A stretch of 64,000 nucleotides of DNA from Nostoc sp. T09 (GTDB taxonomy: Bacteria > Cyanobacteriota > Cyanobacteriia > Cyanobacteriales > Nostocaceae), in NCBI RefSeq assembly GCF_002154695.1, contig NZ_MTAV01000103.1, positions 1,889 through 65,888 of the forward strand, in the 5' to 3' direction. Within the stretch, counting starts at the first letter, position 1. Every line of letters starts with the position of its first letter. A program made the position numbers and the translations under genes. Of the stretch, positions 1 through 64,000 are shown piece by piece. The notes under the pieces are model-generated. The model did no database searches and was not told where the DNA came from. It saw only the letters and a list, made by a program, of their open reading frames with translations.

Positions 1-584
1 TCCCCATGAGCAACTGCCGAAAGGGTTTCCCAACCTAGGGAACTGGCGTTAGCGTTAGCGAAGCGGGGCGCTCTTAGCGCACAGCGGTAGCAACGAAGGA
101 GCGTCGGAACGAGCGTCACCCGTTCGGCAGAGCCGTTCCCGTTCGCGTAGCGTCTCCGCAGGAGAAGGGTAGGGCGTTAGCGGTGTCGGTTTGGGTAAGA
201 CAAGTTTGCTCAACGCTCTTAACCCGCGCACGCAACTTCTCTTCGCCAAACTTTGTAAGACAACAGACCATTAACAATGCTGCAAAAGCCCGGAATACAA
301 CACTTTTGACTTCCAAGGCAGCGGTACTAGCCTTGCGGGAGATGTCTGCAACAAGCCCTAGGGGTGACGCTCAATGACTCGCTAACGCCAGTTCTTTTAT
401 GCTGGGCAAGCCTTTCAACAGTTGCTAATCGGAACAACCACATCACTTGCTAGCGGGAAGCCCTCCTGCGGCGATAAACTTACCACTACGCGTGTACGCT
501 ATTTTTCGAGAAGACATCAGCACGGAATGCGATCGCGCCTGTCAATTACAGTAAGCTGTGTGAGGGCGTTTTTCACAATCTACT
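1..584. other. Gene-free repeat-rich stretch upstream of dapL
   Basis: No convincing gene is seen. The first 270 bases are GC-rich, made of short reiterated words (TTAGCG, GTAGCG, GGAGCGTCGG) typical of dispersed repeats in Nostoc-type genomes. Bases 1-32 and 182-260 recur, inverted, near 24.85-25.1 kb. The open frames here have repeat-derived composition. The last 160 bases before dapL contain HIP1-type sequence but no clear Shine-Dalgarno motif. Confidence 0.6.
182..260 (+). repeat. Dispersed repeat, copy 1 (inverted partner at 24852-24930)
   Basis: The stretch from GGTGTCGGTTTG to CTTTGTAAG is nearly identical to the reverse complement of 24852-24930, sharing a long core that includes CAACGCTCTTAACCCGCGCA. 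A second word, CATGAGCAACTGCCGAAAGG at 4-24, also recurs inverted near 25071-25091. The order of the two words is preserved, so a whole repeat block was copied or shuffled. Confidence 0.8.
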
Positions 585-1820
585 ATGGCAACGATTAACG
601 ACAACTACCTCAAGCTGAAAGCAGGTTATCTGTTTCCGGAAATTGCGCGACGGGTAAATGCTTTTGCTGAAAGCAATCCTGATGCTAAAATCATCCGCCT
701 GGGTATTGGCGATGTCACAGAACCTCTGCCAGAAGCTTGTCGCACAGCGATGATTAAAGCTGTAGAAGAAATGGGCGATCGCGCTACCTTCAAAGGCTAT
801 GGCCCAGAACAAGGTTATGCTTGGTTAAGAGAAAAAATTGCTGCCCAAGATTTTCAAGCACGGGGGGCTGAGATAGACGCCTCGGAAATTTTTATCTCTG
901 ACGGTTCTAAGTGTGATACTGGCAATATTCTGGAAATTTTTGGGCATGACAACGCGATCGCCGTTACAGATCCGGTTTATCCTGTCTACGTAGATACTAA
1001 CGTCATGGCAGGGAACACAGGCAACGCTAACGATAAAGGCGAGTTTGCAGGTTTAGTCTATTTACCTGTTACCGCAGAGAACAACTTTACCGCAGAGATT
1101 CCTTCTCAGAAAGTTGATTTAATTTATCTTTGCTTTCCCAATAACCCCACCGGTGCAACTGCGAGCAAAGAACATCTCAAGGCATGGGTAGACTATGCTA
1201 GAGCTAATGGCTCGATCATCTTCTTTGATGCTGCCTACGAAGCCTACATCACCGATCCTGAAATTCCTCACTCTATATATGAGATAGAAGGTGCAAGAGA
1301 AGTTGCAATCGAGTTTCGTTCTTTCTCGAAGAATGCAGGTTTTACAGGAACCCGCTGCGCTTTAACCGTCGTCCCCAAAACGCTGACAGCCAAAGCTGCT
1401 GATGGTTCCGATGTAGAACTGTGGAAACTTTGGAATCGCCGTCAGTCAACCAAGTTTAATGGCGTTTCTTACATCGTGCAACGCGGTGCAGAGGCAGTTT
1501 ACTCTGAACAAGGGCAAGCACAAATCAAAGCCCTAGTTAGTTTCTATTTAGAAAACGCCAAAATTATTCGTGAGAAATTAACAGCCGCAGGATTAGCAGT
1601 TTATGGCGGCGTGAATGCACCTTACGTTTGGGTGAAAACTCCCAATGGTTTATCGAGCTGGGAATTCTTCGATAAGCTGCTGCAAACTGTCAACGTGGTG
1701 GGAACTCCTGGTTCTGGTTTTGGTGCTGCTGGTGAAGGTTACTTCCGCATTTCGGCATTTAATAGTCGAGAGAATGTAGAAGAAGCGATGCACCGGATTA
1801 CAACCCGCTTGTCTTTGTAG
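585..1820 (+). CDS. dapL: LL-diaminopimelate aminotransferase
   Basis: This PLP enzyme converts tetrahydrodipicolinate directly to LL-diaminopimelate with glutamate as amino donor, the shortcut route to lysine and peptidoglycan used by cyanobacteria and plants. The protein is 411 residues, the usual family length. It starts [20 protein letters not shown], has the fold-type I aminotransferase motif CFPNNPTG at 183-190, and has the PLP-binding lysine at K249 in [10 protein letters not shown]. The ATG at 585 gives the family-standard N-terminus although no strong Shine-Dalgarno motif precedes it. It appears monocistronic; the next gene on the same strand is about 180 bases away. Confidence 0.96.
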
Positions 1821-2025
1821 GCTATGTCAAGATCGCATATTAGTAGCTCATCGCCAGCATATGCGATCGCCTCCCGAGCTTTGCCACTTTTAAGCGCTTA
1901 TTTAGGGATAGGTCTATTGATAGAGTTAAGTTAGCGATCGCAACTTAGGTCTTTCAAAGTTGTAATATTTACGTTCTCTGACATGAGAATACCCTTAAAT
2001 GGAATATAAGTACTGGAAAAATCTC

Positions 2026-2397
2026 ATGGCAGACCTGAATGGTGCTTGGTTAGGAACTTACTGGCAACAAGGAGTCCCTAGCCGCTTTGAAGCAGTCTTT
2101 GTTCAAAGTGGCAATGCTCTCAGTGGCTCTATTTTGGATGATAACTACTTAGGAGAAGCCCAAATCAGTGGGGAGGTAAAGGGGCGTAGTATTAGTTTTA
2201 CCAAGCGTTATTTAATCACCTCACCCGCTGCAATTAAATACATTGGCACCCTCTCAGAAAATGATGACTATATACAGGGACAGTGGAAGATTGGTCGTCG
2301 CAACTTTGGGCGTTGGGAAGCTCGTCGCAGTGGGGAAGATCTGATGGCTGAACTAAAAGCTCGTATCCAACAGCAGATTCCCCAAAAGGCTGGATAA
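2026..2397 (+). CDS. Conserved hypothetical protein (about 123 aa)
   Basis: I do not recognise a named family. The protein is soluble and rich in beta-strand-type sequence, with no membrane segment. It has a repeated 'G-x-W-x-G/I-G' look (NGAWLGTYWQQG near the start, QGQWKIGRRNFGRW near residues 90-105), suggesting a small beta-barrel-like fold. An in-frame ATG lies upstream at 1999, giving 132 residues. I prefer the ATG at 2026 (MADLNGAWLG) because the extra residues look like untranslated leader. It sits about 60 bases upstream of the phosphatase gene on the same strand and could be co-transcribed with it. Confidence 0.75.
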   Translation: MADLNGAWLGTYWQQGVPSRFEAVFVQSGNALSGSILDDNYLGEAQISGEVKGRSISFTKRYLITSPAAIKYIGTLSENDDYIQGQWKIGRRNFGRWEARRSGEDLMAELKARIQQQIPQKAG

Positions 2398-2460
2398 ACA
2401 ATTTATGAAAAACTTTGTTACCATGCCCAAAACCCTATTTTTTAATAGAGGGAAACTATC

Positions 2461-3099
2461 TTGAGCCTAACTCTTTATTTCCTCCGCCACGGACAAACAG
2501 GATGCAGCCTGAATAATGCCTTTTGCGGTTCGATAGACTCAGAACTTACTCCAGATGGTTTAGAAATGGCCAAAGCCTTTGCGGCTGCATACACTTCTAC
2601 CCCTTGGAGAGCAGTTTTTTGCAGTCCTATGCAGCGAACTGTGGCGACAGCAGCACCCCTTTGTGCAGCGTTAGAGATAAAACCAGAACTGCGGGATGGT
2701 TTGAAGGAAATTAATTATGGCAAATGGGAAGGTAAATCACCAGAAATCATCAGCCAAGAATATCATGATGATTATCTGCGTTGGTCAGCCGATCCAGCCT
2801 GGTATGCTCCCACAGGTGGAGAAATGGCAGTGACAATAGCTTATCGTGCCATGCAGGTAATTGAAGAAATCAAGCAGCTTTACAGTAGTGGCAATATTTT
2901 AGTAGTTTCTCATAAAGCCACCATCAGAATTATTCTGTGCAGTCTGTTAGGTATTGATGTAGGACGCTTCCGCTATCGTATCGGCTGCCCAGTTGCTTCT
3001 GTCAGTGTTGTAGAATTTAGCTCTCACGGTCCACTGTTGCGGTCTATGGCAGACCGTACACATTTGGGTGAACGGTTACGAAATCTACCTGGAACATAA
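2461..3099 (+). CDS. Histidine phosphatase family protein (phosphoglycerate mutase-like)
   Basis: A 212-residue member of the histidine phosphatase superfamily. The signature FLRHGQT lies at residues 7-13, with the phospho-accepting histidine at H10. The second catalytic histidine is in the VVSHKATIR segment in the last third. An acidic GKWEGKS segment is as seen in cobalamin phosphatase/PGM-like members. The substrate cannot be told from sequence: cyanobacterial relatives include phosphoserine and sugar-phosphate phosphatases. It starts with TTG at 2461; no ATG lies upstream in frame before a stop, and the RHG motif needs this start. No signal peptide, so it is cytosolic. Confidence 0.9.
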   Translation: MSLTLYFLRHGQTGCSLNNAFCGSIDSELTPDGLEMAKAFAAAYTSTPWRAVFCSPMQRTVATAAPLCAALEIKPELRDGLKEINYGKWEGKSPEIISQEYHDDYLRWSADPAWYAPTGGEMAVTIAYRAMQVIEEIKQLYSSGNILVVSHKATIRIILCSLLGIDVGRFRYRIGCPVASVSVVEFSSHGPLLRSMADRTHLGERLRNLPGT

Positions 3100-3281
3100 G
3101 GTGACTCACAGTATTTACTTTAAATTTATATCACTCCTCATCCTCATGTCTTTCTCAAGATGCGATCGCTATTCCTTGGGATTGGTGCAATTAGATCGTC
3201 GCCACTTCAATCAGGGAGATTGTTAAAATCCTGTTATCCTCATAACTACTCACGCAGAAGGCTCCAAAAAAAGCGATCGCT

Positions 3282-5444
3282 ATGCTTCAGTATCCTAATC
3301 TCGAACAAGCGCTGAAATATCACTTCGGTTACGACCGATTCCGCCCTGGACAACGGCAAATTATTGAAGATGCGCTGCAAAATCGAGATTTGTTGGTGGT
3401 GATGCCTACAGGTGGCGGTAAATCTCTGTGCTTTCAGTTACCAGCGCTGTTAAAGAAAGGTTTAACGGTGGTAGTGTCACCACTGATTGCTTTGATGCAA
3501 GATCAGGTGGAAGGTCTGCGAAACAATAATATTAGTGCCACATTCCTCAATAGTAGTTTGAATGCGTATAAGGTGCGATCGCGGGAAGAAGCCATCCTCA
3601 ACGGTAGAGTTAAACTACTTTACGTCGCCCCAGAACGTCTTCTTAGTGAAAGATTTCTCCCGTTTCTAGATTTAGTAAATCACCAAATCGGTATTTCAAC
3701 CTTTGCCATTGATGAAGCGCACTGTGTCTCTGAGTGGGGACATGACTTTCGTCCAGAATACCGCCAGTTAAGATCTGTGCGTAAACGTTATCCTAATGTT
3801 CCTACTGTTGCTCTTACCGCCACAGCAACCGATCGCGTTCGTAGTGATATCATCCAACAACTAGGGTTAAAGCAACCTAGTATCCATGTTGCTAGCTTCA
3901 ATCGCCAAAACCTTTATTATGAAGTTCGTTCTAAAACGAAATATGCTTACGCTGAGTTATTAGAATTAATTCGAGAAACAGAAGGTTCAGTAATTATTTA
4001 TTGTTTAACTCGTAAAAAAGTTGAGGAACTTACCTTTAAACTGCAAAATGATAAAATTGCTGCCTTATCTTATCATGCTGGATTACCTGACGAAGAACGC
4101 AGCCAGAATCAAACGCGGTTTATTCGGGATGATGTGCGAGTCATGGTAGCAACCATTGCCTTTGGTATGGGGATTAATAAACCAGATGTGAGACTGGTAG
4201 TTCACTTTGATATTCCGCGGAATTTAGAGAGTTACTATCAGGAATCAGGTAGAGCAGGCAGAGATGGTGAACCATCGCGCTGTACAATATTTTTCAGCTT
4301 TGGTGATATTAAAACAATTGAATGGAGTATTGACCAAAAAACCGATCCGCAAGAACAGTTGATTGCCAAGCAACAATTACGGCAGATGATAGACTATGCC
4401 GAAGGTACAGATTGTCGGCGCACGATTCAACTAGGTTATTTTGGCGAACGGTTTACTGGGAATTGTGGTAATTGTGATAATTGCCGTTATCCCAAACCAA
4501 TGCAAGATTGGACAATTGAAGCCATGAAGTTTTTATCTTGTGTGGCGCGTTGTAAAGAAAGATTTGGGATGCTACATATTATTGATGTGTTGCGAGGAGC
4601 AAAAAACCAGAAAATTACCCAAAACGAACACGACAAGCTTTCTACCTACGGTATTGGTAAAGATAGAAGTGTCGACGAGTGGCGAATGCTGGGGCGATCG
4701 CTTTTACATCAAGGCTTATTAGAACAAACCAGCGATGGTTATTCAGTGTTGAAACTTAACGCCTTGAGTTGGGAAGTGATGCGGCGACAGCGCACAGTTA
4801 GCCTAGCTGTTCCTGTAGTACAAAAGATTACTTGGGAAGAGGGTAGTGAAAAAGCTGCTGAGGTGGAAATGCTTATGCAAAGGTTGCGATCGCTGCGCAA
4901 ACAACTCGCAGATGAACAGTCTGTACCACCTTACGTTGTTTTTCAAGATTCTACCTTGAAATTAATGGCTCAGGTACAACCAAAAAACCTCACTGAATTT
5001 GCGAAGCTTTCTGGCGTAGGTAGCCACAAACTTGCTCAGTATGGTGAGAAGTTCCTCGCAGAAATTCGCGCCTATCGTCAGGGACAAGGTGTGATAGATC
5101 CAGAAGATAATTCCACTCCTTTTGTTAGTCTTGGCTTACCTTCCGACACCGAATTATTAACATTTCAGTTGCATAAACAAGGTTTTAACGTTGACGAAAT
5201 TGCCCGAAAAAGAAATATTCGCTCTACTACAATCATCCGCCATCTTACAGATTTAATAGAGAAAAATCAGCCCGTAGATTTAAATCAGTTGGTTCCTTTA
5301 GAACGCCAAAAAAAGATTTGGCAAGTTTTAGAAGTACTGGGTGATATTTCTCTGACTCCAATTCGTGAGCAGCTTGGTGACGGTTATAGTTATGATGAAA
5401 TTCGCTTAGTTAGGGGAAAGTGGCGGCGCGAAAATCGCAAGTAA
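3282..5444 (+). CDS. recQ: ATP-dependent DNA helicase RecQ
   Basis: A 3'-5' superfamily 2 helicase for recombination and fork repair. In order: Q-motif region [10 protein letters not shown] (15-24), Walker A MPTGGGKS (41-48), DEAH box (144-147), helicase C-terminal domain with SGRAGRDG, and a zinc-binding region with GNCGNCDNC. Then come a winged-helix RQC region, an HRDC domain around residues 530-600 ([17 protein letters not shown]), and a C-terminal helix-turn-helix extension ([17 protein letters not shown]). At 720 residues it is longer than E. coli RecQ because of that extension, common in cyanobacterial and Bacillus-type RecQ. A HIP1 octamer lies just before the ATG. Confidence 0.97.
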
Positions 5445-5459
5445 TTTGATGTTAAAGGA

Positions 5460-5777
5460 TTAAACCCAACCCAAGTCTTTCAAAGCTTGTGCCACTTCAG
5501 GGCGTAAAACCCATTTCCATTCATCTTCCTGATAACCATCTGCTAGAACTGATGACCAAAAAGGCTGATTATTATCGAATCTTCTTTCTGGTTCAAAATT
5601 TAAATCAGCCGCAATCATTTGTCCAATATTGGCAAATTGGCGATTGGCTCCTCTATAGTTTTGATAACCTGCTGCTTCTGCTAGTTCAGTAGCAGTCATA
5701 GTCATTTCATCTGCTTGATAGTGAGCTTTTAGCATATGTAAGTAAATTCTTTGCCAATTCAAGATTTTGCTAAACAA
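5460..5777 (-). CDS. Small hypothetical protein, possibly a fragment of a restriction-type protein
   Basis: A soluble protein of 105 residues or fewer, convergent with recQ and 15 bases from its stop. The core ATELAEAAGYQNYRGANRQF is a small helical domain of the type I associate with N-termini of modified-DNA restriction proteins, but that link is from memory. It has no nuclease motif and would be a stand-alone domain or a truncated gene. The start is uncertain: TTG at 5777 or ATG at 5735, neither with a good Shine-Dalgarno motif. Confidence 0.6.
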   Translation of the reverse strand: MFSKILNWQRIYLHMLKAHYQADEMTMTATELAEAAGYQNYRGANRQFANIGQMIAADLNFEPERRFDNNQPFWSSVLADGYQEDEWKWVLRPEVAQALKDLGWV

Positions 5778-5974
5778 GAATTTTGAGTTCGCTGCGAGGG
5801 AGAAAGAATAATTCCATTGGTGTATCTGTATCCATCCTCCCCCAAAGCAATCGCTTTCCCAAAGCTGGCTGTGGCACTCTTATCAAGAAAGTTTTCTAGT
5901 ATTTAGTGCCCTAAAGCTTTTATTCTCTACCTGATTGCACTAGCCAAAACTCACCTCTACACTACCAGTCTGTA

Positions 5975-6142
5975 TTAAGAAAAACTGGGTACTTCCGAAC
6001 CAGATTCTGGTGCTGTTATAGGAGTTGGGGATGGCGCAGTTTTTTTGGTTTTGAGTGTCAAAATCATAGATAGCAGCTTGGGAAATGCAAGGCAGGCAAC
6101 AGTATTGATGAGCGTTAATAATATACAATCTATGAAACTCAT
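5975..6142 (-). CDS. Small hydrophobic-leader protein A (55 aa), novel family
   Basis: A 55-codon gene reading MSFIDCILLTLINTVACLAF, then PKLLSMIL and a Pro/Ser/Thr-rich tail ending EVPSFS. A perfect AAGGAGG Shine-Dalgarno motif lies 9 bases before the ATG. The first 28 residues are homologous to the start of the gene at 6903-7148: LLTLINTVACLAFPKLLS is identical in both. Across that stretch the DNA differs at six synonymous codons and only one conservative replacement follows (M/I), a signature of purifying selection. The N-terminus could be a membrane anchor or signal sequence. The function is unknown; I do not recognise PatS, PatX or any photosystem subunit. Confidence 0.75.
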   Translation of the reverse strand: MSFIDCILLTLINTVACLAFPKLLSMILTLKTKKTAPSPTPITAPESGSEVPSFS

Positions 6143-6902
6143 AGATTATCGCCTCCTTATTTTGACAATTTATGGTTCTATTTCTTATTTTGAATCAAAA
6201 TCTGTACTTTCAACTACATTTACAATTTTGGATTTCTTTTAATTGATATAAGCTAAGTAAATATATTGATTTTAACTGGCTACCATAGAAAATATACTAG
6301 GTAAGCAAGCTACAGATATAAAGTAGCGTTTAAGGAAAATAGACGATTTAAAAGCAACTTTTGCTGTAGCATTCAAAACGTTAGAGACCATTTATAAAGT
6401 AAATATTAAGTAGGGGAGGCAAAAAGCGGTGTGGATTTTCCTCCCCACTGAACTTCAGATCGGCGGAAGGCGTCGCTCAGAGTTCTCGCTTTATTGCCGT
6501 TGTGTTACGGCTATGCAAAGATTTTGAAGTTTGAGAGAGTAATTATTAGCCGTAACGCACCCTACAATTTAAGGTTTACTTTATAAATAACCTCTTACCG
6601 TACTTTCAAGTAGAAGTTGCAGATAGGGTAAACCTGAACCCAAACTTCAATTCTTGATTTGTCAACAAATATTGTTTGACTAACTATCCAATTTAGTTAG
6701 TTTATTATTAATAAATAAACTATTAATCTTCCAGATTAAGGTAAATTCATTTAATAGGAAATTGGAATTACATTTTAATATTTTAATATCGACTGTTTTA
6801 AATCAAATTTTCAAATGGGATGAATGCACCTGCGTATTCTTCTGCTAATCCAAAACTCGCCCTTGAAAATTTCAACTCAATCCTGCTACCCTCAAATAAT
6901 TA
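6143..6902. other. Gene-poor AT-rich gap between the two small paralogues
   Basis: It holds the possible MITE-like element at 6383-6595. Otherwise it has AT-rich sequence with runs such as TTTAGTTAGTTTATTATTAA near 6690 and no convincing gene, RNA or repeat array. The short frames seen on the plus strand overlap the small minus-strand genes and have no ribosome-binding sites. Confidence 0.5.
6383..6595. mobile_element. Possible MITE-like element with inverted ends
   Basis: The left end AGAGACCATTTATAAAGTAAA at 6383-6403 matches the reverse complement of 6575-6595 at 18 of 21 positions. Similarity extends a few bases both outward and inward. The 170-base interior has no open frame with gene character. 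It contains the words GCCGTAACGCACCCTACA and GTTACGGC, which I associate with Nostoc transposon debris. I could not identify a clear target-site duplication, so the class is unproven. Confidence 0.5.
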
Positions 6903-7148
6903 TTAATTTGGCGTACACCTAGCACAAAAGTGAGGACGGAATCGACAGAATGGGCTGCCTGTAAGTGGGTGAGCAGTACAATAAGGAAAGGTAGTGATTG
7001 GGACTCTAGCTTTTTGCGAACTTGAATCTTTAGGTAATGGTTCAGTAGGTTTAGCTTGAGGTGAGAGAATGATAGATAGAAGCTTGGGAAATGCCAGACA
7101 AGCAACAGTATTGATCAGCGTTAGTAATGCGGCATCCTTTAAAACCAC
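6903..7148 (-). CDS. Small hydrophobic-leader protein B (81 aa), paralogue of protein A
   Basis: Starts with GTG at 7148, preceded by GGGGGTGA at Shine-Dalgarno distance. Residues 1-28 (V/M-VLKDAALLTLINTVACLAF then PKLLSIIL) match protein A at 5975-6142. The tail is longer, Pro/Ser-rich, then cysteine-containing (PYCTAHPLTGSPFC, ending FCARCTPN). The conserved core differs from protein A almost only at silent positions, so both are likely translated. The five cysteines in the last 30 residues could bind metal or form disulfides if the tail is exported; that is inference. Flanking DNA is AT-rich and gene-poor. Confidence 0.65.
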   Translation of the reverse strand: MVLKDAALLTLINTVACLAFPKLLSIILSPQAKPTEPLPKDSSSQKARVPITTFPYCTAHPLTGSPFCRFRPHFCARCTPN

Positions 7149-7380
7149 AGGTAATCACCCCCATGTATAAATAGGTGGTCACTATTTTTAGGTGTCAGCA
7201 AAGTCTATGCAATTACATTGATTGCAAGCACATCCATTGCTTTTCAACTATATAAATTAAGATTATCATAAATTTTTGTAAATGGAAGCGTGAGTTTTCC
7301 GAAAATGCTATACCAGAAGGCATTGTGTATATTGAAGGCATTTATCAAAAATTAGCCATTTACTATTTAGGTCATGTGTT

Positions 7381-9357
7381 ATGTCAAAAATCAAATCCGC
7401 ATCTATTTATTTAGCTAATATCAGTGAACAAGAACGCTTAGCATTAAAGCGTTTAGCTGATTATACAAATGTGAACTCATTGCCAGAAATTTGGCCCTTA
7501 GCTGCAAAGTTATTTAATAATACCGTTGCCCTACATAATCCCCATGCCCAACCAGCGGTAGTAATTAATTACACCCAGTTAGCAGAGCAAATTCAAAAAT
7601 TTGCTGCTGGGTTACAGGTATTAGGAGTCAAAGCAGGCGATCGCATTTCGCTAATTGCCGATAATAGCCCCAGGTGGTTTATTGCGGATCAAGGGATAAT
7701 GACGGCTGGAGCCGTTGATGCGGTGCGTAGCTCTCAAGCAGAAAAGGAAGAGTTGCTATTTATTGTGGCTAATAGTGGTAGCACGGCAATAGTAGTCGAA
7801 GATTTAAAGACGCTGAAGAAACTGCAAGACAGGCTCAACGATTTACCTGTGCAACTGGTAATCTTGCTTTCGGATGAAGCAGCACCGACAGAGGAAAGCC
7901 TGAAGATACTGAATTTTTCACAATTGATCGAAATTGGCTCTAAACATTCTCTAGAACCAGTTGCGCAAAACTATGATACTTTAGCAACGCTTATTTATAC
8001 TTCGGGTACTACAGGCAAACCCAAGGGTGTAATGCTGTCTCATGGCAATTTAATTCACCAAATAACAACTATGGGGACAGTAGTACAACCTAAAGTAGGT
8101 GATATTGCGCTGAGTATTCTTCCTAGTTGGCACAGCTATGAAAGGACAGTAGAGTACTTTTTACTATCTCAAGGTTGCACACAGGTTTACACTAATTTGC
8201 GGTCTGTTAAACGTGATTTGAAAGAAATTAAACCTCATTATATGGTGGCTGTACCCCGCTTATGGGAATCAATTTATGAAGGAGCACAAAAGCAGTTTCG
8301 CGAACAACCAGCTAATAAACAACGTTTAATTAACTTTTTACTCAGCAATAGCGATAAATATATTAAAGCAAAGCGAATTGCCGAGGGGCTGAGTTTAGAA
8401 CATCTTGATTCTTCAGCGATGGAGCGATTATCCGCAAAGATACTCGCTTCTAGTTTGTTTCCGATCCACGCCTTAGGAGAAAAACTGGTGTATGCTAAAG
8501 TCCGAGAAGCCACGGGAGGACGAATCAAGCATGTAATTAGCGGTGGTGGCGCACTTCCTAAGCACATCGATAGCTTTTTTGAAATTATTGGTGTAGAAAT
8601 TTTGCAAGGCTATGGCTTAACTGAAACTTCTCCTGTAACTAATGTGCGCCGTCCTTGGCACAATGTGCGCGGTTCATCTGGCCCGACACTACCTGCTACA
8701 GAAATTAAAATTGTAGATCCAGAGACTCGCAAACCTCTGCCAGTTGGGGAGCGAGGCTTGGTGTTGTTGAAGGGACCGCAAATTATGCAAGGCTATTACC
8801 AAAATCCAGAAGCGACAGCGAAAGCCATTGATGCTGAAGGTTGGTTTGATAGCGGCGATTTGGGTTGGCTGACACCTCAAAATGACTTGGTGCTGACTGG
8901 CAGAGCCAAGGATACAATTGTATTAACCAACGGCGAAAATATCGAGCCACAGCCGATAGAAGATGCCTGTTTGCGATCGCCCTACATCGATCAGATTATG
9001 CTTGTTGGTCAAGACCAGCGTAGCCTTGGTGCTTTGATTGTCCCCAATATCGAAGCTTTAGAAAAATGGGCAGAAACTCAAAACCTCAACTTGAGTACAC
9101 CAGGTGACAATCTTACCGCCTCACCCAGTCAAAAAATTGACATGGAGAGTAAAATAATCCAGGAATTATATCGGAAAGAATTGAATCGGGAAGTGCAAAA
9201 TCGTCCAGGCTATCGAGTCGATGACCGCATTGGTCCATTCAAACTCATTCCCGAGTCGTTTTCCATTGAAAATGGCTTGATGACCCAAACACTAAAAATC
9301 CGGCGTCATGTCGTCGCAGAACGCTATCGCGATCTGATTAACGCCATGTTTGCCTGA
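7381..9357 (+). CDS. aas: Long-chain acyl-(acyl-carrier-protein) synthetase / AMP-dependent ligase
   Basis: A 658-residue ANL-superfamily enzyme that adenylates fatty acids and transfers them to ACP (or CoA), recycling free fatty acids released from membranes. The AMP-binding P-loop TSGTTGKPKG is at 207-216 (IYTSGTTGKPKGVMLSHG). Further motifs are the GYGLTETSPV acyl-adenylate motif and GWFDSGDLG with LTGRAKD near the C-terminal domain. Length and the long insert before the C-terminal lid resemble cyanobacterial Aas proteins rather than bacterial FadD. No transmembrane segment is obvious. The ATG at 7381 is the first in frame. It is followed 40 bases later by the YlqD-like gene. Confidence 0.9.
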   Translation: MSKIKSASIYLANISEQERLALKRLADYTNVNSLPEIWPLAAKLFNNTVALHNPHAQPAVVINYTQLAEQIQKFAAGLQVLGVKAGDRISLIADNSPRWFIADQGIMTAGAVDAVRSSQAEKEELLFIVANSGSTAIVVEDLKTLKKLQDRLNDLPVQLVILLSDEAAPTEESLKILNFSQLIEIGSKHSLEPVAQNYDTLATLIYTSGTTGKPKGVMLSHGNLIHQITTMGTVVQPKVGDIALSILPSWHSYERTVEYFLLSQGCTQVYTNLRSVKRDLKEIKPHYMVAVPRLWESIYEGAQKQFREQPANKQRLINFLLSNSDKYIKAKRIAEGLSLEHLDSSAMERLSAKILASSLFPIHALGEKLVYAKVREATGGRIKHVISGGGALPKHIDSFFEIIGVEILQGYGLTETSPVTNVRRPWHNVRGSSGPTLPATEIKIVDPETRKPLPVGERGLVLLKGPQIMQGYYQNPEATAKAIDAEGWFDSGDLGWLTPQNDLVLTGRAKDTIVLTNGENIEPQPIEDACLRSPYIDQIMLVGQDQRSLGALIVPNIEALEKWAETQNLNLSTPGDNLTASPSQKIDMESKIIQELYRKELNREVQNRPGYRVDDRIGPFKLIPESFSIENGLMTQTLKIRRHVVAERYRDLINAMFA

Positions 9358-9397
9358 TAATTCCACTGACCAAAATATAGAGTGAACGTGAAACTGT

Positions 9398-9850
9398 ATG
9401 GATGTCTCCAAATCTCAACAATTGCTTTTGAAACGGATCGTTAATGTCAAAGTCATTGTTACTCCTCTGTGGAAAGAGGAAATACAACAGCAACTGCAAG
9501 CCCAGATCAATCAAACCGATCAGCAATTGCAACAACTAGACATCGAAGGACAAAGAGCGATCACTGCAATTCAAAAGCAGAGTCTGCAACCACCAGGGCC
9601 TCAAACCCTACAACAGATTGATAATATCCAGCTGCAAGTCAATCAAAAGAAAAGCGAACTGCTAGAGCAAAAAAATCAATTCCTGCAAAATCTCCAGCAA
9701 GTACAGTTTCTTGAGTTAGATCAGGAAGTCAACCAATTCCAAATGGAAGGTTTTTTCCGCATCGAAACAGGTGATAACCTAATTAGCAAAACTCAGGTTG
9801 AAATTGTTTTGCGCGATGGCATTGTCGAAGAAATTCGTGGCGATATCTAA
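9398..9850 (+). CDS. YlqD family coiled-coil protein
   Basis: A 150-residue soluble protein. The first 30 residues (QLLLKRIVNVKVIVTPLWKE) form a beta-rich start, followed by a long glutamine- and leucine-rich coiled coil (about residues 28-110), then a short C-terminal segment TQVEIVLRDGIVEEIRG. This architecture matches the YlqD family, whose function is unknown. It follows the acyl-ACP synthetase by 40 bases on the same strand and may share its transcript. Confidence 0.85.
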   Translation: MDVSKSQQLLLKRIVNVKVIVTPLWKEEIQQQLQAQINQTDQQLQQLDIEGQRAITAIQKQSLQPPGPQTLQQIDNIQLQVNQKKSELLEQKNQFLQNLQQVQFLELDQEVNQFQMEGFFRIETGDNLISKTQVEIVLRDGIVEEIRGDI

Positions 9851-10031
9851 AATTTTGTCAATTGTGTATTGTCATCTGTTGTTTGTCCATTGTTTTTGTT
9901 CACTGACTAATAATCAATGACTTATACAAAGGCATCTACTGAAGTTACTTAGCACTCTGTTTCTAATCCATGCCACTTGCGACAATTCGGAACAATCCCT
10001 GTGGCGTGGATTTCTCCACCTAGCAAACTTT

Positions 10032-10613
10032 TCAATACGAATTTCTAGCTTTGATTTCCTCGATCTGAGGTTGACAGCTTAGAGTTAAATTTGTTTTAGG
10101 ACGATTTTCAGTACCACATTTCGCTTGGAAGCCAGCCCAGATAATTTGCCATACAGGCGGTGAGCTAACTAACAGCGATCGCCCAAAAGTTGTCATTTGA
10201 ACTCGATATTTAACTGCACCACCTAAACGATCGTTCTGCTGAATTTGCGTAATCGTTACCAAAGCCTGATTGCGTTGCGGATAAACTACCTCTACTTTAC
10301 GTGTTCCTATCTCTGAGGCGGTATCATCAAAAGCATTTAAAGCGAGAGTAGCAGGATCGCTACCTTGGAGAGTAGAGTTAATAGTCTCAAGCGGTATAGT
10401 TTTATAGTGGCTACGCTCTGGATAAGTTGCAATATCTTGAGATATCTGAGTTGCTGCTATCTGCTGTGCTTGCCCATTTCTATTTTCTAGGCTTTGTGCA
10501 GATGGCTGGTGTTGAGTCAGATAAACTCCCGCGCCAGCAGTGGCAAACATACTCATCATCACAATCAAGAACAATTTCCACTTTACTGTCATAAAATTAA
10601 ACAAAAATTTCAA
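10032..10613 (-). CDS. Hypothetical membrane-anchored or secreted protein (193 aa)
   Basis: The N-terminus has positive residues then a hydrophobic stretch (KWKLFLIVMMSMFATAGAGV, residues 11-30), a signal peptide or single anchor. The rest is a soluble domain with two cysteines (AKCGTEN and LSCQPQ) near the C-terminus that could form a disulfide. I do not recognise the family. The start may be at residue 8 (MTVKWKLF, position 10592) rather than 10613. It is transcribed alone on the minus strand between plus-strand metabolic genes. Confidence 0.75.
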   Translation of the reverse strand: MKFLFNFMTVKWKLFLIVMMSMFATAGAGVYLTQHQPSAQSLENRNGQAQQIAATQISQDIATYPERSHYKTIPLETINSTLQGSDPATLALNAFDDTASEIGTRKVEVVYPQRNQALVTITQIQQNDRLGGAVKYRVQMTTFGRSLLVSSPPVWQIIWAGFQAKCGTENRPKTNLTLSCQPQIEEIKARNSY

Positions 10614-11039
10614 ACAAGTAAATTATCAATTTTGAATTTTAAATTGCAGCTTAATCGCTGAGCCTCTACCTTCTGGTTCTCAGCAGCCTTTGTTTTCTGG
10701 TGTGTGATTATACGGAAAATAAAGATAGATAACAAACTCATTTGATTGGTAAGTAGCTCGCTGTGGTGTTGACTGTTAACTCATACTCAGCGATCGCAAT
10801 TGCATCGTGAGGAAGCTTTGAGAATTGCTGTACATATAGACATTCATCTTGACTTTAGGTTCCTGAGGTGATTCGTAATGGGGTATGCGGCATTCGGAAA
10901 ACTCTTCCCCAATCGCTAATTCCCAATTTCGAGTTCCCTATAGTTAAAAATCTCGAACCTAAAATTCTCGTGCCAAGATACAATTCGATCTGGTGAAAGC
11001 TGTTAAAGTCCATAAATTCATTGATTCTGAAACCACCCT
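10614..11039. promoter_or_regulatory. Divergent intergenic region before the E2 gene
   Basis: A 426-base region between two divergent genes that must contain both promoters. It includes one HIP1-like site (AGCGATCGCAATTG near 10791) and several AT-rich blocks. I see no gene, no clear -35/-10 pair I would defend, and no riboswitch. Confidence 0.35.
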
Positions 11040-12350
11040 ATGAGCATTTACGAAGTATTTATGCCGGCGCTGAGTTCCACCATGACCGAAGGCAAGATTG
11101 TTTCTTGGGTGAAGTCGCCAGGCGATAAAGTGGAAAAAGGCGAAACAGTGGTGGTTGTCGAGTCAGATAAGGCCGATATGGATGTGGAATCCTTTTATGA
11201 AGGATATCTGGCTCACATCTTAGTGCAAGCAGGTGAAAGTGCGCCTGTAGGAAATGCGATCGCTTTCATCGCTGAAACAGAAGCTGAAATCGAAACCGCT
11301 AAGTCTGCTGCCAATTCAGGTAGCGCTGCTGCGCCTGCTACCGCCTCTCCCGAACCAATTGCCGCAACTGTCTCAGCCGGAACACCAGCTTTAGCATCTC
11401 AAAATGGCTCAAACCACCGAGAAGGCAGGCTCGTAGTTTCACCTCGTGCCCGCAAGTTGGCGAAAGAGCTAAAAGTAGATTTGAAGGCGCTTCAAGGCAG
11501 TGGCCCCTATGGCCGTATTGTTGCTGAAGATGTAGAAGCAGCAGCAAATAAAAATAAGCCAGCCGCTACTGCACCAGTTGCACCGCCACCATCTGTACCA
11601 ACAACCACTCCAGTTGCACCAGCACCTCGGACTCCTGCACCCGCGCCAGTACCCGTTCCCGCCGCCACTGCTGTTCCCGGACAGATAGTACCTTTAACTA
11701 CCTTCCAAAATGCAGTGGTACGGAACATGGTAGCTACCTTATCTGTACCAGTCTTTCGTGTGGGTTACACAATTACCACTGATGGACTAGACAAGCTTTA
11801 TAAACAGATTAAATCCAAAGGGGTGACAATGACAGCGCTACTGGCAAAAGCCGTAGCAGTAACGCTGCAAAAACACCCATTACTCAATGCCAGCTACTCA
11901 GACCAAGGAATTGTTTATCATTCTGATATCAATATTTCCGTAGCTGTAGCGATGGATGACGGGGGATTGATTACACCTGTATTAAAAAATGCAGATATAG
12001 TAGATATTTATTCTGTATCCCGCAGTTGGAAGTCTTTAGTAGAACGTGCTAGAGCAAAACAACTGCAACCAGATGAATACAATAGTGGCACTTTTACCGT
12101 GTCTAACTTGGGGATGTTTGGCGTAGACAGATTTGACGCGATTTTACCCACAGGACAGGGTTCGATTTTAGCGATCGGAGCCTCACGCCCGCAAGTTGTA
12201 GCATCGTCTGATGGTTTGTTTGCTGTACGGCAACAAATGCAGGTAAATATTACTTGCGATCATCGCATTATTTACGGTGCTCATGCAGCAGCATTCTTGC
12301 AAGATTTAGCTAAGTTAATTGAAACAAATCCTCAATCTTTGACACTGTAA
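11040..12350 (+). CDS. pdhC: Dihydrolipoamide acetyltransferase, E2 of pyruvate dehydrogenase
   Basis: The core subunit of the pyruvate dehydrogenase complex, passing acetyl groups from E1 through lipoate to CoA. Domains: lipoyl domain 1-76 with the lipoylated lysine K44 in ESDKADMDVES, an Ala/Pro linker, and the E1/E3-binding domain around 130-167 (VSPRARKLAKELKVDL). A second Ala/Pro/Thr linker leads to the acyltransferase domain ending in the catalytic CDHRIIYG motif. It is 436 residues with a single lipoyl domain, as in plastid and cyanobacterial E2. It lies apart from E1 and E3 genes and ends at a strong stem-loop. The lipA gene elsewhere in the window makes its cofactor. Confidence 0.95.
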   Translation: MSIYEVFMPALSSTMTEGKIVSWVKSPGDKVEKGETVVVVESDKADMDVESFYEGYLAHILVQAGESAPVGNAIAFIAETEAEIETAKSAANSGSAAAPATASPEPIAATVSAGTPALASQNGSNHREGRLVVSPRARKLAKELKVDLKALQGSGPYGRIVAEDVEAAANKNKPAATAPVAPPPSVPTTTPVAPAPRTPAPAPVPVPAATAVPGQIVPLTTFQNAVVRNMVATLSVPVFRVGYTITTDGLDKLYKQIKSKGVTMTALLAKAVAVTLQKHPLLNASYSDQGIVYHSDINISVAVAMDDGGLITPVLKNADIVDIYSVSRSWKSLVERARAKQLQPDEYNSGTFTVSNLGMFGVDRFDAILPTGQGSILAIGASRPQVVASSDGLFAVRQQMQVNITCDHRIIYGAHAAAFLQDLAKLIETNPQSLTL

Positions 12351-12382
12351 CAAAGATTGCTTAAAAAAAGAAAGTTACATTT

Positions 12383-12418
12383 AAGGCTTGGAGTTAGATC
12401 AACTCCAAGCCTTTCTAT
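12383..12418 (+). terminator. Rho-independent terminator after pdhC
   Basis: A perfect 13-base stem (AAGGCTTGGAGTT at 12383-12395 with AACTCCAAGCCTT at 12401-12413), loop AGATC, followed by TTCTATTT, 33 bases after the E2 stop codon. Confidence 0.9.
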
Positions 12419-12554
12419 TTGATTAGAAAATATTTATAGAGTTTTGCTTTTCTTGAATACAAATCAAATGCGTGACAGCCTAGAGTATTCTTGGCTTTGA
12501 GCGTTACTTCATCACTTTACTTTATCGAGAAATCTTGTAAGGGCTAGATTAATT

Positions 12555-13469
12555 TTGAAAGGACTTCAAGCAATCACCACTACGGATTTATCAGCTTGGG
12601 TACAACAAGCCCAACCCCATGCTGATCGCGGACGAGTTGCCGATCGCACCCCAAGATTAAATATGGCTAATCCTTATTGGTTTGGGGTTCACATCTGTTG
12701 TGCAACCGGACAAACTTACAGTGCAGGTAATACAGCTTGTGTGTTCCCACTGATGAGTGTGATCAAAGCATTTTCACTACTGTATCTGTTAGAAAATTTT
12801 AAAGCAGAGACAGTTTTGCAATGGGTAGGGGTTGAACCATCGGAAGCACCATTTAATTCCCTAGATCAACTAATTGCCGATCGCGGATACCCTCGCAATC
12901 CGATGCTTAATAGTGGAGCAATTACCCTAGCCGATAAATTACCAGGAAGAAATGCCTGCGATCGCACTCAGCAGTTTTGTAATTGGTTGAACCAATCAGC
13001 AGGTTGTCAGCTAAAGTTGGATGAATTCATGCTAGCTTCAGTACGATTAACTCGTTCTCCTGCTAATAAAGCGATCGCTAATTATCTTGCCAAAACTCAG
13101 CATTTAGAAAATCCTGAAATATCTCTTGACACTTACGAGCAAATATGCTGTCTATCGGGGAAGGTAGAAGATTTAGCTCTGATTGGAAAACTCTTAGCTT
13201 GCGAAAATCGCTTAGTATCAGCAAAACATCGTCGGATTGTTAATGCCGTAATGTTAACTTGTGGATTGTATGAGGCGTCTGCCGAGTTTGCGGTCAGGAT
13301 TGGTCTACCGATGAAATCAGGGATTGGTGGTGGACTTTTAGCAATAGTACCAGATGAAGGAGCGATCGCTTGCTACAGCCCCGCCTTGGATACAGTGGGA
13401 AACCCAGTAGCGGGGCTGGCTTTTGTGGAAACTTTAGCACAAGAGCTAGAGTTGAGTATTTTTGGATGA
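12555..13469 (+). CDS. glsA: Glutaminase
   Basis: A beta-lactamase-like-fold glutaminase releasing ammonia from glutamine to give glutamate. It is 304 residues, the usual length. The catalytic pair is S68-x-x-K71 in CVFPLMSVIKAF. The NSGAI motif is at 119-123, and a glycine-rich C-terminal segment MKSGIGGGLLAIVPDEGAIA matches the family. The start is TTG at 12555; the upstream sequence gives no ATG, so the N-terminus rests on frame and length. It is cytosolic. There is no nearby glutamine transporter or ammonium gene. Confidence 0.92.
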   Translation: MKGLQAITTTDLSAWVQQAQPHADRGRVADRTPRLNMANPYWFGVHICCATGQTYSAGNTACVFPLMSVIKAFSLLYLLENFKAETVLQWVGVEPSEAPFNSLDQLIADRGYPRNPMLNSGAITLADKLPGRNACDRTQQFCNWLNQSAGCQLKLDEFMLASVRLTRSPANKAIANYLAKTQHLENPEISLDTYEQICCLSGKVEDLALIGKLLACENRLVSAKHRRIVNAVMLTCGLYEASAEFAVRIGLPMKSGIGGGLLAIVPDEGAIACYSPALDTVGNPVAGLAFVETLAQELELSIFG

Positions 13470-13553
13470 TAAGCGATCGCGCAGCTTTAGACGAACTGAT
13501 AGATTTCATACCTCTGAGCTTTTCAACTTGCCCAAAAAAGCATAATTCCAAAT

Positions 13554-15314
13554 TTATGGCGCTACTGGCGTAGGCAACAAATTCGGTGATCCTGTCTCTG
13601 AAGAATTTGGTTGTTCTTCGGTATTTTTAACCTGTGGTTGAGGTACTTCAATGGCTGGAGGTTTTGGCGTAGCCTCTGGTGACGGCGCAGTTGGTTGGGG
13701 TGCTGGAGAGCCAATAACTTCTGGCAGCGTGGGCGGTAAGCTGGGCGATGATTGGGGTGTAGGACGTGGACGACGCTGGAAATATCTGCTAAATCCGGTT
13801 TTTTCTGGCTGTTTTATCTGTAGCTGAGGTGATGCAGTGGCAGAAGGTACTGGCGTTACCTCTGGTTGTGGTTGAGGTAATACAGTAGCTTCAGGTGTTG
13901 GCGTTATTTCCAGTTGTGGCTTTGATGTTGACTCTGGAGATACAGTTGATTCGGGTTGAGGCGTCTTGATAATTTCTGGTAACCTTGGTGACACGCTTGG
14001 AGATGGTGTAGCAGTGGAAGAGCGACGGCGTTGGAAATATCCGCCAGACTTTGGTTTTTCTGGTTCAGGAGAGACTGTTTCAGGTAACTCAGTAGCAGAA
14101 GGTGTTGGCGTTACTTCTGGCTGTGGTTCTGGCAATGGTACAGGCTTTGGTAATGTTGATTTCGGTTCCTCTGGCTGCTTTAACTCAGCTGGCGGTGTTA
14201 CGGGTACTTGTGGAATCTCAATTTCCGGTGTTGGTTGTGTTTGAGGTGTGGCTGTAGGGGTAGGTGTGGGAGTTGGTTCAGCAGGTGGTAACTTGGCAGT
14301 ATAATTTGGGTCTACAATGCTACGCACCTCATCGGCTGTCAGTTCTCCTCTTACAATTCTCGAAAGTGTGTCTTTACCTTTAGGCTGGTAGTTAATCAGT
14401 CCAACCGTGGTATTGAAGACATTTTTCACAGGATTACCCTGGTTATCCAGAAATTCCAGTTTTACCCAATTTTTACCTGGTTTGAAGCCTTTGAGGTAAA
14501 TTGCTTGCCAGCGATCGAGAACGAAACTTTCACCGTTAATCGTGCAACGAATGCGCCAATCACTAATGTTGTCGTTGACGTTGTCTTGAGCGACGAGGTG
14601 GAGGGGCGCATTTGTTAAATAGAAGTCCAGTAATATTGGTTCTGCACCGTAGTCACCCTTAGGACGGCTGTAGGTTAGCAGAGGTAGAGATGGATCTGGG
14701 TTATTATCTTCAGTTTTGGTGACAATGTGAAATGTTGTCTGAGCGTAAGCGCCTTCATTTTTGAAACTTTCATGCCAAGGACGAGAGGCAAAAACACGCA
14801 AGGTGTGAGTCCCTGGAGCTAAGTCTGAGAAAACCAAAGGCTGATTTAAGTCGTAAACAGCTATATATGGTTGGTTATCAAGAATTACGTGGAGATGAGG
14901 TCCTAATTCCAGTTGCGGGTTTTTAAATATTGGAAGATCTTTAACCTGAAAGCGAACTGTAACTTTATTGTCTTGAAGAAGTTCATCAGATTGAGGTGTA
15001 ACTATCGCCACCTGTGGCTGGTAAACCTCCAATGCTGGGCGTATTTCTTGGATTGTTGCTGGTGGGGAAACTTCTGAAAATTCTTTGGAGATCTGTTGTG
15101 GCTTGCCTGTATAACCAATAGCTACATCTTGGCTAACAGCTTTCTCGCCACAGCTTGCCAAACTCACGACTATTAACAATGTCATCAGCCATCTAAAAAC
15201 AGCAAACCCCCTGGGGAGGAGATTCTCTAACACCGTCTTCTGCCAAGAGTTCATACCTTCCACTGAGCGATCGTCTTCAACAACTGCCAGATTATTGTGG
15301 CTCAAACTGTCCAT
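13554..15314 (-). CDS. Proline-rich lipoprotein with tandemly duplicated C-terminal segments
   Basis: A 586-residue protein with a hydrophobic stretch and lipobox (VVSLASC, cysteine near residue 55), so it is probably lipid-anchored. The start may be the internal Met 20 (MNSWQKTVLE), giving a more normal signal length. Residues 80-330 are a globular exported region with beta-sandwich character. Residues 350-586 are Pro/Thr/Glu-rich. Two copies of a basic motif (GYFQRRRSS and RYFQRRPRP) are each followed by a PSxSxxPxLPE(I/V)I unit, showing an internal duplication visible at DNA level too. It is divergent from psaA. Function unknown; a periplasmic or wall-associated role is inferred. Confidence 0.85.
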   Translation of the reverse strand: MDSLSHNNLAVVEDDRSVEGMNSWQKTVLENLLPRGFAVFRWLMTLLIVVSLASCGEKAVSQDVAIGYTGKPQQISKEFSEVSPPATIQEIRPALEVYQPQVAIVTPQSDELLQDNKVTVRFQVKDLPIFKNPQLELGPHLHVILDNQPYIAVYDLNQPLVFSDLAPGTHTLRVFASRPWHESFKNEGAYAQTTFHIVTKTEDNNPDPSLPLLTYSRPKGDYGAEPILLDFYLTNAPLHLVAQDNVNDNISDWRIRCTINGESFVLDRWQAIYLKGFKPGKNWVKLEFLDNQGNPVKNVFNTTVGLINYQPKGKDTLSRIVRGELTADEVRSIVDPNYTAKLPPAEPTPTPTPTATPQTQPTPEIEIPQVPVTPPAELKQPEEPKSTLPKPVPLPEPQPEVTPTPSATELPETVSPEPEKPKSGGYFQRRRSSTATPSPSVSPRLPEIIKTPQPESTVSPESTSKPQLEITPTPEATVLPQPQPEVTPVPSATASPQLQIKQPEKTGFSRYFQRRPRPTPQSSPSLPPTLPEVIGSPAPQPTAPSPEATPKPPAIEVPQPQVKNTEEQPNSSETGSPNLLPTPVAP

Positions 15315-15764
15315 AGGGAACTATAGCCCAAAAGGTGAAATCTGCTTTACTCTACAGAATTTTTACATTGTCTTTTTGCAGGGTTAGCAGAATATGTCAT
15401 TTTTTTGACAGTTTTTACGAACTGTAATTTAAACACGAAATAAACAAACACAACAGATGTAACGCCTGCGCCACAAGCACAAGCTATAAGTTTTACGAAT
15501 TGTGTGCCTTTGTAAATAAAATGAAGAATCTATTGACTTTTTGCCCATTGCTTTGAAGTTAAAAGGCATATTGGACAATTATTTCAGTGATTTTGAATTA
15601 TTGTTAAATTCTCTCCAACAATGTACAAGTTAAGACTTTATAATTCAACAGAAACAAACTTCCACATCGGGTCTGAATCGCCCCCCAGAAAAATTCTGGA
15701 GAAGCGAGAATAGTTAACTTTGTGGTTTCCTGATTCCTCATTCCTTATCTAGAGAGGAGGTCGA
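15315..15764 (+). promoter_or_regulatory. psaA upstream region with -10-like box and strong ribosome-binding site
   Basis: A 450-base divergent region. A TATAAT hexamer lies at 15639-15644, about 120 bases before psaA, without a convincing -35 hexamer, so the promoter call is tentative. A strong Shine-Dalgarno GAGGAGGT sits immediately before the psaA ATG. The rest is AT-rich with no gene seen. Confidence 0.4.
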
Positions 15765-18023
15765 ATGACGATTAGTCCTCCGGAGCGAGAGGAAAAAAAG
15801 GCAAGAGTGATAGTTGATAAAGATCCTGTACCTACCTCTTTCGAGAGATGGGCAACCCCAGGACACTTCGACAGAACTTTAGTCAGAGGTCCCAAAACCA
15901 CCACATGGATTTGGAACCTGCATGCCCTCGCCCACGATTTTGATACACATACAAGCGATCTAGAAGACATCTCCCGCAAGATATTTGCAGCACACTTCGG
16001 CCACTTAGCTGTAGTGACGATTTGGCTGAGCGGGATGATATTCCACGGCGCTAAGTTTTCTAACTACGAAGCTTGGCTGAGCGACCCTTTAAACGTTAAG
16101 CCTAGTGCTCAAGTCGTTTGGCCCATTGTGGGACAAGACATTTTAAATGGTGATGTTGGCGGTGGCTTCCACGGTATTCAAATCACCTCTGGCTTATTCC
16201 ACGTATGGCGTGGCTGGGGTATTACAAACACCTTCCAGCTCTACGTAACTGCCATCGGCGGCTTGGTATTAGCAGGCTTGTTCCTGTTTGCTGGTTGGTT
16301 CCATTACCACAAGCGCGCTCCCAAACTGGAATGGTTCCAGAATGTGGAGTCGATGCTGAATCACCACTTGTCAGTATTGCTAGGTTGTGGCTCTTTGGGA
16401 TGGGCTGGACACGTAATTCACGTGTCGGCACCGACCAACAAGCTGTTGGATGCAGGGGTAGCTGTAAAAGATATCCCCTTGCCTCACGAGTTCATCCTGA
16501 ACAAAGACTTGTTGATCGAGCTATTTCCTGGCTTTGCCAATGGTTTAGCACCTTTCTTCACTTTGAACTGGGGTCAGTATGCTGACTTCCTGACTTTCAA
16601 GGGCGGTCTGAACCCAGTTACAGGCAGCTTGTGGATGACAGATATTTCCCATCACCACTTGGCGATCGCTGTTATCTTCATCATTGCAGGTCACCAATAC
16701 CGCACCAACTGGGGTATCGGTCACAGCATTAGAGAAATCCTGGAAAACCATAAAGGTCCTTTTACTGGCGAAGGTCACAAAGGTCTTTACGAAAACCTGA
16801 CCACATCTTGGCATGCTCAACTGGGCACTAACCTTGCCATGCTAGGTTCGCTGACGATTATCGTCGCGCACCACATGTACGCAATGCCTCCCTATCCGTA
16901 TCTGTCAACCGACTACGCTACTCAGTTGTGTATCTTCACCCACCACATGTGGATTGGAGCATTCCTGATTGTAGGCGGTGCGGCTCACGCTACCATCTTT
17001 ATGGTGCGGGACTATGATCCGGTAGTGAACCAAAACAACGTGCTGGATCGGGTGCTTCGTCACAGAGATGCAATCATCTCTCACCTCAACTGGGTATGTA
17101 TATTCCTCGGCTTCCATAGCTTTGGACTTTACATCCACAACGACACAATGCGTGCATTGGGTCGTCCCCAAGACATGTTCTCCGATACAGCAATTCAGTT
17201 GCAGCCGGTATTTGCTCAGTGGGTACAAAATCTCCACGCTTTAGCTCCTGGTGCAACTGCGCCTAATGCTTTAGAACCCGTTAGCTATGTCTTTGGCGGT
17301 GGAATTCTGGCTGTAGGCGGTAAGGTAGCAGCTGCGCCCATTGCTTTGGGAACAGCGGACTTCCTAATCCACCACATTCATGCATTCCAAATTCACGTCA
17401 CCGTTTTGATTCTGTTAAAAGGATTCTTGTTTGCCCGTAGCTCTCGTCTGATTCCAGACAAAGCTAACCTAGGCTTCCGCTTCCCCTGCGATGGTCCTGG
17501 CCGTGGCGGCACGTGTCAAGTATCTGGTTGGGACCATGTATTCCTTGGTCTATTCTGGATGTACAACACCATCTCCATTGCAATTTTCCACTTCAGCTGG
17601 AAGATGCAATCGGATGTCTGGGGAACTGTAGACTCAGCAGGTAATGTAACTCACATTACTGGTGGTAACTTTGCCCAAAGTGCCATCACAATCAACGGTT
17701 GGTTGCGTGACTTCTTGTGGGCACAAGCTTCGCAAGTAATCAACTCCTACGGAAGTGCACTGTCTGCTTACGGACTCATGTTCTTGGGCGCTCACTTTGT
17801 ATGGGCATTCAGCTTGATGTTCCTGTTCAGTGGTCGTGGCTACTGGCAAGAACTGATTGAGTCCATTGTTTGGGCGCATAATAAACTGAAGGTAGCACCA
17901 TCAATTCAGCCTCGCGCTTTGAGCATTATTCAAGGTCGGGCAGTAGGTGTAGCTCACTACCTCTTAGGAGGAATTGCTACCACCTGGGCATTCTTCCACG
18001 CACACATTCTTTCAGTAGGGTAG
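15765..18023 (+). CDS. psaA: Photosystem I P700 chlorophyll a apoprotein A1
   Basis: One half of the heterodimeric photosystem I core, an 11-helix thylakoid protein binding P700, antenna chlorophylls, phylloquinone and, with PsaB, the FX iron-sulfur cluster. It is 752 residues, full length. The FX-binding motif [12 protein letters not shown] supplies its two cysteines, and many chlorophyll-ligating histidines occur in HHLAIAVIF-type helices. The N-terminus [20 protein letters not shown] is the family standard and follows a strong GAGGAGGT. psaB lies 123 bases downstream on the same strand. Confidence 0.99.
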
Positions 18024-18036
18024 CAATCAGCTATAT

Positions 18037-18098
18037 GGAGTACTGGGTGCTGGGTACTGAGTGCTTAATCAAAACTCGGAACTCAGGACTCAGAACTC
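18037..18098. repeat. Short degenerate heptamer repeats between psaA and psaB
   Basis: Two arms of reiterated words: GGGTGCTGGGTACTGAGTGC on the left and GGAACTCAGGACTCAGAACT on the right. The arms are partly complementary, so the spacer RNA could fold. This is the short tandemly repeated repetitive type common between cyanobacterial genes, placed here within the psaAB transcript. Confidence 0.6.
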
Positions 18099-18146
18099 TA
18101 AAAGCTGAAACCTGATGGCTAAAGGTCAGAGGAATTATCAAAACCT

Positions 18147-20378
18147 ATGGCAACGAAATTTCCAAAATTTAGCCAGGATCTCGCACAGGACCCGACTACG
18201 CGTCGGATATGGTATGCGATCGCTACAGGTAACGATTTTGAAAGCCATGATGGCATGACAGAGGAAAATCTTTACCAAAAGATTTTCGCTACTCACTTCG
18301 GTCACTTGGCAATCATCTTCCTGTGGGCATCCAGCCTCCTGTTCCACGTAGCCTGGCAAGGTAACTTTGAACAGTGGATTAAAGATCCCATTCACATCCG
18401 TCCAATCGCTCATGCAATTTGGGACCCCCACTTTGGTAAACCAGCGATTGAGGCTTTTACCCAAGCTGGCGCTAGCAATCCTGTAAACATTGCTTACTCT
18501 GGTGTTTACCACTGGTGGTACACCATCGGTATGCGGACAAACAGCGAACTATACACTGGTTCCGTTTTCCTCCTATTGTTAGCAGCATTGTTCCTGTTTG
18601 CTGGTTGGTTGCACTTGCAACCCAAGTTCCGTCCTAGCCTCTCTTGGTTTAAGAGTGCTGAACCCCGCCTGAACCACCACTTGGCAGGTTTGTTTGGCGT
18701 CAGCTCTCTGGCTTGGGCCGGTCACTTGATCCACGTTGCAATCCCTGAAGCGCGCGGACAGCACGTAGGTTGGGACAACTTCCTATCTACTGCACCCCAC
18801 CCAGCAGGCTTGACACCATTCTTTACAGGTAACTGGGGTGTTTACGCCCAAAACCCTGATACAGCAGGTCATGTATTTAGCACATCTCAAGGTGCAGGTA
18901 CTGCAATCCTGACTTTCTTGGGTGGCTTCCATCCCCAAACAGAATCCCTGTGGCTGACTGATATTGCTCACCACCACTTGGCGATCGCTGTTATCTTCAT
19001 CATTGCCGGACATATGTACCGGACTAACTTTGGAATTGGTCACAGCATCAAAGAAATGCTGAACTCCAAGTCTGGTTTAGTACCCGGTAGCAAGAGCGAA
19101 GGTCAGTTCAACCTGCCTCACCAAGGGTTGTACGATACCTATAACAACTCTCTGCACTTCCAGTTAGGATTTCACCTAGCTGCATTGGGAACAATTACCT
19201 CCCTAGTGGCGCAGCACATGTACGCCATGCCTCCTTACGCATTTATTGCTAAGGACTACACAACCCAGGCAGCGCTATATACTCACCACCAGTACATTGC
19301 TGTATTCCTGTTGGTAGGCGCTTTCGCCCACGGTGCAATATTCTGGGTGCGTGACTACGACCCCGAACAAAACAAAGGTAACGTACTCGAACGTGTACTT
19401 AAGCACAAAGAAGCGATTATTTCCCACCTCAGCTGGGTATCTCTCTTCTTAGGCTTCCATACCCTAGGCTTGTACGTACACAACGACGTAGTAGTTGCTT
19501 TCGGAACTCCTGAAAAGCAAATCCTAATTGAGCCAGTATTTGCTCAGTTTGTCCAAGCTTCCCACGGTAAGGTACTGTACGGCTTAAATGCCTTACTGTC
19601 TAACCCTGATAGCGTTGCTTACACAGCCTACCCCAACTACGCCAACGTTTGGTTACCTGGTTGGTTGGATGCCATTAACTCTGGCACTAACTCCCTCTTC
19701 TTAACAATCGGTCCTGGCGACTTCTTGGTACACCATGCGATCGCTTTGGGTCTGCACACCACCACCTTAATTCTCGTTAAGGGTGCTTTGGATGCCCGTG
19801 GTTCTAAGCTGATGCCCGATAAAAAGGACTTCGGCTATGCCTTCCCTTGCGACGGTCCTGGTCGTGGCGGTACTTGCGACATCTCAGCTTGGGACTCCTT
19901 CTACCTCTCTCTGTTCTGGGCACTGAACACAATTGGTTGGGTTACGTTCTACTGGCACTGGAAACACCTGGGTATTTGGCAAGGTAACGTTGCTCAGTTC
20001 AACGAAAACTCCACATACCTGATGGGCTGGTTCCGTGACTACCTCTGGGCTAACTCTGCTCAGTTGATTAACGGATACAACCCCTACGGCGTGAATAACT
20101 TGTCTGTTTGGGCTTGGATGTTCCTATTCGGACACTTAGTTTGGGCAACAGGCTTCATGTTCCTGATCTCTTGGAGAGGTTACTGGCAAGAGTTGATTGA
20201 AACCCTTGTCTGGGCACATGAGCGCACTCCTCTAGCTAACCTAGTTCGCTGGAAAGATAAGCCCGTTGCTCTCTCCATCGTTCAAGGTCGTTTGGTTGGT
20301 CTAGCTCACTTTACTGTTGGCTACGTCTTCACCTACGCAGCCTTCCTAATTGCCTCCACCGCTGGTAAGTTCGGTTGA
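18147..20378 (+). CDS. psaB: Photosystem I P700 chlorophyll a apoprotein A2
   Basis: The partner of PsaA in the photosystem I core. It is 743 residues with eleven predicted helices, the FX motif [12 protein letters not shown], and a C-terminus ending ASTAGKFG as usual. It starts [20 protein letters not shown], the standard PsaB N-terminus. It is co-directional with psaA and most likely co-transcribed, ending at a strong terminator 33 bases after the stop. Confidence 0.99.
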
Positions 20379-20410
20379 TCCGGCTAATAGTGTTTTAGGT
20401 AATTAATCAA

Positions 20411-20440
20411 AATCCCCCGCCGCAAGGTGGGGGATTTTTT
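20411..20440 (+). terminator. Rho-independent terminator after psaB
   Basis: A GC-rich stem: AATCCCCC at 20411-20418 pairs with GGGGGATT at 20429-20436, with loop GCCGCAAGGT, then a run of T. It closes the psaAB operon. Confidence 0.92.
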
Positions 20441-20547
20441 GTAAAACAATTGTCATAGCACTCGTTGTTTTAAGCATAGAGAAATAGCTATCGCTTAAAA
20501 TTAACCTTAGTTATAAAGCAGAATCATTCAATTACAGGAGTTATCAC

Positions 20548-20988
20548 GTGTCTATTCCCGAAATTACTCAAAAGTTACTAGCAGCGAAGAAAGATAAAGG
20601 GCTGAGATTTGCAGATTTAGAAGAAATTCTCGGGCGTGATGAGATATGGATTGCTGCTGTATTCTACCGTCAAGCTAGCGCTTCTGAAGAAGAAGCGAAG
20701 TTACTGGTGGAAGCTTTGGGGTTAGATGCTAGTTATATTCAAGAACTGACTGCATACCCTCTAAAAGGATTAGGCCAAGTTGTACCAACCGATCCACTTA
20801 TTTATCGTTTCTACGAGATTATGCAAGTGTATGGTTTTCCCATTAAGGATGTAATTCAGGAAAAGTTTGGCGACGGGATTATGAGTGCGATTGACTTCAC
20901 CCTGGATGTGGAAAAAGAAGAAGACCCCAAGGGTGATCGCGTGAAAATTATTATGTCTGGGAAATTTTTACCCTACAAAAAATGGTAG
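20548..20988 (+). CDS. cynS: Cyanate hydratase (cyanase)
   Basis: Converts cyanate and bicarbonate to ammonia and two CO2, detoxifying cyanate and supplying nitrogen. It is 146 residues, the typical subunit of the decamer. The catalytic triad is intact: R87, E90 and S113, with the same spacing as R96, E99 and S122 of the E. coli enzyme. The C-terminal segment ends [10 protein letters not shown] as in the family. The N-terminal half is a helix-turn-helix-like domain used for oligomerisation. GTG start at 20548 with AGGAG upstream. No cyanate transporter genes (cynABD) are adjacent. It follows the psaB terminator, so it has its own promoter. Confidence 0.97.
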
Positions 20989-21086
20989 GATATCATTTTT
21001 GGATATGATGGCTTTATTTCTATCCTTATGCCAGCAAATATTATTTTCTTTAACTGAATAGTTTCTAAGTAGAAAATTAATTACTC

Positions 21087-21992
21087 TTGACAGCACAAAC
21101 TAAAAACACACAGGAATCGAGTAATTTTATCCCTTATTACACCCAAAATAATGGAGCAATATATTTAGGTAATAGTCTAGAACTGCTCAAATTCATTGAT
21201 GACAACACTATTAATTTAATTCTCACTTCACCTCCTTTTGCGCTTACACGCAAAAAAGAATACGGTAATGAAACATCTGAAAAATATATAGAATGGTTTC
21301 TACCTTTTGCCTATGAATTTAAAAGGGTTCTGGCTGAGAATGGCTCATTTATTTTAGATTTAGGTGGTGCTTATCTCCCCGGTAATCCTGTGCGGAGTAT
21401 CTATCAATACGAACTTTTAGTGAGATTGTGCAAAGAAGTCGGCTTTTTTCTAGCGCAAGAATTTTACCACTATAATCCGGCACGATTACCTACTCCTGCT
21501 GAGTGGGTAACAATTAGGCGTATTCGCGTAAAAGATTCAGTAAATATCGTTTGGTGGTTATCAAAAACGCCAAATCCTAAAGCAGACAATAGAAATGTTT
21601 TAAAGCCATATAGCTCAAGTATGAAGCAATTACTCAAGAATGGCTATCAACCAAAAATACGTCCTAGCGGACATGATATTTCTGATAAATTCCAAAAGGA
21701 TAACCAAGGTGCAATTCCACCAAATCTATTAGAAATTGCCAACACTGAATCAAATAGTTCTTATTTCCGCCGCTGTAAAGCAGCAGGAATTAAACCCCAT
21801 CCAGCGCGTTTTCCTAAAAGTTTCGCCGAGTTCTTTATTAAATTTTTGACTGATGAAGGTGATGTAGTGTTAGATCCATTTGCAGGATCTAACACTACTG
21901 GGTTTGTTGCTGAGACTTTGCAACGTCAATGGCTTGCTTTTGAAATCAATGAAGATTATGTTACGGGAAGCCGTTACCGTTTTAATGAATAA
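21087..21992 (+). CDS. Site-specific DNA methyltransferase, beta class (N4-cytosine type), orphan
   Basis: A 301-residue amino-methyltransferase. Catalytic motif IV TSPPF is at 47-51; TSPP(F/Y) usually marks N4-cytosine enzymes. The AdoMet-binding motif I DPFAGSNTT is at 263-271, near the C-terminus, which is the beta-class order. The stretch between them holds the target-recognition region. No restriction endonuclease gene is next to it, so it is probably an orphan methylase of the kind that cyanobacteria keep for genome maintenance. The recognition site cannot be read from sequence. TTG start at 21087, with ATG not available upstream. Confidence 0.9.
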   Translation: MTAQTKNTQESSNFIPYYTQNNGAIYLGNSLELLKFIDDNTINLILTSPPFALTRKKEYGNETSEKYIEWFLPFAYEFKRVLAENGSFILDLGGAYLPGNPVRSIYQYELLVRLCKEVGFFLAQEFYHYNPARLPTPAEWVTIRRIRVKDSVNIVWWLSKTPNPKADNRNVLKPYSSSMKQLLKNGYQPKIRPSGHDISDKFQKDNQGAIPPNLLEIANTESNSSYFRRCKAAGIKPHPARFPKSFAEFFIKFLTDEGDVVLDPFAGSNTTGFVAETLQRQWLAFEINEDYVTGSRYRFNE

Positions 21993-22166
21993 TCAGCAAA
22001 CTGTGAGAACTTTTATATTTGAACTTAGAGTTTATCACCTCGATAAATGTTACTTTATCTGAGCTAGAAATCTCCAATTCAAATTTTGATAACTAACAAC
22101 TCATAACTTTTTAAATAGTTAAAATGTTCGCTTTGGACTTTTAATTCTTAGTGCCAAAAAGCAGAT

Positions 22167-22361
22167 TTATATTTCACCGTTAACCTGCATTTTATGAACT
22201 TCGTCTGCTAGCTCTTGACGACTTTGATCGTCGAGTTTATCAATTGCTAACATCCCCATAAGTATCACCTCTTTCAGAGTTAAACGTGTCGAATGTGCCT
22301 GTTTTTGCACAATCTCTTTAATAATGGGACTGACACCGATCGCAGTACTAGCTCTAGCCAC
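22167..22361 (-). CDS. Small hypothetical protein (64 aa)
   Basis: A small soluble, helical, charged protein: SPIIKEIVQKQAHSTRLTLK, then a hydrophobic turn and a charged C-terminus (DQSRQELADEVHKMQVNGEI). The start would be GTG at 22361 with no clear Shine-Dalgarno motif, so the call is moderate. It is transcribed in the same direction as the HTH gene, which starts about 440 bases upstream. It looks like a small regulator or antitoxin-like protein, but I do not recognise a family. Confidence 0.5.
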   Translation of the reverse strand: MARASTAIGVSPIIKEIVQKQAHSTRLTLKEVILMGMLAIDKLDDQSRQELADEVHKMQVNGEI

Positions 22362-22561
22362 AAAATAACAAGTAAATATTAATGACTTCGCCTAAATCTT
22401 AGCATTTCCAACGGAGTTCTTCTATATAACTATAGTAATCAATTTAAATTACTCTCATGCAGATTTTACATATAAGTATTAAGAGCAATGTTTATAAAAA
22501 CTTAGTAGCAGAAAAAAAATAAATTTCCTATTCCTATGGTTAGAACATTCAAAAAAGTTAA

Positions 22562-22798
22562 CTATTCCTCTAGAATTTCTACTAAGTCTTCAATCATCAC
22601 ATCAAATGTTCGAGCCAATTTGTGGATAGACGTAAAATCCACTGTTGTCATCCCGGTACGGCGAGCATAGCTTCTCACTGTACTGTAAATCACGCCAGAG
22701 CGATCAGAAACTTCTTTCAAAGTCCATCCTTTCTCTTGTGCGAGTTCTCGAATCTTTAATCTGATTAATCCCATATTTGACACATGATGCGTTAGCAT
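22562..22798 (-). CDS. XRE-family helix-turn-helix regulator (78 aa)
   Basis: A single Cro/C1-type DNA-binding domain filling the whole protein: LIRLKIRELAQEKGWTLKEV (helices 1-2), then DRSGVIYSTVRSYARR (recognition helix region), ending in LARTFDVMIEDLVEILEE. ATG at 22798; Met 9 at 22774 is an equally good start and gives the common MGLIRLKIREL N-terminus. Its targets are unknown. No toxin gene is adjacent; it may regulate itself or nearby genes. Confidence 0.85.
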   Translation of the reverse strand: MLTHHVSNMGLIRLKIRELAQEKGWTLKEVSDRSGVIYSTVRSYARRTGMTTVDFTSIHKLARTFDVMIEDLVEILEE

Positions 22799-23329
22799 CG
22801 TCGAATTTTATATGAGAAAATTAAAATAGATAGCCTCTTGCTCTAGCAAAATCAAGGCAATCAGTAAAATTCCCTAAATTACAGAGCTTAAAGTTAATTA
22901 GATATTTACCATGCTAACAACATTAAAGCTAACAGCCTCCTTGATGATAAAATCAAAAATCATTTATAAATTACTAACAGTAGAATTACATAAATATTTA
23001 GTGTAATAGCATACAAATACAGTTGTTGTTTTTGAGTTTATTGTAGAGCTAAGCGAGCGCTACAACACCTAACTGTCAGAAGGGAAAGCGGTAGGGTCAG
23101 TAGAATCTATGTATGTATTGAAAGTATTTCCACAGAGAGAATTGACTAGATATCCGTAAAAATTCGGTTTAAAGAGATTGTAAATTGTCAAACTGAACCC
23201 CGTGAACCTGCTTTACAGACATAGACAGAGTAAATCAAAATAAGAACTTATACCGAAGTAAAATTTTCCTGAATTTAGCCAGTTACTACTGTCATAAGAG
23301 AAAGCAATGAGTATAGGAGAGAAAAAACG
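22799..23329. other. AT-rich intergenic region with one hairpin
   Basis: A 531-base divergent region between the HTH gene and the SGNH hydrolase gene. A near-perfect inverted repeat TTGTAGAGC ... GCGCTACAA lies at 23041-23065 (8 of 9 pairs), about 265 bases before the hydrolase start, and may be an operator or a transcript hairpin. No gene or other RNA was recognised. Confidence 0.4.
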
Positions 23330-24397
23330 ATGAGGGACCCTTATCTGTTGGCAGCAAGCTTGTTAACAGGATTGGCAATACCAGCATCAGCTCTTCCACA
23401 GATGTCGATTATTCTGCCAGAAAATTCTAGATTCCATTGGGATTTAAAACAGGGTTCGCAGCTAACAATAGGTGAGAAAACTATCCCCAGTGTTGACATC
23501 TCCTTACCAGAATTTTATAGCCAGGCTGTGCAAACTTTAGAAGGTTCGCCGCCGAGAGTAAATGAGAAAATCATCCCCAACTTTGGTGTCGCTTTACCAG
23601 AGTTTACCAACCAGGGTTTGCTAACGCCAGTAGAGCCATCACTCAACCCTACGTCCCTGGGAGGTAACCGTACGCTGGCTTCAAATAGTCAACTTTACTA
23701 CCAAAGATTAGCGGCTTTAAAAACAGGCCAAATTAATAAACGCTTGGATGAAGATAGCTTGCAATCAATATCGGAGTCAGCTAAGAAACGTCAACTAACT
23801 TATGACGATTGGAAACGTTTATTAGCTTTGGAAGCCAAAGCGATCGCTCAAAGCAAAGGCGCAAATCGTCTGGGCATTTTAGTAGGTGATTCTTTGAGCA
23901 TGTGGTTTCCTAAAGAAAAACTGCCTACTGGCAAATTATGGTTAAATCAGGGAATTTCTGGAGATACATCCAGTGGTGTCTTAAAAAGATTGGCAGCATT
24001 TTCAGAAACGCGGCCAGAGGTAATCTATGTTATGGCTGGAATCAATGACATCCGCAAAGGTGCCAGTGACGAAGTAATTTTGCGCAATCATCGCCGAATT
24101 ATGCGCAGCTTACGGCAGGCTCACCCAAATGCTCAGATAATCATTCAATCAATTTTACCTGCTCGCCTGCCAACAATTTCTAACCAGCGCATTCGTCATC
24201 TCAATACACAACTTGCACTGATTGCCAAACAAGAAAAAGTTACTTATATAAATATGTATAGGTGGTTTACAGACTTTGAAGGCAATTTACGCCAAGAGTT
24301 AACCACAGATGGCTTACATCTGTCGCCAGATGGTTATGACGTTTGGCGAGCAGCAATAGAGCAGATAGAATTAAGGGTAACTCAGCGCAATAATTGA
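23330..24397 (+). CDS. Secreted SGNH/GDSL-type hydrolase
   Basis: A 355-residue exported esterase-like enzyme. A signal peptide (LLAASLLTGLAIPASALPQ) leads to an N-terminal region with two copies of a roughly 35-residue motif: GEKTIPSVDISLPEF and NEKIIPNFGVALPEF. The hydrolase domain spans about 180-350, with block I VGDSLSMW (nucleophile serine), block III GINDIRKG, and block V DGLHLSPDGY with the catalytic Asp and His. The substrate is unknown; relatives act on acyl or acetyl groups of polysaccharides and lipids. ATG preceded by AGGAGAG. Its stop overlaps the next gene's possible TTG start. Confidence 0.9.
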   Translation: MRDPYLLAASLLTGLAIPASALPQMSIILPENSRFHWDLKQGSQLTIGEKTIPSVDISLPEFYSQAVQTLEGSPPRVNEKIIPNFGVALPEFTNQGLLTPVEPSLNPTSLGGNRTLASNSQLYYQRLAALKTGQINKRLDEDSLQSISESAKKRQLTYDDWKRLLALEAKAIAQSKGANRLGILVGDSLSMWFPKEKLPTGKLWLNQGISGDTSSGVLKRLAAFSETRPEVIYVMAGINDIRKGASDEVILRNHRRIMRSLRQAHPNAQIIIQSILPARLPTISNQRIRHLNTQLALIAKQEKVTYINMYRWFTDFEGNLRQELTTDGLHLSPDGYDVWRAAIEQIELRVTQRNN

Positions 24398-24423
24398 GCG
24401 ATCGCGATCGCAATTTTAGATTT

Positions 24424-24786
24424 ATGAAAATCACTGATAGCGATTCCGTCGCTATACGTTATGTTATCGAACGTCAATTAGAAGCATTTCAAAAGGATGA
24501 TACCGCAGGTGCTTTTGCCTTTGCCAGCCCGGAAATCCAAGTCCAATTCCGCAACCCAGAAAACTTTATACAAATGGTGCGGCTTAGTTATCCAGCTGTG
24601 TATCGGCCTCGTTCTGTATTCTTTGAAAAAATCACAACTATCCACGGAAAGATAACTCAACTAGTACTGCTGCTTGGGCCTGATGGAGTTCCAGTAAGGG
24701 CATTGTATTTAATGGAAAAGCAACCTGATTCCACCTGGAAGATTAACGGGTGCGTTCTCATTCCTGTGGAGGCTGAAATTAACTAG
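24424..24786 (+). CDS. DUF4864-like protein
   Basis: A protein of about 120 residues starting MKITDSDSVAIRYVIERQLE. The pattern (helix with QLEAFQKDDTAGAFAFASPE, then beta strands, ending MEKQPDSTWKINGCVL) matches the small NTF2-like DUF4864 group. The frame also opens at TTG 24394, but those extra residues are just a HIP1 octamer pair (GCGATCGCGATCGC) translated as DRDR, so I prefer ATG at 24424. It is coupled to the SGNH hydrolase gene 27 bases upstream. No signal peptide; function unknown. Confidence 0.75.
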   Translation: MKITDSDSVAIRYVIERQLEAFQKDDTAGAFAFASPEIQVQFRNPENFIQMVRLSYPAVYRPRSVFFEKITTIHGKITQLVLLLGPDGVPVRALYLMEKQPDSTWKINGCVLIPVEAEIN

Positions 24787-25218
24787 TACTGCTACGTGAA
24801 ATTCGTAATTATTTTTTAGCAAAGATTTCAGACATTTCTAATGGGTGGTTCTCTTACAAAGTTTGGCGAAGAGAAGTTGCGTGCGCGGGTTAAGAGCGTT
24901 GAGCAAACTTCGGGGACTCAAACCGACACCGCCAACGGCAGTTGACGGCAGTTGCTACCCTTCGGGAACGCTTTTAGCGAACAAGTCTGGCGACCGAACG
25001 CACTGCCTCCTTTAAGCCGACGGCAGTTCCTATGCAGGGGAAACCACCAAGACCGGACTGCCTTGGGAACCCTTTCGGCAGTTGCTCATGGGGAAACCCC
25101 CAAGACCGCACTGCCGACGCTCCTACGTCGCTACCGCTACGCTAACACCAACACACTGGTTCAACTTTGCGCTTATTTACGCCGTGCTGTACTAGTTGAT
25201 GAATTCGCCAACAAAATC
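24787..25218. repeat. GC-rich dispersed repeat block, inverted copy of the 1-270 block
   Basis: Bases 24852-24930 match the reverse complement of 182-260, and bases near 25071-25091 match 4-24 inverted. The block is rich in CGGCAGTTG, GGGGAAACC and CAAGACCG words. An open frame from 24952 to 25236 is only repeat sequence with no ribosome-binding site and no protein character. Confidence 0.7.
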
Positions 25219-26049
25219 CTATGCTTTAACGCCTAAGGTTTGTGGCTGTAACACCTGATTCAACTTACCGCTGCGATAACCTTCCAAATCTAGTGTTACG
25301 TAGATAAACCCAAACTCTTGAAAAGCGGACACTACTTTCTGTAAATCCGTTGTCAATACAAACTCTTTGATTTGTTCTGGCGGCAGTTCAATACGTGCTG
25401 TATCTCCTTCTGAACGGACGCGTAAATTATTCAAACCTAGTTTTCGCAAATAAATTTCTGCCCTACCAACTCGTTGTAGCTTGGCTATAGTAATCTCTTC
25501 ACCGTAAGGAAAGCGGGAACTGAGACAGGGTTGAGCAGGTTTATCCCACCAAGGTAAATTCAGTTGTTGTGAAAGTTGGCGGATTTCTAATTTGGTGACA
25601 CCGACTTCAGCTAAAGGCGATCGCGCACCTCTTTCTTTGGCTGCTTGAATTCCTGGGCGATAATCGTGTAAATCATCAGCATTCACCCCATCCACGACAT
25701 AGGGATAACCCAAATTCCTAGCTAAAGGTTTGAGAGTATCATGCAATTCACTTTTACAAAAATAGCAGCGGTTGACAGGGTTAGAGGTGTAATTGGGATT
25801 GTCCATTTCGTTTGTCTGGACAATTTCATGCTTAATCCCAATAGTTGCCGCTTGAATTTTCGCATCTTCCAACTCTTCCGGCAAAAGCGACGGCGAAACA
25901 GCAGTCACAGCCAAAGCGCGATCGCCCAAAACATCATAAGCAATCTTGGCAACCAAAGTACTATCAACACCGCCAGAATAGGCTATTAGTGCCTGCTCCA
26001 TTTCTGCAAATAAAGCTTTTAGTTGCTCAAGTTTTTCTGTCAGCATCAT
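25219..26049 (-). CDS. larE: ATP-dependent sacrificial sulfur transferase LarE
   Basis: A PP-loop enzyme that in lactate-racemase maturation adenylates and thiolates the pincer nucleotide precursor by giving up a cysteine sulfur. The PP-loop SGGVDS is at 25-30. A cysteine pair lies in NRCYFCKSEL, and a further PCLSSRFPYG segment is as in LarE. It is 276 residues, the family length. No larB, larC or racemase gene is adjacent, as often in cyanobacteria, so its substrate here is not certain. The C-terminus reaches into the repeat block edge. Confidence 0.92.
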   Translation of the reverse strand: MMLTEKLEQLKALFAEMEQALIAYSGGVDSTLVAKIAYDVLGDRALAVTAVSPSLLPEELEDAKIQAATIGIKHEIVQTNEMDNPNYTSNPVNRCYFCKSELHDTLKPLARNLGYPYVVDGVNADDLHDYRPGIQAAKERGARSPLAEVGVTKLEIRQLSQQLNLPWWDKPAQPCLSSRFPYGEEITIAKLQRVGRAEIYLRKLGLNNLRVRSEGDTARIELPPEQIKEFVLTTDLQKVVSAFQEFGFIYVTLDLEGYRSGKLNQVLQPQTLGVKA

Positions 26050-26252
26050 TTTTAGAGTCCTGCCGAAATCCTATAGCACCCAACAAATTCTATTTTAGTC
26101 AGGTGTCAATAGTTATTGCTCAAAAGCCAGGAGGCAACAACCAATAGATGCTGGAATGACTAACTTAACTATATTTCTCAATTTTGAATTTTATGGAAAA
26201 TCTGAGCAGAGGTTTCCTCCACTTAGACTTTCTCAGACGAATTTTGAATTGC

Positions 26253-28058
26253 CTATAATGGTTTGCTGTATTTTGCCACCAGACTCGCTAACAGGGGTAA
26301 ATCAATAGGTTTAGAAATATAGTCATTTACTCCAGCCGTTATACAAGTTTCGCGATCGCCTTTCATTGCCATTGCTGTTTGAGCAATTACTGGAGTCATG
26401 CGATATTGCTGATTTTCTCTCAGCTGCCGTACTAAGTTTAGACCATTATCATCCGGCAGGTTCACATCCATTAAAACTACTGCTGGGTTGATATTTTCCA
26501 AAGCTTCCCACATCTCGGCAGCATTCTTTGCCCAAGTTACCTGATAGCCCAATTTTTCTAGATAAATTTGCATCAACTTGGCGTTGTTTAAGTCATTTTC
26601 CACAAGCAAAATTTCTAGAAAAGAGCTAGGAGCGTTAGGCAAAGGCGGTGAGGAAGATGAATCAGCAACTTCACCCTCAATTCCTTCTAATTCTCCAACG
26701 GGATTTAGGGGCAGTACGATGGTAAAACGCGAGCCGCAATCAACTTTAGATTCAACTTCTACACAACCACCATGAACTTCTGCAAGTTTGCGAGTCACAG
26801 CTAAACCCAAACCAGTACCTTCGTTACGACTAACTGTGGAGTTGGCAATTTGGAAGTACGGTTGAAACAGCTGAGTCTGGTCTGCTTTAGATATACCTGT
26901 GCCAGTATCCCAAACTGTAAAATGCACAAAACTACCTTTAGCAACAACCTGTAAACCAACAGTTCCTGTAGTCGTAAACTTGAGAGCGTTGAAAAGTAAA
27001 TTCAACAGCATTTGTTTAAGACGTAAGGAGTCAGCTACTAGAGTTGTCACATCTGTGTCTAGATTTAATAGTAATTTTAAACCCTTGTTAGCAGCTTTTT
27101 CTTTCACTAATGCCAAAACATTACGACATAGTGCTGGTACATCCACTATTTCCCACTGCACTTCCAGTTGGTTGGCTTCAATTTTAGAGAGATCCAAAAT
27201 ATCATTTATGAGCGCTAGCAGGTGCTTGCCACTGGACTGAATAATATTTAAATACTCTTGATGACGTTCTTTAGTTGGATCGTAGCCTTGAGCTAAAAGC
27301 AGGTGGGTGAAACCGATGATGGAACTCAGCGGTGTACGGATTTCGTGACTAGTATTTGCCAAAAACTGGTTTTTAAGTTGATTGGTACGCTCCAGTTCCC
27401 GATTAGAACTGCCCAAGTATTGGGTTTTTTGTTGCCAAGATTGTATTTGTCTCAGCTGTGCCAACACTACATTGCAATACTTAACGGCCCGTGCAACTAG
27501 TTGCGATCTCAATTGAGCTTCTAATGCTGGCAATGAATCGCAATCCGATCTAATCGGTATCGTAGCAATAATTAGCCAAGCTATTATGCCACCATAATCG
27601 TCGCTCAACTGCCAAGCGCTGGGCGTTTCTTGATTCTCAAGGTGCTGCAAATCTTCGAGATCTATTGGCTCGTCCAATCTCAAGCGCAGCTTTCTGCCTT
27701 TCTTGGAGATTGCTTCGAGGTGTAGAAGTTGTGAGCGCCGGGATGGCGATGGAGAAAGATAACAAACTTTACCAGTTATTTCTTGTGGTTGGAACAGAGC
27801 GATCGCTACCTGAGTGCTATTTAAAGCATGATTGAGATCGTTGACCAAAATTTGAAAAATTTCTGCTTCTGTAGATCTTTGCTGTGGCAAAGTAGTACAA
27901 GCAGAAAGCAGGCAATCATTAAGATGGCTTTGCAACTGGTTTAAGCTGCTCTCCAGCCACAACTCGGCCCGAAGTTGCTGGATTGTGGTCAAAAGTGTTT
28001 GAGTTGCATCTATCTGTGAGTTCTGTTCTGGTAAGCTTGAATACTGCTGCATGGTCAA
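26253..28058 (-). CDS. Hybrid sensor histidine kinase / response regulator
   Basis: A 601-residue cytoplasmic sensor with no membrane helix. Residues 60-200 form a GAF-like input region. The dimerisation box has phospho-accepting H238 in FLANTSHEIRTPLSSIIG. The HATPase domain spans about 340-455 with GTGLGLAVTRKLAEVHGG. The C-terminal receiver has phosphorylatable D531 in LMDVNLPDDNG and conserved lysine in SKPID. No output DNA-binding domain, so phosphate probably passes on to a separate protein. It is divergent from the permease gene. Confidence 0.93.
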   Translation of the reverse strand: MTMQQYSSLPEQNSQIDATQTLLTTIQQLRAELWLESSLNQLQSHLNDCLLSACTTLPQQRSTEAEIFQILVNDLNHALNSTQVAIALFQPQEITGKVCYLSPSPSRRSQLLHLEAISKKGRKLRLRLDEPIDLEDLQHLENQETPSAWQLSDDYGGIIAWLIIATIPIRSDCDSLPALEAQLRSQLVARAVKYCNVVLAQLRQIQSWQQKTQYLGSSNRELERTNQLKNQFLANTSHEIRTPLSSIIGFTHLLLAQGYDPTKERHQEYLNIIQSSGKHLLALINDILDLSKIEANQLEVQWEIVDVPALCRNVLALVKEKAANKGLKLLLNLDTDVTTLVADSLRLKQMLLNLLFNALKFTTTGTVGLQVVAKGSFVHFTVWDTGTGISKADQTQLFQPYFQIANSTVSRNEGTGLGLAVTRKLAEVHGGCVEVESKVDCGSRFTIVLPLNPVGELEGIEGEVADSSSSPPLPNAPSSFLEILLVENDLNNAKLMQIYLEKLGYQVTWAKNAAEMWEALENINPAVVLMDVNLPDDNGLNLVRQLRENQQYRMTPVIAQTAMAMKGDRETCITAGVNDYISKPIDLPLLASLVAKYSKPL

Positions 28059-28235
28059 CTAGACCGCTGAACAAGTTTAGCTTCGCACAAGAGTGCGAAC
28101 AGGATCTTATGTATATTAGCGCACATTTGTTTTCTATTTATAAAGCATAACCTATAGTGTCGAATGTGACGAAGATCCCACAATCTAATGTACGAAATCA
28201 CTAAGCTCGAAATTTCTTAAGACCAACTTAAGACT

Positions 28236-29102
28236 ATGGATATACAACTTGCTCAATTAATTATCAATGGGATTGCTGTAGGCAGTATTATTGCTCTAGC
28301 TGCCGTCGGACTTACCCTTACCTATGGGATTTTACGGTTGTCAAATTTTGCCCACGGTGACTTTCTAACTTTGGGGGCCTACCTGACACTGCTAGTGAAT
28401 ACTACTGGTATAAACATTTGGCTGTCGATGATACTGGCTGCGGCGGGAACAGTAGCTACGATGTTGTTATCAGAAAAGTTGCTGTGGTCAAGAATGCGGA
28501 ATCTCCGTGCTACTTCCACTACACTGATTATTATTTCCATCGGACTCGCCTTATTCTTACGCAATGGCATTATCCTCATCTGGGGTGGTAAGAACCAAAA
28601 TTACAATCTCCCTGTTACTCCAGCTTTAGACATCTGGGGCTTAAAGGTGCCGCAAAATCAATTGTTGGTATTGGGTTTAGCAGTGCTGGCTATTTTGGCG
28701 CTGCACTACCTTTTACAAAACACTAAAATTGGCAAGGCGATGCGAGCGGTGGCTGACGATCTAGACTTAGCTAGGGTTTCTGGTATTAATGTTGACCAAG
28801 TGATTTTCTGGACTTGGCTAATTGCTGGCACACTTACTTCCTTCGGGGGAAGTATGTACGGGTTAATTACTGCTGTACGTCCGAATATGGGGTGGTTTTT
28901 GATTTTGCCCCTATTCGCCTCAGTGATTTTGGGTGGAATTGGTAATCCTTATGGTGCGATCGCCGCAGCTTTTATTATTGGCATAGCTCAAGAAGTCAGC
29001 ACCCCTTGGCTGGGTTCTCAATATAAACAAGGTGTAGCGCTGTTAATCATGATTTTGGTGCTGCTCATTCGTCCCAAAGGTTTATTCAAAGGCACGATTT
29101 GA
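28236..29102 (+). CDS. natD: Branched-chain/neutral amino acid ABC transporter permease (LivH/NatD type)
   Basis: An inner-membrane permease with about eight hydrophobic segments across 288 residues. The start INGIAVGSIIALAAVGLTLT and the NFAHGDFLTLGAYL segment are LivH hallmarks. The coupling region KAMRAVADDLDLARVSGIN contacts the ATPase. The related transporter in Anabaena (Nat system N-I) has five dispersed genes, which fits the absence here of binding protein, second permease and ATPases. The natD symbol is inferred from that likeness. Confidence 0.85.
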   Translation: MDIQLAQLIINGIAVGSIIALAAVGLTLTYGILRLSNFAHGDFLTLGAYLTLLVNTTGINIWLSMILAAAGTVATMLLSEKLLWSRMRNLRATSTTLIIISIGLALFLRNGIILIWGGKNQNYNLPVTPALDIWGLKVPQNQLLVLGLAVLAILALHYLLQNTKIGKAMRAVADDLDLARVSGINVDQVIFWTWLIAGTLTSFGGSMYGLITAVRPNMGWFLILPLFASVILGGIGNPYGAIAAAFIIGIAQEVSTPWLGSQYKQGVALLIMILVLLIRPKGLFKGTI

Positions 29103-29125
29103 GCAGCACCGCTTAACTTCTTAAG

Positions 29126-29263
29126 TTATTCGATGATATGGAAGTAATAGGCCGCAACTACGAAGTTGATTGCTAACAAAAACAATGCCCAACCAGTACG
29201 GAAGGGGTATGGAGGTTTAGCACCACTGTTAGCAACTGGGGAATTAGCAGTTTTATCAGCCAT
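29126..29263 (-). CDS. Small single-helix photosystem-type protein (45 aa; possibly Psb35-related)
   Basis: A 45-residue protein: MADKTANSPVANSGAKPPYP as a polar head, then FRTGWALFLLAINFVVAAYY as one membrane helix, ending FHIIE. ATG at 29263 preceded by AGGAGA at good distance. The FRTGW-helix-YYF(H) pattern resembles small cyanobacterial proteins labelled photosystem II Psb35-related; I am sure of the gene, less so of the name. It lies between the permease and lipA, tail to tail with the permease (24 bases apart). Confidence 0.85.
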   Translation of the reverse strand: MADKTANSPVANSGAKPPYPFRTGWALFLLAINFVVAAYYFHIIE

Positions 29264-29282
29264 TAGTCTGTTCTCCTAAATT

Positions 29283-29507
29283 TCAGGACTTTTTAAGACA
29301 TACCAAACAGGTGTACCGATTACCCAAATTCTTTAAAAATATTTGTGTAGTGGTGGCGATTGGGGTATTGAGCATGGGGAAGAGATGGGGGACTCGGGGC
29401 CCCCTCTGGGGATTGGGGGAAGAAGGAGAAGATGAGGAGATAAGGAAGAACTCCCCACATTCCCCACGCTCTCCACACTCCCTTATCCTCCTCGTCCCCC
29501 TGTTCAC
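29283..29507. repeat. Low-complexity G/A-rich and C-rich stretch
   Basis: The stretch is built from words such as GGGGA, GGAAGAAGGAGAAGATGAGG and CTCCCCACATTCCCCACG. Overlapping open frames exist on both strands but are repeat-like with no ribosome-binding site. It is the kind of degenerate short tandem repeat often seen in Nostoc intergenic DNA. Confidence 0.55.
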
Positions 29508-30413
29508 TCAAGCCTCTTCACCTGCATGGTAGGAACTACGAACCAGAGGTCCAGAACGGACGTGGCTGAATCCCATTTTCCATGCTACGCTGCCGAGTTG
29601 ATCAAATTCCTCTGGGGTCCAGTATTTTTGGACTGGCAGATGTTCCAAAGAAGGTCGCATATATTGACCAACAGTTAGGCGATCGCATCCTACGGCTCTT
29701 AAATCTGCCATTGTTTCGATGACTTCATCGCTGGTTTCTCCATGTCCTAGCATCAAACCTGATTTCGTAGGTATAGAGGAATCTATCTCTTTGGCGAGTG
29801 AAAGCACATGTAGCGAGCGATCGTACTTCGCTCCCCGGCGCACTGGTCCAGTTAAGCGTCGCACCGTCTCAATATTGTGGTTAAAACAGGCTGGCTTCGC
29901 CCTGACAATCATCGCTATCCGTTGGCGTTGACCTTCTTCCCCAGCCCCCACTCCACCCCAAAAATCTGGTGTCAGCACTTCAATTTGAGTTTCCGGATTC
30001 AACCGACGGATAGTCTCCATCGTTTGGACAAAATGGCTGGCTCCTTGATCGTCCAAGTCGTCACGGGCTACAGAAGTCAACACCACATAACGTAATCCCA
30101 ACAGTTGCACTGCTTCTGCCACCTTTTGTGGTTCTTCTAGGTCAACAGGCATTGGTGCATGGCCCTTATCTACTTGACAAAATGCACAAGAGCGTGTACA
30201 TGTAGGACCCATTAACAAAAAAGTTGCAGTTTTTTGCGCATAGCATTCCCCGCGGTTAGGGCAGCGTCCTTCTTCGCAAATTGTATGAATTTGGCGCTGC
30301 TTGATAATGCGTTGTACGGTAGAGATTTCACTGGCTTTGCCAATTGAGCGACGTAACCAGCTAGGCATTGCCATAATTTCTGACTTGAGTTGGGCTTGTT
30401 GTGACGAAGTCAT
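29508..30413 (-). CDS. lipA: Lipoyl synthase
   Basis: A radical SAM enzyme inserting two sulfurs into octanoyl groups on lipoyl domains such as that of the E2 subunit encoded at 11.0 kb. Counting from a possible TTG start at 30434 (308 aa), the auxiliary cluster cysteines are C53, C58 and C64 ([12 protein letters not shown]) and the radical SAM cluster cysteines are C79, C83 and C86 (CTRSCAFC). The C-terminal serine motif RSSYHA is present. I place the start at the ATG at 30413 ([10 protein letters not shown]); ATG at 30419 is also possible, and none has a strong Shine-Dalgarno motif. Confidence 0.95.
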
Positions 30414-30671
30414 AGACATCCAAGCAAGATCCAAAGGTAATGTAGGGCAAGTTTCCTATGCTCTAGAGCAAGGTTAAAGCCTTAAATATCACCATGACAT
30501 AAATTGAAAAGAACACAAGCAGAAGTTTCTTAAAACACATCTAGTAACATCACTTATACCGAAATATACTCTCCCCCAATCAAGAGAAATTTTGGATATA
30601 GTGGGATAATTCTCAAGGTCCAACGGCAAAACTGCCATCTACACCTATAGTTTCTCTTAGAGTAATCAGTC

Positions 30672-31307
30672 GTGGCAAGTAACAAGATTTTAGTTATTGA
30701 TGACACCACAGTTGTCAGGGTAAAAGTACGAGAAATGTTGCCTCCAGGCAATTTCGAGGTTATAGAAGCAAAAGACGGCTTGGAAGGACTCAATTTCATC
30801 CTTCAAGAAAAATTCAGCTTGATCATGTTGGATTTTCTATTGCCTAAAATGAGTGGTTGGGAAGTTTTCCAGCAAATTCAAGCCCAGCCAGAGTTAAGGA
30901 AGATTCCCTTAGTGATGATGTCTGGTCGTAAGGAAGAGGTGACGGAAAAAATTCCAGAACCCTTTGAATATTTTGAGTTTCTTGGGAAGCCATTTGACCA
31001 GAAGCAACTAATTGGCGCAATTAAATCAGCAATGGCGAAAGCCAAACAGGTACGCCCAGAACCAGTTTTGGTTGGAGCAGGTGTTGCTGTTAACAATGGT
31101 CCAGTCTCAACTTCTAATTACGGTAATGGCACAGTAACAACTTCTGGTACTGTCAATAGTGCAGTTCAATCCTCTGTTGTTGAGTCCGCTTCTTCTACGG
31201 AAATTGAGATTCTCAATGAAAAAATTGTCAAAATGCAAGCAGAAATTGATGGTTTAAAGAAACAGCTAGCTCAAGTTGTGACATTTATTAAACAGAAAAT
31301 TAAGTAG
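30672..31307 (+). CDS. Response regulator with C-terminal coiled coil
   Basis: A 211-residue protein with a receiver domain (1-120): DDTTVVRVKV acidic pocket, phospho-accepting aspartate in LDFLLPKMSG, and lysine in LGKPFDQKQL. It continues with a Ser/Thr/Asn-rich linker (about 130-175) and a short coiled coil (EIEILNEKIVKMQAEIDGLK). No DNA-binding domain. The start is GTG at 30672. The partner kinase is unknown; the large kinase gene begins 480 bases downstream. Confidence 0.88.
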   Translation: MASNKILVIDDTTVVRVKVREMLPPGNFEVIEAKDGLEGLNFILQEKFSLIMLDFLLPKMSGWEVFQQIQAQPELRKIPLVMMSGRKEEVTEKIPEPFEYFEFLGKPFDQKQLIGAIKSAMAKAKQVRPEPVLVGAGVAVNNGPVSTSNYGNGTVTTSGTVNSAVQSSVVESASSTEIEILNEKIVKMQAEIDGLKKQLAQVVTFIKQKIK

Positions 31308-31785
31308 CGTTGGCGCTGAATATCAACTTGAACACCCTGATTACTTGACTCGATAACCTATATGCGATCGCATCTGGTTAAAAATTCTTAGTGCTAGTAG
31401 AGTGATAAATTTTGCTTAATCTCGCAAGTGGATGAAATTTATATCAATACCTAGGGTCGAGCGAACTGCAAAAGATTAGTAATCTCAACTGCTATGTCAA
31501 GCAAAGTAGCTATAGACATACTACACCTGCCCAAGTTTCTTCTAGCAAGGATAAAGGCAGGCTTTTTTATTTAAATAATCTAGAGAGAATATAATAGACT
31601 CCGGAGCGATCGCGCTTGCTATTTTTATAATTATCCTATTTTACACTAAGGTAATTATTTTAATTTATTGCGAACTACAACATTAAAGTATACATAACAA
31701 ACAAAACTATAACTATTTAATGATAGTGGTAACTATGACATGGGCATACTGAACCATAGAAATAAAATTATGAGAAGCAGATGCA
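31308..31785. other. AT-rich intergenic region with one weak terminator
   Basis: A stem CCTGCC (31526-31531) with GGCAGG (31556-31561) followed by CTTTTTTAT resembles a terminator, about 220 bases after the response regulator stop. A small RNA ending there is possible but not shown. The rest is AT-rich with no gene seen. Confidence 0.4.
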
Positions 31786-34700
31786 ATGTTAGTAGTATCA
31801 GAAACATTATCTCCTATAATTGGCTATCACATTATTGAGCAATTATATTCAGGTAAAAAAACCTTAGTTTATCGAGCTATCAGAGAAAAAGACCAGCAAT
31901 CAGTTATTTTAAAATTGATGCGCACTGAAGATCCTAACTTTGCTGAAATTAATCAGTTCCGCAATCAATACACAATTACTCAAAATCTTGAACTTCCGGG
32001 CATAGTCAAACCAATAAGCTTAGAAACCTACCACAATAGATATTTCCTAGTAATGGAAGACTTTGGTGGTATAGCCCTGAATACATGGCAACTAAAAGAG
32101 CAGAAAAAGGGGAATAATTCTATTTCTTTAAGTAAATTTTTCGAGATTGCGATCGAAATTAGTGCAACTTTAGAAGGGTTACATCGCCATCGCATCATTC
32201 ACAAAGACATCAAACCTGCCAACATCCTGATTCATCCCATAGCAGGTAAGACTAGAATCATCGATTTTAGTCTCGCTACTCTATTACCAAAAGAAATTCA
32301 ATTTCTCACAAATCCTAACGTCCTAGAAGGTACTCTAGCTTATATTTCTCCTGAACAAACAGGACGCATGAATCGAGGTATAGACTACCGTACCGACTTT
32401 TATTCCTTAGGTGTTACCTTCTTTGAACTCCTGACTGGGCAGTTACCCTTCAATACCACTGAACCGATGGAGTTAGTCTACTCTCACATTGCCAAAGAAC
32501 CGCCAAAAGCCAGCCGGATTAACTCTAATATTTCTACAATTTTATCTGATATTATCAGCAAGCTGATGGCAAAAAATGCCGAAGACCGATATCAGAGTGC
32601 TCATGGACTCAGGTATGACTTGGAGAGATGTCAAAACCAATGGCAAGAGAAAGGAAATATTACAGCCTTTGAATTAGGGATTCGGGATATCTCAAACCAT
32701 TTTGCCATTCCTGAAAAACTTTATGGTCGCCAACGAGAGATTGAAATTCTACTCACTACTTTTGATCGGGTGACAAGCGGAAGCACGGAAATGATCTTAG
32801 TCGCTGGTTATTCAGGGATTGGTAAAACCGCTATAGTCAACGAAGTCCACAAACCCATTGCCAGACAGCGTAGTTACTTCATCAAAGGGAAATTTGACCA
32901 GTTCCAACGTGACATTCCGTTATCAGGATTGGTACAAGCTTTGCGAGATTTAATTGGGCAAATACTCTCAGAAACAGATGCCCAAATTCAACAGTGGAAA
33001 GCCAAAATTATATCGGCATTGGGTACACAATCTCAGGTAATTATTGATGTAATTCCTGAACTCGAAAGAATTATTGGCGAACAACTTTTAGTTACTGAAC
33101 TTGCTGGTAGCGCTGCTCAAAATCGCTTCAATTTATTGTTTCAGAGATTTATCCAGGTTTTCACTACTAAAGAGCATCCTCTGGTAATCTTTCTGGATGA
33201 TTTGCAATGGGCAGATACGGCTTCCTTGAAATTTATTCAATTATTAGTTAGTGGAACTTCTTCTCGCCTTGCTAGCGATACAGAAGATATATCTGAGAAT
33301 AAGGCTAGTCTGCTAATGATTGGGGCGTATAGAGATAATGAAGTATTAAATCTACATCCATTACATTTGACACTACAAGAAATTGCCAAAGCAGGAACAG
33401 TAATTAATACAATTCAACTTTCACCATTAAGTCAGGTTGATTTGAATCATCTAATTGCTGATACGCTGCGTTGCAGAGAAGTAATTGCTGTGCCTCTAAC
33501 TCAAATGGTGTTTGCTAAAACTAAAGGTAACCCATTCTTTGCATCTCAATTTCTCAAATTATTATATGATGATGGGCTAATTGAATTAAATTTTGATGCT
33601 GGCTATTGGCAGTACGATATTACCAAAATTAAAACACTGTCTCTTACAGATGATGTAGTAGAATTTTTGGGTATTCAAATAGAAAAGTTGCCCAAGGATG
33701 TACAAAATGTATTAAAAATATCTGCTTGCATTGGTAATGAATTTGACTTAAAGACATTGGCAATTGTTAATGAGAAATCTGTAATAGATACTGCATCAGA
33801 TTTATGGCAAGCATTACTTGAAGGACTGATTGTACCGCAGAAAGATGGTTATAATCTTATACCAGAAGATGAGAGACAGTTATTAAACATTTCAAATAGA
33901 GAATCAGAAAATTTATCAATTACTAATTCTCAATTACCTAAATATAAATTTGTACATGACCGAGTTCAGCAAGCAGCTTATTCTCTAATTCCCCAAGACC
34001 AAATAAAGCAAATTCACTTAAAAATTGGGCAGCTTCTCTTTAAGAATACCCCAGTTGTCGAACGTGAAGAAAGAATTTTTGAGCTTGTCAATCAGTTCAA
34101 TATTGCAGTTGAATTCATCACAGATCAAGCTCAACGTGATGAGCTAGCCCAAATGAATCTGATTGCTGGACGTAAAGCTTTGGTATCAACAGCTTATTCA
34201 TCTGCACTTAAGTATTTAACTACTGGCATTGAGCTACTAACAGATGATAGTTGGAATGCTAAATATGATATCACCTTAGCTTTGTATAATACGGCAGCAG
34301 AAGCAGCATATCTCAGTGGCGACTTTGAATATACAGAAAAATTTGTCCAGGTTGTATTGGTAGAGGCAAAAACTCCACTGGATCAAGTGAAAGCTTATGA
34401 AGTTAAAATACAGTCTTATGGTGCACAAGGGAAAGAACTGGAAGCTGTCAATATTGCAAAAATCTTTTTGAAAACTTTGGGAGTAGAGTTCCCTACAAAT
34501 CCCAGCCAATCAGATATTCAGATAGAAATAGAGACAACCTCTGCAAAATTGGCTACTAGACCCATTCAAGACTTAATTGAACTGCCAGAAATTACAGAAG
34601 CCCAACCACTGATAATCATGCGTATTCTATCTAGTGCAATTGCTCTTGCTTATACAGTTGCGCCTGAATTATTAGTGTTGATTATTCTGAAACAGATCAA

Positions 34701-37404
34701 TTTATCTATTAAATTTGGTAATTCTCCTTTATCTGCTTTTGCATATGTGATGTATGGAGTAATGCTGTGTGGGGTAATGGGAGATATTGATTCTGGATAT
34801 AAATTTGGGAAACTGGCTGAGAGTTTATTGCCTAAATTCCAAACAAGAGGAGTAACTGGCAAGGTTATGGAAACATTTAATCATCTTGTCAGACATTGGA
34901 AAGAGCATATAAAGCAAACATTGAAACCTTTACTTGAGGCTTATACCACTAATCTCGAAGCAGGAGATATGGAATTTGCAGCTTATGCTCTTTATGGTTA
35001 CTGCCAACATGTATATTTTACAGGACAAGAACTAGTAGAACTTGAGCAAGAGATAGAGACATATAGCAATATTATTAGGCAAATAAAGCAAGAAAGAGTA
35101 TTTCATTGGAATGAAATATTTCGGCAAACAATCTTAAATCTTCTGGGAGATGTTAAAAATCCGCAGAGTTTAATCGGTGAAGTATATGATGAGGATAAAA
35201 TGCTACCGCTTCATCTTAAAGCTAAAGATGGAGGAGCACTTTTTTTCCTATATTTCTGCAAACTTCACCTGTGTTATCTGCTGGCTGATTACTCTCAAGC
35301 CCTTAAAAATACAGTAATGGCAGAAAAGTACTTATATGCTGTTATAGGTATGTTTGTTACTGCTCAATTCTATTTCTACGATTCATTGACGCATCTGGCA
35401 GTATATTCTGATTTCGAGGAATTTGAACAAAAAGATATCCTCCATAGAGTGGCAGCAAATCAGGAAAAAATGCAAAATTGGGCAGTTCAGGCTCCTATGA
35501 ATCACTTGCATAAATTTCATTTAGTGGAGGCAGAACGGCATCGAGTTCTTGGTCAATATCTTGAAGCGATAGATAATTACGAATACGCTATTTCCTTGAC
35601 CAAGGAAAATGATTACATTAACGAAGAAGCTCTTGCTTACGAGTTAGCGGCTAAATTTTATCTCGCATGGGGTAAAGACAGAATCGCCCAACTCTACCTC
35701 ACTGATGCTTACTATTGCTATCTTCGCTGGGGAGCATTAGCCAAAGTTGATGACTTACAAAAACGCTATCCTCAATTACTGGTTTCCATAATTCAGCAAG
35801 AAAAACTTAGCCATTCTTGCAGTGAAAAAAATCTACCTGAACTGAGCATACACTTATCTACACTCAGTAATAAATCTACTTTAGTGACGAATGAAACTGT
35901 TATTGGCTCCAACACCAGTATTTCAGATATGTTGGATTTGGCAACTGTCATTAAAGCTTCTCAAGCAGTCTCTGGAGAGATTGAACTGGAGGCACTTCTT
36001 TCTACTTTAATGGAAGTTGTCATGGAAAATGCGGGAGCTTCTAAATGTGTGTTGATATTAAGTGAAGCTAATAACTTAGACTTAACTGTTACCGCAGTTA
36101 GTTCCGGTTCAACTTTTGGAGCTACTCACACGGAGTTTTTATCTATTCCTTTAGAGTCCAGCGATCGTGTTCCTATTTCTTTGATTAATTATGTCAAACG
36201 TACTCAAGAAATATTAGTAATTGATGACATCAAAGCTCAAGCCTCTTTTGCAGTAGATAGTTATATTACCCGTGAGGAACCAAAGAGCGTGTTATGTATT
36301 CCGATGCTTAATCAAGGCAAATTGCTGGGGCTTATTTACCTAGAAAATAATTTAACTACGGGAGCATTTACACGCGATCGCCTAGAACTTCTAAAACTCT
36401 TAACTATCCAAGCGGCAATCTCTTTAGAAAATGCCATTCTCTACAATAATTTGGCTGAAGCTAATGAGCGCTTGGAAGAATACAGCCATGTACTAGAGGA
36501 AAGGGTGGTGGTCAGAACAGCAGAAATTAATGAAAAAAATAAACATTTGCAAGCAGCACTAGAAGAATTACAAAGTACTCAAAGTCAATTAATTCAAAGT
36601 GAAAAAATGTCTTCTTTAGGGCAAATGATAGCGGGAATTGCTCATGAAATTAATAACCCGATTAACTTTATTCATGGTAATATTTCTCATGCGAGTGACT
36701 ATGTTCAAGATTTGCTAGATTTGATTAATATTTATCAGCAAGAATATCCCCATCCATCGGCAATAGTGGAGGAAAAAATTCAGGAGATGGATGTGCATTT
36801 CCTGACAGAAGACCTACCGAGAGTTCTCGATTCTATGAAGCTTGGAAGTTCCCGTATCCGGAATATAATTCTGAGCTTACGTAACTTCTCTCGTCTAGAT
36901 GAGTCGGAAATGAAGCCTGTAAATATTCATGAAGGAATCGACAGTACCCTAATGATTTTGCAGCATCGACTCAAGGAAAAGAGCGATCGCCCGGAAATTG
37001 AGGTCGTCAAAGAATACGCACCACTGCCAAATGTTAGTTGCTATGCTGGTCAACTCAACCAGGTATTTATGAATATCTTAAGTAATGCGATCGATGCTTT
37101 AGAGGAGTACAAGCATGAAGGAGATTCTCTAATTAAAAATCCTCAAATTCGCATTCGCACTGAACTAGGAGAAGCGAACACGCTGAAGATTCGGATTGCT
37201 GATAACGGTCACGGCATGACTGCACAGGTGCAGCAGAAAATATTTGACCCATTTTTTACTACTAAAGCAGTAGGAAGTGGTACGGGGTTGGGGTTGTCAA
37301 TTAGCTATCAAGTTGTGGTAGATAAACACAAGGGTCAATTAAGCTGTGATTCAAGTCCTGGAAAAGGGACTGAGTTTGTGATTGAAATTCCGATGCAACA
37401 GTAA
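31786..37404 (+). CDS. Giant Ser/Thr kinase - AAA ATPase - GAF - histidine kinase
   Basis: An 1872-residue cytoplasmic signalling protein joining two kinase types. Residues 15-280 are a Hanks-type kinase (catalytic loop HKDIKPANIL; DFG-like IIDFSLAT; EGTLAYISPEQTGR). At about 315-700 is an AAA/ORC-type ATPase with Walker A GYSGIGKT and Walker B LVIFLDDLQWAD. A long helical TPR-like region (750-1330), a GAF domain (about 1380-1555) and a coiled coil follow. A histidine kinase with GIAHEINNPINFIHG and GTGLGLSISYQV ends it. This is the HstK-type architecture common in Nostoc. The GAF ligand is unknown. It is a single gene, convergent with the monooxygenase gene. Confidence 0.95.
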   Translation: MLVVSETLSPIIGYHIIEQLYSGKKTLVYRAIREKDQQSVILKLMRTEDPNFAEINQFRNQYTITQNLELPGIVKPISLETYHNRYFLVMEDFGGIALNTWQLKEQKKGNNSISLSKFFEIAIEISATLEGLHRHRIIHKDIKPANILIHPIAGKTRIIDFSLATLLPKEIQFLTNPNVLEGTLAYISPEQTGRMNRGIDYRTDFYSLGVTFFELLTGQLPFNTTEPMELVYSHIAKEPPKASRINSNISTILSDIISKLMAKNAEDRYQSAHGLRYDLERCQNQWQEKGNITAFELGIRDISNHFAIPEKLYGRQREIEILLTTFDRVTSGSTEMILVAGYSGIGKTAIVNEVHKPIARQRSYFIKGKFDQFQRDIPLSGLVQALRDLIGQILSETDAQIQQWKAKIISALGTQSQVIIDVIPELERIIGEQLLVTELAGSAAQNRFNLLFQRFIQVFTTKEHPLVIFLDDLQWADTASLKFIQLLVSGTSSRLASDTEDISENKASLLMIGAYRDNEVLNLHPLHLTLQEIAKAGTVINTIQLSPLSQVDLNHLIADTLRCREVIAVPLTQMVFAKTKGNPFFASQFLKLLYDDGLIELNFDAGYWQYDITKIKTLSLTDDVVEFLGIQIEKLPKDVQNVLKISACIGNEFDLKTLAIVNEKSVIDTASDLWQALLEGLIVPQKDGYNLIPEDERQLLNISNRESENLSITNSQLPKYKFVHDRVQQAAYSLIPQDQIKQIHLKIGQLLFKNTPVVEREERIFELVNQFNIAVEFITDQAQRDELAQMNLIAGRKALVSTAYSSALKYLTTGIELLTDDSWNAKYDITLALYNTAAEAAYLSGDFEYTEKFVQVVLVEAKTPLDQVKAYEVKIQSYGAQGKELEAVNIAKIFLKTLGVEFPTNPSQSDIQIEIETTSAKLATRPIQDLIELPEITEAQPLIIMRILSSAIALAYTVAPELLVLIILKQINLSIKFGNSPLSAFAYVMYGVMLCGVMGDIDSGYKFGKLAESLLPKFQTRGVTGKVMETFNHLVRHWKEHIKQTLKPLLEAYTTNLEAGDMEFAAYALYGYCQHVYFTGQELVELEQEIETYSNIIRQIKQERVFHWNEIFRQTILNLLGDVKNPQSLIGEVYDEDKMLPLHLKAKDGGALFFLYFCKLHLCYLLADYSQALKNTVMAEKYLYAVIGMFVTAQFYFYDSLTHLAVYSDFEEFEQKDILHRVAANQEKMQNWAVQAPMNHLHKFHLVEAERHRVLGQYLEAIDNYEYAISLTKENDYINEEALAYELAAKFYLAWGKDRIAQLYLTDAYYCYLRWGALAKVDDLQKRYPQLLVSIIQQEKLSHSCSEKNLPELSIHLSTLSNKSTLVTNETVIGSNTSISDMLDLATVIKASQAVSGEIELEALLSTLMEVVMENAGASKCVLILSEANNLDLTVTAVSSGSTFGATHTEFLSIPLESSDRVPISLINYVKRTQEILVIDDIKAQASFAVDSYITREEPKSVLCIPMLNQGKLLGLIYLENNLTTGAFTRDRLELLKLLTIQAAISLENAILYNNLAEANERLEEYSHVLEERVVVRTAEINEKNKHLQAALEELQSTQSQLIQSEKMSSLGQMIAGIAHEINNPINFIHGNISHASDYVQDLLDLINIYQQEYPHPSAIVEEKIQEMDVHFLTEDLPRVLDSMKLGSSRIRNIILSLRNFSRLDESEMKPVNIHEGIDSTLMILQHRLKEKSDRPEIEVVKEYAPLPNVSCYAGQLNQVFMNILSNAIDALEEYKHEGDSLIKNPQIRIRTELGEANTLKIRIADNGHGMTAQVQQKIFDPFFTTKAVGSGTGLGLSISYQVVVDKHKGQLSCDSSPGKGTEFVIEIPMQQ

Positions 37405-37416
37405 GACAAGCTGTCG

Positions 37417-37450
37417 ATACGGTTCGGTGAAGTTCTCAACCGAACCGTAT
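37417..37450. terminator. Stem-loop between the convergent kinase and monooxygenase genes
   Basis: A perfect 12-base stem ATACGGTTCGGT (37417-37428) with ACCGAACCGTAT (37439-37450), loop of 10. It lies between two convergent stop codons. There is no long T run on either side, so its efficiency as a terminator is uncertain. Confidence 0.7.
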
Positions 37451-37460
37451 TGCGGAGATA

Positions 37461-39008
37461 TTAACTAACAGTGCTCACCTCTATATTTGCCGCGATCGCA
37501 GAATCATTGAGAGATGAATGTTGTTTTGCTTGTAATTCCTGTCGGAGATTTTTGTAAGCAGATGGATCTGCTGGCATCATCAACTCCCCAAGAAGGTTTG
37601 CAGGTTTGCGGCAGGTGCTGAGGCCCATATCCTGAATCAACTCATCGATGTAATGGAAGGTAAAAGGAATTAAACATGCTCCACTTACAAAAGCATATGG
37701 TCTATCTTTCTTCCTCCATTCCAACTCTGCCGTGACATCCTCTAGCATCTCTTGCTGGGATGGTAAGGCCATATTTCCTTTGACATACTCTGATAACCAC
37801 CGGGCACCAATCTCCGCTGATAACTGGGCACAGAAGGTGTAGTTATAACCAACGAAACCCATTTGAGGAACTTGAGGGTGAATGAGATGGCGGTAAAGAT
37901 GAATGGTGCCTTGCTCATCAAATACGTGCCTGTAGTACTTCTCTTCTAAAAAAGGGATATTCTGAAGAAATCCTGTGCCAAAGACGACGATATCTGCGTG
38001 TACTTGTTCGCCGTTATCTAATTCCACGCCACTAGCAAAAAACTTGTTGATCTTTGTCTTGACAGCGCGGATTTTTCCTGCGCGGACATGCTCAAAAAAG
38101 CCTTGAGGTGCCAAGCCGATACTACAGCCTATCAATTTATTAATGGGTTGTTTGGGCACCATCCCACAAGCATCAAGCGGAAACTGTAAGCGCAGGATAG
38201 TCTCGTTTAGCCGCCAGAATACCCACACCAGTGGCTTCCCAAAACTATGCAGCCACTTTTCCCATCCTTGAAGTTTATGATAGGGCATCCAAGTTTCTGC
38301 AAACCGAGTCAGGAAAATATACTTGATGTTGAACAGACCAAGAAAGAAGTTGGGAACTTTCCATAGCGCTTGACGGAACACAAGGGTACATTCCTTGGCC
38401 TTAGTAGCTGCGAGATTCGCAAGATCGGTAGCTGACTTACCAAAACCTACAACAACCACTCGCTTGCCTTCAATTACAGAGCCGTCATTAAAGTTGTTAG
38501 TATGTATTACCTGACCTCCAGCTGCTATGAACTCTTCCATTCCCGGCAAGTTAGGAATGTAGGGAATATCACAAAGGCCATTGCACACAATAACAAAGTC
38601 GAACTCGTAATTTTGTTTTCTTATCTCCTTACCATCTTCTTGAAAGCTAACACTAACCATCCATCCAGGAGTATTTCCTGATTTGCGCTCTACTTTAGTT
38701 ACTTTCACACCGAACTGAATTTTTTCTGCTACACCAAAGTATTGGGCATAAGATTCTAGGTAAGCGCATATTTGCTCTCCTGAAGGCCATTCTGGATAAG
38801 AGGCGGGCATAGGATAGTCTGAGAAAGCATATGTGTCTCTGGGGTTTTGGCTCGACAGTCCTGGGTAAGCCCTCGACCTTTCCCACACACCACCAAGTCC
38901 CTGCCGTTTCTCGAATACTGTAACTTCGTAACCTTCCTCAAGAAATGTCTTTGCTGAAACTAATCCGCTGACTCCAGCCCCAATCACGCATACTTGTTTG
39001 ACTGTCAT
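37461..39008 (-). CDS. Flavin-containing monooxygenase
   Basis: A 515-residue class B flavoprotein monooxygenase, third gene of the halogenase operon. FAD-binding GAGVSG is at 10-15 and NADPH-binding VVVVGFGKSATD around 184-195. A near-match to the FMO identifying motif is G165-x3-H169-x3-F173. Such enzymes oxygenate N or S atoms, or insert oxygen in Baeyer-Villiger fashion. It could also supply reduced flavin chemistry for the pathway, but it is not a plain flavin reductase. It starts 19 bases after the halogenase stop, with AGGAG before the ATG. The substrate is unknown. Confidence 0.9.
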   Translation of the reverse strand: MTVKQVCVIGAGVSGLVSAKTFLEEGYEVTVFEKRQGLGGVWERSRAYPGLSSQNPRDTYAFSDYPMPASYPEWPSGEQICAYLESYAQYFGVAEKIQFGVKVTKVERKSGNTPGWMVSVSFQEDGKEIRKQNYEFDFVIVCNGLCDIPYIPNLPGMEEFIAAGGQVIHTNNFNDGSVIEGKRVVVVGFGKSATDLANLAATKAKECTLVFRQALWKVPNFFLGLFNIKYIFLTRFAETWMPYHKLQGWEKWLHSFGKPLVWVFWRLNETILRLQFPLDACGMVPKQPINKLIGCSIGLAPQGFFEHVRAGKIRAVKTKINKFFASGVELDNGEQVHADIVVFGTGFLQNIPFLEEKYYRHVFDEQGTIHLYRHLIHPQVPQMGFVGYNYTFCAQLSAEIGARWLSEYVKGNMALPSQQEMLEDVTAELEWRKKDRPYAFVSGACLIPFTFHYIDELIQDMGLSTCRKPANLLGELMMPADPSAYKNLRQELQAKQHSSLNDSAIAANIEVSTVS

Positions 39009-39027
39009 CTTGGGTTCTCCTAAATTA

Positions 39028-40665
39028 TTAAATTGGTACAGGAATTTGCTGTGTCCGATCGCTAACCACGCTAAGATACTCAGACTGTTCTTGAGACTTA
39101 ATTACATGAGTTAAATATTCATATTGAGACGGCAAAGTCGAACTTAGGTAATCGGCTCTTTCCTTAATTTCCACAAATGCAGCCTGGGCATTGTGATTTC
39201 TGATATGCTCTAAAACAGGGAGGCTGCTTTCAGGCAGATAATTTAACCCCAGCAACATTACCGAATAAGAGTAAGACTCGAAGCCGTGGTATTTCGGGTT
39301 GATACTCTTGTTGCTTGGCAGTCTATTTTTCCATAATCTTAATTTTTCCCGTAGTTCTTCTGGGACTTTGATATCGTTCTTAGTTGCTTTCCAAAACTCT
39401 GTGTCGGCGCGATCGCTAGCATAGTAATGAAGTGTCAAGAATTCTCGTACCCCATCTATGCAGTCAGCAACAGCTTTGTTATAGCTGCAAATTAGCTCTT
39501 TATTGAAAGATTTGGTGGGGAAGTGGTTAACTAACTCTTCAATCCCATGTTGAATAAAGAAGATACCAGTAGATTCTAATGGTTCCACAAATCCACTGGA
39601 AAGTCCAATTGCTACACAGTTTTTCACCCATGAGTTTCTGTTACGTCCAATCCGCATCTTGATATGAGAGGCTTTGCAATTGTTAGCAGCGACTCCCAAA
39701 TGCTGGCGAAATTCTTGTTCTGCTTCCTCCGCAGAGATGAATGCGCTGGAATAAACATACCCTGTACCATTTCTGCCATACAAAGGTATATTCCAGACCC
39801 AACCAGATGAGAGCGCAGTTGCAGTTGTGTAAGGGTTAATACCATCTTTCTTCAGATCGGTTGGTATCTGCATAGCGATCGCGTGATCGCACAATAGCGA
39901 CTCTGAATAAGAAATAAATGGCTCACCAAGAGCTTTATTGATCAAAAGACCACGGAAACCAGTACAGTCAATAAAAAGGTCGCCACTGAGAATGCCATGC
40001 TCTTTGGTGTTGAGACTATCTATGCTCCCATCCCCCATTAACTTGACATCCACCACATCATCAACAATTTGCTTCACTCCCCTTTGTATCGCATAATCTT
40101 TCATGAATCTTGCCAGTAGATTCGCATCAAAATGATAAGCATAGGGGTACTGAATCTTTAAATTGTCCAGTATGTTTTTCTTAGTGATATTCTCCTGAGA
40201 AAATTCATTTTGAACTTTGTTATCAAAGACTTTACCATCAAAATATCTAGGAGACCTTTGATTGTCGCACAGCCAAGGAATTAAAAAGCAGGCATAATCG
40301 AATGCTTCTTGGTCTTTCTTCATTTTCAGCCACCATTCAGAGATATCAAAGCCGTCGATTACCTCATATCTCTGGAAAGGATGGTAGAAGTGTTGCCCCT
40401 TCGCATTCCAGTTTACAAACTTAATTGCCATCTTATATGTGGCATTACATTTTGGCATCCATTCATATTCTTGTAGTCCAAGAAAATCAAAGAATACTTT
40501 GATGGTGCTAAAAGTTGCTTCCCCCACTCCAACTTTTGTGATGTTCGATGATTCCACCAGAGTAATCTGCACATTCCTATCTAGTGCTTTACTCAAATAA
40601 GCTGCCGTCATCCAACCTGCTGAACCACCACCAACAATTACAACATTTTGTACATACTGTGACAT
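39028..40665 (-). CDS. Flavin-dependent tryptophan-type halogenase
   Basis: A 545-residue FADH2-dependent halogenase that chlorinates or brominates aromatic rings, usually indole. All hallmarks are intact: FAD motif GGGSAGW at 12-18, catalytic lysine K78 in NATYKMAIKF (equivalent to K79 of PrnA), WxWxIP motif W289-V-W-N-I-P294, and the active-site glutamate region EPLESTG at 361-367. The regiochemistry cannot be read directly. It is the middle gene of a minus-strand operon, after the CADD-like oxidase (67-base gap) and before the monooxygenase (19-base gap). A good AAAGGAG precedes the ATG. Confidence 0.95.
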   Translation of the reverse strand: MSQYVQNVVIVGGGSAGWMTAAYLSKALDRNVQITLVESSNITKVGVGEATFSTIKVFFDFLGLQEYEWMPKCNATYKMAIKFVNWNAKGQHFYHPFQRYEVIDGFDISEWWLKMKKDQEAFDYACFLIPWLCDNQRSPRYFDGKVFDNKVQNEFSQENITKKNILDNLKIQYPYAYHFDANLLARFMKDYAIQRGVKQIVDDVVDVKLMGDGSIDSLNTKEHGILSGDLFIDCTGFRGLLINKALGEPFISYSESLLCDHAIAMQIPTDLKKDGINPYTTATALSSGWVWNIPLYGRNGTGYVYSSAFISAEEAEQEFRQHLGVAANNCKASHIKMRIGRNRNSWVKNCVAIGLSSGFVEPLESTGIFFIQHGIEELVNHFPTKSFNKELICSYNKAVADCIDGVREFLTLHYYASDRADTEFWKATKNDIKVPEELREKLRLWKNRLPSNKSINPKYHGFESYSYSVMLLGLNYLPESSLPVLEHIRNHNAQAAFVEIKERADYLSSTLPSQYEYLTHVIKSQEQSEYLSVVSDRTQQIPVPI

Positions 40666-40732
40666 AGCAAAATTTCTCCTTTAGGCTTGAATTAGGTATT
40701 AATTGTCAATTTCAAGAAGCTTGTTCGTTCAT

Positions 40733-41446
40733 TTATGCAGCTTTCAATGGCTGCTCAATTTTATGGGTTTTGGCATATACTAAAAGGCCATTTGTAAATT
40801 GGGTAAAAACTGTAAATAAGTTCTCAACCAATTCAAAAGCTTCTTGTCGGGTTGCTTCTGATAGTTGAATATCTTGTAACAATTGTTCTATTCCAGATGA
40901 ACCTGTCATGTGACCAGTTTCAACATCTAAATGGAAATCTGCAAAATATCGGCATGGTTTTTGCGTAATTGCTTTAATTTCTTTGCCAATTTCTGCTGCT
41001 ATGGAAAACATTATATTGCCCGTTGCTTCGGTAACTTCAATGACTATTATTTTTTGGATAGGAGTAGCTTGTGAAGTATATCGATAGAGTTGATAGTTCA
41101 ACCAGCGAGCATTCTTAGTTTCTTCACTCCAAAGAAATTTTAATGCATCACTAAATTTTAAGGATTTGTCAAGTTCTAAGTTCTTTATATCTTCCAAAAA
41201 CCACAACCAATGATGGTCGTCTTCATAAGTATGTTTGTTAATTATTGCCTGAATAGGATCGCTCGTTGGTTCTACTCGTAAAAAATATTTATTCAGTTCA
41301 CCAAAATTCATTATGAAATGAGCAGCGCATGGTGCCCAAGCCAGCCTTTGTTTGGGGTCTATACTTTGGTCTTGCATGAATTTAAATAATGGCAACTGAG
41401 AAAATTCCTGCTTTTTATTTTGAATTAATGCTAGAACTTCTTTCAT
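40733..41446 (-). CDS. CADD-like heme-oxygenase-fold di-iron oxidase
   Basis: First gene of the halogenase operon. I place the start at the ATG at 41446 (MKEVLALIQNKKQEF, 237 aa) because GGAG lies 8 bases before it. A frame open to 41599 adds 51 residues without a Shine-Dalgarno motif. All-helical with no membrane segment. Metal-ligand pattern: HTYEDDHHW (72-80), E140 in VIEVTEATG, and H172-x3-E176-x2-H179 in FADFHLDVETGH. This spacing agrees with CADD, where the last three ligands are His-x3-Asp-x2-His. Relatives (UndA, BesC, AetD-type nitrile synthase) fragment or oxidise amino acids or fatty acids. A halogenated amino acid is a sensible substrate here; that is inference. Confidence 0.8.
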   Translation of the reverse strand: MKEVLALIQNKKQEFSQLPLFKFMQDQSIDPKQRLAWAPCAAHFIMNFGELNKYFLRVEPTSDPIQAIINKHTYEDDHHWLWFLEDIKNLELDKSLKFSDALKFLWSEETKNARWLNYQLYRYTSQATPIQKIIVIEVTEATGNIMFSIAAEIGKEIKAITQKPCRYFADFHLDVETGHMTGSSGIEQLLQDIQLSEATRQEAFELVENLFTVFTQFTNGLLVYAKTHKIEQPLKAA

Positions 41447-41599
41447 GTTTATTGCTCCAAATTTCAATGGGTAATATGGGAAAAATTGTACTTTTACAGC
41501 ATTGTGTAAGTATGCAAAAGTATTGAATGCAGATCGTTCATCACCAATCAGTAAATATCTGTTGAGACTTTTAGATATTTTTGATGAATATACCAGCAT

Positions 41600-43440
41600 T
41601 TTTTTGATTATTGAATTAATATTAATTCAATAAAATATGGCTAGACATGCAGTTGGTAAGATTGCTTGGCAATAATTAGATGACAAACACTTATTTGCCA
41701 TTAAAAAACAGTTATGATGAAAAAATCATCACCCTGGATGCAAAATATTTCTCAAGCTAAACCGCTACAATCTGGCAACTCTATACCCATTTTTAAGTGA
41801 GTATATTGCAATGCAACTATCGCCAGCCTAAAGGCTGTTATGCAAAAAAGCCAAGAGTATCAATTTCGTATTTCTAAGAAATTAATTTTCTCGTAAGTTG
41901 AAGTTATCATTCATTCTAGAAAATTCTCTTCTAGAACTTCAACATGCTTATTTATCACCCAAAAAAGCTTAAAGTGAGTTTGATGGATTTATTTTGCCTT
42001 ATCCAACCATCTCACCAAAGTGGGAGATACTTAAAAGCTTCATTTTACCCTTACTTCTTTTTCTCCTACAAAGAGATCTACCTAACAGAGCTTTATTGCA
42101 CTGAAATTGTTGAAGTTGCAGTCTATAACCTTAATTTCTCGGTAATCACTTAACAAGCTCAAGTGATTATAAGAATTAGAATTACAGGAACGTAGAACCC
42201 ATTGTCCTGTCAATAGCCAGCCAAAACAAGATTTATACAGTGTGTAAATAATATTTACTGCCACCGTGAGTTGTGTTTAAGAGCTAAATTTAATTTTTCC
42301 AACACTTAATCTGTGCAACTATTCTTTAATTTTTTATTAAAAAATATATCCGTAATTACCTGGAATTACTAAAAATATTTATTTGATTTAAATACTTTGT
42401 AATAAAAAGTACGAATTATCGATCAAACTGGATACTATTGAGCCTTCAAGCTTGGAAGTATTACATACATTTGTTTTAATTAAACCAATATTACAGGTTT
42501 TGCTTAAATTAACTCAATATTATGTATGCTAAATAACAATCTTATAAAGTTTACTTAAATATTTTAAAGCTATTAATAAAATTCATTAATGTTAGTTAGT
42601 AATTTAAAATACAAAAAAAATAAGTAATTTCTCTTAATTGTTATGATTTAGTGACATAATAAATTTAGCACGCAGGCTAAAGTCTGTGCAGCGTCTTCTT
42701 AGAAATCACTCTTTCAACATTGAGAGATATCCAGTTTGTAGATAGCTGTTCATGGATAAAAGGGTGATAAAAGCGAAATGTATACAAAATTTTATATCAA
42801 ATTTCAGATGCATAATTTATGCATCCATCAAAAGTAGTAAAACTAACCAGTAAGTAAATATGTTTTTAATATCAAGTAAATATCTCTCTAATCAACTATG
42901 ACAAACGGAAAAACTTGATACGTGGGAAAACAGTAACAATAACGAATGATGAATCTTAAAGGTTGCGACTTAATAAGCTTGATGACAACTAAGTACTTAT
43001 GCAAAATTAAATATACATTGTCATTGCGAGTGTAGCGTTCGCGTTGGCGTAGCCTCTCGTAGAGAAGCGTCCCGAAGGGAAGCGAAACGTAGCAATCGCA
43101 AGGGTTTGAGATTGGTTCAGTTCGTACCCTTCTCCTGCCGGAGACGCTACGCGTAGCTTGCTTCCCCGTAGGGGTACGGGAACGCCTGCCATAGGATGCC
43201 CAAAGGGCTGTAGGGCGAACGCAATGACATAAATATTTTTGCATACCCACTTATGCCAGAATAATGGGCAAACTAAGGTATGCAGGAGATTTACTCCACA
43301 TTTACCAAGCTGTCCAAAAGTAAAAATCATCACACATATGGGTGTTCATGATTACCAAAAATTACTCCTGCGATTCATCCTGATTATTCCCTTTGCGATC
43401 CAAAACTTCGCCGCAGTGAGATTAGTGAAATATCTTTCTT
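41600..43440. other. AT-rich gene-free region upstream of the halogenase operon
   Basis: About 1.8 kb with very low GC, many T/A runs and no convincing gene. Frames seen at 41944-42153 and 42082-42264 lack ribosome-binding sites and protein character. The operon promoter must lie at its left end, just above 41.5 kb, but I could not identify boxes I would defend. A GC-rich repeat block lies at 43020-43236. Confidence 0.5.
43020..43236. repeat. GC-rich dispersed repeat block
   Basis: Words such as CATTGCGAGTGTAGCG, GCGTAGCCTCTCGTAGAGAA, CTCCTGCCGGAGACGCTACG and CGTAGGGGTACGGG form several small palindromes (CTCGTAGAG, CCCGAAGGG, CTCCTGCCGGAG, CCCGTAGGGG). It begins CATTGCGAG and ends CGCAATGACAT, so the ends are themselves inverted. 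It marks the edge between the AT-rich zone and the decayed kinase. Confidence 0.7.
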
Positions 43441-43446
43441 TTAGAA

Positions 43447-44087
43447 ATGCGCATAAGGAGTCATGAACTTCGTACTTCTCTCAACGTAATTCTCGGCTAC
43501 GCCAAAATCCTACAACTTGATAAAACTGCCAGCCCCAAGCAACAGGATGGGATTAGCGTTATCCTCATTTTTTACTTTTCAAATAGAGTCCTTGGAGTTA
43601 GTTTTAAGAAATTCTCGTTGGATTACAAGGCTAATTCTACGCTTACAGCCTGCAAGTATAGCGATCGCTTCCGGAAAACTAGACTAAAAAGTTGAAATTA
43701 AGGGTAGAGATAAACTAAAGTCTGGCACAATCTTTTAACTAAATGGTCGCACAGTTGCAAGCATCATTCTTAGAACTAGAAACCAGAATTGAAAAACGTA
43801 CTACCATTGTTAATCTGTGATAACCTTTAGGTTTTGCACTAATGGAAGCTCTCAACGGAAAAGAAGAATTAGAAAAAGCCCTTGCGTGGCAGCCTGAGTC
43901 AGTCATCACTGATATACAAAATCTTTGGACTACTGCCACCATTGACGATATTGCAGGGGTTGAAGAGGAACCTCAACGACTACAGCAGTTAGATATTAAA
44001 TATCTAGCTTTTACTGGCAACCTTTTGAAACTCACTCAACATCTCGATAAAGAAGCTATTCTCAAGCCAGTTAAACAGTACATTTGA
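43447..44087 (+). pseudogene. Decayed hybrid histidine kinase remnant
   Basis: Three pieces of a hybrid kinase remain in order. At 43447-43550 a dimerisation box reads SHELRTSLNVILGYAKILQL, then runs into unrelated sequence. At 43742-43820 a short coiled-coil piece (ASFLELETRIEKRT) stops early. At 43842-44087 a receiver fragment (ALNGKEELEKALAWQPESVI) is joined to a kinase C-terminal tail ending KQYI. The catalytic ATPase domain and the phospho-acceptor aspartate region are missing. Frames are shifted and interrupted by stops. The end overlaps the possible TTG start of the next gene. Confidence 0.7.
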
Positions 44088-44098
44088 CAGCCTTAAAT

Positions 44099-45391
44099 AT
44101 GGTTAATAATAAACAAAATCTCATCATGATTGTTGAAGATAAACCAACAAATGCCAAGGTACTGTTTGATTTTTTACAAGCATCCGGTTTTCGCGTTTTA
44201 GTTGCCACAAGTGGTGAGAGTGCTCTAGAGAAATTGCAAGTAGTTTCTCCTGATCTCATATTATTAGATATTATGATGCCGGGAATTGATGGCTTTGAAA
44301 CCTACCGTCGTTTAAAACAAGAAAAAGCTACCCAAGACATCCCAGTTATTTTTATGACGGCTCTATCAGATGTGGTAGATAAAGTTAAAGGACTAACTCT
44401 CGGTGCAGTAGATTATATTACCAAGCCATTTCAGCCAGAAGATGTACTTGCTCGAATCAATCTTCATCTAAAACTGTGTCACCTCAACCAAAAACTGCAA
44501 CAACGAGCGGCAGAGCTAACTGCTACGGTGGAACAGCTACAACAGTCGCAGCTGCGGTTAGTGCAAAGTGAAAAAATGTCTTCTTTAGGGCAGTTGGTTG
44601 CAGGAATTGCTCATGAAATTAATAATCCTGCTGGCTTTGTTAAGGGCAATCTCGCCTATGCTCATAAATATATGCAAGACCTGATCGATCATATTCATCT
44701 TTACAAAAATCAGGCTTCAGCAGCAGAAATCGCCCGACATGCAGCAAAAATTGATTTGGAATATCTCCTCAAAGATTGTCCACACATTCTCTCTTCAATG
44801 CATGAGGGAATAGAACGGATTTGCGATATTAGTGTTTCTCTACGCACCTTTGCACGTGCTGATAACATGGTGAAAATTCCTTTTAATATTCACGATGGCA
44901 TCGACAGTACTATTTTAATTCTCAAGCATAGATTGAAGGCTTCTAATACTCGCCCAGCTATTGAAGTTATCCGAGATTACGATAATTTACCAGAAGTGGA
45001 ATGCTTCCCTGGACAACTAAATCAGGTATTTATGAATCTTTTAGCTAATGCTATTGATGCTTTAGAAGAGTCAAATATAGGGAGTAGCTATCAAGAAATA
45101 GCAGAACACCCTAATTTTATTAAAATTCAAACTAAGTTAAGTGAAGATGAAAATTCTATCCTAATTATGATTAAAGATAATGGTTTAGGTATTCCAGATG
45201 AAATAAAATCCCAAATATTTGATAATTTATTTACAACTAAAGCTGTAGGAAAAGGTACAGGCTTAGGATTATCAATTACTCGTCAAATTATTGTAGAAGA
45301 ACATGGGGGCAGTATAGAAGTAAATTCAGTACCAAGTGAAGGTACAGAATTTGTAATTACTCTTCCTGTAATAGACCTAAGTAATGGGTAA
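44099..45391 (+). CDS. Receiver - histidine kinase
   Basis: A protein of about 430 residues with the domains in the order receiver then kinase. The receiver (1-125) has phospho-acceptor aspartate in LLDIMMPGIDG and lysine in ITKPFQPED. A coiled coil leads to a kinase with H-box GIAHEINNPAGFVKGNLAYA and ATPase motif GTGLGLSITRQI. The kinase half closely resembles the C-terminal kinase of the 1872-residue protein at 31.8 kb. ATG at 44099; TTG at 44084 is an alternative that would overlap the pseudogene stop. In relatives such genes follow an intact hybrid kinase as its partner; here that partner is decayed. Confidence 0.9.
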   Translation: MVNNKQNLIMIVEDKPTNAKVLFDFLQASGFRVLVATSGESALEKLQVVSPDLILLDIMMPGIDGFETYRRLKQEKATQDIPVIFMTALSDVVDKVKGLTLGAVDYITKPFQPEDVLARINLHLKLCHLNQKLQQRAAELTATVEQLQQSQLRLVQSEKMSSLGQLVAGIAHEINNPAGFVKGNLAYAHKYMQDLIDHIHLYKNQASAAEIARHAAKIDLEYLLKDCPHILSSMHEGIERICDISVSLRTFARADNMVKIPFNIHDGIDSTILILKHRLKASNTRPAIEVIRDYDNLPEVECFPGQLNQVFMNLLANAIDALEESNIGSSYQEIAEHPNFIKIQTKLSEDENSILIMIKDNGLGIPDEIKSQIFDNLFTTKAVGKGTGLGLSITRQIIVEEHGGSIEVNSVPSEGTEFVITLPVIDLSNG

Positions 45392-45415
45392 TTGCTGTTT
45401 TGAATTACCCATTAC
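45381..45415. terminator. Bidirectional stem-loop between receiver-kinase gene and ndhB
   Basis: A perfect 13-base stem GTAATGGGTAATT (45381-45393) with AATTACCCATTAC (45403-45415), lying across the end of the kinase gene (stop at 45389-45391) and 12 bases from the convergent ndhB stop. The left arm includes the last codons of the kinase. Confidence 0.7.
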
Positions 45416-45426
45416 CGATAACTAAT

Positions 45427-46989
45427 TTATAATCCTTCTGGATGCTCGGTATTAACCGCACTTGCCTGAGTGCTAACAACAGTATTTGCTTGCAATATAG
45501 CAGTATTAGCAACTGAATTGTTAGCTAAGGTAAACAGAGGATTTGACAAAATCCCAGCAATGGAAGTGGCGATTAAAGTTACTATTAATCCCACCTGTAA
45601 AGGTCTAAATCCAGGTAGATTCCAATTTATTGCGGGATAATTCTTCACCACGTCAGACATTTCTTGAGGTTCTTTGACTACCATCATCTTGACTACACGA
45701 ATGTAGTAGTAGATGGAGACCACTGTGGTAACTAACCCTAACAAGACTAACCAGTAAAGGCCTGCTTGCCAGCCAGCCCAGAACAAGTAAATTTTGCCAA
45801 AAAACCCAGCTAGTGGCGGAATACCACCTAAAGACAGCAGGGAAATACTCAAACCCAATGTCAGGAGCGGATCTTTTTGATACAAACCAGAGTATTCAGC
45901 AATCTGGTCGGTTCCAGTCCGCAGGGAGAACAGAATGATGCAGGTAAAGCCGCACAGGTTCATGAACAGATAGACCAGCAAGTAAAATATCATACTGGAA
46001 TATCCAGCTTCAGTACCAGCAATTAAGCCAATCATCACAAACCCCGCTTGGGCAATGGATGAATAAGCTAGCATCCGTTTCATGCTGGTTTGTGCTAGGG
46101 CCACTACGTTACCCAACACCATACTGAGAACAGCAAGAGCAGTGAAGACGAATCTCCACTCGTCAGCAACAAAGGGAAAGACTGTGGTTAATAAGCGGAT
46201 AGCTAGGGCAAAACCTGCGGCTTTGGAACCTACAGATAAAAAGGCAATCACTGGGGTGGGAGCGCCTTCGTAAACATCTGGGGTCCACTGGTGGAAGGGA
46301 GCAGCAGAAATTTTGAAGCCAATCCCTGCAATCACAAACACAAGGGCAATCACTACAGCCAATGACTGACCAATCTTAGCTGTAGCAATGCCATTGGCGA
46401 TCGCACTCAGTTCTGTTTGTCCGCCGGATAATCCGTACAGCAGCGACACGCCATATAAAAATACTGCTGTACTGGAAGCTCCAATCAACAGATATTTCAG
46501 CGCCGCTTCATTAGAGCGCGGGTCACGCTTGGTATAACCTGTTAACAAATAAGAGGAAATACTCAGGGTTTCTAGAGAGATGAAAATCATCACTAACTCG
46601 CTAGCCCCGGATAAAAACATTCCTCCTAGGGTAGCAGTGAGCAAAATCGCAATGAATTCTGCTAAAGCAGTGCCACTCTGCTCCACATAGCGAATGGACA
46701 TCAATATGGTAACGGCGGCAGACAAGGCAATGATACCGCGAAAGACGATACTCAGGTCGTCACCATTAAAGCCACCGCTAAAGGAGATGGGATTGGTAGC
46801 ATCCCATTGAAAATACAGGGCGACAATCGCAGCAAGTAAACCTGCGATCGCTAGATACCCAATCCAGCGTGAAGATGTACGCCCCAAAATCAAATCAACA
46901 ATCAAAACCCCCAAGAGGGTGAGAATGACAATCCCCTCTGGCAAAATCGTTCCAGCATTTAACTGGGATGCAAGATTAGCAAAATCCAT
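45427..46989 (-). CDS. ndhB: NAD(P)H-quinone oxidoreductase subunit 2 (NDH-1 subunit N)
   Basis: A proton-pumping membrane subunit of the cyanobacterial NDH-1 complex, needed for respiration, cyclic electron flow and CO2 uptake. It is 520 residues with about 14 hydrophobic segments. It starts [20 protein letters not shown] as in other cyanobacteria, with the conserved [19 protein letters not shown] segment and lysines in membrane helices. It is monocistronic, as usual for cyanobacterial ndhB. Confidence 0.98.
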
Positions 46990-47464
46990 GAGTTGTATAG
47001 GTTTTGGCGATTAGACATCAAGGCTAACTTTGTTCATTCTATCTATTGTTCTGAACTAAAGTTCCATAAACCTTTCTATCTAATTCCATAGACTATCCTC
47101 TTTTGAGCAGACATCGCTCAGAATCATATGGATTGAACTGGTATATTTGCAGCGTGGCTACCAATGCATCAATCCCTTGCACGCTTTACTTTTATAGCCC
47201 AGATAAGGAAATTAAATCTTGATCCCCTTAGGTATCAAACTTTCCAAGACGAATTTTGGATTGTAGAGCTTTAATTATGTTTAATTTATTTTAGGCAAGC
47301 TGATCCCCTACTAATTCATGGAAAAATAAGCAGTTCAAATATATAACTGAACTGCTTAGTATATAAACAAGCAGTCCAGTAGGTTACTGAATCTGCTAAG
47401 TATGGGATAATTGTTATTTAGCTAATGCTTTTTATAGCTTTGCCTTGATGAATAAGCTCAAGAC
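46990..47464. other. Intergenic region with two hairpins downstream of the RNA-binding protein gene
   Basis: It holds the ndhB upstream region and the 3' flank of the RRM gene. A 10-base stem AAGCAGTTCA (47328-47337) with TGAACTGCTT (47348-47357) is followed by a second, imperfect hairpin built on the same AAGCAG...CTGCT ends (about 47369-47400). Either may end the RRM transcript. No gene seen. Confidence 0.5.
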
Positions 47465-47776
47465 TTAATAACGTCGTGAGTATCCACTGGCATTTTTTTC
47501 CCAATTGCCACCGCCAGAGCGAGTACTATTCTCCTCCCGTGGTCTAGCTTTGTTAACTTTCATTACACGCCCCATCCATTCGGCACCATCCAGAGCTTGA
47601 ATAGCTGCATCTTCGGCGGCTGATGATTCCATTTCAACGAAACCAAAGCCCCTGGCGCGACCAGTTTCCCGATCTGTCGGTAATTGAACTCGCTTTACAG
47701 TACCGTACTCAGAAAATACCTTGGTGAGGTCGTCTTGTGTGACGCTGTAGGATAGGTTCCCTACGTAAATAGACAT
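47465..47776 (-). CDS. RRM-type RNA-binding protein
   Basis: A small cyanobacterial RNA-binding protein of about 103 residues with a single RNA recognition motif: RNP2 IYVGNLSY near the start and RNP1 RGFGFVEM around residue 43. A short basic, Gly/Ser/Arg tail ends GYSRRY. The Rbp family acts in cold response and mRNA handling, including mRNA targeting to thylakoids. The long-frame start at 47788 would add MESF. I place the start at the MSIYVGNL Met (47776), the family standard. It has a long AT-rich 5' region, in keeping with cold-regulated family members. Confidence 0.93.
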   Translation of the reverse strand: MSIYVGNLSYSVTQDDLTKVFSEYGTVKRVQLPTDRETGRARGFGFVEMESSAAEDAAIQALDGAEWMGRVMKVNKARPREENSTRSGGGNWEKNASGYSRRY

Positions 47777-48006
47777 GAAACTCTCCAAAATCCATTGATG
47801 CAGAGATGCTTATCCGGAGAGCAGCTTGCAATTATTACTAACAACAAGATCCGTATCACCGAATTTAACTTCTCCGATTTTATGCTAGCACAACTTTTTG
47901 CTAGCAAAGCTAGAAATTTTATCCATTAGTCATAATGTGTGTTAAGATACAGTGTTTTTTATTATTTTGACTACTAAATTTCTCAGATGCCTATCAAATC
48001 CAGAAT

Positions 48007-49104
48007 TCAGGTTTGAATAGCAAATTGCTCTGGAGGGATTCCCCAATTTACCCAGCAAATTGCCTCATGTGCTGATTTCATCTCAGGTGGAACTCGCAAA
48101 GCGTGGATGAATCCAGTACTGGGACAAGTCATTTTTAATAAGTAAATTGATTCTTCATCGATATCAGCATCAATTTTTAATAGGGTATATTCTGCCCAGG
48201 TATCTAATTCAATGGCTTGTAATTCTTGGCAAATTCGGGCATAACCAATACCTTGAATTAACACTCGTCGCAGTTCGGCATTATCTTCTGTTAATAACCA
48301 TTGCGCTTGCCATTGCTGTGGGTGAACTTTACCGTATTTTTCAGGTAAGGTGACACCGTGATATGAGTAAAGGCTAAATCCATCGGCATACTCTATTGCC
48401 GGTTCCCCTTCTGAGTGGAGGCGATTTTGATTGTCGAAGCGCAGATGAAGCGGGCGATCGCACAATATACTTGTATATTTACCTGCAAAAATCCAGCCGC
48501 ACTCTTTGACTACTGACTGAAAGTACTTCCAGACAATTTTATCATGTTTACAATTTAAAACCGAAATACAAAAATCATAATAACTTGCATCACAAGCTAA
48601 TAATTCACATTGAATGCAGTCCGACCTTGCGTATTCCACTTCAAGTTGGAGTTGGCTCTCAAGTTGTCTATATAATTCGCTCCACAATTGTGAGTAAGTA
48701 TCTGGAGAAACCACAATATTTTCTAGTTCTTTCTTTAATTCAAAATGCAGTTGAGATGAAACTTCTTTACCAATTTGGTTATGCAATTCATCTTTTAGGT
48801 CGTGACATATGTTGGCAGGCGGTAGTTCATATATACCTAATCCACCCCACAGTTCACTACCATCACAACTCCAGCTAATTTCCTGTAATAACTGCCTTAA
48901 AGTAGTTAACAAAGCAGCTTTTGGGCTATCATAAAAAACTACTTCAGGTTCTTCTAGACCAATCAAAACATAAGTAGCTTTGACCGCTTTTGCAGCTTTC
49001 TCTCTATCAATTCGTTCAGTTGATAGTGCAATCTTTCGCCACTTATCCCGATAAACTGGAATCAAAGCTTCTTGCTGGGGCGTTAACTTTTTAATCAGCG
49101 ACAT
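48007..49104 (-). CDS. DUF6745-type protein
   Basis: A 365-residue soluble protein starting MSLIKKLTPQQEALIPVYRD. It has a charged helical N-terminus, many tryptophans and aromatic residues, and the segment YHGVTLPEKYGKVHPQQWQA, typical of the DUF6745 family, which has no known function. Its start overlaps the stop of the upstream 97-residue gene by 14 bases, so the two are translationally coupled. The family often occurs with such a small partner. Confidence 0.85.
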   Translation of the reverse strand: MSLIKKLTPQQEALIPVYRDKWRKIALSTERIDREKAAKAVKATYVLIGLEEPEVVFYDSPKAALLTTLRQLLQEISWSCDGSELWGGLGIYELPPANICHDLKDELHNQIGKEVSSQLHFELKKELENIVVSPDTYSQLWSELYRQLESQLQLEVEYARSDCIQCELLACDASYYDFCISVLNCKHDKIVWKYFQSVVKECGWIFAGKYTSILCDRPLHLRFDNQNRLHSEGEPAIEYADGFSLYSYHGVTLPEKYGKVHPQQWQAQWLLTEDNAELRRVLIQGIGYARICQELQAIELDTWAEYTLLKIDADIDEESIYLLKMTCPSTGFIHALRVPPEMKSAHEAICWVNWGIPPEQFAIQT

Positions 49105-49384
49105 ACCGCCAACCTTCAGGCTCGTATTCTCTTTGTATTTTCACCATCCAATGACCTTGAGGAATAGCGATCGCCCGATGCTCTTCGTGGGCAAGCAAAG
49201 CAGTTTCTGAAAACACACGTAGGTACAGCGTGCCATTGTTTGAGTATAGTTCCGCTTTACCCTCAGTAATGCGATGCTTGTGCCCAGTTACTTCTCCTTC
49301 TGCCAAAGTCAAGTGAGGTATTTTTTCCCCTTCGACTTGTTGCACAGGTTGTAGAATAACATCACCTTGACGAATTGCTTGCAT
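49091..49384 (-). CDS. Small protein coupled to the DUF6745 gene
   Basis: A 97-residue beta-rich protein: QAIRQGDVILQPVQQVEGEK, then GEVTGHKHRITEGKAELY and ending EYEPEGWRYVAD. Two histidines in GHKHRI and a further pair in HEEHRAIAIPQGHW give a cupin-like look, so metal binding is possible but unproven. It overlaps the DUF6745 gene by 14 bases and is certainly co-transcribed. I see no signal peptide. Function unknown. Confidence 0.85.
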   Translation of the reverse strand: MQAIRQGDVILQPVQQVEGEKIPHLTLAEGEVTGHKHRITEGKAELYSNNGTLYLRVFSETALLAHEEHRAIAIPQGHWMVKIQREYEPEGWRYVAD

Positions 49385-49884
49385 AGTTTAGCCTTCTGGT
49401 GGTAGGTACAAACCCTACTTCGCTTTTGCTGTTGAGTTTGGTTTAATTTTGGCACAACCTTTATGGAAAAGTCAGAGAAAGGAGACAAGCAAAGAAGTCT
49501 GAGCGCCGACATCTGACGTTTAGAACTTCGTGGAGACCAGGAAGAATGATTCAATGAAAATTCTCTCTTGTCTTCTTTGGCTCTTAATCTGTAATTACAG
49601 GAGGTATTGCTGTATTACACTTCAGGAGTATTTTGAAAACTGTAGTCGCCAATTTTGCTGAGATAAGTTAATGATTGAAATAGCTGGAAATTCACACCCA
49701 GCGTTTTCTTAACTTATTATCTGGAAAGGACAGTGCCCAAAATCTAGCGGATTTTTATCCAAATGGGCATTTTGTGTGAGGATAAACTCACATCAAAAAG
49801 CGCGACGTTTTATTTTGACATCTCGCCGAAATCGTCTAAATTCGCCTGTTTAGCTGAGCAGCTATTCTTTTTTTTGAAATTTCC
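49385..49884. promoter_or_regulatory. Divergent region with a structured leader before topA
   Basis: A two-level hairpin lies at about 49732-49776: outer stem TGCCCA/TGGGCA and inner stem GGAT/ATCC (GGATTTTTATCC). It ends about 108 bases before topA, so it may lie in the topA 5' leader or mark another promoter. No gene is seen; a 35-codon frame at 49555 lacks support. Confidence 0.4.
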
Positions 49885-52572
49885 ATGTCAACTCTCGTCA
49901 TCGTCGAATCTCCGACCAAAGCTCGTACCATTCGCAACTACCTACCATCAGGCTATCGGGTGGAGGCGTCGATGGGTCATGTACGTGACCTACCCCAGTC
50001 GGCTAGTGAAATTCCCACCGCTGTCAAAGCAGAAAGATGGGCACAGTTGGGGGTAAATGTAGACGCCGACTTTGAACCGGTGTATGTTGTCCCGAAAGAC
50101 AAAAAGAAAGTTGTCACCCAGCTCAAAGATGCCCTCAAAGATGTTGATGAGTTAATTCTGGCAACCGATGAAGACCGGGAAGGTGAGAGCATTAGTTGGC
50201 ATTTATACCAGTTGCTCAAGCCAAAAGTACCGACTAAGCGAATGGTATTTCACGAAATTACCCAAGACGCCATCAAAAAGGCTTTGAAAAACTGCCGTAA
50301 TATCGATGAGCAGTTAGTTCGTGCCCAAGAAACGCGACGAATTTTGGATCGATTGGTAGGTTATACCCTGTCTCCCCTGCTCTGGAAGAAGATTGCCTGG
50401 GGACTATCTGCTGGGCGCGTACAATCTGTAGCCGTGAGGCTTTTGGTCACTAAGGAACGCCAACGTCGCGCCTTCCATGAGGGCACGTATTGGGATTTAA
50501 AGGCTTACCTAGAACAGCAAAAAGCCCCGTTTGCTGCTCAGTTGGTGACACTGGGAGGAACTAAAATAGCCAATGGCAGCGATTTTGATCCAGCCACTGG
50601 ACAAATCGCGGCTGGCCGCAACGTTGTTTTGCTAACGGAAGAGAATGCTGTTGCACTCAAGGAACGTCTTACAGGTAAAACCTGGAATGTCTCAGAAGTA
50701 GAAGAACGCCCAGTGACGCGTAAACCAGCGCCACCGTTTACAACCTCGACGCTGCAACAAGAATCTAACCGGAAATTGCGCCTCTCTGCACGAGACACAA
50801 TGCGGATTGCCCAGAATTTGTATGAGCAAGGATATATTACCTATATGCGTACAGATTCGGTACATTTGTCAGATCAGGCGATCGCAGCGGCTCGTAGCTG
50901 TGTAGAACAACTTTACGGCAAACAATATCTCAGCCCGCAACCGAGGCAATACACCACCAAATCCAAAGGCGCACAAGAAGCACACGAGGCGATTCGCCCG
51001 GCGGGTAGCACTTTTCGCACCCCCCAAGAAACTGGTTTAAGCGGTCGGGAACTGGCTGTCTACGACTTAATTTGGAAGCGCACAGTCGCTTGCCAAATGG
51101 CTGACTCCCGCCAAACCCAAATTACCGTGCAGTTGCAAGTAGAAGATGCTGGGTTCCGTGCTTCTGGCAAGCGGATTGACTTTCCTGGCTATCTCCGGGC
51201 CTATGTTGAAGGTTCTGACGATCCTGAAGCTGCATTAGAAGACCAGGAAGTAATTTTGCCGAGTTTGAAAGTGGGAGATCATCCAGATTGTAAAGAATTG
51301 GAAGCGATCGCTCACGAAACTCAACCGCCAGCTAGGTACACCGAAGCTACTTTAGTAAAAACCTTAGAAAGTGAAGGCATTGGTCGTCCCAGTACCTACG
51401 CTAGTATTATTGGCACAATTATCGATAAAGGTTATGCGCAATTAGTCAATAACGCCCTTATCCCTACCTTCACTGCTTTTGCAGTCACTGCCCTTCTAGA
51501 AAAACATTTTCCTGATGTGGTCGATCCCAGCTTTACCTCCAAAATGGAGCAAACTCTGGATGACATCGCCACAGGTGAAGCTAATTGGTTACCCTACTTG
51601 CGGGAATTTTATCTGGGAGATAAAGGTCTAGAAACCTTAGTCAAGGAACGAGAAAATCAAATTGATGCCAACAAAGCCAGGACAGTAGAACTAGAAAATT
51701 TAGCAGTCAAAGTCCGCATTGGTAAATATGGTCCTTTTATCGAAATGGAAAACGGTGAAGGTGTTGTCACCGCTTCGATTCCTAAAGACCTGACGCCAGC
51801 AGACCTCGACCCCAAACAGGTAGAGGTAATATTGCGGCAAAAAACCTCCGGACCTGACCAACTCGGTCGCCATCCCGAAACTGGCGAACCAATCTATGTG
51901 AAAATTGGTGCCTACGGTCCCTACGTGCAATTGGGTGACAAGACAGACGAAAATCCCAAACCCAAACAAGCTTCCTTACCCAAAGGTGTAACGCCAGAAA
52001 ACGTCACCCTTGATATTGCTCTTGGGCTTTTAGCATTACCCCGCACATTAGGAGTTCATCCAGTGACTGGGGGGAAAATTCAAGCGAGTTTAGGGCGCTT
52101 TGGTCCTTATATTGCTCATGACCAAGGTAAAGAGGGGAAAGACTATCGCTCCCTCAAAGCTACTGATAATGTCTTGACGGTTTCTTTAGAACGTGCATTA
52201 GAGTTGTTATCAGAACCGAAAAAGGGACGCAGTTCCACCAATAGCAAGTCTAAAGCGGCTTTGCGCGAATTAGGTACTCATCCAGAAGATGGTACACCAG
52301 TCAATATCTATGATGGTCCCTACGGGCCTTACATTAAGAACGGTAAAACTAATGTCAGTATTCCAGAAGGTGAATCTGTGGAAGCTATAACGTTGGATAC
52401 GGCATTAAAGTTGTTAGCTAGTAAAGCATCGTCAGCAAAATCCACTCGCAAATCGAGTAAGTCTACAACTTCTAAATCTAAATCAATTTCCAAGTCAACC
52501 TCTAAATCAACTTCTAAGTCAACTTCCAAGGCTTCGACAACCGCTACTAAAAAAAATAATGCAGACGATTAA
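49885..52572 (+). CDS. topA: DNA topoisomerase I
   Basis: A type IA topoisomerase that relaxes negative supercoils. It starts [20 protein letters not shown] as Toprim domain, with the acidic motif [10 protein letters not shown] near residue 95. The catalytic tyrosine is in [10 protein letters not shown] near 315. The C-terminal half carries repeats with GPYGPYI(K/A) motifs in place of zinc ribbons, as in cyanobacteria. The last 50 residues are a low-complexity Lys/Ser/Thr tail ([13 protein letters not shown]) that should be strongly basic and bind DNA. It is 895 residues. ATG is preceded by T-rich leader without a strong Shine-Dalgarno motif. Confidence 0.98.
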
Positions 52573-52969
52573 TTAAAGACATTCTCCAGTGTTGTGCATA
52601 GTTGTCAGTTGTTTCTCTGCCACTGACGACTTACCACTCCCTATTCAAAGCGATCGCAAAATCTAGTTATGAAAGTTGGTATTGGGAAGTCAAAGGGGTT
52701 GAGTCCCCAGCAAAATTAAAAAATCCTCCCAAATACTGATATAAGTTGACACTGATAATAACTAACTTGGGGGAATGCACGTCTTGTAGTTTACGAATAT
52801 GATAATCTAAGAAGTAAGGCAGATCACAACACAAAATTTGCTAAGGTGGATCATTCCCGCAATTAGGGAGTGCGATCGGGCCGATCACAAGCCAGAGGTG
52901 CGAGAGTACGCCAATTTCTGCGTAGCTGTTAATCAAAATTGAGGTAGTATCTCAGGAGCAGTCAGTTCA
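52573..52969. other. Intergenic region between topA and the small gene before aroQ
   Basis: About 400 bases. It has TTGTCAGTTGTT-type short repeat words near 52601, one HIP1-type site near 52650 and a short GGGGTTGAGTCCCC hairpin at 52697-52710. No gene or RNA was recognised. Confidence 0.45.
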
Positions 52970-53107
52970 ATGGACTATATAGAAAAGGTACTGGAAAAGC
53001 TTAAAGAAATGGCGCGGAAGCTAATTGAAGCCCTATTAGGGCCAGAGGCTGAGCCGGAACCGGAACTGATTCCGATTCCTGTAAATGAGCGTTCGCGTCG
53101 TCGTTAA
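52970..53107 (+). CDS. Small conserved protein (45 aa) upstream of aroQ
   Basis: A 45-residue protein with an amphipathic helix (MDYIEKVLEKLKEMARKLIE), then an acidic Pro-Glu stretch EPEPEL, and a basic end RSRRR. AGGAG lies 11 bases before the ATG. Composition, codon use and the 10-base gap to aroQ indicate a real gene in an operon with it. I believe similar short proteins lie near aroQ in other cyanobacteria, but this is from memory. Function unknown; no membrane segment. Confidence 0.8.
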   Translation: MDYIEKVLEKLKEMARKLIEALLGPEAEPEPELIPIPVNERSRRR

Positions 53108-53117
53108 GAGCTAGAAA

Positions 53118-53576
53118 GTGCCGGACTTGACGTTGCAACCTTTAAGTATTTTGGTGTTGCACGGGCCAAACCTGAATTTGCTAGGACAGCGAGAACCGGG
53201 GATTTACGGTTCGTTTACACTGGCAGAAATTAATCATCTGTTAGAAGCAGAAGGACTTAAACTACAGGTGAAAATTTTTCCCGTGCAGTCAAATCATGAA
53301 GGAGTTTTGGTTGATACTATTCATCAAGCCTTAGGGAAACACCAGGGAATTTTGATTAATGCTGGGGCATACACACATACAAGTGTAGCTTTGCGGGATG
53401 CGATCGCGGGTGTGAGCTTACCCACAGTAGAAGTACATTTAAGTAACATATACCGTCGAGAAGAATTTCGCCATCATTCTTATATAGCGCCCATAGCTAT
53501 TGGGCAAATTAGTGGCTTTGGTGTCCAGAGTTACGTATTGGGCTTACAAGCATTAGTGCATCATTTAAGGGATTAA
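53118..53576 (+). CDS. aroQ: 3-dehydroquinate dehydratase, type II
   Basis: A shikimate pathway enzyme that removes water from 3-dehydroquinate. It is 152 residues, type II dodecameric form. The active-site start [18 protein letters not shown] contains the catalytic tyrosine. [27 protein letters not shown] and [17 protein letters not shown] supply the remaining active-site residues. GTG start at 53118, 10 bases after the small upstream gene. Feeds aromatic amino acid synthesis. Confidence 0.97.
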
Positions 53577-53633
53577 AGCGTTAAAAGTAAAGAAGTAAGA
53601 AAAATTTCTTTTAGCTTTTTACTTTTTGATCTC

Positions 53634-54662
53634 ATGCGCTACTCTGTTGTTAGTCGTTTTCGCGGTACTTTACTAGGGGCATTAGTTGGGGAAAGTGTAG
53701 CCTCTAGTGGCAAGAAAGAATTTCAGAACCGCTGTGACATCGATCGGATAGCGGTGCTAGGTACTGAAAGCTTGATCGCACTTGGCAGATTAGATTTAGA
53801 TGATTGGCGAGCGCGTCAGCAACAAGCATCTGCTAATTTAGCTGTAACTGATAGCATTTCGTTGAAAGTGATACTGGCTACATTACCAGTAGCACTTTTT
53901 TTTCATGAAAATACATTTAAATTGCGACAAAACTTGCTACGTGTGTTAAAAATCTGGGAGGATGACCCAGTGGTACGTGATGGAACATTAGCAGTAGGGT
54001 ATGCGATCGCTCAAACCCTTACGGAAAAACTCCAACCCCGTACCCTGATTCCAGAGACAATCGCCTTTATCGGTGAAACACCAACATCTCTACCACAACA
54101 GTTATTAAAAGTTAATACTTTGTTAGATCGGGGAGCAGCATTAGAAAGGGCGCAAGTCGAGTTGAGTAGAGAAGACAAGCTAAGTAGCGCTATTGCTATG
54201 GCGTTTTACTGCTTTCTCAGTACCTTGGAAGACTACCGCTTGGCAGTTTTGCGGGCTACTCAATATGGCAATGTGTGGCGGCAAGACCATTGGCGTTTAC
54301 ACTTACATAGTATAAGTGCAATTACTGGTGCTTTATCAGGGGCCTATAATAGCAGTGCGGGTATTCCCGTAGGTTGGCAGATCTTATACTCGCAAGCAAA
54401 TTCGGCAACATGGGAACTGAACAATTTTTCTCAAATGGTGGAATTAGCTGATGCACTTGTGGCTGTATGGTCAGGATTGTATAATCATGCCCAACATTCA
54501 GGCCAGGTAAGTGCAGTGGGAGATTTTATACCTGAGGAAGAAGCATCGCTATTCTTAGGCGAAGCCATTCCCCAAGGCAGTCGCTACAACTCTGGAAATC
54601 AGAGCAATGCGCAGCCTCCTCTATCCGTCTACGCAGCTCCTCGCGTTATCCGTTCGCGTTAA
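53634..54662 (+). CDS. ADP-ribosylglycohydrolase-like protein, apparently without catalytic residues
   Basis: A 342-residue soluble protein. It starts with the DraG-family pattern (SRFRGTLLGALVGESVAS) and has the all-helical composition of that family. However, the usual metal-binding GDA(x)G of the first motif reads GES here, and I find no TDDT or DTD motif. It is likely a non-hydrolytic or otherwise diverged relative, acting in an unknown way. It lies 57 bases after aroQ and on the same strand. Confidence 0.8.
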   Translation: MRYSVVSRFRGTLLGALVGESVASSGKKEFQNRCDIDRIAVLGTESLIALGRLDLDDWRARQQQASANLAVTDSISLKVILATLPVALFFHENTFKLRQNLLRVLKIWEDDPVVRDGTLAVGYAIAQTLTEKLQPRTLIPETIAFIGETPTSLPQQLLKVNTLLDRGAALERAQVELSREDKLSSAIAMAFYCFLSTLEDYRLAVLRATQYGNVWRQDHWRLHLHSISAITGALSGAYNSSAGIPVGWQILYSQANSATWELNNFSQMVELADALVAVWSGLYNHAQHSGQVSAVGDFIPEEEASLFLGEAIPQGSRYNSGNQSNAQPPLSVYAAPRVIRSR

Positions 54663-54920
54663 TGCTATTTCTACTGAGCAGCATTGTAGACGCGATACAA
54701 CATTCAATCCTAGCAAGCAGTCAACAAATATAAAATTCAGTAGTTCTTTATACTACAATTCCAAAGAAACTCTTAACCTGACTCTATAGGTAGGTATTGT
54801 GGCACAGCCGCAAGCAACCCCGCCTCCGAAGTTCTAAGCGGCTTCGGTTGCTCCTGCTTGGACTTCCCCTAGGTTTGTCTTGTTTTGAGGTATCAAAGTA
54901 AGCAACTGTAGGCAGAGGTA

Positions 54921-57698
54921 ATGAAACATCAGCGATTTTTTAAGTCTTTAACCCAGCAATTAACTCACTGGCGGCGACAGTACAAAGTACTGTGTCGCAA
55001 AGGAAAATTGCTGAGAGTAGTGAACGAGCAAAATCACCACAGTCGCCTTGAAGAACTCCAAAAAACTGTGGTCAACAACATACTCATGTATGTATCAACC
55101 ACTAGTGAAAGTAAGCAAAAACCAGGAATAGTACTCAGATCAATCGCAAAATCGGTTAACCGTGAGCCGCTGATGGATACAATTGGTTTACGCTGGGTGC
55201 ATGAAAATCGTTCCTCTGTGATTTTGGCGATCGCAGTTGTATCCCTAACAGGAGTCATCGGGTATAAGTTTTACAATCAGCCTAAGCTGAAAGTGGGGAC
55301 TGTGGCACCCCAAACCATTAAAGCCCCTCGTACAATCAAGATTGAAGATCGCCAAAAAACAGCAGCCCAACGCAAAGCCGCCAGTAACAATTCCCTGCCA
55401 ATGTTAATGGTCGATATGCAAATCAATGAACAAATCGACCATAATTTGCAACAACTTTTAGATGAGAGTGATAAAATTCGCGCCATAGCAGGGTCTTTCC
55501 CTTTTGTTGACACTTTAGACTTGCGTATAGCTAGCCAGCGTTATCTCCGCGCTTGTACTGAAGCAGAATGGCAAAATATATTACTAGCTTTAGAAAAAAC
55601 CAGAAAACAACCGATAGGATTGTTGCTGCCAAACCAGAAAAGCAGTTCCACTACTGCACAGCAAGCAAGCAAACAGTTCTCTTCGTCCTTAGAACCATCC
55701 ATAGCCGCATCCCCCAAGTCTGCTTCCCTTCCTCGAATTCGGGAAGACATCCATACACCTACTCCCCAGCCTGGGAAAGTTTCGCTAAAGCTGCTTCTTG
55801 AGAATACAAAACCAGTTAATGATTCGCCAAAAGTTGACTTTATTCAAGTAGTGGCGGAACTAGAAACTTACAGAATCAGAAATTCTGAACAACAATTTTC
55901 TTTACTCATCACTCAAATCTTGCAAGCAAGGCAAAAATATGAACTAGCCAGGAAAAAACTGTTACAGCCAGAGGCTAAAACATCGGCGGCAATCAATCAA
56001 GACAATATCCTTTTGGATCTGGAAGATAAAGACTGGGCAAAAACACAAACATCAATCCGCCAGATTTCAGAGCGAATTCTCACCCAAGGTATCCCTTACG
56101 GACTACCAGGAAATGCTTTAAAGGATACAGTGAGCTTGCAAGTGCAGACATTAGAACCACAAGCAGCTCAACCTTTGGCAATCAAACTTTTGTTGGCTGT
56201 GCTGCAACCAAATCTGAAGAAAGATGAAGAAAAAACCCAACAACAGGCAAAAAAGGCTGCTGCTGGGGTTGCACCAGTAATGATTGACATACAGCAGAAT
56301 CAGGTAATTGTCACTAAGGGACAGAAGATTACCCCGTGGAATTTTGAGGTACTGGAGCATTATCAACTAAATTACCGAGAGACTAACTGGCCGGAGTTGA
56401 TTAAGGTGACAGGTATTGTCACTACAGCAATTGGTATTTTTGTGATTGTCGAACGCCGTCTCAAAAGCCAATTGCGACAGCGCGATCGCTTATTAATCTT
56501 GCTGCTAACTCTCAGTACCCCAGGGATGGTAACAATGGGTGTGCTACATACCACCTGGAGTGCCATTGGTTTATTGTTAGGTAGTTTTTACGGCCCTGCT
56601 TTAGGAGCAACAGTTGTCGGGCTACTGTTGCTAGTGTTACCAATTAGTATGGAAATCAGTAAGATTGCCCTAATAGCTGGTGTAGCAGGGGGAATAGTAG
56701 GCAGTTATATGGCCAAACGACTGCGATCGCGTGAGGAATTAGCATTATTAGGACTGGCGATCGCCTCAACTCAGGGAGGCATTTACTTAATACTTTCACT
56801 GCTATGGAGTTCAGCTTCTTGGTATCTTATTCTCCAAGAAGCTGCGTTATTTGCTTTATCTGGTTTAGCCTGGAGTATTGTGGCCTTGGGCTTAAGTCCT
56901 TATTTAGAAAAACTTTTTGATTTAGTTACCCCTATCCGGTTAGCAGAATTGGCTAATCCTAACCGCCCTTTGTTAAAGCGACTGGCTACAGAAGCGCCCG
57001 GAACCTTTCAGCATACTCTGTTTGTAGCCACCTTGGCGGAAGCGGCTGCCAAACAACTAGGATGCGATGTGGAACTAGTAAGAGCTGGCACACTTTACCA
57101 CGATATTGGCAAAATGCACGATCCTCTTGGCTTTATTGAAAACCAAATGGGGGGACCGAATAAGCATGACACAGAAATTAACGATCCTTGGAAAAGTGCA
57201 GAGATTATTAAAAAGCACGTCAATGAAGGCTTGGTGATGGCACGACAACACCTTTTACCAACAGCGATTCAAGCTTTTATTCCCGAACATCAAGGAACGA
57301 TGTTGATTGCTTATTTCCATCACCAAGCGCAGCAAATGGCTAAGGAAGATCCTAGTTTAAAAGTAGACGACGCTGATTTTCGCTACGATGGTCCAATTCC
57401 CCAGTCGCGGGAAACAGCAATTGTCATGTTGGCAGATTCCTGTGAAGCGGCGCTGCGTACGCTACAAGCATCGGCGAAGTCATCGCTCAAAGACGCTTCG
57501 GCTGAACAAGCTTTGACAATGGTTAATAATATTCTCCGTGCTCGATGGCAAGACAATCAACTTTTAGATTCAGGGCTTACACGGGAAGAAGTTGCCAAAA
57601 TTGCCCAAATATTTGTGGAAGTTTGGCAGCAATTCCATCACAAACGTATTGCCTACCCCAAGTTAAAGCCTAGTAACGAGAAAATAGCTCAAGGGTGA
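54921..57698 (+). CDS. 7TM-HD domain phosphohydrolase (PgpH-like)
   Basis: A 925-residue membrane protein. A cytoplasmic N-terminal 90 residues is followed by one helix (SSVILAIAVVSLTGVIGYKF), a long extracellular 7TMR-HD domain, then seven membrane helices (about 490-660). A cytoplasmic HD domain spans about 690-880 with TLYHDIGKM and further metal-binding histidines (IPEHQGT, FHHQAQQ). PgpH-family proteins hydrolyse cyclic di-AMP; the same role is inferred here. The poorly conserved segment at 230-290, rich in Ser/Pro, is a linker. ATG at 54921 is preceded by GGCAGAGGTA. Confidence 0.93.
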   Translation: MKHQRFFKSLTQQLTHWRRQYKVLCRKGKLLRVVNEQNHHSRLEELQKTVVNNILMYVSTTSESKQKPGIVLRSIAKSVNREPLMDTIGLRWVHENRSSVILAIAVVSLTGVIGYKFYNQPKLKVGTVAPQTIKAPRTIKIEDRQKTAAQRKAASNNSLPMLMVDMQINEQIDHNLQQLLDESDKIRAIAGSFPFVDTLDLRIASQRYLRACTEAEWQNILLALEKTRKQPIGLLLPNQKSSSTTAQQASKQFSSSLEPSIAASPKSASLPRIREDIHTPTPQPGKVSLKLLLENTKPVNDSPKVDFIQVVAELETYRIRNSEQQFSLLITQILQARQKYELARKKLLQPEAKTSAAINQDNILLDLEDKDWAKTQTSIRQISERILTQGIPYGLPGNALKDTVSLQVQTLEPQAAQPLAIKLLLAVLQPNLKKDEEKTQQQAKKAAAGVAPVMIDIQQNQVIVTKGQKITPWNFEVLEHYQLNYRETNWPELIKVTGIVTTAIGIFVIVERRLKSQLRQRDRLLILLLTLSTPGMVTMGVLHTTWSAIGLLLGSFYGPALGATVVGLLLLVLPISMEISKIALIAGVAGGIVGSYMAKRLRSREELALLGLAIASTQGGIYLILSLLWSSASWYLILQEAALFALSGLAWSIVALGLSPYLEKLFDLVTPIRLAELANPNRPLLKRLATEAPGTFQHTLFVATLAEAAAKQLGCDVELVRAGTLYHDIGKMHDPLGFIENQMGGPNKHDTEINDPWKSAEIIKKHVNEGLVMARQHLLPTAIQAFIPEHQGTMLIAYFHHQAQQMAKEDPSLKVDDADFRYDGPIPQSRETAIVMLADSCEAALRTLQASAKSSLKDASAEQALTMVNNILRARWQDNQLLDSGLTREEVAKIAQIFVEVWQQFHHKRIAYPKLKPSNEKIAQG

Positions 57699-57740
57699 AA
57701 ATTTTCATCAGTAGGTTGGCGCAATTAAAACTAAATATAA

Positions 57741-57780
57741 ATGGTAAGGGTCTTCATTTGTCATTGGTCATTGGTAAGGG
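57741..57780. repeat. Short heptamer repeats overlapping the 3' end of a glycosyltransferase gene
   Basis: The word TGGTAAGGG flanks TCATTTGTCATTGGTCATTG. The stop codon of the minus-strand glycosyltransferase lies within this repeat, so its last residues (PMTNDK) are repeat-encoded. Confidence 0.6.
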
Positions 57781-59298
57781 TTTCAAAGCAGTTTCTTTTA
57801 ATAAATAATGATTACCTAAATGATTTCCATATGTATTTAAATAGTGTTGATTGAGATAACTATTGAGATAGTTCTGAATAGTTTGAGATTTACATAGTAA
57901 AACTTGCTCTGGATGATAAGTTTCAAAAACCGCAATAATTTGTTCAGGTGTTATAGTTTTCGACTCTATCCTTTTACGGGATAAAACTCCAATTTCTGGA
58001 GGAACAGGTAAGCCTGAATAGAAAGCATAAATTGGACAATTTGTAAAAACCCATTTAGTAGATGGTTTATATTTTAACAAAATGTTAACGAATTGAATAT
58101 GCTCCTGACTTTGCTCTAGATATCTATGATTTTCTAAAATAATTACTCCTAACTTAATCGGAGTCACAATAATTGAGAAAATTACGAATCCTGCTGCTAA
58201 ACCTGAGACAGTGATTTTTTTAAAATTACGAGGCTTAAACTTAGCGTACCATTTTCGCTGTCGAAAAAAATTAAACGATAATGTTACTCCGTAAGTAGCT
58301 AACCAAGCCAGAGGAATAGAGAGTAAAAGGTAGTGATGATACCAGACTGGTTGATGATTAATCAGAACTATAAAACCTGTAATTAACCAAATTATTGGAA
58401 AATACTTTTCCCATTGTTTTTTTTGAAAAATAATTATAGTTGCCAGAATTGCTAAAAGTAAATAATCAAAATCCTGAAGTAAAAATAACAATGTTAACTT
58501 TTGACTATATCCTGCTTGAAACACTGTTTTTACATTGTTATTTAAATGTGATTGTAGTAATTGCTCATAAGTGAGAGAGTTACACAAAATACCAACTATT
58601 ATAAAAATTCCCAAACAAGCAGTTAGCCATAAAACAGCATTAAAAAATAGCTGCCGCTTTAATTGATGTTGAGGATTTTTTTTAAAAGTAAATTGTAATA
58701 AATCAAATATAATTAAAGGAGCGATAAAAGCTGTAAATAATTTTATTTGTAAAGAAAGTGCTAAAAGTCCTCCTGATATAACAATTAAAATTTTAGAAAA
58801 TTTTTGCGCAACATTTTTTTTATATAAACTTAATGTATAAATTGAGAGCATAACCATTGCCACAGATGGCAAATCAATCATCACAGAAACACTAAGTCTA
58901 AGAAAATTGCATGAAATTATTAACAATAAAGTGCCAATAATTGCTGGTAAATTCCCTAAATAAATCCTTAGAGTCTGGCAGAAAGACCATACAAGTATTG
59001 TTGAGAAGCTCAAAGTTAAAAGCCGTGCAGAATAAATTGATTTGCCAAACCAAGCAAGCCAGGACGCTAAAATAACTGTGAAAAGAGGTGGTTGATCGTT
59101 CCAAACCTGTGTATACATAGCAAATCCATCTAAGTGCAAGGTAGCTTTGATCAATTCAATTCCTTCATCACTTGTATCGAATTGAAATACCTGCTCAATA
59201 GGCATAAAGTAAATAGCAAAAATAAAAAAACTAGCGGGTATTATGAAATTAAATACTAAAAATGTTTTAAGCTTGTTGGCGCTCATATATTCATGCAT
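57754..59298 (-). CDS. Integral membrane glycosyltransferase, family 39-like
   Basis: A 514-residue protein with about 11 hydrophobic segments, of the ArnT/PMT (GT-C) type that uses polyprenyl-phosphate sugars. The first loop carries the DTSDEGIEL acidic motif expected for GT-C enzymes, followed by VWNDQPPLFTVILASWLAW. The C-terminal 90 residues are soluble. The substrate is unknown. Base composition is lower in GC than nearby genes. It is followed upstream by a second GT-C gene on the same strand with a 110-base gap. Confidence 0.85.
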   Translation of the reverse strand: MHEYMSANKLKTFLVFNFIIPASFFIFAIYFMPIEQVFQFDTSDEGIELIKATLHLDGFAMYTQVWNDQPPLFTVILASWLAWFGKSIYSARLLTLSFSTILVWSFCQTLRIYLGNLPAIIGTLLLIISCNFLRLSVSVMIDLPSVAMVMLSIYTLSLYKKNVAQKFSKILIVISGGLLALSLQIKLFTAFIAPLIIFDLLQFTFKKNPQHQLKRQLFFNAVLWLTACLGIFIIVGILCNSLTYEQLLQSHLNNNVKTVFQAGYSQKLTLLFLLQDFDYLLLAILATIIIFQKKQWEKYFPIIWLITGFIVLINHQPVWYHHYLLLSIPLAWLATYGVTLSFNFFRQRKWYAKFKPRNFKKITVSGLAAGFVIFSIIVTPIKLGVIILENHRYLEQSQEHIQFVNILLKYKPSTKWVFTNCPIYAFYSGLPVPPEIGVLSRKRIESKTITPEQIIAVFETYHPEQVLLCKSQTIQNYLNSYLNQHYLNTYGNHLGNHYLLKETALKPLPMTNDK

Positions 59299-59408
59299 TT
59301 ATGGAATTATAGCCAGTTGTACAAACCAAATGTACATTTAGGCGATTATACGACAACTTGCTATCAAAAATTGTTTTGATTACAGTTGCAATGGAATATC
59401 AAAAACCT

Positions 59409-61097
59409 CTAATTACTGCACTGATAAAGCTGATAAGGAACGCCTATGCGATAGTGATGTGAGGGGTCTATAGTACAAGTAGTTTGCTGCGAAAGCACCA
59501 ATTGCTGAGGATAATCTTGCTCGATCATTCCAGGTCCAACTATCCATAAATTTAGCTTAGATGTTGCTGGTATCGGTAGTTGGGAAAGGTTGTTCCAGAA
59601 AGCAGATAAATTAGGGGATTTTGATAAAATCGCAAAACTATCACGTCTAGATGTATCTATGGGGTGATTAATTTTGTATTCTCCTGAAAGAGATTGGTTC
59701 CTAAGTTGCTCTAATGCCAAAGCAAAACTTAATCCCAAAGCTATATCTTGATAATCACTATAACCCACCACGAGCATCACTGGTATAGAAGCCTCTAGAT
59801 TCATGTTTTGGGCTACTTGCTCAGGGTGAAAAGGCTTTTGAAACACTAGATTATATACAACAAAAACACAACTGAGAATTCCTACTAATACAATGATTAA
59901 TTGTGCTTTTTGATTTTTGGTAATACTTGCTGATACAAGAGCACAAAAGCTGGGATAGTAAACAAAGTGATAGCGGGGAACAATAGTAATGTCTTTACTA
60001 ATAAAATAAACAATGGCAAAAAATTGTAATAAGACAAAAATAGTAAAAATTAACAGCGTTAATGTAGCTAAATGAGTTTTACTTTGATAATATAAAAGTT
60101 TTAAACCTTTGTAAGCTTGCCATCCCACCCAAATAGTAAAAATAACCATCAAAAAGCCATAGCTAGCTGCAATTGCTAGAGGTTGGTTTTCTACAGGTAG
60201 AGCAATTACCATTAATACCCAGCTAATCAAAGTTTGATATATCGGTGCAATATTACTGGGGGCTGGTAACCAATTAGTTTGAGAAAAGTTAGAATGGCTG
60301 AGTATTACCAGCAACCAAGGCATGAAGCTAATCATAACTGTGCTGGTAGACAGAATTAGGGTTAACCAAATTTTATGTTTGTTAACTACCTTTGTCTTAT
60401 CCCAGTACATCAGCACAAGTAGTGTGAGGATTTCAGCAATAAAAGCTAAAACGAAAAAGTAGTGTACATAAAGTCCGATAATATTAACAAGTACCCATAA
60501 TACCCAAACCCAAATTCTAATAGTTTTTTTCTGAAATATATCCTGCTGAATTTGCATTAGCCCCAATAAAGCTAAAGTTATCAGAAACATTGGTATGGTA
60601 TAGTGCCTTGCTTCTTGGGAAAGGTAAACAGCAAAGGGGGAAACAGCCATGAGCAATGCTCCTACTATTCCAGCAGTAGAGGAAAAGGCAATATTATTGA
60701 CAGCATAAATTGCCGCGATCGCACCTACACCAAACAAAGCTGGCAATAATCGCAATTCTTTCACACAAGCTTGGCATGAGGGATTTATCCATTCCAGCCA
60801 ACTATACATCCCGCAAAAAAATAGTGGTGGATGGGTAGATTGGGTAGCAAGATTGTTTGCAATTTGAGCATAAGTTATACCTGGGTTGAATGTAAAAATT
60901 TCCGGTACACGCTCAAGAGGAAACAGCACATTTAAAGGTAAATTATTATAATTGTTACCCAAGCTGAAAATAGCAGTGATTACTTCATCCGTCCATAAGG
61001 GTTTTAAACCTAAATTCCAAAAGCGCAAGCTTGCACCCAGTATAATCGCCCCAGCTAAACATAGATAATGTAGATAAAGTCTGCGCTTTGTTGTCAT
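59409..61097 (-). CDS. Integral membrane glycosyltransferase, family 39-like
   Basis: A 562-residue membrane protein, about 11-12 hydrophobic segments. The GT-C acidic motif is in LWTDEVITAIF (near residue 35), and the conserved THPPLFF segment lies near residue 88. It has a soluble C-terminal domain of about 120 residues. It differs enough from the neighbouring 57.8 kb gene that they are not a recent duplication. Together they suggest a local role in surface or lipid-linked glycan assembly. No polysaccharide cluster is otherwise visible. Confidence 0.87.
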   Translation of the reverse strand: MTTKRRLYLHYLCLAGAIILGASLRFWNLGLKPLWTDEVITAIFSLGNNYNNLPLNVLFPLERVPEIFTFNPGITYAQIANNLATQSTHPPLFFCGMYSWLEWINPSCQACVKELRLLPALFGVGAIAAIYAVNNIAFSSTAGIVGALLMAVSPFAVYLSQEARHYTIPMFLITLALLGLMQIQQDIFQKKTIRIWVWVLWVLVNIIGLYVHYFFVLAFIAEILTLLVLMYWDKTKVVNKHKIWLTLILSTSTVMISFMPWLLVILSHSNFSQTNWLPAPSNIAPIYQTLISWVLMVIALPVENQPLAIAASYGFLMVIFTIWVGWQAYKGLKLLYYQSKTHLATLTLLIFTIFVLLQFFAIVYFISKDITIVPRYHFVYYPSFCALVSASITKNQKAQLIIVLVGILSCVFVVYNLVFQKPFHPEQVAQNMNLEASIPVMLVVGYSDYQDIALGLSFALALEQLRNQSLSGEYKINHPIDTSRRDSFAILSKSPNLSAFWNNLSQLPIPATSKLNLWIVGPGMIEQDYPQQLVLSQQTTCTIDPSHHYRIGVPYQLYQCSN

Positions 61098-61476
61098 CTA
61101 TCTATAGCAATATATTGAGATTTTATTGACGATTTGCGACTATACGTAGAAAAAGATAGGCGTGAAATATTAAAATCTTTCAAAGACAGCTAAAGTCATT
61201 TTGCCTTATTTCGAGTCATGAGTAGCGATCGCAGCAAAAAACAGGTGAAGCAAACAAGTTGCTCACCTTCTGGCTAGACTAATTTAGATAAAAATTACTG
61301 GTGAGCTTGCGTTCCTCAACTTGAAATAATTACCCTGATTTTGGTTAGCTTCTTGAAACCACAATAGGTGAACAGTTTCGTAGGCGATCGCCTCTTTAAT
61401 AAGTAGATTTTACGACCTTGCGCCTAACCCATAAGATGTAATGCTAGGCTACACTTAGCAAGATTGAGAGCCTAAC
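61098..61476. promoter_or_regulatory. Divergent intergenic region
   Basis: A 379-base region between the glycosyltransferase and Uma2 genes, with one HIP1-like site each near 61225 and 61385. No gene or RNA recognised. Confidence 0.35.
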
Positions 61477-62052
61477 ATGACTGCCTTAATTCTCAACCTA
61501 CACCCTACTATCGAGCTAACAGATGAGCAGTTCTTCCAAATCTGCCAAAATAATCGAGATTTGCGTCTTGAACGGACGGCTGAGGGAGAACTAATTATTA
61601 TGCCACCAACAGGATGGGAAAGCGGAAATCGGAATAGCCGACTGACGCAGCGCTTAGGTAATTGGGCTGACGCTGATGGTACAGGGCTAACTTTTGATTC
61701 TTCCACAGGTTTCAAACTTCCCAATGGTGCAAATCGTTCGCCTGATGCATCTTGGGTGAACCGAGCACGATTAATAGCCCTGAACCCAGATCCAGATAAA
61801 TTCTTACCAATGGCTCCGGATTTTGTGGCAGAATTACGCTCGGCTACAGACAGCCTAGAGACACTGCGACGCAAAATGCAGGAGTACATTAATAACGGCG
61901 TGCGCTTAGGTTGGCTGATTGACCCCCAAAACCAACAAGTAGAAATTTATCGTCTCGGACGGGAAGTTGAGGTTTTACAATCCCCTACTAGCTTGTCAGG
62001 AGAAGATATACTACCAGGATTTGTGCTGGATTTAGCACAGATTTTGGGTTAA
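61477..62052 (+). CDS. Uma2 family putative endonuclease (DUF820)
   Basis: A 191-residue soluble protein of the PD-(D/E)xK-like Uma2 family, highly expanded in cyanobacteria. It starts MTALILNLHPTIELTDEQFF and has GELIIMPPTG with GFKLPNGANRSPDASWV (the conserved SPD active-site segment), PDFVAELRSATDSLE (the E-x-RS motif) and a C-terminal GYxIDP-like segment (LGWLIDPQNQQVEIY). Activity is predicted from the fold; function is unsettled. It stands alone. Confidence 0.95.
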   Translation: MTALILNLHPTIELTDEQFFQICQNNRDLRLERTAEGELIIMPPTGWESGNRNSRLTQRLGNWADADGTGLTFDSSTGFKLPNGANRSPDASWVNRARLIALNPDPDKFLPMAPDFVAELRSATDSLETLRRKMQEYINNGVRLGWLIDPQNQQVEIYRLGREVEVLQSPTSLSGEDILPGFVLDLAQILG

Positions 62053-62185
62053 TATTGCTAATTCCAATTAACTAGCTTGTGGTGGCCGATCGCCAGTCTT
62101 GAGTTCCTGTTCGCTGTGCTTCAACTAGTTTCCACAGTGCTTTTATTTGCTTATAAGCTTGCTTAACCCAAGCTATGCCTTTTTA

Positions 62186-63025
62186 TTATGTCCAAACAGC
62201 TTTAGTAGAAACACCAATCAAATCTCCATCGGGAGTATCACCTATAAGATATATAAAAAATCCCCAAATAATATATATTCTAGTATTAGTTAAATTTTCT
62301 GTAAGTAACTGACCTAAATTTCCAAAGCCTCCATTGAATTCTACAGTTTGAATAAACCCCACAGAGTCTAAAAGCTTCTCTATAATTAGTTCTCTTGTCT
62401 CTGCTACTTCTACTATCGATTCTCTGCCTGAATATTCACCATCTAATTCACTAGGAAGCTCTAATTCTTGTGTAGCTGATTTAAAATTTGACCACAAATC
62501 TATAATTTTTGCATCAGATGGTTTTTGAGTATCAATATAAAATTTTTCTGATGTACGATACATGAAACTCTTACTATAAGGTAGTAAAGGAGCAATTCCA
62601 AACCAATAGCCATTAATAGTGCGTCCTATAATCGCCGTAAAACTACCGATGACTTCGTTTTTATTTGATTCTTTTAAGCTTATCCTATAAGGCTGTAAAT
62701 TGGTAAGATTAGTTTGTAACAGCCTCAAAAAATATTGATATTTATGTTCTAATTGCAAAATCTTCTCTTGTGTTGCTATATTCTTTGTTCCTAAAGATTG
62801 ACCAGCTTGTATTTCAAGCTCAAAGTCAAATAAATATTCTTCTAATTCTATATTTTCAATAAAGCCAAGATCTTGGAGTAACTTTTCTAATGTAAACGTG
62901 CCAAGCTCTGAAATTTTCCATACAAAAGTTTCCCAAGGATAATCATGTTCTGTGTAAGGAAATCCATAGACTCCTTCTATTTCATCCTCTAGTTGTGCGA
63001 CTAGTTCTACTTTACTGATTTGCAT
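62186..63025 (-). CDS. NuiA-like nuclease inhibitor family protein, probably two domains
   Basis: A 279-residue acidic soluble protein. The C-terminal part (about 185-279) resembles nuclease A inhibitor: VAETRELIIEKLLDSVGFIQ followed by NLTNTRIYIIWGFFIYLIGD and TPDGDLIGVSTKAVWT. The N-terminal part (1-155) has the same order: LEDEIEGVYGFPYTEHDYPW, an internal EKLLQDLGFIENIE helix, and LLQTNLTNLQPYRI. It therefore looks like two diverged copies in one chain. NuiA of Anabaena blocks the NucA nuclease; the target of this one is unknown. The name is inferred by recall and is tentative. Confidence 0.65.
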   Translation of the reverse strand: MQISKVELVAQLEDEIEGVYGFPYTEHDYPWETFVWKISELGTFTLEKLLQDLGFIENIELEEYLFDFELEIQAGQSLGTKNIATQEKILQLEHKYQYFLRLLQTNLTNLQPYRISLKESNKNEVIGSFTAIIGRTINGYWFGIAPLLPYSKSFMYRTSEKFYIDTQKPSDAKIIDLWSNFKSATQELELPSELDGEYSGRESIVEVAETRELIIEKLLDSVGFIQTVEFNGGFGNLGQLLTENLTNTRIYIIWGFFIYLIGDTPDGDLIGVSTKAVWT

Positions 63026-63084
63026 ATACGGTTGCTATACATATTAATTAATTATATTAATAACTTACTTTATTGATAAACAGC

Positions 63085-63120
63085 AAAAAGAGCATCGATT
63101 CAAGATGCTCTTTTTGTTTT
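63085..63120 (-). terminator. Rho-independent terminator after chlB
   Basis: A perfect 12-base stem AAAAAGAGCATC (63085-63096) with GATGCTCTTTTT (63104-63115), loop GATTCAA. It lies 24 bases beyond the chlB stop on the minus strand. On the plus-strand side it also ends in T-rich sequence, so it may work in both directions. Confidence 0.85.
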
Positions 63121-63138
63121 TGATTATAAACTGTTAGC

Positions 63139-64000
63139 CTAAGCGCCAACAGCTTCCTTAGCAGCGTACAAAACTTCAGCGTTGATTTCCTTAAAGCCGC
63201 GATCGCGGGCAAATTTCTCGGTGTTGCGCTTGACTTTACCGCGAACAAATCCCGGAATTTTGTTCAATTCTGCTTGACCATCTTTTGTCCAGCTAAGGTC
63301 AGAATCAGCAGAAATTCCCTTAGTAATTACTTCCTTGGTGTCGTGTCCACCGAAGATTTCTAAAAGGTGATCTTCCATTCCTAAAGTAAAGGAGTTGTAG
63401 ATCAAATCTGTAATCTGATTTGTACCTTCGTAACCTAAAAATGGTTTGTAACCAATGGGGAAGTTTTGTACGTGGATGGGTGCAGCAATTACGCCGCAAG
63501 GGATATCCAAGCGCTTACCAACGTGGCGTTCCATTTGCGTACCGAAAATAGCGGAGGGTTCGACGCGGGCGATCGCATCCCCAATTGCACCATGATCGTC
63601 AGTAATTAATACTTCATCGCAATACTCGCTCACTTGTTCGCGGAACCAGTCTGCATCATATTTGCAGTAAGTTCCAGCCCAAACTACGTGAATTCCCATT
63701 TCTCGTGACAAAATTTTGGTGAGTGCGGCGGCGTGGGTGTTGTCACCAAATACCACAGCTTTCTTCCCAGTCAAGTTTTGACAGTCAATGGAACGAGAGA
63801 ACCAAGCAGCCTGAGATACATGCAGCGTTTGTTCGTTAATGAAGTCTTCGTATTCTAAATCAGCGCCTTGGGCGTTAATTACCTGCTGGATTTTGCGGAT
63901 ACAGCGAGCAGTTTCTACAACCCCCATTGGGGTAATGTCTACGTAGGGAGTGCCGAATTGTTCTTCTAGATAACGAGCTGTTGTTAAACCGAGTTCGCGG
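63139..64000 (-). CDS. chlB: Light-independent protochlorophyllide reductase subunit B (partial)
   Basis: A subunit of the nitrogenase-like dark-operative protochlorophyllide reductase, which with ChlN forms the catalytic component receiving electrons from ChlL. The frame is open to the window edge, so only the C-terminal 286 residues are present. The edge residues ([17 protein letters not shown]) and the tail ([20 protein letters not shown], then [15 protein letters not shown]) are family-typical. An internal Met at 63927 is not the start. Confidence 0.97.

Follow-up and report, generated by a model that had tools for sequence, protein, structure and literature searches.

The three-gene operon at 37461-41446 of the window (the whole 64,000-nucleotide stretch of Nostoc sp. 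T09 DNA analysed here) probably encodes an skt-type pathway, in which 5-halo-tryptophan would be cut to 5-halo-skatole and cyanide and the product then oxidised. This reading follows from the SktA-type pocket of the oxidase, the 5-type loop of the halogenase and a trio clade that includes the protein of Nostoc punctiforme NIES-2108. More generally, the gene families point to a small halogenated compound derived from tryptophan, with neither NRPS nor PKS involved; the original prediction had proposed such a product, which is well supported by the tryptophan-5 type of the halogenase, the AetD/SktA family of the oxidase and the co-occurrence of the three genes.

Operon organisation

Three intact open reading frames, with ATG starts and no internal stops, were found on the minus strand. 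They are separated by two untranslated gaps (40666-40732, 67 bases, and 39009-39027, 19 bases), and the ribosome-binding sites (RBS) were read directly from the sequence:

41455-41458, minus strand: RBS of the oxidase gene (GGAG)
40733-41446, minus strand: AetD/SktA-family haem-oxygenase-fold di-iron oxidase (HDO), 237 aa (sequence match, AlphaFold2 model)
40676-40680, minus strand: RBS of the halogenase gene (AGGAG)
39028-40665, minus strand: FADH2-dependent tryptophan halogenase, 545 aa (Pfam, PDB matches, motifs)
39017-39021, minus strand: RBS of the monooxygenase gene (AGGAG)
37461-39008, minus strand: class B flavin monooxygenase (FMO), 515 aa (Pfam, motifs)
37417-37450, minus strand: hairpin of 14 pairs with a single-base bulge, lying in the 56 bases that separate the convergent monooxygenase and kinase genes

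The oxidase reading frame is open up to 41599, but in alignments with AetD and the homologues the first aligned residue falls on the ATG at 41446. The open reading frames and the direct reading bore out the predicted layout (three minus-strand genes, gaps of 67 and 19 bases, a ribosome-binding site for each) and, also as predicted, no resistance or transport gene lies inside the three-gene unit.

Folding of 37395-37470 gave -23.7 kcal/mol (z -3.46). The hairpin, which has no T run and is not among the sites listed by the terminator scan, is perhaps a two-way transcription stop. The terminator scan (4 found, 3.9 expected) and the promoter scan (11 found, 18.2 expected) were uninformative. A mobile or viral origin was rejected: the viral contigs gave no confirmed relative.

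The di-iron oxidase

The description of the oxidase as CADD-like held for the fold superfamily but not for a close sequence relationship: the sequence search returned only AetD (E 4e-54), with gapless homology across residues 1-232; chains of CADD, a p-aminobenzoate synthase, were absent from its matches at E<=5. The AlphaFold2 model was helical (mean pLDDT 89.3). All six iron ligands are present (D76, H79, E140, H172, E176, H179), the same six that are named for AetD in the available part of its description (PMC10654658), and they are complete in 14/14 trio oxidases and in 84/102 family rows.

The pocket residues of the window oxidase are F44, F48, T139, T142, M146, Y167 and F214. In the part of a review that was available (PMC13108848), the SktA pocket is given as T139/T142/F214, against M139/A142/S214 in AetD, and 5-bromo-Trp is given as the native substrate of SktA, with 5-bromoskatole as product. 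SktA is reported to convert Trp or 5-Br-Trp to skatole or 5-bromoskatole, plus cyanide (Adak et al., 2025; PMC11869266). All three SktA-type residues are found in the window oxidase, which further resembles SktA in its iron ligands and its adjoining 5-type Trp halogenase; the NIES-2108 protein has the same three. T142 and F214 were dropped as diagnostic residues since they are common throughout the family (89/102 and 88/102 rows, respectively), so that only T139 discriminates; it occurs in 10/14 trio oxidases (L or I in the rest) and also in three non-trio oxidases.

In the oxidase tree, the window protein and the 13 other trio oxidases formed one clade (support 100/85), with the NIES-2108 protein inside it. 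We take NIES-2108 to be the source strain of SktA, and its SktA cluster to be this trio. The window and NIES-2108 oxidases are identical at 205/237 residues and do not differ at any of the 14 positions chosen for comparison.

AetD had been put forward as the model for this enzyme. If so, the oxidase would yield 5-halo-indole-3-carbonitrile, later modified by the monooxygenase. The family assignment stands: homology to AetD is nearly full length, the iron ligands are the same and F44, F48 and Y167 of the AetD substrate pocket are shared. However, the window oxidase is without M139, A142 and S214, the AetD residues in contact with the 7-Br; AetD sits on a separate long branch, whose placement is unsure; and its substrate is 5,7-dibromo-Trp, whereas the halogenase here is of a single-position type. 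AetF, the halogenase partner of AetD, belongs to another, single-component class. A nitrile pathway is therefore unlikely, and the pocket residues indicate that SktA is a better model than AetD for the window oxidase.

It is distinctly unlikely that the enzyme makes a third, undescribed cut of halo-tryptophan, one that depends on the monooxygenase and yields, for example, an indole aldehyde, oxime or acid. Position 139 does vary inside the trio clade and, according to the available part of the review, AetD and SktA share a fold and give different products from near-identical substrates (PMC13108848); on the other side, the oxidase of NIES-2108 is 86% identical and agrees at the 14 compared positions.

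The tryptophan halogenase

The middle gene product matched Pfam Trp_halogenase (1.5e-146), and the motifs that had been reported as intact were all located: GGGSAGW at 12 (GxGxxG), catalytic K78, WVWNIP at 289 (WxWxIP) and EPLESTG at 361 (ESTG). The best PDB match was 8fov, a Trp 5-halogenase (E 3e-186); 2wet was also matched (E 1.5e-177). These entries are presumably AbeH and PyrH, respectively. The window halogenase shares with them the catalytic Lys region, WxWxIP and the F-E-S/T loop; it differs in its linkage, in cyanobacteria, to an HDO gene.

The loop reads HGFESYSY at 460 (F-E-S, not L-P-P), and HGFE[ST]YSY is found in 14/14 trio halogenases. PyrH carries F-E-T where the 6-halogenase SttH carries L-P-P, and exchange of the loop moves SttH toward C5; with Trp itself as substrate, however, the triple change in SttH yielded just 32% of 5-chloro product, and the site of halogenation is therefore not set by the loop alone (PMC5071727). 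From its matches and loop, the middle gene product is assigned as a putative tryptophan halogenase of the 5-position type.

Halogenases 76-79% identical to it were found apart from any oxidase (genomes G172 and G382), and two of them share the F-E-S loop. The AetD reaction is independent of bromination, according to the part of its description available (PMC10654658), so the halogenase is possibly not obligatory.

Conservation of the trio and exchange of the middle gene

Co-occurrence of the three genes in other genomes had been set beforehand as the test on which the original prediction could fall. The trio was conserved, in the same order, in 14 loci: the window, genome G125 and 12/55 named loci. 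Its named carriers are a dozen Nostocales genomes, among them a lichen partner (L095). Both the conservation of the trio and the Pfam scores are far beyond chance. At the NIES-2108 locus (L099), the three proteins are 86.5/88.4/89.9% identical to those of the window. In the nearest relative, Nostoc sp. 106C, the oxidase is 97.0% identical and the monooxygenase 58.7%, and the final step may accordingly vary from strain to strain.

Elsewhere, the HDO and FMO genes flank a different middle gene (10/102 HDO loci) or have none between them (4/102). What lies between the oxidase and monooxygenase genes is an interchangeable cassette, exchanged even within a single chromosomal address, which is common to 14/102 HDO loci, the window among them, and is marked by:

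45427-46989, minus strand: ndhB/nuoN-like gene, named by eye

The flavin monooxygenase and the proposed pathway

The last gene product matched Pfam FMO-like (1.8e-55). It carries GAGVSG at 10, GFGKSA at 188 and GQVIHTNNF from 165, which we take to be the FAD, NADPH and FMO-type motifs, respectively. The FMO-type signature is GxxxHxxx[YF], and that of Baeyer-Villiger monooxygenases is GxxxHxxxW. Two Rossmann motifs and GxxxHxxx[YF] are both present; a Baeyer-Villiger enzyme was rejected, F standing at the W position.

It is very improbable that the halogenase works mainly with this enzyme rather than with the oxidase, in a YUCCA-like halo-auxin route, with the three genes only loosely linked. 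Its FMO-like membership would fit, and the family adjoins the oxidase in only 7/12 genomes and lies apart in 5/12; the operon spacing, the fixed order in 14 loci and the retention of HDO with FMO around another middle gene, or none, speak against it.

In the skt-type pathway, the halogenase, supplied with FADH2 by a reductase encoded elsewhere, would chlorinate or brominate free tryptophan at C5. In the di-iron oxidase, 5-halo-tryptophan would be held on Fe1 by both its amino and its carboxyl group; the enzyme would activate O2 and trim the side chain until just a methyl remains, releasing 5-halo-3-methylindole (5-halo-skatole) and cyanide. The flavin monooxygenase would then oxidise this indole at C2/C3 or N, or else a near relative of that product. 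Published work supplied the reactions of SktA and AetD and the way in which AetD binds its substrate; we infer skatole as the oxidase product, the order of the steps and the substrate of the monooxygenase.

Neighbouring kinases

Two signalling genes flank the operon, the first downstream and tail to tail with it, the second upstream (both by domain search):

31786-37404, plus strand: giant Ser/Thr kinase - AAA ATPase - GAF - HisKA/HATPase protein, 1872 aa
44084-45391, plus strand: response regulator - histidine kinase, 435 aa

A giant Ser/Thr-histidine kinase lies no more than about 10 kb from the oxidase in 65/102 oxidase loci, and within 5 kb in 12/21 (0.56 expected). Same-clade paralogues have terpene synthase or P450 genes as neighbours, either tail to tail or a short way off. 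Nostoc miniclusters that combine a terpene synthase, a P450 and a kinase were reportedly described by Agger and co-workers in 2008; the kinases are of the same clade, but the synthase there is a terpene cyclase, whereas the window has an amino-acid-cutting oxidase.

The response regulator - histidine kinase was rejected as a general partner: most of its matches in the 65/102 loci are at 44-50% identity and in fact hit the giant kinase itself, at its histidine-kinase end. Near relatives (at least 59%; range 59-94%) occur in only five HDO loci besides the window (L094, L103, L105, L106 and L117).

The interchangeable middle gene and the tie of the locus to the downstream giant kinase were absent from the original prediction and go beyond it. 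A literature search found no oxidase-kinase link in print, a weak result as most subscription journals lie outside its coverage.

The recurrence of the giant kinase raises the possibility that the product serves as a signal and not solely as a poison. It is conceivable, though doubtful, that the oxidase family forms the fixed core of an infochemical module, in which the oxidase cuts tryptophan, the swappable flavoenzyme cassette sets the decoration of the indole and a dedicated giant Ser/Thr-histidine kinase senses or controls the volatile product. Such a kinase would have been recruited several times, also partnering terpene synthase and P450 genes.

The trio brings a reaction that is published but still rare, the conversion of tryptophan to skatole and cyanide by a single enzyme, into a recurrent gene set, whose natural variants differ in their halogenases and monooxygenases and are usable for tests. 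If the infochemical reading is true, halo-skatole would be a cell-cell signal with its own receptor kinase encoded alongside. If the kinase link is functional, it would suggest a role for the giant kinases of cyanobacteria, a large class that is mostly unexplained: each would adjoin the enzyme that makes its small molecule.

Operon organisation

The original prediction described three minus-strand genes with gaps of 67 and then 19 bases, each with its own AGGAG-type site. The genes were found so arranged, with intact open reading frames and GGAG or AGGAG ahead of each. The features are as follows:

40733-41446, minus strand, AetD/SktA-family di-iron oxidase, 237 aa, intact
39028-40665, minus strand, halogenase, 545 aa, intact
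37461-39008, minus strand, flavin monooxygenase, 515 aa, intact
37417-37450, hairpin between the convergent monooxygenase and giant kinase genes
31786-37404, plus strand, giant kinase, 1872 aa (Ser/Thr kinase - AAA - GAF - histidine kinase domains)

The kinase gene lies downstream of the operon, tail to tail with it and 56 bases off, across the hairpin. The genome holds a single match each for the halogenase and the oxidase (E<=0.001) and for the monooxygenase (E<=1e-100).

Enzyme families and proposed pathway

The oxidase matched no Pfam or NCBIfam model at cut-off. Against the PDB (phmmer), AetD, the nitrile synthase of aetokthonotoxin biosynthesis, was found (E 4e-54) with a gap-free alignment over residues 1-232, so AetD numbering is valid for this protein. 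All six iron ligands given for AetD in PMC10654658 (D76, H79, E140, H172, E176, H179) are kept, as are F44, F48 and Y167, which PMC11611611 includes in the substrate pocket. The AlphaFold2 model is helical and confident (mean pLDDT 89.3).

SktA converts 5-bromo-Trp to 5-bromoskatole and carries T139, T142 and F214, versus M139, A142 and S214 in AetD, according to a 2026 review (PMC13108848). The oxidase studied here has T139, T142 and F214. Since T142 and F214 occur in 89 and 88, respectively, of 102 aligned family rows, only T139 discriminates; of the 14 trio oxidases 10 carry it, and so do three oxidases from outside the trio set.

The best solved relatives of the halogenase are Trp 5- and 6-halogenases (8fov, E 3e-186; 5hy5, E 2.6e-180). 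According to PMC5071727, PyrH (F451/E452/T453) and SttH (L460/P461/P462) are separated by a loop whose exchange in SttH gave 5-chlorination (75% with indolepropionate, 32% with Trp). The loop is F-E-S in the present halogenase and, across all 14 trio halogenases, either F-E-S or F-E-T; the same type occurs in two close halogenases without an adjoining oxidase (L089, L090). The L089 halogenase (G172:C121, 79% identical) lies in another small cluster with, by eye, a methyltransferase, an EgtD-like protein and a DAO-type oxidase; the product of this cluster may be a halogenated tryptophan betaine. By family the monooxygenase is FMO-like (1.8e-55), and its signature has the form typical of FMOs, not that of Baeyer-Villiger enzymes.

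Judged by protein families, residues and published enzymes, the operon most likely converts Trp to 5-halo-Trp, which would yield 5-halo-skatole and cyanide, the former then being converted to an oxidised halo-indole.

Distribution of the genes

Among 386 cyanobacterial genomes, the oxidase family was found in 34 (E<=0.001), the monooxygenase in 12 (E<=1e-100) and the halogenase in 7 (E<=1e-80); the monooxygenase adjoins an oxidase in only 7 of its 12 genomes. Named genomes, when scanned by pattern, yielded 55 loci with the oxidase; the complete trio in unchanged order is present at 12 of them, making 14 with the window and genome G125. The 14 trio oxidases form one clade (support 100/85), and AetD is placed elsewhere, on a long branch of unsure position. 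NIES-2108 (Nostoc punctiforme), reportedly the source of SktA, carries the trio (L099) at 86.5, 88.4 and 89.9% identity. L128 and L132 combine an oxidase with a halogenase of just 40-44% identity, without such a monooxygenase.

Several other family members were recorded. One clade of homologues (L066, L069, L071, L072, L073) has Y replacing the iron-ligand histidines 79 and 172 (AetD numbering) and for that reason is probably not a di-iron oxidase. Genome G305 has a tandem pair of homologues (L042, 15877-17502). Family members also occur on plasmids, in 332 records, of which Escherichia accounts for 266, Piscirickettsia for 36 and Salmonella for 22; among the 30 matches listed, they are 'hypothetical protein' or without annotation. 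The single E. coli copy examined (L149, NZ_CP024261.1, 16472-17974) encodes 500 aa; its N-terminal oxidase keeps the full set of six iron ligands, and a weaker second repeat resembling the oxidase lies at 272-428.

Exchange of the middle gene

Elsewhere, the oxidase and monooxygenase are accompanied, between or beside them, by MIDC, a Pyr_redox_3 flavoprotein (527 aa), or by MIDD, a flavoprotein (575 aa) that, among solved structures, is closest to halogenases such as CmlS and PltA. The pair is kept with MIDC or MIDD at 10/102 loci and without a middle gene at 4/102, counts in which L038 and L123 are identical in sequence. Oxidase and MIDC share one open frame in Acaryochloris (L139, 10001-12670, 890 aa) and in L130 (4830-6113, reaching the contig end), both apparent natural fusions, which suggests that the two proteins act together; the single frames may instead be an assembly fault.

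The same ndhB-like gene adjoins 14/102 oxidase loci of differing middle classes, and because of this common address, exchange seems to occur in situ. Nostoc sp. 106C (L094), the closest relative, provides an instance: by blastn, the upstream flank is ~93% identical and the oxidase ~91-96%, the halogenase 64-87% and the monooxygenase ~66%, and the kinase again 88%.

Association with the giant kinase

Kinase relatives (tblastn, >=500 bits, within fetched flanks of about <=10 kb) were found near 65/102 oxidase loci, being absent from the flanks of 37, and at 13/14 trio loci, although these counts are not independent because some loci represent the same genome twice or close kin. Placement was convergent downstream at 45 loci, upstream on the opposite strand at 12 and on the same strand at 8.

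Chance proximity was estimated in the window's own genome together with 13 others that carry the oxidase; the set was picked after the link had been noticed, and most of these genomes consist of few contigs. These carry from at least 1 to at least 27 kinase copies each among the matches listed (E<=1e-150; best 32 candidates at most per genome, so undercounts are possible). A kinase lies within 5 kb of 12/21 full-length oxidase loci (one short fragment match dropped), versus 0.56 expected from copy number, a probability of 1e-14 that ignores shared ancestry. In the control, the kinase was present at 0/10 loci having the monooxygenase or halogenase without the oxidase, three of these halogenases being only 40-45% identical.

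A quick midpoint-rooted FastTree of 84 kinases, oxidase-rich because most were fetched via the oxidase, contained a clade of 43 (36 oxidase-linked, 5 linked to terpene synthase/P450, 2 unlinked); the other side held 19 oxidase-linked kinases in several groups and 22 unlinked. Five of seven full-length kinases >=60% identical to the window's and not oxidase-adjacent (the split match G000:C216 being left out) lie near a P450 and/or a class I terpene synthase (L150, L152, L153, L155, L156), and two (L151, L154) have neither nearby. At L155, which belongs to the same genome as the window, the neighbour is a P450 without a terpene synthase. The truncated kinase L159 is also at a terpene synthase. 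Around 19 more distant kinases, selected as not oxidase-adjacent, no such gene was found in a search that could reveal only relatives of the query genes. A kinase of similar type was reportedly described close to terpene synthase genes of Nostoc by Agger and co-workers in 2008.

The repeated oxidase-kinase pairing in several orientations, with the alternative pairing at terpene loci, suggests that the giant kinase and the operon product belong together, the kinase as regulator or receptor. This proposed link, missing from the original prediction, is the most interesting point.
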